This document shows positions 1 through 64,000 of a stretch of 64,000 nt of DNA, piece after piece. Position numbers and translations under genes: made by a program. Origin of the DNA: Antennarius striatus. Its lineage: Eukaryota > Chordata > Actinopteri > Lophiiformes > Antennariidae. The stretch is from NCBI RefSeq assembly GCF_040054535.1, contig NC_090797.1:1580001-1644000 (forward strand). Direction: 5' to 3'. Below the pieces are notes generated by a model that worked only from the letters and a program-made list of their open reading frames with translations, did no database searches and was not told the origin of the DNA. How positions within the stretch are numbered: position 1 is the first letter of the stretch; every line of letters begins with the position of its first letter.

Positions 1-232
1 GTGTGCCGCCACTCCTCTTTTCTTTTAGGGGGATGGAGGGGGGGGGGTGCCACTGCACCTGGTGCCGGCGTCGCCCCCGGTAACGGCAGGAGTCTCTGCC
101 TCCATTATCACCTGCTCCTCTAATCATTTTCCAGCTTTTATGCTACAATGGAGGGGGGGGGGGGGGCGATAACGATAACGAGGTGAAGCTAATACAGAGC
201 AGCGAACGGGGTGTTCAGATGTCTTCACTCAG

Positions 233-233
<1 letters not shown>

Positions 234-291
<58 letters not shown>
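234..291. repeat. (CA)n microsatellite
   Basis: An uninterrupted CA dinucleotide tract of about 58 bp. Apparent reading frames across it encode only His-Thr or Cys-Val runs and are not genes. Confidence 0.98.
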
Positions 292-292
<1 letters not shown>

Positions 293-1720
293 GTTGACCC
301 CATAAAAGCTGTGCCAAACTAATGAGATGGTATCAGGAAGTTGGAGGTTCATTTGGTGTCGACTCGGGTCCCAAACCCCTAAAACTGCCCCATTTGCACG
401 TTGGGGCATCTCAAAAAAAGTGGGATCTTGGGTCAAGGAGAAGGAACTACATGTATAAATGCAGATTCTGGGGTCAGATCTGGTCTAGAATCCAGATCCA
501 GATGAAAATCTGGATTAAAATCTGCGTTTGTTGTGGTTGTGATCAATTTAAACTTTCACAACAATGCTGTTCCTGTTTATTTGGCTTCTTAAAAGGGGTT
601 AAAATTAGTTTTAATCCCTTTTTTTGTTGTTTAGCTCACAAATAAATGATGAACATTTTGAATAAAGCCACATTTCTCTACATTTCCATCCCTGCTTGTA
701 ACTTAAAAGTAAATTGAATGTTTTCCTCGCCAGCATGAAGACACAGGAGTAAATCTCATGCTTTCCTTTCCTAGAGAATAAACTAGAATAAACTGTTTGT
801 GTGTCTGATAAGCCTTTAAACTGTTTCTTTCCTCCACCTGGATCTCAACTGTCCACACAAAGGACGGCTATCTATCCATCACGCAGAGAATAAACAAAAA
901 ATGAACTAATTTGTTAGTTAAATTCTGCAGAAATGTCCCCCCCCCCACACAGATACATTCACGCCGGGCCCTGCCAACGTAGGGGGAGATGAGAGGAGCG
1001 TCTGCTCTCCGGCTGCGTTTATCAGAGTCTGGCATCGCTGTAATTTCAGTGTTCAGATGCAATCGCTCCATATTCCCCTCAAGAGTAAACAACAACAAGC
1101 AGCAATACAATAGACAAACAAGGACCGCAGGACACGTACGCACACGGGGGCTCGTACGAGAACACACCAGCAAAAAAAAAAGAAAAAGAAAACCAGGAGA
1201 AGCTTCTCTGGTTCTCTGGATTTAACTGCTGCTAAGTGATACCTGAACATCTTTGTTTCAGTGCAATTTAACACACATACACATATAGAAAACAATAAAA
1301 AAGTCACAGCATTTGTTCAGTAATTCTGGATTGATCGAATCAGAAAAGATATAACTGCTGTCATTGTGGTTAAAAAGGCAGAAAGTGTCATTCTTTATTC
1401 AATAGTTTGTCTCTGCTGAAAACCGAAGATGATTTCATTTCTGATCAAACAGCACAGACTAGTGGCCGTTTGACGAACTGCAGCTCCTTAAATTCCAGCC
1501 CCCATATCAACATCTGTGGAAGCTGAAAAGCCCAGATCTCAGGAGATCTTGGGATTTAAAAACACAAAACAAATTTTTTTGGTCCATGTGGGTCTAGAAC
1601 CAACTTCCTTCTAGCCCCCCAACCCAACACCTAGTGCACTGAGATACTGCTGCCCCTGGGTGGAGGAGTCACGAGAATATCAATTTTTTTAAAAAAATTG
1701 GGCAGATACTTAATGCAGGT

Positions 1721-1722
<2 letters not shown>

Positions 1723-1797
<75 letters not shown>
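1723..1797. repeat. (CA)n microsatellite
   Basis: A CA tract of about 75 bp ending 60 bp beyond the stop codon of the inverted MYG-family copy. It forms the outer edge of the array described below. Confidence 0.98.
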
Positions 1798-1798
<1 letters not shown>

Positions 1799-1856
1799 CA
1801 CAGACGGGACTCAGAACCCAGAACCTTCATGCTTCTTGCTAACAGCTTTTCACTTT

Positions 1857-2030
1857 TTACCACAGCCCATAATAAGCAGGTTCACGATAAACCACTGTGG
1901 GTCTGAGCATCAGTATATACATCCTCATGACATGTCTCTCAGACATGTCTCCTCCTTCAGTGATAGGCGGGTAGCATTCTATGTCATCACGAATGAAACG
2001 AACATGTTCACCATCACCTTCTCCGTACAT
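1857..2030 (-). CDS. MYG-family mini-ORF, inverted copy A (57 aa)
   Basis: This is an intact 57-codon frame on the minus strand, the only inverted member of the array. It opens MYGEGDGEH, carries an EGGDMSERH block at residues 25-33, and closes RPTVVYREP...LW, so it has the family's fixed ends and a divergent middle. I see no signal peptide or membrane segment. A TTATAA box at 2064-2069 lies about 35 bp upstream of the ATG, and the usual upstream block follows inverted at about 2085-2185. I do not recognise the family. Its integrity after inversion and strong divergence argues for a translated product, though no intron, orthologue or expression evidence is available from sequence alone. An overlapping plus-strand frame here is dominated by the CA repeat and is a shadow. 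Confidence 0.45.
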   Translation of the reverse strand: MYGEGDGEHVRFIRDDIECYPPITEGGDMSERHVMRMYILMLRPTVVYREPAYYGLW

Positions 2031-2343
2031 CTCAGCGATCAGGCAGAAGGATGGGGACGTCCCTTATAAGATAGACTTATGAATAGACTCAGACGTCTTT
2101 TGAAGACGAGTTCAAAGAGGGTTTGGACCGACTGTCCTTCCATCTTCATGAAGATGAGACGATTGAAATCACCTCGTCTTTTAGATGCTTTTTCTGGCTA
2201 CAGATTGAGATCATTGTGGCGTGTTTCACCTCTATGGAATGATGATTGAATTTATAGACCTTACAGGTCAGTCCGAATACCATTCACCTATGACTCCAGT
2301 AAAAAACATCAAAGCCATGACATCAAAGACTTCTTAAAGACTC

Positions 2344-2351
2344 TATTTAAG
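2344..2351 (+). promoter_or_regulatory. TATA-like box of broken copy B
   Basis: TATTTAAG preceded by two exact ATCAAAG motifs and the shared CATCAAAG/GACATC block. The promoter block of this copy is preserved although its reading frame is not. Confidence 0.4.
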
Positions 2352-2420
2352 AATGGAGGTCCCTATTCTTTTGCTTAAGTCTACATTTTCCTACCTTTCA
2401 ATTCCTGTTGGACTGTTGAA

Positions 2421-2604
2421 ATGTACGGCGATGGCGATTATGATGTTTGAAAGAAATACACGAGGACAGGTTGAATTTATTTGTGGTGGAGGAGATCAGA
2501 CCGACAAACATATCTTGATGTTATTTATTATTCTGAACCAACATGATCGTGGACCTTTATCGAGTGGGACTGAAATTAAACATATTTTAGTTTTGAGTTG
2601 TTGA
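2421..2604 (+). pseudogene. MYG-family copy B, broken
   Basis: It begins with the family start (ATGTACGGCGATGGCGAT) but stops after nine codons. Downstream, sequence matching the rest of the family (CACGAGG, GGTGGAGGAGATC, GGACCTTTATCGAG) is still recognisable but shifted by small indels. The upstream promoter block and TATA-like box are well preserved. I call it a decayed array member. A frame running through the region from 2353 would encode an unrelated peptide and is not supported by the other copies. Confidence 0.5.
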
Positions 2605-2790
2605 ATCAGTCATGCTGGGGTGTGTTCTGACAAAACGATAATAATCCATTTTGAATTTTTTTTCTTTCACGATGGCAGGTGTTGGCCGTGCCTCACCTGT
2701 TAGGTAGGTCCAAACCCTCTCTTTAACTTGGAACAATGCAAAACATCAGAGTCTTCAAAGACATGACATCAAAGACTTCCTAAAAGACTC

Positions 2791-2798
2791 TATTTAAG
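2791..2798 (+). promoter_or_regulatory. TATA-like box of copy C
   Basis: TATTTAAG within the conserved string GACTCTATTTAAGAATGGGAG, 57 bp upstream of the ATG of copy C. Upstream at 2740-2780 are TTCAAAG and ATCAAAG motifs. The same arrangement recurs before copies B, D, E, F and G. Confidence 0.45.
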
Positions 2799-2847
2799 AA
2801 TGGGAGTCACCATCCTTCTGCTTGAGTGTAAACTTTAGACCATTGAG

Positions 2848-3033
2848 ATGTACGGAGAAGGTGATGATAGAAATCATACGAGGTTTAGAAGCGATAAGCA
2901 TGAAGTCGCTATGTATATCACCAGTGGAGGAGACCGGTACAGCATGGAAACCAGGATGTCAATTGTATGTCGGAACGAACCTGCAGTTATGTTTCGTGAA
3001 CCTTATCCTGAACCATACTGGCCACTAGAGTAG
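2848..3033 (+). CDS. MYG-family mini-ORF, copy C (61 aa)
   Basis: A single-exon 61-codon frame. It starts MYGEGDDRNHTRFRSDKHE, has the central GGD at residues 27-29 and ends EPAVMFREPYPEPYW plus a short tail. The start is chosen because all copies align at this ATG, which follows CCATTGAG. The peptide is hydrophilic and acidic at its N terminus, with no signal peptide, membrane helix or known motif. It stands in a tandem series with copies D-G at intervals of about 0.8-1.6 kb. Its 3' flank (3080-3550) is homologous to that of copy G (8364-8700). I cannot name the family. The function is unknown and even protein-coding status is an inference from frame conservation among diverged copies. Confidence 0.5.
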   Translation: MYGEGDDRNHTRFRSDKHEVAMYITSGGDRYSMETRMSIVCRNEPAVMFREPYPEPYWPLE

Positions 3034-3738
3034 CACACCCATCATACAAGCTTTATGAGGCAAGCAGCTCATAAAGTCGGTTTTCTCCGGGTGCTCCGGT
3101 TGACCAACACAGAAACATCAATAAATAAACATGAAGAAATCCTCTAAACTTAAATCTCAGCAGGAATAAAACACAAGTGTCGGGTCTTCTTTCCTAGCGT
3201 CAATCGTTGCGTCTTCAGCTACTGGAGCCGTGGCGCTACGGAAGCTCCAAGCTCTGCTGTCCTGTCACACTACAAACTTGCAGACACGGAAAGAATAACT
3301 AACTAAATAACTAAACAACTAAATAAATAAAATTATCATCTTAAAGAAAAGTGTGTAAAAACGTCTTCATTTGAAAACTCAACTCAACGGGATACGCCTT
3401 AAACCCCAACGCCGCCATCTGCCTGATTCAAGTGTCTACAGACCTTTTTTTTTTAATTGCTTTTTAAAATAAATAATAAAAATGTGTAAAGCATAAAAAA
3501 AACATGTAATGACTGTCAAACAAAATTCAACTTATTATTGTAGTCATTTAAGGTGGTTTGTCTGAACATGATGGCTTGCTTGGTGGTTGTTCAGCTTCCT
3601 TTTCTTGTCACATGACCTTTCTTGAGTTGGTTTACCTTAGGTTCTTGAAGCATGTCCTTTAACCTGAATCAAGTTTTCACTTTGTTCCAGCCTGAGAAAT
3701 AGCTGAGAAGTTTGTTACACCCTGCTTCAAAGTGGTGA

Positions 3739-4017
3739 TGTATTGTAATGGTCAGTGTTTGTTCATCCGTCCGTCTGTCTGTCCGTTAGTCCACCAAATG
3801 TCTTCGCAACCGTTGCAGATAGAAAGATGGAACAAAAAGCACGTTACTCGGGCAGCAAAGGGGATGACCTTCACCTTGAAAAAACTAGATCAAGGTCAAA
3901 TTTAAACTTTTGTACACTCAGGAACCGGATAAGATAGAAGGACGAGGGAGAAAGCCAGTGTGTGTAAGACCATAGATAAAGCTAGTGCTTTGATTAATGA
4001 CAGTAGGTCAGAGCAAA
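3739..4017 (+). repeat. interspersed element, forward copy of inverted pair
   Basis: About 280 bp running from ATGTATTGTAATGGTCAGTG through a CCGTCCGTCTGTCTGTCCG stretch to CCAGTGTGTGTAAGACC. A diverged copy lies in opposite orientation at 5198-5466. I cannot assign it to a named family. It looks like a non-autonomous transposable element or SINE, not a gene. Confidence 0.7.
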
Positions 4018-4298
4018 CTCAACCACAAAAGCATTAATCATGATGTTTGGTTTGACCCCAGGATCATCCAAAGTTGACGCAAACCTGTCCACTTGTAGCT
4101 TTGGGCAGTCCGTTGAAGAAACCTTGGTCTATTTATAAGATTGTCATCTGCAGGATTATGTTAAAATCCTGGTTGTACTGTGTAAATAAAAAGCTGTAGA
4201 TTACCCTTTCTCAATGCAAAGTAATGTTAGTTTCAATAGATCATTCTGGATTTCACCTCTATGGAAGAAGGGCTTTGAACTTGGGACAAATGTAAAAC

Positions 4299-4356
4299 AT
4301 CAAAGTCTTCAAAGACATGACATCAAAGACTCCAAAGACATCTGAGTCTATTTAAG
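4299..4356 (+). promoter_or_regulatory. putative promoter of copy D (WWCAAAG cluster plus TATA)
   Basis: Exact TCF/LEF-type core motifs stand at 4299-4305 (ATCAAAG), 4308-4314 (TTCAAAG) and 4322-4328 (ATCAAAG), followed by TATTTAAG at 4349-4356. The ATG is 68 bp further on. Binding by TCF/LEF is only inferred from the motif. The arrangement is repeated at the other copies. Confidence 0.4.
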
Positions 4357-4423
4357 AATAGAAGTCCCTGTCATTCTGCTTGAGTTCACACGTTTGTGGT
4401 TTGATTCCTGTTAGACCATTGAG

Positions 4424-4609
4424 ATGTATGGAGAAGGCGATGATAGAGATCATACGATCTATAACAGAGATAAACTAGAATGCAGTCTATTTATCAATGG
4501 AGGAGGGGATAGGAGCAGCCGAGAACTCTGGACACTATATCTATATTGGGACATGCCTGCAGTACTCTATCGTGTACCTTATCATCGACCATATCGATTA
4601 CGAAGGTAG
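4424..4609 (+). CDS. MYG-family mini-ORF, copy D (61 aa)
   Basis: An intact 61-codon frame beginning MYGEGDDRDHT with GGGD at residues 26-29. It is the most divergent at its C terminus: the usual EPTVVYxEP becomes MPAVLYRVP and the terminal aromatic is replaced by arginines, so it may be losing constraint. The frame and length match copies C and E exactly. It is flanked on both sides by the inverted pair of interspersed elements (3739-4017 and 5198-5466). The function is not recognised. Confidence 0.42.
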   Translation: MYGEGDDRDHTIYNRDKLECSLFINGGGDRSSRELWTLYLYWDMPAVLYRVPYHRPYRLRR

Positions 4610-5197
4610 TGCTGTTGGAGTTTGTATGTTTGTATGTTTGCAATTAGCCTCAAAATCCAAAAAACTCTAGTTTACTTCCATGTCGGTTTTCTCCGGGTGC
4701 TCCGGTTCACCAAGACAGAAACATTACAAAAAAACAAAAACAAAGAAGTGGCAGGACCTGGGTAAATTACGCAGAATTTTTTAAATGTTATTTATGTGAT
4801 TTATGTATTCATTTATTCAAGTAAGTGCCTTAATCGGAAAGCTACAGGTAGTTAACGCTGGCAAGGATAAGGAAGTTCTGCCAACCCGTTGAGACAATCA
4901 TGTCAAAAACTAACTCATTTCTCGGCGCCCCATTCATTGGGAAGATTGGCGCCCTTCTTGGCAGGGTGACTGTACTGCAACCACAAATCGATTGATAACC
5001 ATGGAAAACTGTGCCTTGATGTTCCTTGTGTTGCCTATACTTTCTGAATAAAATCGAACAGAATTTAATTGAATGCGTTAAACCTTGCTTTCTATATCAT
5101 AGCCATATATTATAGAAAATTGATTTATGATTATTGATCCTTGCAAGGTTCAACTAGAGCCACGGCAGCCAGAGACTGCAACATCCCGCGACATTGA

Positions 5198-5466
5198 TCA
5201 AAGCTAGTGCTCTGATCTACTGTCATTGTCTTACACTGGCCTTCTCTCTCATCATTCTATGTTATCCGGTTCCTGAGTGTACAAAAGTTTAAATTTGACC
5301 TTGACCTAGTTCTCTCAAGGTCAAGGTCATCCTCTCATTTTCATCCCCTCTGCTGCCTGAGTAATGTGCATTTTTTTTCATCTTTCTATCTGCAACGGTT
5401 GCAAAGATACTTGGTGGACTAACGGACGGACGGACGAACACACGAACACTGACAATCACAATACAT
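5198..5466 (-). repeat. interspersed element, inverted copy
   Basis: The reverse-complement counterpart of 3739-4017, sharing the CCGTCCGTTAGTCCACC stretch and the GCAACCGTTGCAGATAGAAAG segment. Together the pair could fold as a stem with a loop of about 1.2 kb containing copy D. Confidence 0.7.
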
Positions 5467-5617
5467 GGCCGCCTTGAAGCGGGATGTAATGACGTGTGTG
5501 TGGTTTATTCTTCTCTATTGTGGGAGCTATAGATCCTTAAAATAGTTTCGTAGAAATTGAAAAAAATCTACTTTGGTAGGTCCAAACCCTCTCTTTGAAT
5601 TTGGGACAATGTAAAAC

Positions 5618-5652
5618 ATCAAAGTCTTCAAAGACATCCGAATCTATTTAAG
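5618..5652 (+). promoter_or_regulatory. putative promoter of copy E
   Basis: ATCAAAG at 5618-5624 and TTCAAAG at 5627-5633, followed by TATTTAAG at 5645-5652, 67 bp before the ATG. It is preceded by the block common to all copies, CCAAACCCTCTCTTTGAA, at about 5582. Confidence 0.42.
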
Positions 5653-5718
5653 AAAGGCAGTCCATATCTTTCTGCTAGAGTCTACGCTTTCCTGCTTGAT
5701 TTCTGTTAGACTATTGAG

Positions 5719-5904
5719 ATGTACGGACAAGGCGATGATGTAAATCATACGAGGTTTAGAATAGATAACGGAGAATGGGAGCTATATATCAGTGGAGGAG
5801 GAGATCGGAACGGTGCAGAACTCTGGACATTACATCGATATCGGAAGGAGCCCACAGTAGTTTATCGTGAACCTTTTCTTCAACCATATTGGTCAACAAG
5901 GTAG
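5719..5904 (+). CDS. MYG-family mini-ORF, copy E (61 aa)
   Basis: An intact 61-codon frame, MYGQGDDVNHTRFRIDNGE at the start, SGGGDR near residue 28 and EPTVVYREPFLQPYW close to the end. Compared with copy F over the first 30 codons I count about nine replacement differences and no obvious silent one, with no indel. The ends are nearly invariant while the middle has changed. It has the full promoter block upstream and no intron. The function is unknown. Confidence 0.5.
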   Translation: MYGQGDDVNHTRFRIDNGEWELYISGGGDRNGAELWTLHRYRKEPTVVYREPFLQPYWSTR

Positions 5905-6160
5905 CGCTACACATGAAGCATAAATACCCATCCTGGTTTCTCATGATCTAGTGGCTGGATGGTGGAGACACACGATTGAAGACAAAACCGGCGTGTAAAT
6001 GATTCACACAATGGAGGGTTGGAGGGAACCTTCTCCTCAACTAGCTTGGTCCTAAACACATGGCGTTGATACGGTAGTGGTTGGTAACCCACAGAACACT
6101 GGGAAGGTGAGAGTCTGGGTTGGGTATTGTTGGCGTATTCAACCAATATGAGTTCTTTGA

Positions 6161-6193
6161 ACACCTACGCCTTAGCGTCTAAGGCGTAGGTGT
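6161..6193. repeat. perfect 15-bp inverted repeat (hairpin)
   Basis: ACACCTACGCCTTAG and its exact reverse complement are separated by a 3-base CGT loop. It lies between copies E and F. No poly-T follows, and no gene boundary is obvious, so its role is unknown. Confidence 0.85.
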
Positions 6194-6425
6194 TACTTGC
6201 GGGCAATCTGTACCACCAGGGTTCAATTGGAATCCGATTTGTGTAGTCTGAACGCAGCCAATAATTAGCTTTGGAGAATCTGTACCCACAAAAAGCAGCT
6301 AAAGATGAGGTGATTTTTATCGACTCGTTTTCAAGAAGATGGATGGAGGGTCCAAAACCTCTCCTTGAATTGGGGCAAGGTAAAACATCAAAGACATGAC
6401 ATGAAATACTTCAAAGACATCTGAG

Positions 6426-6433
6426 TATTTAAG
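6426..6433 (+). promoter_or_regulatory. TATA-like box of copy F
   Basis: TATTTAAG 69 bp upstream of the ATG of copy F, with ATCAAAG and TTCAAAG motifs in the preceding 50 bp. It belongs to the shared promoter block. Confidence 0.42.
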
Positions 6434-6501
6434 AATGGGAGTCCCCATCCTTCTGCTTGAGTCTAAGCTTTTCCTGGTTTAATTCCCGTTGGACCATTGC
6501 G

Positions 6502-6684
6502 ATGTACGGACAAGGCGATGATGTACATCATACGAGGTTTAGAAGTGATAAACACGAATGCAATCTATATATCAATGGAGCAGGAGATATGAGCTACACC
6601 GCAATCATGAGGTCAATTCGGAGAGAACCCACAGTAGTTTATCAGGAACCTCATCGTACTCCGTTTTGGCCCATCCTAGTCTAG
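6502..6684 (+). CDS. MYG-family mini-ORF, copy F (60 aa)
   Basis: An intact frame starting at the aligned ATG: MYGQGDDVHHTRFRSDKHE, then NGAGDM in the centre and EPTVVYQEPHRTPFW near the end. The frame stays open upstream to 6457 but lacks a family-conserved ATG there, so 6502 is preferred. It resembles copy E at the N terminus and copy C in the SDKHE segment, suggesting mosaic history or gene conversion. No targeting signal is visible and the product is unknown. Confidence 0.5.
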   Translation: MYGQGDDVHHTRFRSDKHECNLYINGAGDMSYTAIMRSIRREPTVVYQEPHRTPFWPILV

Positions 6685-7539
6685 CCTATCCCAAGAACCC
6701 TTTTGACCTCATGTCATCACTAGGTAACTAGAGCCACAGTCATACATGTTCTATGAGCCAAAAAGCTAATGCTAGCATTCAGGAAGCGTTTATTAAAAAA
6801 CTCTGAAACAGGAATTTAATTCCATCCATCCACTCTAAGTGAGACGCCAGCCAATTGAGAGTCCTGTAATTAGCATCTAACTCCAATAGATTTACTTTAT
6901 TTACATGTCGGTTTTCTCCGGGTGCTCCGGTTCACCAACACAAAAACATCCATTAAAAAAAATGGCTGTGTAGGAGCCGTTTTAAAGTTTATTCTATGTA
7001 TAAACCTTATTTTTTTATTCGTTTTGCTTTAACTCCGATGCTATGTCTCTTTGTTCACACCTTATTGGCTGCTGCACCTTTCACAGGTCAGAGATCAGAT
7101 CAGCATATATACAGTACAGTATATGCGGGGTTCTAGTCAGCATTTACTGTATAGAAACCAGTTATTATTGGCTGTTTGATCTGTGAATTAATTTTTTTCT
7201 GCAATAAATGGGAACTTCACACAAAGAGAAACATCCTTCTGGATATTTTTGTTGATTTAAGCTGAATACACGTTGGCAACACTCTGTCATTCCTGATAAA
7301 TCTATAGTCCTCATAGATTGATCCCATAAACATTCACCTATGATTAGCTCTATAGACCGTTAATTAAATCCAACAACATCTGTGTAATTTACTTCAGTTT
7401 AGTACCCCTACAAGAATCAATGTGTCTTTGGTATTAGAAGAACTTGTCCATTATATTCCTATTATACGTATTTCCTGTGGCTCTATTAGCAGCTACAGAC
7501 GAGGTGATTTCAATTGTCATGTCTTCAAGAAGATGGATG

Positions 7540-7665
7540 GACGGTCCAAAACCTCTCCTTGAACTTGGGACAATGTATGACATCAAAGAAAAGACATCAA
7601 AGACTTCTTAAAGACTTTTCTACTCTGAGATGAACGGAAAGGGCGATTGTGAACCGTCTGACCCT
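7540..7665 (+). pseudogene. MYG-family fragment H
   Basis: A truncated array member immediately before copy G. Part of the shared promoter block (CATCAAAG repeated) leads without a TATA-like box into GAGATGAACGGAAAGGGCGATTG at 7627, a degenerate family start encoding MNGKGD. After a few codons the similarity ends in a perfect 14-bp palindrome, CCTATACGTATAGG, and a new upstream block for copy G begins. Confidence 0.4.
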
Positions 7666-7804
7666 ATACGTATAGGTATGGAGTTCCTGAGGTGGTTTCA
7701 ATCGTCTTCAATCCATCTAGAAGATGGAAGGATGGTGGGTCCAAACCTTCTCTTTGAACTTGGAACATTGTAAAAACATCAAAGTCTTCAAAGACATCCG
7801 AGTC

Positions 7805-7813
7805 TATTTTAAG
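7805..7813 (+). promoter_or_regulatory. TATA-like box of copy G
   Basis: TATTTTAAG, one T longer than in the other copies, with ATCAAAG and TTCAAAG just upstream. The ATG follows after only 36 bp because a segment of about 30 bp in the leader is missing, as it is in inverted copy A. Confidence 0.42.
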
Positions 7814-7849
7814 AATAGCAGACCCTCATCTTTCTGCTTGAACATTGAG

Positions 7850-8026
7850 ATGTACGGAATGGGTGACGGTTCAAGTCATTCTATTTTCAATAATCAAGAC
7901 AGAGAATGCTATTTACTCATAACTAGTGCAGGAGATATGTCCAGAGTACAACTCAGCAGGTCAAATATATTCATGTTGGAGCCCACGGTGGTTTATCATG
8001 AACCCTATCCTTACTTGTTCTGGTAA
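7850..8026 (+). CDS. MYG-family mini-ORF, copy G (58 aa)
   Basis: An intact 58-codon frame and the last array member. It begins MYGMGDGSSHS, has SAGDMS near residue 28 and ends EPTVVYHEPYPYLFW, stopping directly after the tryptophan as copy A does. A frame open from 7724 runs into it, but the aligned family start is at 7850. Shared short leader and short C terminus group it with copy A. A SINE-like block begins immediately after the stop. Confidence 0.48.
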   Translation: MYGMGDGSSHSIFNNQDRECYLLITSAGDMSRVQLSRSNIFMLEPTVVYHEPYPYLFW

Positions 8027-8029
8027 AAA

Positions 8030-8160
8030 AAGGGCGGAGCTGTCACCAAACAGCCGGAAGGTTCCGGGTTCAAGTGGGTCTTTGTCTTTCATGTCGCCCC
8101 GGGATGAGCTGGCGTCTCATCCAGGGTGTATCCTACCTCTCGCATATGTCATCAATAGAT
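8030..8160 (+). repeat. SINE-like fragment
   Basis: GGTTCCGGGTTCAAGTGGG followed by GGGATGAGCTGGCGTCTCATCCAGGG resembles the tRNA-derived or L2-like tails common in fish SINEs. A related remnant, TTTTCTCCGGGTGCTCCGG, appears downstream of copies C, D, F and G (about 3083, 4686, 6909 and 8368). Confidence 0.4.
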
Positions 8161-8363
8161 AATTAGAGGCACAGTCATACAAGTTCTATGAGGCAAGAAG
8201 CTAACGCTAGCATTTAGGAAGGGTTTAGTCTGGGGGCTCAAGCTTGTCTACTGAAAAAAAAATTAAAAATGGGGATTTTACTCTCTACACCCCAGATGAG
8301 ACGCCAGCTCATTGAGGTGTCTAATCAGCCTCCAACTCCAAAAGATTTACTTTACTTCTCTGT

Positions 8364-8700
8364 TGGTTTTCTCCGGGTGCTCCGGTTCACCAACACACAA
8401 ACATCCATCAAAAAAACAACAACCCCGAAATGTCGGGAAACGGGGACATTACACAGAACTTTGTCAGAGTTACATGGTTAATGTTTTTATCCAGTTGATT
8501 TATCAAGAAAAGTGTGTAAAAACATAATTTGAAAAGTCAGAGCCTCGACGGGATATGCCTTAAACCCCAACGCCGCCATACGACTGCCTCAAGTGTCTGC
8601 AGACTTTTATTTGATTAAAAAAAATTATAAAAATGTGTAAAATAAAAAAAAAAATCAAACAAAAAATAATATTGATAGTCATGGTGATTTATGATTGTCC
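8364..8700. repeat. duplicated 3' flank of the MYG array
   Basis: This stretch is homologous to 3080-3550, sharing AAGAAAAGTGTGTAAAAAC and CCTTAAACCCCAACGCCGCC. It marks copies C and G as sharing a long 3' flank that the intervening copies have lost or never had. Confidence 0.7.
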
Positions 8701-11098
8701 ATAACACGAATCCAGATCCATCAATAAAAATGTCGGTGCCAACAATTAATAAATAGTTCTTTGCTCAACAAGATAAAATTATTTTGCTGACGGAAGTGAA
8801 CCACGTGATGCCAATAATGAATCCTGTCTGAATATATCAGCATCCACGACCCCAATGAAAATAAACAGTGGAGGAATAATGATCCTTCACAAAGCAATGA
8901 ATGAATGAAGCCTATTAAAAAATTCTCATACTCATTCAGAATAATCAATACTCTTCATAGTTTCTGAGATCACGATGGTCACATGAGTAACGCGGGGAAT
9001 GGACGTTACTCACTCAGGTGAAGTAATCCTTCAGGTGCGTTTGGGTGGAGCTCCTCTGGTGGGGAAAGTTCTCATTAATCCATCGCTGGATCCGCGTTAA
9101 CGGGAGTTCAGAAGTCCAGAACGCGTGGAAATCGAGACTCTTCGGTATTTAGTATCCTCAAAAGGCATTGATTATTTAAATATAGAACAACATCGCGGAA
9201 CTGAGTTCCTCTCCTCTCGCCAGCTCATCCAAAACCACCAGCTGTTTCCACCAGGTGGTTCTCAGTGGGCGGGGAGAAGCAACCAATCAGTGCGATTGAT
9301 CAACTCCAAGTAGTAATAATGTGACCCACAGAACATGTCATTGGCAGTGTCCATATGAATTCAGCATGCAGGTCTTACTTTGCTTATATTTTATTTCTTT
9401 TAGAGGATTTTGTGTCTTTGTCTTTGTGTTTTTGTATTGTTTTTAGTTTTTGAGTTCACCTCAGGAGTCACATCCTTTAATTGGTTCAACTTATCCAACA
9501 ATCAATAATGTTGCGCGTTGAAATGATAATTCTCCGTTTACATCGAACCAAAAATCGCCCCATGCGCTCCAGTTTTGAAGGAAGTACTTCAATTCGTTTC
9601 GTTCATCTTAACAAAAGTTTGCCTTTTATCAAGTTAAAAAAATACGTAATGATATCTGAGTTGTTAGGATGGGTAAAGTAACATTAAAATGATTTTCTCA
9701 ACTTTTATTTAGAATATTTCATCCAGACGCGTTGGCGTCGTGTTAAATCTGCATCAAATGAAAATGAAGCATTTGTAGTTCCTCACTTTGGCCACAGGAG
9801 GGAGTAAAACGCTTTTACCGTCAAGAGCCTTCTAAAAAAAATTATCAGCAATGGAGTTTAAAATATATTTCTATTTGAAATGTATACAATCGTAAAACTG
9901 TTTGAAATGCTAACTAGCATTAGCCCCCCTCTCCCTTCTCGTTAGTTTCCTAAAGATAAAGTAATAATTGTGCGTCTGGGTTCAGACACGAAGACTGAGT
10001 GAAGCTCAGTAATACTACCATTGACCACAGGAGGGCAGTGTCATCAATGTGTTCATGTCCGGTGGTCGTTCAAAATAAAAGCATCAAACTAACAAGAAAT
10101 ATATTTCACAATTAAAGTACGACTAAAAACTGTTTTTTAATGTTTTTATATTGTTTTTGAACGATTGTTACTATCAGAATAAAGACGTGAAGGGGGTTTT
10201 AAGCGAGGAGATTCATAAAGAACGTGAGTCATCACATTTACAGATTTACAGCTCATCAGAAATATTGAAAGATGCAACTTTAACTGCCTGGAGGCAAAAA
10301 AAAAAGCATCCATGATTAAACAAAAACAGTAATGAAAAGGTGGAATATTTTTATTACAGGTGAGTTTCATTTAAGTTTTATTATTTCACAAATTTCACAC
10401 ATATAAAAACAAAATTATGCAAAATGTGGCAAATTACTTTAAGAGAGAAGAGGCAGGGCTGAGATAAACACCGCCGTCACTTTACTCGCCGACCCTCTCT
10501 ATTGTCAGTCTCTCAGCTTTAAAATGAAATCACCTAAAGCACTCAACCGGAAATAAAATAACTCTTTATTGTTGTTGGAGCCACAAACAAATGTAAACAT
10601 GAACACGTGATCTAATATAACACTTAATTAACACGATCATAAATAAAAGTTCAGTGCAAAACAAAGCTGTGATACGTACACACACAGCAGGATTAGCATT
10701 AGCTCCAGGAGGAGGATGTATGAAGTTTTCTAATGTTTTTTTTTATACCTAAGCATTTGCAGAATATTTTGTATAGCTGCTAAAATGGCATCAAAACTTT
10801 TATTTTGTTTAAAATTTTTCCTCCATAATCCTCGTGACAGTCGTGAAAATCGTACGTTGAGTTTTAGCTACAATAGAAATGGCGCAAATTCAAATAAAAA
10901 CAGCAACAGATTTAAATAAATATTCATCGTACATTTTCCTGCAGGTATCCTGTGAGCTAGCGTGATAGCAGCTGAGTATTAGCGGGCATCAGGAGTGCGT
11001 TGTCATGGTTGCAGATCCAAAAAAAGATCACGTTGGGACGGGAGAAGTGGGCGGAGCCTTGGCGTGATGGAATGACGAATGAGGTTTGGCTTCGTTTC
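8701..11098. other. intergenic DNA and dnm1l 3' UTR
   Basis: No coding exon is seen. A minus-strand AATAAA (TTTATT on the plus strand) near 10563 is a plausible polyadenylation signal for dnm1l, giving a 3' UTR of about 0.5 kb. The rest is AT-rich sequence without recognisable structure. Confidence 0.45.
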
Positions 11099-17391
<6,293 letters not shown>

Positions 17392-17962
17392 ATGTTACAA
17401 TTCCTGGTGAGTATAAAGACGCCATAGTTGTTGACATTGACATTAGTCGGGATGCTGAGGGGATACGCGACTAGCCAAGCTAATGTGTTAGCTGCTAGCA
17501 CAGTATTCTTGTTATGCTCATAATTATGCTAACAGCATAATCAACAGACCTTCTTGTTGTGTCAGTTGAAAGTCGATGCTAATAGTTTGTTCCTTTTAAT
17601 GCAGCTAATGTTTGATTAAATTGTCACATCAGACTTTAATTTTTTATTTTTTTGTAATCAGTCGCTTTGATTAACGTTGCTTGTTTTGTCTTTCAGGCTG
17701 GCTTTACGTTGGGAAATGTTATTGGGATGTACGTGGCGCAGAACTATGACGTAAGTTCTCACGTCCGGACAAACCAGGGGTCGTCAGGTCAAGTGTGACG
17801 GGGCCACCGGTTTCCTGCATTACCCTGAAGCTACATCAATATTGTCAATGAGATTGACATTAATAAATACTGTTTTATTTTCCTTTTCAGGTTCCCAACA
17901 TAGCCAAGAAGATCGAAGCCTTCAAGAAAGAGGTGGAGGCCAAGAAGAAGCCCCCAGAGTGA
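17392..17962 (+). CDS. stmp1: short transmembrane mitochondrial protein 1, 3 exons, 46 aa
   Basis: A conserved vertebrate micropeptide of the mitochondrial inner membrane, linked in mammals to respiratory-complex activity. Coding exons: 17392-17406, 17697-17750 and 17891-17962, with canonical GT-AG introns falling between codons. The peptide begins MLQFLAGFTLGNVIGMYVAQ, a hydrophobic segment at about residues 2-20, followed by NYDVPNIAKKIEAFKK and a basic KKKPPE tail, matching the 47-residue human protein closely. The whole gene is too small and split for frame-based gene finding. A polyadenylation signal AATAAA lies at 18359-18364. It shares a promoter with dnm1l. Confidence 0.93.
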
Positions 17963-18358
17963 GGAACCAAAAACCACTTTGCAAGAACAAAATGGACTTG
18001 GGAGACAAATTATTTATTTTTACGTGGTTAAGATTTGATGGTGTAACATCTGTATAAACAGATTAATAGTGCCTGGAAACGTTTTCGTTTTTTCGTCTTG
18101 CCTTAACTGGCATTTGGAGTATTTGAAAGAATAATACATCTGAAAAGATGCCTTGTAGTCCAGGATTATGGGACAGTGGGTTGGCCTTTTCAGGGATTCA
18201 ATTGTTTGTTTTATATTATGTTCTTTAAATTGACAATAGAAAATACAACTGCTCCTCCTTTGCTGTCCAAAATTTTTATTTGCAGACTTGCAATATAACC
18301 GTAAATGCCAAAGTTAGTTTTTATGATGTTTGAAACATATGTGAATATTTCACCTTGC

Positions 18359-18364
18359 AATAAA
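18359..18364 (+). terminator. stmp1 polyadenylation signal
   Basis: AATAAA, the first canonical hexamer after the stmp1 stop. The converging smkr1 transcript has its own candidate signal (TTTATT on the plus strand) near 18270, so the two 3' UTRs would overlap by about 100 bp. Confidence 0.5.
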
Positions 18365-18517
18365 GCTTTAGACAATTGTAAACGAGTGCCTGATTGACTT
18401 TTACTGACACATTTGCAGAATTGTATAGGATGCAGGTGGAACTTTACTCGGGTTGTCATTACAGGTGTGTCCACCAGGTGGAGCCAGAAAGATTTATTTC
18501 ATTACAATGAAACATTT

Positions 18518-18854
18518 CTACTTTTTCTTCTTCCGCTTTGTTCCCTTCTTACTTTTCTTTGTTGCATTCTGCTGAATGAAGCCTCTGAATTTCAGACAGT
18601 CAGCTGCATTGTGGGAAATGTAGTAGAGATTCTCCATGGCTGCTGGGCTGAGGAGGTCCACCTCAGTCTTGGTGGATTTGGCACCAGAGGACTTGTTTCT
18701 GGTTGTTTTTGGACTCTTCTTTTTCTTGGCGGGTTTAGAACTCTGGGATTTTGACTTCCTGGATTTGGTGGGCTTTGAAGTAAATACAGATGGATTGAAA
18801 TATTACTAGTTTGGATTTTGTAGTCTTTCAAATCTATAGTATATACTTTACCAT
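18518..18854 (-). CDS. smkr1: small lysine-rich protein 1, 85 aa
   Basis: Coding exons 18852-18854 and 18518-18772. The upstream exon ends with the ATG itself (CACCATG|GTAAAG) and the next exon starts CCC, giving MP as in the human protein. The product is lysine/serine-rich at both ends, around a conserved core [20 protein letters not shown] at residues 42-61 followed by [10 protein letters not shown]. That core matches human SMKR1 (EVDILSPAAM and a YYI.HN motif). The function is unknown. The protein is longer than the human one (66 aa) by basic extensions. An upstream 5' UTR exon with a good donor (CACTG|GTAAGG) is likely near 18992-19060. It lies tail-to-tail with stmp1. Confidence 0.9.
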
Positions 18855-19856
18855 GGTGATAGATGTCAGGTTCTGTCCTGATGTGATGAGGAATTATTTA
18901 TCCATCTGTAAAATGAGATTCCTATGCAGAAATAAATGCTTCAATAAATCAGTCTTAGCTTTTGAAATGTCACAAATAAAAATATATTCCTTACCAGTGG
19001 TTGACTTGGCACTGAATGGCTTCAACCGGGACAGCGATACCTCTGTTTACGTCCCGTCGTCGTAGAGACAGGACGGAGTGATGAATGAGGAGGCTGGCCT
19101 CGCCCAAGAGCCTCTGAACTCCTTTGTTTCACACAATACGTAGTTTCAGGTACGACATTAAGCTCAAAAAATGAGTTCAAGTAGTGAAGGAGCAACCAGC
19201 ATCCAGTCGGCAGCTTTTTTTAATTTTTAGCACACTTTTTAAGACGACACAAACTCAAACTCTTTGGCAACTCTCCCCAAATTCTCCCAAAATTTAAAAA
19301 GCTCTTTCATTCACGTTGTGAAATCCTCATTGTGACATCACTAATACTTAAATACATTCAGTTGATGTTGGACAGAATGCCATGCAGAAGCCCTTATAAT
19401 CATGCATCACTAATAAATAATCACGATCATGATGGGTTTGCAGCCACTTAGAATAAAAAAATCCAATATGGACCAAAAAAAAACAAATCGGTAACAGTCG
19501 TGAACAAGAGACGCACAACCAGAGTTCTTAATGACATCACAAACTGGCCGTTTGCAGCCCACACTAGAAAGTTGAGGCGGTAAGTTTCTTGTTGCACTTC
19601 ATCATTTTTCTAAATAAGACTTGAGAAAGTAGAAATTCAACTCCAACAATAAGAGTGATGGAGCGTCGTCCTCTGCATAGAGACGGTTTGTTGGCGCTCC
19701 ATGACAACAACACAAGAGCAGAGTTTGGGGGTGGCGCCTGTTTCAAGTGCAGCATCTCTCTCTGATGCGATCCGAACCGGATTAACGTGCTGCGGGAGCA
19801 GGAAGACTTTTTCGCCGCAGCCTGTGACTCGACCACTAGGGGGCGGTGTAGCCGAG
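18855..19856. other. smkr1 5' region and dhx57 3' UTR
   Basis: This holds a probable smkr1 non-coding first exon and promoter (about 18990-19100), then sequence downstream of the dhx57 stop that is presumably its 3' UTR. No further coding exon is seen. Confidence 0.45.
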
Positions 19857-26834
<6,978 letters not shown>

Positions 26835-26838
26835 TTCC

Positions 26839-27913
26839 CTGATTAAACAGATTCACACAGATTTAAGCATCTCCATCAGCTTTTCATGGGAACAACACAA
26901 CAAAATGATCACTCACCTCCAGTCAGTGTCCCATCATAGCAGCAGATAACCTGTGAGGAGTGACAGACAGTGTTTAGCTGGAGTGAACCTGCTGCTCCCC
27001 CAGAGAGCTGCTAGCTTCTGACCCGGCTCCAGCAGGAGGAGCAGCGACACGCCGGCTGACACACACCGCCGGCGGCTACGATTATGCAACCAGAGCGGGG
27101 TGACACACACGCACACGCATGGCTGGACGCCAACGGGTCCGGTTAGCTTGTTCTGACCGGAAGAGTCACGGCTGGAGTCACGGAAACAACGTGGGGGAAA
27201 GTTTGTTTAGCTAGCTAACAAGCTAGCAGCTAGTTCAGCGGAAAGAAAGAAACTTTTTCACAAGTAGAGAGTTTTTTTTAAGGAAATAAATTAGTAGTGA
27301 GTAAAATAATTGTGAAAGTCAACTTTCATAACAGGTGTGGACAAACCTGAGGCAGTGAGTCGGGACGCCGGTAGTCAGCAGCATCTCCACTGGCATAGCG
27401 GAGAGTTCAAAGTTTCTCTTCCGGTTTCTTTGATGATGACTGCTATGTCCCGCCCTTCTCCACTTCTAAACCAATCACAGCGCCGTAAAACCAATCATAA
27501 CCAATCATTGAGAACAACTAGTTGGCAATTAGAAGCAAGGTAGGGTGATTCTTTCTTTATCGTCGTAGGACTGGTACGTCATAAGAAAAAAAATGTTTTA
27601 GACTACAAATATAAAATTATTATCAATTATATTTTTGAAATACAATCTACGGTTTGAATGAGTAAAATCATTTTTAAGTTAAATTAATATTTTTAAAAAA
27701 ACTATAAACACATTTTCTACTTTCGTCTCAACTCGACCTGATAACCATGGAAACTGCTTTAAACTTGCGTCAAGCAGCGGTTGCGACGCAGGCTGCTTTT
27801 GATCTTTATGGTTACGTAGCGTTAAAAGACACTGATAAATTTAGCTTTTTTTGAGTTGTGTTTTTAAAAATTGTTTTTTTTCATTTAATCTATTCGGTAA
27901 TCTTCTGTCACGG
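26839..27913. promoter_or_regulatory. bidirectional dhx57/morn2 promoter and dhx57 5' UTR exons
   Basis: This includes a spliced dhx57 leader (donor CTGGAG|GTGAGT at 26917) and then a CpG-containing stretch with ETS-type sites (CCGGAAG near 27159, CTTCCGG near 27418). No coding sequence is seen. The shared head-to-head arrangement with morn2 is also found in mammals. Confidence 0.55.
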
Positions 27914-28888
<975 letters not shown>

Positions 28889-29165
28889 CCAAAAAGGGAC
28901 GTTAGGCAAAACATGTCACGCATGAATCGCATTTACAAAACACACCATTACGAACATTTATGTGATAGAAGTTTAAATAAAAACCATCTGCGCCTGTGTG
29001 CATGAAGAGTCTCACTTCAAAATGAAAGAAAAAACAACATCTTTACTTTCTCATGACTTTTGCAGTGAAGGACGAGAACAACCGGCCAATCACAGGCGGC
29101 CTGGACTGTTGGAACATTTGCCCGAGGAGTGTGTGATGCAATATGTGCGTGTGGCCGGTTTGACC

Positions 29166-29196
<31 letters not shown>

Positions 29197-30785
29197 CTTA
29201 TTCTCCACACAAACAGCTGTTCAACATTGTTTTAATCTGTTATTGTAGTTTGTTGTTCTGTAATTGCACACCCCCCTGAACAACAGTATTACAGAGTGCT
29301 GGTCGACTACACAGATATGGAAATGTCACATAAACACACATTTACTCTAGAAACATCCATACGATGCTACACACATCTGGTAAAAATACTGAAGCTGACA
29401 CAGGAAACAAATTCCATTGGTTGATTGTACAACTTCCAGGTAGAAAACAACATTTTTTGTATTTATTGCAAAACCTTCGGCCCTGAATGAAAAACCTTAA
29501 AACCAACGACTGTTACGTTAAAAAAATAGGAAATGGCATCACATTTGGCACAAGATACAAAAAACGTCTTGAAATGCGCCCGACTCGCCGCGGGTTATTG
29601 TGCTGGGTGAAAACGTGACGATAAAAGCGTTATTTGTCGCTACAGGAAGTGACCTCGACGATGGGAAGGAAGCTTTTAAAACCTTTGCTATATATATTAT
29701 CTCCATGAACCTGAGAATCTATAAAGTCTATAATATCATTTCTAAAAGTTTTCCCCCGCCCTCTCTGGAAAAGAAAATTTAATTTTTTGTTGCTCTGAGA
29801 GGAAAAAAGTTCTACTTGTGCTCGAATGTTAAACAAAACTCAAACATCCGTTGAAATTTTAAAATCATGATCATCATGCAGAGAAAATTATCCTTGTATA
29901 AACAGTTAACGCCACCTGTCCAGGTGGGTGGATAATCTGAACTGAGCAGGAAAGAACTATCTTTGTTGTCTGTGCTTTAATTCCCATGATGCACCTCAGC
30001 GCTAACACCTGGAGCCACGTTTACCACCAATAGCAGCACACCAAAGGTTCCATAAAGAAGAGGTTAGGTCAGAATTAAATTTAAAGTCTAAATAATTTAA
30101 TTTATTCTTTCTTATTTTGTCTTTTGAACAAAATGTCTGTGATGTCCAGATTTAAAATTGAAATTTACTAGAGTTTCTAAGACACCTAGAACAACAAGGG
30201 TTCTAATATTAATACTGGAGAACAAATATAACATAGTTTAACTGGAATTTCTACATCTGCTCAGTGCCATTTAGCTTTTTTTCCTTCTATTTATTTCTGT
30301 AATTTTTGTTCATTCACAAACAAACACTTATACAGCTGGTATTTCTCTATTTTTATCATTTTTTTTCTTTTTTTTTTAATTTTGGTGCTGTATCACGAGC
30401 GTCCACCTCTATCAGAATTGATGCTACGGAAACTTTTTTTGAAAAAAAAAAAAAAAAACATCAGGAAAAAACTATAACCTGATTCCTGCAGCAGGTTTGT
30501 GCTTAAATAAAATAAAGTAAAATGAGATAAAATAAAATAAAAAATATTAAAACTGACTACAAATTATTTACATCGTTCATAAAAGCAGAATATAATCAAT
30601 AGAAATAAATATTAAAATGTCACCCAAAATTCAGAAAAGCACCATTTTAGGAAGTGGGGGGGCGCAGATTGAAAACTGGGATGGGGGGCTATTTTTATGT
30701 GGGGGGGGTGCTACATCACCTGTGACCTCACAGTAGTCCTAGGCACGCGTTAGCATCTCCTGTTTTCCCATCATCCCCCCCTCCA
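28889..30785. other. morn2 and strip2 convergent 3' region
   Basis: No coding exon. morn2 polyadenylation (AATAAA) is at 28976-28981. Several minus-strand AATAAA candidates for strip2 (TTTATT on the plus strand near 29462, 30101 and 30289) would give a 3' UTR of 0.5-1.3 kb. A (GT)n tract occupies 29168-29195, and short G-runs lie near 30655-30710. Confidence 0.5.
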
Positions 30786-32456
30786 TCACGGATGCTGCAG
30801 CAGCCCCTCCCACTGGATGGGCTGGGAAAACACCTCCCTCTCCAGCCACATCTCGTAGCTGTAGTGGAAGTCCTCCGGCAGCGCCACCTGCTGGCCCAGG
30901 ACGCTCTGCAGGCAGTTGTCCACGGGGGCCAAGTCGCCGTTGCGATTCTTGTCGTAGCGGCGGCTGTTGAAGCGCTCGATGTTTTCCCGCAGGGCGCATT
31001 CCTCCGCCTGGAAGTCCCACGGCCGGGCATCGATATCTGGGGGGGGGGGCGAAGAGGATTCCAGTCAGTCTCCCCCACCTCCGTCTTTCTACGTTTGCAC
31101 TCATGGCGACGGAACCGGTGGAGGATGCTGACCCTACAACGTCCCCACACCACCTCTCCTCTATTTCCTGTTGCTATGGCAACAACATCCAACCCTCTCA
31201 GCAGCGGCTGGAGGAGTAATCACGCAAAACGCTCTACAGTGAATTGATCAGCCGGGGCAGTGAGGGGGTGTCTCCTTACCGTTCCCGTAGGCCCAGTCGT
31301 CGTTGAGCCGGTGCCGGACCTTCTGGTAGATGGCCGACATGGTCTTCATGTTGCTCTTCCTCCACTGGCGGCCCAGGTACTTGGTCTGGATCTTCAGCAG
31401 CTTGAGGACGTAGAGCTGCATCATGGCCTGCTTCACCTTCAGGGCTCTCTTCAGGATGGGGGCCGACTTGAACACCACCAGCATCTGGAAGGAAACCCAA
31501 CAAAAACCAGTTTATCTCCTGGTACCAGTCAGGGTTGCCCACTCTCTCTGGGGTAACTCTTAGGGGTGTTGAACAGACTTGCACTGTATGCAGACGACTT
31601 GCTTTTGTACATGACCAACCCTCCTCTCAGTTACCTAACATTCTGTCATTATTACAACACTTTGTTTGGGGGTTTTTCAAATTAAAAGCACTCATTTCAA
31701 CTTAAAGAGAGGACTTTATTGTGAAGGACAGTCTTCCCATCCTCCTACCATCGTTCTGGAGTGTTTCCACTTGGTCAGCTTGTTCAATATTCGCAGCAGG
31801 TTGATGCAGGAAAACAGGTTCCTCCAACAGAACTGGTTTGTGTCTCCCGCTTCCTAAAAACACACGCAGAAGCCACGAAAGGTCACGACGACGCCCGACT
31901 GAAACCCCCCCACAAACCCCCACTGGACGACCTTGCTCACCAGGCTTTCAGCTGTGAGTTCAGGCATCTCGTGGACCACACAATGGGGGAAGTCCAGGAC
32001 GCAAATACTGGAACAGACACACCAAAACACACCACTGAAACCTGATTGGCTGCCATCTGTGCCACCTACCCATAATGCTTGGTTAAGACAACAGGACCCC
32101 ACCTGTTTTTGGCGCTGATGTAGGACATGATGTTCTGGTTGAAGAACTTGAGGATGAGGGGGATGCAGTTGGCGAACACCAGGTGCTGGGAGACGATCTC
32201 AAACTGCCAGGAGAGAGAGATAACGTGGAAAAGTTACCAAGACGTCCGGGAAAAAAACCAAAGTCTGACTGATGAAAGCCTGGGAAGGATAATCGGAGAG
32301 ATCGCTGAAGGATTAAAATTAAAAGACCTGGTAAACGTGGTTGAGCTTGAAGTGCTTGAGGAGCAGCAGCAGCAGAGCAGAGATGGCCTTCACGATGATC
32401 TCCTTGTGGCGGTTCACGTCGATTCCCAGCTTCATGCTCTGCAGGACCGTGATACT

Positions 32457-32520
<64 letters not shown>

Positions 32521-33209
32521 TGGACTGTGCCGCTGCCTCCTGTAGGTGGCGCTCCTCCTCTGATGATCTACTTACGGCATCTCCTCAGGGAGGACGTCAG
32601 CCAGGATGTTGATGGAGTCGGTTTTGGCTTTGGAGGTGGGGGCAGCGGCCAGCAGCAGCTTCAGGAGGGCAATCTGAAGGAAAGAGGATGTGGGCATCAA
32701 ACCCTCCTGGGGGCAAAACCGGTGAGACTCTAGGGTCAGAGATGCCCTAGGGGGGGCAGTTTGAGCCACTCACCACGTACTGGGAGAGGTTGGGAAGCAT
32801 GCCCAGGTACAGCATCTCCGCCGGCGTCTCCTCCACCTCCTCCTCGCCCTGAGCCACATTACACACACCAAACACACATCCCACCGTCAGCGCCTTCAAA
32901 CGAGGAGCTAAAACTTTATTGTCCCGGCAGCGTTCTCGTAAATAAAACCCCCCCTCATCTACTCTTACCTCTCTCTCTCTCGTTTTATCTGTTTGCTTTT
33001 ATTGTCTTTTATGTGCAGTTTTAACGTCTAGGTTTTACTCTGTTTGACTAATGATGCTATATAATGGTCTTAACCCCCCCATTAAACTCACTTTTATTAT
33101 GTGGCTTTTTTGTGACTGACGTTTTTAAAAAAATAATTTTTATTACCTTTAAATTTCTTTGAAAAATGTAATTTCATTTTATAATATGAAGCAACACAAC
33201 ACAAATAAA

Positions 33210-33244
<35 letters not shown>

Positions 33245-36200
33245 GTAATAAATTCGCTTTGTTAAATAAAATATAAATTGAAAAGATTAAATTAAATTAA
33301 AATAAATTAAATTAAACTCAATTAAATTAAATTAAATTAGTCATGATGGGAAGAGAATCCCACATTACTCCAACTGACCAGTGTCAGAGGACACTGCTGC
33401 AGCTCCTCCTCTCTCTTCATCTGTACCTCAGCGATGGACACATATTTATGCTGGAGAAGAAAACAAACAAACAAACAAACAAACAATTTATTTACATGGA
33501 CGTGTGCATATAGTGAGTGTTCACCTGAGAAAAACCAACTGTTTTTTTACCTGTTTGAGGGTCTTGACGCTCTCGTGGATGGGTCTGGGTAACCCCACCA
33601 GGGTCTCTATGTCACTACAGAACAACAAACAGTAAACAACAACAAGACAGGAACAAATAAACAACTCAAGGTTCTCTTATTGTCTCGGGGTGTGATACCT
33701 ACTTCCCCAGAGTAAACCCGATGAACTTGTTCCTGCTCGTCTCCAGGAAATGCTCGATGTCTTTCTCCCTGCACGCACGCACACACAAGTATGCACGGAC
33801 ACACACACACACACACACGCACACACACACACACACAGAGTCAGATTTGGATTCATCTGAGAACACCTGCCGTCTCGATCCTGTGCTCCTACCAGAAACC
33901 GGTGAGTTCATTCGCCCACACAAGACAAGAGCTTCTCGAATCTTATCTGTCACGCCGCCACTCTGTGTGTGTGTGTGTGTGTGTGTGAGTGTGTGTGTGT
34001 GTGTGTGTGAATCCATCAGACTTCATCCCTCTGATCCAGAAACACTTGAAATAAACACGCCAAGTGGAAAAAATCCACTCAGAGATGAAGAAAAATGTAG
34101 TTTTTGGGTCGTAAATATGTCGTGTCCTTCCTCCGATGGGTTTTTCAGATGCACCCTGGGAGGACACACACGCTTCGCTGTGTGCGACACACAGATGGAG
34201 AGCATATTGCCGGATAATGACGAAGAAAGAAAACCGAGAGGGTGCTTTCTATTTTGGGCTTATAACTCCTCACATGGTGGCACAAAACCGACACCAGATG
34301 CCAGGAAAATCATGCAAAAGTCCTGGTGCCAGGTAACGGGCCCATGTGTAGAGGTTTTATTCTCTACATGGGTTTTACAGCAGTAATTTATAGGAATTAA
34401 AACTTTATTAATGCTGCACAATTAGATTCTTTTGGTTTTTTTAGCAGAATTTCACAGTTTTTTGCTGTAATTTACAATCAATACTGGAACTGACCTGACT
34501 TTCGGGGCCCAGGGGAGGCCCTTGGGGAAGTTGACCCTTTCCGTGGGCGGTCTGAGGGGAGGCGGCGGAGGCGGGGGCTGTATGATGACATCACGGTCCA
34601 GCGGGTCCACCTCCCCCTCGATGCCGCTGTCCGTGTCGTCGGGGTCGTCCTCCTCGTCCCGCGCGTCGTCGTTCTTGAACGGGTCCCGTTCGTTGTAGGT
34701 GTCCAGGCTGTCCTGCTTGACCAGCGGCTGAGAGCGACAACAGGGACAGGGGGTGAGCTGGACTGGGAGGACTGGTGTGAAGGTGGATAACCCATAAAGA
34801 CACACCAAGAAATAATATTTCACTTAAATTTGACTCTCTCTTTCCAGGCTGGAAATTTCAGGACTTTTACTTTGAAAGGGTCACATTTAAAGGATGCAAC
34901 TGACTTTGAGTCATGACTAATAAACAGTTCTGGTGTCTGCATCTAATTTATTTTCCAGCATATTTTATGACTGTGCAGAAACAGTAGGCTAGAAGGTTGT
35001 AGAGAAACAGATACGGTTTATTTTTTGCAGACAAAGCATTACAAAAAGTTGCTGACCATTGTTCTTTATGGGTTTCTAGTTTTTGCATAAATCAGGTATT
35101 TGTCACAAGAGAAACACAACGTGAGCAGCCTGATGAATAAAATTAAATTCCCATTTTGGGAACAGACTAAAAAAGAAGCTTTAAGGTCTGCGCAGCGTAT
35201 CTGACCTGCAGGGAAGACACATGCTAACGTTTTCTTACCGTTCTTTCATTAAGTGCGAAGAGAAAAGGGACGGCATGCTCGTATTTGTCAGTTAAATATG
35301 AAGCTATAGCCAGAGGACGCTGAGCCACTCTTTGTAAATACTAAAGGTGTAATTAGCAGGTTATTGAGCTAGCGGCGGTAGCAGCAACTGCGCTAAACCA
35401 ACAAGATGAGACGGCGGGACGGGGTGACGCCGTGAGTGTGAGAGGTAAGAGCAGCTAGCAGGAGTTAGCAGCTAATACAGACACTGAGATTATATAATAT
35501 AGCATAATATTTGCATTTGCATAGTATCGCATAATATTTGGATACTAGTTAAAGAACTAAAGCTGCTAGCAAGTAGATTCTTTACTTTACAGCCGAGCTA
35601 GCTAGCCGTTCCTCTGTTTTCCGCTCTTTGTGTAAATGCTAATCTCGACATTTAGCATCATAGTTAGCAGATTTGATAATAGTATTAATCAAAGCTTCAA
35701 GAACTAGCTTGCGGGTAAAGGATGGTTTCCCGGGGCAACTTTTGGAACTTACCAAATTTCTTCACTTCAAACGGTAAAAATAATCACCGATCCACCGATC
35801 AAACCCAGACCAAGTGCACAACACACACATCCAAACACACATTTTAGTTCACACAGTTGCTCTGATGAATGACCGTGGAGAAAGTGCAAGCATCAGGCAT
35901 GAGTCAGCATTCGGGACGTTAGTCGAGCTAGCGCAGTCGATGCATGGTGCGCCGGTGGCGGTGCTAACGCTGGAGTAGGTGAGGACCGGGGTGAGTGTAT
36001 GGTGGGAGGAAGTTGGGGGGAGGAAGAGGAGCAGGTGAGACCGTGGTGGGAGACATTCTGGATGGAGAAGCCATTCGCCGACAAAGCTGTCAGGGTGAGG
36101 GGGCGATTGGTTGATCAGCAGGAAATACAACACCTACAGGAGAGGAAACACCTTCAGGGCGATCTCAGCTCGCCTACGCAGGGAATGCAACTTAATGACA

Positions 36201-39200
36201 TTGACCCCGAGTTCAAGGTCGGCGGTGCAGCGTGACTTTTGAGGCCAAACCTGGCAGCGATGCGATGGAAGCTACTGGGGGGGAGGTGATGCTACTACGT
36301 CTGGAGTGACTGCCTTTATGGGACTGTGGATACTAGAGCACCAATGAACAGCCAGCAAGTCAGCCCTGTCTCTCAAACCCTGGCACCCCATTGGAGGAGG
36401 AGAAGGAGGAAGAGGAGGAAGAGAAGGAACAGGGTGAGCAGAAGTGTGGATGGAGTGGAAGGTGGATGGACAAGGTGATGGAAAAGGTGGAGTATGTACG
36501 AGAAGGTAGGAGGATGGAGACGAAGGGAATTGGGATGAATGAGGAAAGATGAGTATGAAAGGGAGGATGAGCAGAATTGAAACGAAAGGATGCAAAAGAA
36601 AAGGTAGAAAAATGTAAATGGAAGGAAAACGTGCAGGTGGACAGGAGTAGATGGACAGTTTGGGAACGACATTTCCTCTAAGGAGACTCTGAAGTTGGAC
36701 CTCTGGACGGAGTCGGGCTAACCGCCTCCCGCCGTTTTTGGTATTTACATCAAGCTAGGCTAACCAGCAGCTAGCGTGCTATTATCCGACTCTCAACAAA
36801 CAATCACAAACTATTTCCCAAATTGTCAATTTATTCCAGTATGTTGGAAGGTGGAGTAGGATGGCACCAAAACCACCTGGAGTGATAGAAGTGGTCTTTT
36901 GAATCACTTTCATTGCAGGAAACTGTAGATTTGACATTTTCTATAAAGTAAATTCACTTCTTTTGTCAGAGTAGCCATAAAAAAGCAATAGAATTATACC
37001 TACGTGGAGAATATATCTCTATATATTCTCAGTTTTGGTGCATCTCAGAAGGACTGGGTGAGGTTAAATGATAGAAAAAGAGGGGATAAAGGAGAGAGGA
37101 TGTGAGAGAGGAGTGCTAGAGGTCCGGCTCAATGCACAGAGGAAAATGCAGAAGGAAAAAAGAGGGAATTTGTGGGTAAAGACCTGCTTCTTGGAAAAGG
37201 GACTGTCTCCTTCCAAGCTATCAACAAAGGCACTCTGTGGGGACACAAGGAAGAGGGGCAATGAGAAACCACTTGGATCCGGAGCCCGTCCAGTCAAAGC
37301 AGCACAAATCATCTGGGTTGGGAGTCCTCCAAGCGGTCCCAGCACCAATATCCCCACCCCCATCCCCCCGACATCACTGACTCACAGCAGAGACCCAGGG
37401 GTGTTGGCACTGAAGGACTTTTTGGGAAAACCTGACCCAGCAAAGAGTTGGGGGGAACTCTGTGGACCTCCGACGGACAGAAGGTGAGGGTACCGTACCC
37501 GGCGGCTGCGGCGGCCTCTTTTCTGCTGCTGCTGCTGTTCAATCAGCTCCATGGCGGAAGCGGGGGGCGAGGCCGCCCTCATGGCCTTCACCACCTTGAT
37601 GCTGTCCTCCGGAAGCGGGGGTAGATTAAGACGCTCCCGCCCTCGCACCTTCATCTCCTGGAGTTCGCCGAAGCCGCCCAAAGTGAACTGGAAGATAACA
37701 ATTCGGGATAAAGGCTAAGTTCTTGATGTCGTGATGGTTTCCAGAAGAAAATGTCAAATTAAATAAGTAAATAAGCATTAGCAACATGCTAATGAGAAAC
37801 AACGGATTTATGTGTTAGCGATTGTGACTGACCAGGATAGTCTTCCACAGCAGCAGCAACACTTTCTTCATGGGGAAGTGCGGGGCGTTCATGCTGCAGA
37901 ACTTGGTTACCATGGTGAAGAGGAGCAGAGCAAAGGGCTCGCCGTTGTACAGAGGCGAACCTGAGAGGTCAAAGGTCACAGGGTTTTTGTTTTTTTTTCT
38001 GTAATGTTCAGACACACATAGAGCAATCCATGCCTACAAGATGCTAATACGCACCCAGTTCAGCCTTGAAGGCCTCTCTGGTCGCTCTCCACTCGGGCCG
38101 GTCGTCCTCCGTCTGGACTCTGATGGTCTCCACCATCAGGTACATGATGCTCAGCAGGACTCTGCAAGGAAAAGAAACAATCAGGTGGTATATGGTGCAT
38201 TAAAGGTATTACACACCCAATAAAGCTTTGTGTTTTTTGAAACAACTTGATTCTCAATTTTGGAGCAATTCATGCAGATCCGCTCAATTACCCTCTGATT
38301 ATTGGTAAGTGTGCAACTCATGCAAGCATAGATGGAGCTTTGTGTGCAGTGGTGTGCATTTTTAAACAAACGTCTGTTCCATTAAGCGGAATAATTAAAT
38401 TTCAAACGATGAAATGTGGGTGTGGAAACTGCATAAACAGACGTAAATTAGCTTACCTGAGCTCTGTGCTGTCTGCCAGAGAGATGGCAGGTTTCCTGAC
38501 GGCGCTGCTGCACGCCTGGTTGTTGCTGCAGATGCAAAAAAATAGTCGCTCCATAATTGCATCAGGGAGGATTTCTAGATGGTTTTGCGCGTAGCGAATA
38601 AACACATTTCAAGTCTGGAACACACGTGACGCCATCCTGCTGCCAGATTCCAGAAGACTCACTCTATCTCCATGCTGAGCAGCTCCAGCAGCGCCGTGAA
38701 GATGCCCATGTCGTAGAGCAGGAAGACGTTGTGTCTGCACCAGTGGAGCACGTCCGCCTCCGTGTCGCACTCGTCGAACACACCTGGAGGCGGGGGGGAA
38801 ACACCTGTCAGTGAAGCGTGTTCGCTTCCTGGCGCTAGCACGCCGCCGCCAGCGGGTACAACCGGGTTCCCCACGCACCCTGAGCCAGGTAGAGGATGGC
38901 CCGGGCCACCTTCAGCCTCTTGTCCCGGTCCGTCACCTCCAGCGCATCCAGCAGCCTCATCACGTACGCCCGCTGCTCCTCCACCGGAAGCTGGATCCAC
39001 CTCCTGCCGCGAGCTGCAGGGAGGACAGGGAGTTGTGTCACACACCAGCTCTACCGCCACTACACCATTCAGCTTTAAAACCTCCTCCACTCACTCTTAA
39101 ACCCTCGCTACCACAATCTCTATTACTTTGATGTCTTATAATCCCACCGAGAGATAAAACGTCAACATAAATTTAATCTGGGATTCCATTAATCCAAACC

Positions 39201-39722
39201 CTCATTGTAGAAAAAACATCATTTTTGAGCCTCCTGTTATTTTTTTTATCACTGTTTGCATGTGAAGCCACACCTGTCTCGCATGGAAATGATATTAAAA
39301 TCCAGTCAGTCTAATCCTGGGCCGGGATAAAGTGTGTGTAAATATAGAGCGACTGGTCTTTATTTTTTAATGCTATCTTCAGCCCCACTGAGTCAGTTCT
39401 GGAAATAGTCGCTGAAAGCTGGAGCAGCCAGAGCATCAATTAGTCATCAGCGTCATCAGGAGGAATCAGAAGCACATATAAACCATGAAAAAAAAAACCT
39501 TAGAGATTCTTCTATTCTGAGATTCTTCACTAACATCGACAGTAAATAATCAGCTGATCTCAGATCTGCTTTTGTTCTACTTCAAAACTTGCTCCACGCA
39601 AGTTAGAAAAACATGACAGGTTTTCAAATTTAGCAAAGCTCTCGTGTTGAAGAGCTAAAATTAGAGGTGTCGTTATAATCTGTTGTTATGCTTGTTAGCT
39701 CAGACACACACACACACACACA

Positions 39723-39783
<61 letters not shown>

Positions 39784-40580
39784 TAACATGAAAGACTGAC
39801 AGCTCTATCTCTGAGAGCAGCAACCAGGAGACGCTGGTCTAATCCTATTCATTACACTTCATCCTGAAGAGGAGGCGACGGATAAAAACGAAGCCTGTGC
39901 CACTTTGTCAGCGGGATCCATCACCGATTCGTCCAACCGAAGACGAGAAGACAATTTTTTTGACTGTTTCGAGATATTCCACTGAATCTACATTCCCTTC
40001 ACATTCAAATGATATGTATCTAAATCTAGCGTGAACATCCTTCCTTTTAAAGAACACATTGATATGTTTTAGGCGGAGTCGTCTGCATAACAAACTACTT
40101 GATTAATATTGAATTTGTGCTGCTTTAACGTCAGTTTCAGGCTGTCCATTTTTGCTAAACACTTTTTGTAAACCCAAACACGACTGTTGAATTATATTAA
40201 AACATTGCAATGTGCATGCCAGGCCAGCAGATGGCAGTGTAACTTCTGAGACACACCAACAGCTAAAGCAACGGCTAAAACTTTTACCCCAATCTGCCTC
40301 GAATTCATCTGCGTCGTCTTTCAACCTCCAGCTACCCTCCGCTGTGTTGGGTCGTGCTAACCTTCGGCTAACGGGGACGCGCAGCTTCGTCAGTTAACAT
40401 CAGTCGTGCCATCGAAGCAGCCGTCAAGGTCTCAGTGATAAACAGTCGACCGACAGGCCGGGGTAAACAGTCGGAGTACTCCTGACCCGGTTTTAAATAC
40501 ACAGCGAGAGAAATGAAACACCTGGCGAGCTGCAGGTCGTCGGCACACATGAAGGGATTTGAATAAAGCTTATCATTTGG

Positions 40581-40657
<77 letters not shown>

Positions 40658-43600
40658 CTACCATGGCTCCTGAAGTCCTCTTCAAAGTAGTCCCTATTCA
40701 GGCCGAATTCCGGCTCCTCTGTGTAGCTGTAGAGCTCTGAGGAAGAAAGAGAGCGCCAAAGTCGATTATTGATCAAATATTGTGCTCCTACGTTAATCAA
40801 TAAGGTAATCAGGTGGTCAGATACACAACATCCAACCAAGTTCTTTCATTCTTCAGACATTTAAGCGTCTTTTTGGCCCGTCTCGCCCCTGAGCTGTTCC
40901 ACAGATGTTGGAATGTATACGTGTTTATGATTCCTCGCCGTGTCGGTCTACGTCTGGAGGACGTGTCAGGAGCAGAGTTGTGCTTATAATGTTGTTTATG
41001 AATAACACACTAATATAACGCAGCTGAAGGAGACCTGAGGAATGCAACACAGATTTGCTTTTTTTTCCACTCAACAGCACATCGGATTCTGCTGGCTCAG
41101 CAGAAACCGAGGCGAACCGACAACTTCGTGAATTTTGGGGATGAGATCTTTGGTCACGCCTAAAGACGACAGGAATTCAGCCTCGGATTGACGCAAGATG
41201 AACTGAGTGAAAGCTGCCGAAAGGCAATCGTCAATCCTTTACTTGCCCTAATCACTGCAATAAGTAATAGAACATTAATGATGTGGTCAGACATTTCTCA
41301 TGAGTTAATAGAGAAGAAAACCCATCTACTGATTCATGGAGACTAACTGTTAATACCTTCTTTATACTCGTGGTAGAAGTGGTTTGTTATCTCCAATATA
41401 TCATTTATTATTTATAAATGTTTGGCAGCACAATATTCAGGGGAGCATTTTTGTTCCTTATTAGCATTTTACAGATTGTCATCAAGTCGTATCTAGTCTT
41501 ACAGCTCTCCTTTCAAACAGGACAACATTCCGGATTTGGGGCGACTCAGAGTAACTCAACCTTTCCTGAAACTTTTGCGGGACGTCTGGTCAACACGTTT
41601 TAGCAATTCTAAAAAATTTTAAAGGTTGCAACGACCAGCCTGACCTGACAGTTCAGCTGTCAGAGCGTCGGTGTCTCCGTACTCAAAGTCCAGGTTGGGA
41701 GACTCCATGGAGCTCTGTGAGGAGCCAGAACAGAACACAAGTTAGCATTTACAGTTTATATGATGGCAAACAGAAGGGAGGCACAGATGTCCCAACGCCC
41801 ACACGCAAACAGTTACCCCAACAGACCCTAGGACACCCAACAACGGTTATGTGCTGCATTAGGAGTTACACAAATACTCCTTCAGGTGTTTTAGGTGGTC
41901 ATTGGACGGTTGGGGGTTTCACTCCCAGGTGACTTTTCAAAGTATCTTCAAGCAAGATGCTGCCGGGATAAGAGTCGGTCTGAGTCTTATCCCGGTTTGG
42001 TCCGGGATAAACAGCGAAGGCAATCCAAGGTAAAACTTGTACCAGATCCAGAGTGTGGACTGGAAAATCCACCGCAGCGACCCTACAGTAGGAAGACGAG
42101 ATATTCTATTTCTGGACGGACTTCAAGATGGACAAGATGGTCCTCAGAGGGTGAATCCACCAGCCGTGTTACTGCAACTTCCCTACGAGGTGGACATTCG
42201 TGCTTTGGAGTGAAACGTCTTGTCAAATATCAGATGGATCAAGAAAAGTTTGCTTGTTTTCTGTTAGCGCGCTAAAATGGTAAACTTAGAGAACGTGACA
42301 AGAGTCGAGTTGGAAAGTTTGAAGTTTGCTCACAGCTAAAGGAGGTGATAAAAGGTTCTAGTCTGACGATAAGGCGGTCTTACGTGTAACCTGGTTATAG
42401 TTGGCGCCAGGAACCGTTTGAAGCTCAAGGGTAGATGATGAATGATCCTGGCGACTGGAACGGTATCTATCGTTTTTGGTGGGGGGGGGGGGTTTGTGAA
42501 CCTTCCCCACAGGCATCATTAAAGTCTCATTATAAGGTAATGAGAATGAAAAGACTCTCCTGGTTGTGTGCGCTGGATGTGTTCTATCGGCCTCAGGGCC
42601 AGGATTGTAAATAAGGATGTAGTCTGAGTCAGCTATTCTTGTTAAACAACTTTGTGTGCCGTCACCTCGCCTGTTCCAATTAATACTTGCTTCAAACATG
42701 TCAGCTATGAAGCGGAATACACAGGACAGCGAGCCGGAGCAATTAGATTGAGTGTCACAGGGTGGGAAACGTATTGGGAGCGTGGAAAATTCTATAAAAG
42801 CAGCCGTAACTCTTCGGCAAGGGGTGACGACGGCCTGTGAATCACACCATCCGGCGCTGTAGAATCAAAGCCAGTCAAGCCGGACTTCATTTTCTGCTAT
42901 GCATGGAATTCTGGACCATCTCTGGGTCAATCCTGGGGTGGCCCCCCCCATGGGATCTTGGGTGGTACCCGGACTTCCTTCCGGATGCCGGATCTTAGAA
43001 GGTTGACATTCGACGGAATTTCCATACCCGACTTCTTGTTTCGGTGACTGATCACAGGTGACGATCGGACTGATCGATCAGCTCCTCTTCATTGTTGTAC
43101 CAGACGACCCAAAACTCGAAAGAATTATTTCCAATAATCGATTACTCTTCAATTCTTTCGCATTAATTCCCAAAAAACCCACATGAACACATCAGGACCT
43201 GAAAACATTTCATTCATAGGAATAAAGAAGAACAAAAACAAAGCCATTAATCCTAACATTTGATCAACGACTTAAACCCGATTAGTTACCAGAGTCTCTG
43301 TCGGTCGATTCTAATCGGTTAATCGAACACCCGTCCGTCTCTCGCCTTTAATTCCCTCCAGCATCCACACGGATGATTCCTCTCGTCGCCAGACGTCCTG
43401 GAGCGACTCTGCGCCACATCGGTGCGCAACAACACACTGGCCACCGATAACCCCCCCCCCCCCCCCACACACACACACACACACACACACCGCCCCGCCC
43501 ACCTCCGGTGCCTACCGGCGCAAAGACGCGACGCGGTGCTGCGTTCACACATGGATGGATCGGATTTGAGGTCAACCTCCCAGACAGACAGGATCACATG

Positions 43601-44788
43601 TCGGTGACGTTAAGTGCTCTGAGAGTCCACGTCTTGACCCCCCCATTCCGACCCCCCCCCCCGCCTCCCCCCCAGGTCCTGGAATCCACCGGCTGTCAGA
43701 TGAACGCGCTTCGATCCCATGAAAACCGTTCCATGTGCGCGCGTAACGACGATAACACGGAATCGATATGTCGGTTTTAGACAGAAAACACTTTAATCTG
43801 TTAATTAGATTATTATAGGATGAATTATGACCACGTGACATTAAAAATAAGAACCGGTCACGCGCAGGAACAGCGGAGTCACCGGTGAAACCGGACGCGT
43901 CCCGGATCCTGAATGGATGATAAAAACCATTCATTCTCCCGGTACCACGAGAACCGAAGCCACGCCGTTAAACCGTCAAAGAGTGAAAACAAATGACGCA
44001 AAAACACGCGTGACAGAAGCGCGCGCCGAAAGTGTTGATTGATGGTCCACACCTTTAATCCAATCAGGAATTATTTCACGTCTGTCAGGTGAGAAATCCC
44101 TCAAATATAAAAGCTGAAGGTGAGATTCGATTCGATCATCGATTAATCGTTTCAGTCATTATGGAAGCAAATTAAAATAAATTTAAAAAAAAAAAGGCTA
44201 TTTATGGCTCCAGATGATCAAATGAGAGGATTGGGATTAGGATTATTTTTAATTTCTTCGCTATTTTTTAAAGTAGAAGCGATTATTTAAACCCTTAATT
44301 TTAATTTAATTAATAAAAATAAGAACTTAAATTTAAAGACCCAAGCCCAGGTCAGCTCGGGTGGGTATTGATATCTCTACTAATCCACGGGACGATCGAT
44401 TGGATGTCTGATTGATTATCAGAAGGTGTTTTGTTGTGTTAGTGTGTGTGTGTGTGTGTGTGTGTGGGGGGGGGGGGTTCTGACAGCGGCGGTTAGATTT
44501 CAGTTAGCAGCGGTTATTTATAGGAGCCGGCGGCCAAAATAACCCCCCGGTGTCCGGCCGCACCGCGGTGTGTGACTGCGTGGAAATGACACTCAGCTGG
44601 TGGAAAGCTCCCCAGCAACAACACACACACACACACTCACACACACACACACACACACACGGACACACAACCATTACCTCCGACTCCTTCTGCGGATCCT
44701 TGAACGCATCCTTCCCCTTCGGCCTCTGCCGATCACCGTTATTGTTCAGGTTATTGATCAGCGGGACCTCCATGTCCTCCGCCTGCAT
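30786..44788 (-). CDS. strip2: striatin-interacting protein 2, 21 coding exons, 822 aa
   Basis: STRIP proteins are core scaffolds of the STRIPAK phosphatase-kinase complex, affecting cytoskeleton and cell shape. Exons 5' to 3': 44678-44788, 41645-41714, 40662-40736, 38879-39013, 38663-38783, 38457-38525, 38055-38161, 37833-37960, 37499-37687, 34495-34727, 33703-33768, 33551-33614, 33379-33450, 32774-32848, 32576-32673, 32328-32454, 32103-32203, 31941-32007, 31749-31853, 31280-31484, 30786-31036; 2469 nt in frame. The N-terminal part ends with KQDSLDTYNERDPFK and an acidic plus polyproline linker. The C-terminal part has TSKAKTDSINILADVLPEEMP and MKTMSAIYQKVRHRLNDDWA. HFLETSRNKFIGFTLG and DFHYSYEMWLEREVFSQPI match STRIP2 better than STRIP1, and the neighbours ahcyl2 and smkr1 agree. 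Start MQAEDMEVPL is the first in-frame ATG, in a fair context. Confidence 0.95.
31530..31715 (+). mobile_element. L1-type LINE reverse-transcriptase fragment
   Basis: In one frame on the plus strand, QGCPLSLG, an in-frame stop, then LALYADDLLLYMTNP (YADD at 31587-31598) and NTLFGGFSN follow each other. These are reverse-transcriptase motifs of L1-like elements, with the segment that normally separates them shortened. It is a dead, truncated copy antisense inside a strip2 intron. Confidence 0.75.
32459..32519. repeat. (CA)n microsatellite at a strip2 acceptor
   Basis: About 60 bp of CA. In gene sense it is a GT run ending GTGTCCAG directly at the acceptor of exon 32328-32454. Confidence 0.97.
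33213..33340. repeat. (TAA)n followed by ATTAA-rich tract
   Basis: About ten TAA repeats at 33213-33246 followed by imperfect AATTAAATTAA repeats within a strip2 intron. Confidence 0.9.
33798..33838. repeat. (CA)n microsatellite
   Basis: A CA tract with one interruption, about 30 bp upstream in gene sense of the acceptor of strip2 exon 33703-33768. A (GT)n tract of opposite sense lies at 33965-34009. Confidence 0.95.
33965..34009. repeat. (GT)n microsatellite
   Basis: A GT tract with a single GAG interruption. With the CA tract at 33798-33838 it forms a potential inverted pair about 130 bp apart. Confidence 0.95.
39702..39781. repeat. (CA)n microsatellite
   Basis: A tract of about 80 bp of CA with one CT interruption in the strip2 intron between exons 38879-39013 and 40662-40736. 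Confidence 0.97.
40585..40655. repeat. (CA)n microsatellite at a strip2 donor
   Basis: In gene sense the donor CATG|GTAGTAG of exon 40662-40736 runs directly into about 70 bp of GT repeat. Confidence 0.97.
43451..43491. repeat. poly-C plus (CA)n tract
   Basis: A run of about 16 C followed by a CA tract, in the first strip2 intron. Confidence 0.9.
44442..44478. repeat. (GT)n plus poly-G tract
   Basis: A GT tract passing into a run of G. It lies about 200 bp downstream (in gene sense) of the first strip2 coding exon. Confidence 0.9.
44623..44660. repeat. (CA)n microsatellite
   Basis: A CA tract with one CT interruption, beginning about 15 bp inside the first strip2 intron. Confidence 0.95.
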
Positions 44789-45119
44789 CTTCCTCTCCGG
44801 TAGTCTCACTCCCTCCTCCTCCGCGGGTGGCGCATACCGGGCCGGCGGAGCGCACAGACTGCACCGCACCGGGAGGAGCGACCGGCACCGGAGCCCAAAT
44901 TGGAGGTCTCCTCCCCCCAGCTGCTGCTACTCCTCCTCCTCCTCCTGCAGTGTGTTCGATTCAGTGGCCCCGCGCACCCCGAGGGGGCGGGGATAACCCA
45001 AAGAAACACATTTAGTGGGTGCTGTGTGAACAGAAACCGGATTCTTTAATCCAGATCTGATCTTAAAGTGGGAACAGTCACATTCGGATTTGTGTGTCCG
45101 TTCTGATTTTTTTGTGTTC

Positions 45120-45120
45120 A

Positions 45121-45170
<50 letters not shown>
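45120..45170. repeat. (CA)n microsatellite
   Basis: A pure CA tract of about 50 bp upstream of strip2. Confidence 0.97.
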
Positions 45171-45171
<1 letters not shown>

Positions 45172-45477
45172 AAGATTAAAACTACAATTCAAGATTATTT
45201 GATTTGGAATTTGTTGAACCCAGATTTTTGTTTGGATTCAAACCCAATTGGACACAAATTATTTTTTCCCGCCAAAATCATTCCAAAATTTAAAGCGGTC
45301 TAATCCGGCACCGTGTTATGTTTCAATTTCAGTTAAATTAGCTTTAGCCAGTTAGCATTAACCTCAATGATGTCATCACACAGACTTCCTGCTTTATAAT
45401 TAAAGTCTAGCAGCAGAGTTTGCTCCTGGGGGGGTCCAGATCTGCCCCTGGTTTAAATGTTAGATGGGGGTTGAAGT

Positions 45478-45499
45478 GGGGGGGGGGGGGGGGGGGGGG
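45478..45499 (+). repeat. poly-G run
   Basis: About 22 consecutive G on the plus strand, with further G-runs within 80 bp. It has quadruplex-forming potential. Confidence 0.9.
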
Positions 45500-45959
45500 C
45501 AAACTGAGGTCAAGTCTGAATTATTGATATGTAACAGTGGGGGGTGCACTACACACAACCCCCCCAGAGTGAAACCCATTTAAGGTGACATGATTGAATT
45601 GAACAGGGGAACATGGGCGTGAATTTGAAGGATAAAAAGTGACATTTTATTTTTTCTCAATGGGGGGTGGGGGTGGGGGGGGTGGGGGAGTACATCCTGA
45701 GTCTAGTCCCCAAAAATAAAAATCCCATCATGCACCGGGTCCCACTCGTCATCTGGTTCCATCTGGCTGGGATGAGATCAGCTCTGACGGACGTCAGCAG
45801 CTGAAGTCTGACACATGGACCCCCACCCCCACCCCATATCAACCCCCCCCACCTCAGAGACACACAACACACTCCAGTCAGGAGGAAACAACACACAAAA
45901 GTACCACAAAATGTGTTAAAAGGAGAACGCAAACGAGGAGAGGTTACAATTTTTACATC

Positions 45960-54282
<8,323 letters not shown>

Positions 54283-54994
54283 TCATATCTGGAATATATC
54301 AACCAGATTCAGGGGAAAAAAATCAAGAACCAGACACTAAAAGGAAACTTTCATCTTATTTCTTCAGACTAGACATGTTTTCCAGGTCATGTGAGGTTTA
54401 GATCACAAAATAAAAATGTTTAGAGACATAAACATGAGAAATAAACCATCCACTTCATCTTCCTTTAACACAACCAGTGTATTGTGAAGCAACAAGGCCA
54501 CACAGCTGACGGCTTACATCACAACTCGCAGCTCATCCTGATTCTGTGAAATGGGGGGTGGCACCGGTGTGTGTGTGGGGGGTGACACACACCGGCCGTG
54601 AATATCTGTCGATCTTTCCACTGTTATAACAGCTCCATAATTCATGTCAGAGTTAAACTAGCAGAGTCTTTACTAGCATTAAACCACACAGCGAGAGCGA
54701 GAGCCAACGGGGGGGGGGGGGGGGGTCCTCATCTGCAGCGAGGCGTGAAAACAACAGGAAATGTTTTTTTATTCATGTCCAGGTGAGAAATGTTGTCATT
54801 AATCGTTTTCGACTGTTCAAAAAAATGGAAGTGAATACCTGCAGGAGATAAAAACAAGTGTGGATGTCTGAAATCAACGTATGACTGAGTTTTAGTCATC
54901 CTATCCAGACGTCTGACTCATCAGCGCAAACCTACTTCCTGTTTGTGACCCACTGGTCTCCAGACGACATCTGGATCCCTCGACTACGCTGGCA

Positions 54995-55420
54995 GGTTAT
55001 TCAATCAATCAATCAAGTTTTATTTATAAAGCGCTTAATCATGGCAACACACATTTCAAAGCGCTTTAACAGATAGAAAAACCCAACAGAACCCTCAAAA
55101 GCATAAGAGACCGTGACAGGGAAAAACTCCTGGATGAGAGACGAAACGTTTTCAAGAACTTTCTTAACGTCCAGTGGATCGACTCAACAGCTTTTGGATA
55201 ACCATGACCTGGATGACTGAGAACCTACATAGACATCAGGGAAAAACTCCTTCATTGAAGAAGAAACTCCGGGCAGGACCCAGACTCTTTTGGGCAGCCA
55301 TCCGCCTTGACCGGTTGGGTGGAAAAGAAATTCAATGAAGGACAGGGTAAGAGAAAGACAGAGACAGAATGGCAGATAGAGACAGTGTCTATGAAGACTA
55401 TTCTGGTGGGAAGACGCGGT
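54995..55420. repeat. interspersed teleost repeat
   Basis: AATCAATCAATCAAG, TTTATTTATAAAGCGCTT and then CGCCTTGACCGGTTGGGT are sequences typical of an abundant fish dispersed repeat. I cannot name the subfamily by eye. Confidence 0.6.
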
Positions 55421-56149
55421 CTAGAAGTGTGGCTTTGCTTCCTGTAGGATAAACCCAAACTCGTGAAACCCAAAGTACACTTCTCGATTGTCTCTTCTGT
55501 GATTGCAAACATGTTCAAATTGAAGGGAACCGTTCCCTCCCTAACGGATTCATCTCACATCAAAATAAGAATCTGACTCTTTTGCCCCAACCAGACGACC
55601 TCAACCTGACAGAACGAAGCTCACCTCCCTGAAATCCACTGCTTGTGTGCATAAGTGTGTGTGAATGTGTGTGTGTGACTGTGTTGGCCTTGTGTTTCAA
55701 GGTCTGGCTGTTTCAAAGCCTCGCTTTTCTCGGTCTGCTTCTTTCTAACCTTCGATTCCCAGCGAGCCAGCCCAAACTGGTCCCACCATGTGCCGGCAGA
55801 CAATACAATGAATTGTTTCCCCTTCCTGGGTTGTTTCCCCTCCTCCACTCCCTCTCTCTCTCTCTTTCTCTCACCTCTTCATCTTTAATTGTTGATTGTT
55901 CAAGAGTATTACTGCTATCGAGAACAATGATAGACCTTGCCCTTGCCGATCTGACAGATTGGATATTGAAAGAGTGATGGATGTGGTAATATTTTTTAGT
56001 TTAGTTGGTTAAAAAAAAGATGGGTCCATTTGTTTGTTTTTTGTCTCTTTGTGTTCATTGGATGAAGGAAGGAGCTTTGGAAACTATATTAAAGGACTGA
56101 AGATCATTTTAGGAGCTGAAGTCTGTTAAAGTCTGTTGAAGTCTGTTTT

Positions 56150-56496
56150 TGGTCAAGCGTGCCTTGACCAAAAACCATATTTCCCACAATGCAGTAATGA
56201 AGCCTATCTTTCTTTGACAAAAACCAAGTTAATGTTTGATCCTTGATTGATGGAGTTCTGTGTGTTTAATAACCTGACAAATTAAAATGAATTAATGTTA
56301 TAACAGAGAAACAGTCTGTGTGACTGTAATGTTTGCAACTTGAATAAATAATAAATTCAGAGTTATTTAACAATAAGGAAAAGCTACTTTTATTTTACAT
56401 TACACTAAGTTACATTTAGTTACATTTATTAGTTACATATGGCCCTTTGATGACAGCCATTATGCTGATGTGGTGAAAATGAGTTTGACCCCCCTT
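56150..56496. mobile_element. hAT-type MITE, third copy
   Basis: It shares CCTTGACCAAAAAC, TTTCCCACAATGCAGTA, TTGATCCTTGATTGATGGAG and the TTAGTTACAT repeats with the copy at 53240-53735, and ends GAGTTTGACCCCCC. The left terminus is truncated. Confidence 0.7.
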
Positions 56497-59400
56497 GGTC
56501 TAGACTGTCATGACGGTCTGTAGACGTTTCTCGTCTTACGTAATAGAGGCGCTGTGGACGGCTAATGGAAGCAGCAACATTTCCAAGTCGGGACATCGGA
56601 GCGCCGCTTAGGGAAGAAGACGACGTGATTCAGCAAAACATTAAAAAAATAAAAGCTTATTTCCAAAACACCGGCTGCTATTTTGAAAGAGAAAAAAATC
56701 GTTATTTGGAGTTGAATCAGAGAAGTAAAGACATGTTGTAATGTCAACAAAACAAATCACATTTTAAGTGGGTTCATTTTCTTTCATCTCCTTTCGTTTT
56801 TCCACGTCCGTCATCAACAATCTTCCACTTTCCATCACAGGAAATGACCAGTTTGAGCTTTTTTTTCTACTGGTGACTGTTAGCACCCCACGGAAGGGCT
56901 CTACTAAAACACAAACATCATGTTCACACTTTAACGCCCTTTGTTTTAAACAGCTGCATGAGCACAATGACAATAATAGCTCCTAATGTTGCTAAGCAAC
57001 TATATTAAATCAGTATTAAGATCAGTCCAGACATTTACCACCCCTGTGTTTAAATAAAAAAATACGATACTAGTCACTGTTTGGACTCAAAACGAAACCA
57101 CAAAAGGACACCGAAACACATCGAGATTGGCTGGAAATGCTCCGAAACGTGAAAAACGTTATAATCGTCGGGTTAAGTGGCGTAAAACCAAACGTAATCC
57201 CAACGATTCCGTTTTGATGACCCACGTTTCAACAGAAGTCAAATCACACCCGTCTGTACAGACTGTACCCTCGCTAACAGGCAGAACAAAATATGAACTC
57301 CAGACACAGGCAGGGTGGCTTTGGTTACATGTTGGGATGTGCTTGTGTATGAAATTCGAATCTAGTGTGGCAAAGAGGCCACCTTTCCTTACAAAAGGTT
57401 AGTTCAGATATACCTGAAAACAAACGAAAAGGTAAACCCTAACACGAGAGATCGGTGGCGAACAGCTGCTAACGCTAAAGTGAAACTCTTGGCTCTGGTT
57501 GCTGCAGCGAATGAAAACCATCTGGTCTTTATTTGCGTTTCAGAGCAGCCAGGTAAAACCATTACGAGTCCAACTTCTCCAGCGGCTTCCTGCACGTTTT
57601 AGGGCGGGAAAAAACCAAAGCTGCACCAAATCGGACTCAGATCGAACGTTAGTGTCCAGAAACTAATATTTTGTCTTCCTCTGATTTGAGTTCGCTTCCT
57701 GGGCAGATCTGCTGCAAATTCTTGCAGTCAAAATAACAAATATAAAATGAAACGTCGGTCTTTCGGCCTCTGAGCGTCCTGCTGAGGACTGGTGGTGAAG
57801 TTGTTCATCGATTCGGGCAAAATCTGAGTCATATTTAATCAGATTATTCAGTAAAAATTTACAGACTCAAAGTCTAGCAAAGCAAATGAACCCAAACAAA
57901 AAAAGACTACCGCTGTTATGTCACAGGATGGACTTTCCATCTGCACTTCCTGTGATGGTTGTTGAACCCAACGCCCTGTTATCTCTCACATCCCTTACAT
58001 TCATTTAATAGGATTACAGTCGAAGCCGTACTCTAATCAGTTTTATTTTATGACAGAAAACTGACCGTCTTTTGATTCAAGACTGGACTTGGACTCGGAC
58101 TCGGGGGGCAAAGATGTTAAAAGCGGCGTCTTACAGGATAATTAATAAGTTAATAATCTGAGGGAATGCGTTACTTATAAATGTGGATTAGTCTTTATTC
58201 TATCCTCTTTGTTTTATCGCCACAACACATTTATTGTAGGGAAAGGACCTTGTTTTGGAGCAATAGGAAAGAATAATAAATACACTTGGCTTCATCCTGA
58301 TACAGAACTACACAATGTGTGTACTCAGCTGTAACTGCTAGAATACCAGCTGGAATGGGGCGCCATGTCTTCACAGCTGTGTTTTTCGCAGGGTTTCCAC
58401 ATGCATTTCAAATCCCCTGCACCTTTCTTGCAGAAGACTTTAACATGTTCCTAAAAAATATTTTCCTTGGCGTTTCAGACTTCCCTCTTTTTTTTCAAGC
58501 TTCTTCCCGACCAGAAAGGATTCATCTTGTGTTTTCCACACCTGCGCTGGAAGAAACCCGATCCTAATCAAACACAATGGGGTCGTGGGACGAAGCGCCA
58601 GACCCGGCTGCAGGCCTCTGGAAAGGTCAGCAGGTCTCTGAAGTGCTGATAACATTTAATAACAGCGTTTGAAGCTGGAGAACATCCATAATCACCGGTC
58701 TGATGAGACAAAATGCTGAATGAAGAATCGCTCCGTCAAACCGTCTGTGCAGTCTTTAGCCACCTTCACCCCCCAACACTATCGCTATCAACCTAAATCA
58801 AAGAGCCACCGTCCACAGAGACAAATCCGGAAGTGACAAACCGAGTGTTTGACCCCCTTTTGGCTAACATATCTGTCATAAACTCTGATGAGTTAATTCA
58901 TCAATAAAATGGTGTAAAATAGTCAATTTTTTAACTTATATTACACAAGCATTTCATTCGGGACACTAATAATCCAGGTTAATGTGGCTTTAATTTTTTA
59001 TGCTTAATCAGGCGTTGGAAACAAAATCTGAAGAAAAGGGCAAACAGGCCCGTTTTAAAGGACGTATTTGGACCCTAAACAGTCGAATGCATTGATCCAA
59101 ACCCAAATACAATCCAGCTGTGACCCGTTGCAATGTAAACTGAAGGATGAATCGCTACTACAGCGATTTGAGTGTTGTGTCAACACCTCTTCTGTTTGGT
59201 GAGGCTGCAGAGGAGAGTGTAGACGAGCCACCCTCATCTTCCTCCTGTACAGTCAGACTGTGACGTCTGGCGGGCGTCCATGTGAGCTGTATTAAAGATG
59301 ATGACTAAACAGTTAGAAGTTGAAAGGAAAACATGCAGACGGAAGATCAGACAAGCTAAGTGCAAGGATGAGGAGTCGTTTCGAAGTGACACGCCGCCGA

Positions 59401-59699
59401 TGGGCTTTTAATAGCTTCGTGTTTGGATCCTATCTCTCAAAAAGGCCTGAAAAAAGCGACGGTATTAAAATAAAAGACTAGAGAGAGGAGAAGAGAAACA
59501 TTTCCTGCTAATGGCTTAATGCTATAAACAAATGTCTGCAAATATCTTCAAACCTAAATCCTAAAAGTGCTTCCAGCAGGCGGGAGTAATTTTATAGGCC
59601 GACAAAATCCTCTGCGAAAAAGAACAAAAACAAAAAAACAATGTCGAGAAATAAATATAAAAGTAAGCTAAAAACACGACTTACTTAACCTCAAGTCCC

Positions 59700-60110
59700 A
59701 ATTTAAAAACAAACCTACATCTCCCATGATGCAACCCAACAAGATAGCATTTGCGAACTTCTTGCGAATCATAAATGCAGCTGCAGAGGACGTGCGCTCG
59801 TTCACGCTCTCCCCTCCATCCGCCCTCTTTCCCACCACTCAATCTTTCCAAACTGCGGGGCCATGTTTCCACATCTTTTCCTGGGTCACTATCGCGCTGC
59901 TGCGGGAAAAAAACAACGCGCGCACACACACACGCCGCCGCTTTTGTCTCCTCCTGTCTCGCGCCGCTCCCAACTTTATTGAAGCGAGATCAAACGCCTT
60001 CGCAACTAGCGATGGACGTGGCGCCCCCTGGTTCAACTCGCACTCGTGAACGAGGACAGGAGAAGCATCGCCTGTGGTTTATCGTCTCTAACGCAGTTGT
60101 TAGCGCTACC
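59700..60110. promoter_or_regulatory. CpG-rich promoter-like patch in the ahcyl2 5' intron
   Basis: CpG density rises here, with a ZNF143-like string CCTACATCTCCCATGATGCA at about 59715-59734 and CpG runs such as AACGCGCGCACAC. No first exon could be identified, so an alternative ahcyl2 promoter is only a possibility. Confidence 0.3.
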
Positions 60111-61121
60111 TTCGATATCGCACATTCACGTTGTGCATCTCTAAATGACGTTGTCGCTTAGTGGACGCAACAGGGCTGGGACATCAAGATAAAACTTCCG
60201 CTTCTAAAAGTCTTTAATTTTCTCAAAAACCGACAGTGTGCCTTATAGTCCAGTGTGCCTTACAGTGCAGAAACTACTGTAATCCTGCTATTGCTCAGTA
60301 ATCCCCCCCCCCACCTTGAACACGCCACCATGACAGGGTGCTGACAGGGCGCCGCCGTTGATCCGTACATCACCTGACGTTTCCTTGTTATCGTTCCTGT
60401 CGGGTGTTGACCCGTTTTGTCACGAGCAACGACTGGACGGCTTTCGTCGGGGAGCAAGAACGAGGTGGTTTTCAGTTTTACCAGAAGAAACCGGATTTTA
60501 ATGAGCAGGGAGGAAGTCACGACCGTCGCAGACAATTTTTTAACCAGTAACCATTTAGAAAATTTTGTCTTTCGCAGGCAATCTGCATCAAACCACGGAT
60601 GCATGTGGGCAGGTCGCTCTCCTCTGCTTACGTAATGAGGAGCCGATACGCCCGATCGAAATCAGGAGATTTCAGGTTTTTCTACCTCCACGGCTCGTGA
60701 CCAACATGGAGGAAAAACACAAAATAGACGCAGACATGCGTGCATCCGTGCGATGGTCATGAGTGCAGAGGGGAAGGGGGGGGGCTGGTGTGACCTTGAC
60801 TGTCGTCATGGAGGTGCTTCCTGCTATCGGTGCTACTCCATGCATGCAGGAGCCGAGCAAATCCGTGCGCAACTGAGAAACTGACATGAAACGGTTGCAC
60901 GTGTTTGACGCGTCCTGCTTGAGTCGGGTTTGACGGGTGGACGCTCGGATCTCGTCACCGTCGCCGTCCTCTCATCCGATGGCGAGCAGCACAGGAGGTG
61001 GTGGTGAGAGGAAGGAGGTGGTGCGTATCGGAGCGCGGCGCGCAGCCCTGGAGGTGGAAGTGATGTAAGAGTGCGTCCAGCTGATTTATACACACAGACA
61101 AGTGCTCTGAGTGTAAATAAT

Positions 61122-61122
<1 letters not shown>

Positions 61123-61167
<45 letters not shown>
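61123..61167. repeat. (CA)n microsatellite
   Basis: A pure CA tract of about 45 bp, with a shorter CA run at about 61191-61207. Confidence 0.96.
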
Positions 61168-61169
<2 letters not shown>

Positions 61170-61559
61170 CAGTCACGAGTCTGATGCGCTCACACACACA
61201 CACACACTAGCATACACGCACTTGGCAGTCGCTGGGTTCACACACGCGGTTAGCGATTGCTCAACACGTGCCCGCGACACGCACAACACACACGGCACCA
61301 GAGGCTTCGTGACACCCGGTGACCCCCCCCCCCCCCGTCACCAGCAGCACTACAGGACGACACAGTCAGTGAAAGAAACATGCTAATGCAAGCATGCTAA
61401 CATGTCGCTAACAGAGCTGAAAACAATATTGTTTTGCTGGTGTTTGTTGGTATAATTATGCATTAGCCATGCCAGGTGACTGACCAACCTCATGGTGGCG
61501 CTACAGGGCAAAATGAACGTCCATCCATACATTTAACTGCGACACATCGAGTAGTTGTT

Positions 61560-61720
61560 GGGATATTATAAATTATTAAAAGCGCTTTTTAATAATTTAA
61601 TATCGTAAATAAATAATATTGTAAATAATAATATATAATATTTTTATAATTTAATATTTAATATAATTTAATGTTTTAATAATTTCAATAATTTAATAAT
61701 TTTTAATAAGCGCTCCGATT
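61560..61720. repeat. AT-rich low-complexity stretch
   Basis: Overlapping AATATT/TAATTTAATA motifs, extremely AT-rich, with many short self-complementary segments. Confidence 0.7.
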
Positions 61721-64000
61721 GTTTTCCACACCTCTCGTTTCATCTGAGCGACGACTGTAACCTTTAATAATTTATCACCGCTATAAAACTATGGAAAGTC
61801 TGCCGGGTCATCCGCCTGCTGGAACAATCATTGATCCTCCTGATATGGTCTGATAGTCTCTGTAAAAGCTGGGAATGCTGATACTAGGGGGGGAGAACAG
61901 GCAATGAATGATTTGCTTAGTGACAGATTAAACCTGCTTTTTAACAAGGGGAGGGGGACAACATACTTGAAGCTTCCTGGAACTTTTCTAGTGTTGCTCA
62001 CATACCTTTTCCTTCTTATCTGCCACTGAATGGAGGAAGAGTGCCAAGACTGCAGGCTTCACATGTCATTCAAGGACAAGTTAAAGCTCCTCTTTCTCTA
62101 TTTAATTGGGGGAGGGGGGGCACCGGTGCATGGTTTGCTCTTATTTGTCTAACTAAGACTCCTATCATTATCCTGAGCTAAGCTAACTACTGTATATATA
62201 CTCGGGCCTGGTTTGCGATTGCATCCAATGATGCTCCATTTGACATGATCGGCATATTGATCAGAAAGAAAAAAAAATCCATTCTTCTCGAATCGGATGG
62301 GAAACAAATGCCGTTGCTTTTATTTAAATTAAGCTGCCGGTGGTATACATCCATACTCATCTGCTCAAATGCTCTACCAATCATCCGCTTCCGTCAGCGA
62401 TTGCTTTCCATCGTATTTTTTCAACCCTTTCCTGGCCCCGAATGGTCGATAAAACCCTTTCCACTGGATTGAAACACAAATGGATTGTTAATGTCGGTCG
62501 TTACGATAAACAAACGCTACGAATGCTTCGTAAGCTCCAAAGAAAAACCAATATTGAGTCGCAAAAACTAAACTAGATTTTTTTTTTTTTTAATTCCCTC
62601 TTCCTGAATTTGCTAGAAATAACCATCTCTCCCTGTTGGGATGGTGTAATTACATCAGGAGCACACAGATGGGGAGGGCGGCGGTGGTCCATTTCTGAAT
62701 GAACTCATTACGGGAACCAACGATCTACGTTAATTAAGAGTGAGAAGCAATTCTTCGTCGGTTATCAGGCTGGATTGTTTCGTCTAAATCCTCCTGACAA
62801 AAAGCTCTTGATCACCGGATGCTCGCAGAAAAAATCGGTTCTGCGCAACGTTAGCTGGATTTTCAAATTAAGAAGGGAATAAAAGATGAGTGTCAGCGTC
62901 ATTTCATCAATCAAACTCACTGTTTTGGTTACTGCCTTCAATTTTACTCTTAAAGTTTGATTATAAAGACTAATGAGCACTGATCCCAGTTAGCAGCTAG
63001 CCGATGCTAATTATGGAGCTCATTCTGAGGTGGTGGAGCCCAGAACGGAGCTACAACAAGAGTGACTGCTGGACTGGACGCGACTCCATTGCATTGTTTA
63101 TCATCGCTGGTTATAATTAAGTCAATGGGTTTATGCTGACCTGATCGCCTTCCAGCTGATAGCGACTTAGTTGTGTTTCCAACACCTTGATATCTAAAAC
63201 AAGTTGGGCAGAGGTTACACAACCCGAGACTGTTTGTCAAGAACCTAAAAGACATCTTGAAAAGGGTATCGACAAATGATGAAACTACGTGGAGAGATGG
63301 GCCCAGGAAGAATTTATTTATTACATTTTTGCAGTCATAGGTTGGTGGAAACTACTTCCTGATCCCTTTAACAACAATTGGAACTGATGGAGGTGACTGT
63401 TCTCGGGGTGATTTCTGGTTCTGGTTTGGAAACTGTAGGGTAACCTCCTCCACAATATGGATTTTCTTCTCAGTAAGTACGCACTTATCCATTAGGGTCT
63501 GTAGATCCATTTCCCGGGCCTATAACGCTATCCCAGCTCTCTGCCAGGGATCGGTGGTTGAACCTGACTCATAGGAAGCTGGGCAGACAGATGGGTGTGT
63601 GTGTGGGGGGGGGGGTCACTCCAAGCGCTCTTTTGTGAAGCAGCACTTTTTTTGAACACAATGTCGGCCCTTCATTCACATGCAGGACTCGAGTATCGAG
63701 CCGCATTCCTCGAAAAACGCCGCCTGGGCCAGTTGATGCCCGCCGCTTCTTCGCTAATCCTTGCGTCACTAGGCTGGCTTCTTGAGATCGGACCCCCCCC
63801 CCCGCCCTTTTTCCTTCACTTTGCTCGCAAGAAACCGAGGCTGGAAAGAAAACAAGCCGTTTGATGGTAAGACGTGTAATTCAATGAGCTGTGCTCGCCA
63901 ACGGTGAGTGGCGAGGGAGGAAATGAATTTGGAACTCGGGGAGTCGTGGACGCAGAAGCGAGTGAGCGGGACAGAAACATGGAAAGCAGCTAAGCGGTCA

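Follow-up and report, generated by a model that had tools for sequence, protein, structure and literature searches.

Identification of the Family

Does a cluster of short, divergent open reading frames in the genome of Antennarius striatus encode a protein family, or are the frames non-coding repeats? The window is the whole 64,000-nt stretch that was analyzed (assembly GCF_040054535.1, contig NC_090797.1, positions 1,580,001 to 1,644,000). Six intact short frames and two broken ones had been described from its letters, and all were confirmed at 1.8-8.1 kb of the window, the intact frames having 57-61 codons and one of them being inverted (Table 1). The starts of c5 and c6 were assigned by homology, the starts in the ORF list both lying upstream of the conserved ATG. 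When the window was scanned in six frames with a six-member profile, each intact frame was recovered at E 3e-30 or better, values that are partly circular because the profile was built from the same six frames. The next match was the broken copy near 2421 (E 0.04), and then noise.

Table 1. Coordinates of family members, upstream blocks and flanking sequence in the window.
Feature	Position	Strand	Description
c1	1857..2030	-	Intact, 57 aa, inverted member; genome search and window profile scan
c2	2848..3033	+	Intact, 61 aa; genome search and window profile scan
c3	4424..4609	+	Intact, 61 aa; genome search and window profile scan
c4	5719..5904	+	Intact, 61 aa; genome search and window profile scan
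c5	6502..6684	+	Intact, 60 aa; conserved ATG at 6502, ORF list opens at TTG 6457
c6	7850..8026	+	Intact, 58 aa; conserved ATG at 7850, ORF-list ATG 7724 precedes TATA-like box
Broken copy 1	2421..2604	+	Start retained, codon 10 a stop; downstream portion recognizable in another frame (profile E 0.04)
Broken copy 2	7630..7773	+	Upstream block and first codons only; remainder out of register
TATA-like box of c1	2063..2068	-	TATAAG, 38 nt before the c1 ATG
Promoter-like block of c2	2703..2847	+	TATTTAAG at 2791-2798
Promoter-like block of c3	4265..4423	+	TATTTAAG at 4349-4356; repeated ATCAAAG/TTCAAAG
Promoter-like block of c4	5575..5718	+	TATTTAAG at 5645-5652
Promoter-like block of c5	6344..6501	+	TATTTAAG at 6426-6433
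Promoter-like block of c6	7727..7849	+	TATTTTAAG at 7805-7813
3' flank of c5	6711..6961	+	Matches 8146-8416 behind c6 (75% over 273 columns); part of duplicated unit

With c4 as the sole query against the 548-Mb genome, c4 itself and four other array members were recovered at E <= 1e-3, and c1 was recovered with c6 as the query (E 1.7e-9). Genome searches and a profile scan of the fetched stretches identified five more intact members, approximately 0.2 and 0.5 Mb away from the window, and another two copies that are broken or altered. All lie on the same contig within about 0.5 Mb, and the family occupies both strands. Altogether 15 copies were found in the genome; 11 have intact frames, 56-65 residues long, and 4 are broken or altered. 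The family's genomic setting comprises a dynamin / RWD-CCCH neighbourhood and, as read by eye, Wnt-like and fibulin-like genes next to the second cluster. Six-frame protein searches, with the best candidates scored, found no family member elsewhere in the 548-Mb genome beyond this stretch of about 0.5 Mb. A candidate on contig C11 (E 1.2) was dropped, as a profile scan of both strands gave nothing better than E 11. The array is thus not purely local.

The copies are strongly diverged from one another. Besides the start Met, the residues invariant in the six window members are Y2, G3, G5, D6, H10, E19, I24, G28, D29, P45, V47, and P52; only M1, G5, I24, G28, and D29 are invariant across the 11 members in the genome. 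The fixed ends noted originally are recognizable, but the central motif given as GxGD is actually [G/A]-G-D. The EPTVVYxEP ending is exact in three of the six members (c4, c5, and c6) and deviates in the others, PxW occurs in three (c2, c4, and c5) but not in the rest, and the F after the H of the start motif is present in five, with Y in c3. We describe the scaffold as MYGxGD, E19, I24, [GA]GD, and P-x-V-x-Y-x-E-P, from which the diverged members deviate in places. Among the 11 members, mean hydropathy over 19-residue stretches peaks at 1.54 (in d1), and each member has 0-1 Cys; the product would, for these reasons, be soluble, and it is probably intracellular. Pointing the other way, the first 30 residues of e1 and of e2 include a rather hydrophobic stretch of 9 residues (means of 2.09 and 1.80).

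Searches for Known Relatives and Fold

No domain or known family had been recognized in the peptides by eye, and this was borne out, with no significant match in Pfam, NCBIfam, or PDB sequences. None of the 11 members reached a Pfam-A gathering score, the one match having E 0.36 and 9.6 bits versus a required 27. Profile searches of PDB sequences gave no significant match (best E 0.45 with six members and 0.03 with eleven). PHROGs returned only two weak matches for the six members, one member each (best E 0.046), with c1 entered one codon out of place and lacking its Met. Scans of viral and prokaryotic collections yielded no confirmed relative; a single 12-residue match in a viral contig was taken as chance. 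No description of the family was found in open-licence full text.

Two faint resemblances emerged. NCBIfam TIGR03037 (HAAO) matched c6 at E 0.0036, with 17.3 bits versus a cut-off of 145.95, and c6 was the only one of the 11 members with a match to it at E <= 10. Membership in the HAAO/cupin group was rejected, as hhalign gave probabilities of 0.1% (six members) and 0.2% (eleven members) versus four HAAO pieces from PDB chains. CooA chains in the PDB were matched by the profile of all eleven members (E 0.03), which we keep as no more than a faint hint. A gamma-crystallin-like resemblance was considered as well; the PDB sequences listed at E <= 10 (15 and 16 sequences) include no crystallin. 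Structure prediction, which had been proposed as a follow-up, gave no stable fold (AlphaFold2 mean pLDDT of 48.2 and 44.3 from six-sequence alignments).

Coding Status of the Frames

The sense frame is stop-free in all six window members, compared to 1 of the 30 other copy-frame combinations (c1, antisense), and all 11 genome members end in a stop codon. In neutral simulations along the frames' own tree, at most four of the six frames stayed open under six settings with 3,000 runs each (18,000 in total). For the six members, the codon model M1a fit better than a DNA-rate model of equal size (lnL -970.64 versus -979.04), and a nested test detected amino-acid constraint beyond DNA rate variation both with six members (p 1.5e-5) and, with relative branch lengths fixed, with eleven (p 1.4e-5). 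Pairwise gaps in a MAFFT nucleotide alignment were multiples of three in 21 of 21 cases in the frames versus 14 of 85 upstream; however, the corresponding counts from another aligner, run with loose gap costs, were just 21 of 83 in the frames and 14 of 87 upstream. The two aligners disagree, and the gap evidence is therefore aligner-dependent.

Frame retention far beyond what neutrality predicts, together with amino-acid constraint beyond DNA rates, supports a protein family rather than non-coding repeats. That the frames are coding is, as judged from the sequence, well supported.

Selection and Diversification

The scaffold is under purifying selection. Mean dN/dS was 0.82 for the six members, indistinguishable from 1 (p 0.35), and approximately 0.96 for the eleven; such a mean makes relaxed constraint outside the scaffold possible. 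The comparison of M1a with M2a gave p 0.052 with six members and, with relative branch lengths fixed, p 2.3e-4 with eleven, for which M2a assigned dN/dS 2.56 to 33% of codons, a class fitted without control for recombination or gene conversion between copies. Faster-than-neutral sites in the codon model were clearest at residues 31-43, with others scattered. This 13-codon window, picked after the data were seen, had a dN/dS of 2.1 (2dlnL 27). In all 15 pairs, moreover, the frames have diverged further than their own promoters. The c6 promoter groups with that of c4 (support 0.67) and the c6 frame with that of c1 (0.99), a discordance that suggests gene conversion among copies.

These values bear on the possibility that the family is decaying, in which case the frames would be once-functional small genes that were duplicated locally and are now mostly under relaxed selection, with only some copies still used. 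An overall dN/dS near 1, the 4 broken or altered copies among 15, and the strong divergence between copies are all consistent with decay. However, most frames (11 of 15) remain intact, dN/dS in the middle segment is fitted above 1 instead of just at 1, and constraint on scaffold codons reaches the tips of the tree, where synonymous changes confined to one copy occur at five invariant codons (Y2 and G28 in c3; D6, I24, and P52 in c6). We consider decay a possible explanation, though an unlikely one.

Upstream Blocks and Flanking Sequence

Each frame had been said to have its own promoter-like block, and a TATA-like box is indeed found 38-76 nt upstream of each intact window frame. The order of TATA-like box, short leader, and ATG is present in 11 of 11 intact members, the search pattern having been widened for d2 after its sequence was seen. 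As a DNA query against the genome, the c4 block was found beside 8 of the 11 intact members (itself included) and beside one broken copy. The only match elsewhere was an isolated one of 52 nt on C19, and the 3-kb locus around it has no family frame. The search did not find the block beside c1, d1, or d2, which makes a common control of these three members less certain. Behind several frames lie flank pieces that, we presume, resemble widespread fish repeats. A repeat of approximately 250 bp is present inside the array in two copies, inverted, and homology between units stops at differing distances.

The repeat-like flanks raise the question of whether a local mobile element or repeat unit carries the frames as its single-exon ORFs. 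The units do have common flanks, and the inverted pair of repeats would suit such an element; yet the copies found are not dispersed but confined to about 0.5 Mb of the 548-Mb genome (best candidates scored), matches to the c4 promoter block are also local except for the frameless one on C19, and the homology between units stops at varying points. We regard a mobile element as improbable.

Very improbable, in our estimation, is a protocadherin-like arrangement in which every frame, driven by a promoter of its own, acts as a first exon and is joined by splicing to downstream exons that are either common to the copies or separate. All six window copies have a GT at the stop or no more than three bases from it, and the promoter-like block of each copy would fit. 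The candidate donors vary among copies and look poor by eye, however, and the closing stop in all 11 frames, the inverted window copy, and the spread of members over up to 0.5 Mb and both strands argue against splicing to downstream exons.

Promoter-driven non-coding RNA genes with incidental open frames are the least probable alternative: stronger conservation upstream than within the frame would favor such genes, but there is codon-level constraint beyond DNA rate variation, frame retention is above neutral, and a scan of the window against Rfam gave no match at gathering score.

Proposed Explanation

We lean towards a chromosome-restricted family of mini-proteins, encoded by single-exon genes, that evolves by birth and death and in which a scaffold would display a diversifying segment to a partner that changes as well. 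Such a family would grow and decay through segmental duplication. The scaffold would hold out the variable segment, which may contact a partner that itself keeps changing, for example a component of a pathogen or, in the germline or embryo, a rival element. New copies might then be retained because they differ in the version of the partner that they bind. Because the upstream block is common to most members, it is suggested that the members are switched on together.

A bolder proposal, offered tentatively, is that these genes represent an undescribed class, namely an intracellular 60-residue scaffold that carries a hypervariable segment. Its single-exon genes would be co-regulated and confined to one chromosome region, and it would diversify against a changing partner like immune or germline-conflict receptors, at a fraction of their size. 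If the variable segment tracks a pathogen or germline rival, the scaffold would be an unusually small one for recognition in a vertebrate. Genes this short are easily overlooked by annotation, and here a family spotted by eye passes codon-level tests both for its reality and for change under selection. With 11 intact copies found, and 4 more that are broken or altered, all in one chromosome stretch, the family is tractable.

Comparison with Known Systems

TRIM proteins are large and multi-domain, whereas the mini-proteins have about 60 residues and no recognized domain. The likeness lies in their history, as the teleost TRIM genes are outlined as a fish expansion diversified by duplication and positive selection (PMC2657112), the same processes proposed for the mini-proteins. 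Intronless coding genes are likewise known from a fish genome, that of European sea bass, in which single-exon genes are described as derived from parental multi-exon genes (PMC8207432). The mini-protein genes differ in that six-frame genome searches, with the best candidates scored, found no other related exon.

HAAO (3-hydroxyanthranilate 3,4-dioxygenase) and CooA have cupin-like folds, and both match the mini-proteins faintly over the E..I..AGD..P.V.Y stretch; for HAAO, however, profile-profile comparison fails and the c6 score is far below the family cut-off.

In the clustered protocadherins, each unit has its own promoter. The protocadherin clusters, as outlined in PMC4978886, consist of tandem similar units, and the mini-protein genes are likewise tandem similar units with promoter-like blocks. 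Unlike protocadherin units, the mini-protein frames are closed, lie in opposite orientations, and would encode tiny products.

Coding status of the frames

The six open frames of 57-61 codons at 1.8-8.1 kb of the window, one of them inverted, and the two broken copies in the same array were in substance as originally predicted, and the view that they are coding rather than non-coding repeats was upheld. In 18,000 neutral simulation runs on the frames' own tree, with three present copies as starting points and indels on or off, no more than 4 of the 6 frames stayed open. The sense frame was free of stops in all 6 copies, compared to a single case among the 30 remaining combinations of frame and copy. 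At an equal number of parameters, the six members were fitted better by a two-class codon model that includes amino-acid constraint (lnL -970.64) than by one that allows just slow and fast DNA classes (-979.04), and the nested comparison supported amino-acid constraint with p = 1.5e-5 for six members and p = 1.4e-5 for eleven (relative branch lengths were fixed in the eleven-member codon fits). Pairwise gaps were multiples of three in 21 of 21 cases in the frames versus 14 of 85 upstream in the MAFFT nucleotide alignment; however, a looser pairwise aligner gave 21 of 83 versus 14 of 87, and gap-length support for coding is therefore weak. The single-ratio dN/dS of the six members, 0.82, was indistinguishable from 1, which counts against coding. 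By these tests, the frames are a real small-protein family that is fast-changing and restricted to one chromosome.

Extent of the family and its surroundings

Members c4, c5, c6, d1, d2, and e1 served as protein queries against the genome that holds the window, 548 Mb in 42 contigs, and nine fetched 10-kb stretches and the window were scanned with a profile. Five extra intact members were found outside the window, within about 0.5 Mb on the same contig; the family is larger than first seen. The profile built from the six frames found no further copies within the 64-kb window. Among the best-scoring search candidates, the family comprises at least 11 intact and at least 4 broken or altered copies, all in about 0.5 Mb of one contig. 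A candidate on another contig (C11, E 1.2) was dropped, the profile scoring neither strand.

Positions of family members and associated features
Feature	Sequence	Position	Strand or remark
c1, intact	window	1857-2030	(-)
c2, intact	window	2848-3033
c3, intact	window	4424-4609
c4, intact	window	5719-5904
c5, intact	window	6502-6684
c6, intact	window	7850-8026	upstream 7727-7849
Broken copy 1	window	start at 2421	stop at codon 10
Broken copy 2	window	7630-7773	first codons only in register
d1, intact	C22 (window's contig)	1789811-1789990
d2, intact	C22	1805377-1805574
e1, intact	C22	2092486-2092665	(-)
e2, intact	C22	2093979-2094158	(-)
e3, intact	C22	2094676-2094846
Broken/altered copy	C22	near 1805629	expected start out of register with remainder
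Broken/altered copy	C22	2093244-2093405	early stop
Block with 'TTTTCTCCGGGTGCTCCGGTT'	window	3076-3139, 4682-4744, 6907-6964, 8362-8418	86-90% alike to first copy
Further repeat-like stretch	window	~8041-8140
~250-bp repeat	window	3715-3961, 5233-5489	inverted copies
CA/AC microsatellites	window	234-291, 1723-1802
52-nt promoter match	C19	2390654-2390705	90%
Frames by second cluster	L026, L027 (fetched stretches)	~5867-6385, ~9464-9892	read by eye

Of ten stretches elsewhere in the window, nine had Pfam matches with E of 0.001 or lower. These were to Dynamin GED, Dynamin_M in three stretches (one under the curated cut-off), RWD with CCCH fingers, MORN, DUF3402, and AdoHcyase (two). Read from these domains, the neighboring genes would be dnm1l, DHX57, STRIP, and AHCYL. 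The second cluster appears by eye to be adjoined by Wnt-like and EGF/fibulin-like frames. The two copies of the ~250-bp repeat inside the array are 81% alike (blastn) and may represent two insertions of a short dispersed element. Both microsatellites are long, and about 55 nt separate the second from the stop of the inverted c1, downstream of which it lies.

Anatomy of a unit

The predicted promoter-like block of each copy was borne out: an upstream block of about 120-160 nt is common to all six window frames, with a TATA-like box 38-76 nt before the ATG in each. Such a box lies 33-76 nt before the ATG in all 11 intact members, the pattern having been widened for d2 after its sequence was seen. 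Most copies carry ATCAAAG or TTCAAAG words inside the block, which we take to be like HMG-box (TCF/LEF/SOX) sites; 15 WWCAAAG words fall in 6 x 240 nt (a single one in c1) versus 65 in the entire 64 kb, although the copies are related and the counts not independent. In a DNA genome search, the c4 promoter block matched next to 8 of the 11 intact members, c4 among them, and next to broken copy 2, whereas no such match came up at c1, d1, or d2. The search also gave an isolated match on contig C19, and no family frame was found at the 3-kb locus around it. Flanks behind several frames are shared between units, four having the 'TTTTCTCCGGGTGCTCCGGTT' block; this block and the further stretch are presumably like a widespread fish repeat.

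Evolution of the frames

Frame divergence exceeded upstream-block divergence in all 15 window pairs. The dN/dS fits used a recombination-free model at high divergence, on an alignment gapped around residues 14-18, and gave for residues 31-43 of six members, a region picked after inspection, a value of 2.19 (p = 0.004 against 1). Adding a class with dN/dS above 1 (M1a to M2a) gave p = 0.052 for six members and p = 2.3e-4 for eleven, with dN/dS of 2.56 in 33% of codons; the 31-43 region also stood out in the eleven (2dlnL 27). These model fits show scaffold constraint together with a faster-changing middle. The promoter of c6 groups with c4 (support 0.67) and its frame with c1 (0.99), a discord that is possibly due to recombination or gene conversion between units.

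Product and relation to known proteins

The family proteins are probably soluble and intracellular, because mean hydropathy of any 19-residue stretch is at most 1.54 and each of the 11 members has at most one Cys. Close to the start, members e1 and e2 each carry a 9-residue stretch that is fairly hydrophobic. Conserved residues gather at both ends and at a central GD, with the variable part in between. We infer the location, partner, and co-expression of the proteins, and the simplest mechanism would be that a conserved scaffold presents a changing contact surface, that the scaffold genes were multiplied via duplication, and that copies may be retained by selection because the partner changes.

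As originally described, the family is unrecognised: no significant relative was found in Pfam (all 11 members scanned), NCBIfam, or PDB, and structure prediction gave uninformative models. A match of c6 to HAAO (3-hydroxyanthranilate 3,4-dioxygenase; E 0.0036) failed the profile test. No description of the family was found in the accessible part of the open-licence literature. The family appears undescribed within the searched sources; duplicated taxon-restricted genes with diversifying selection are a known kind.
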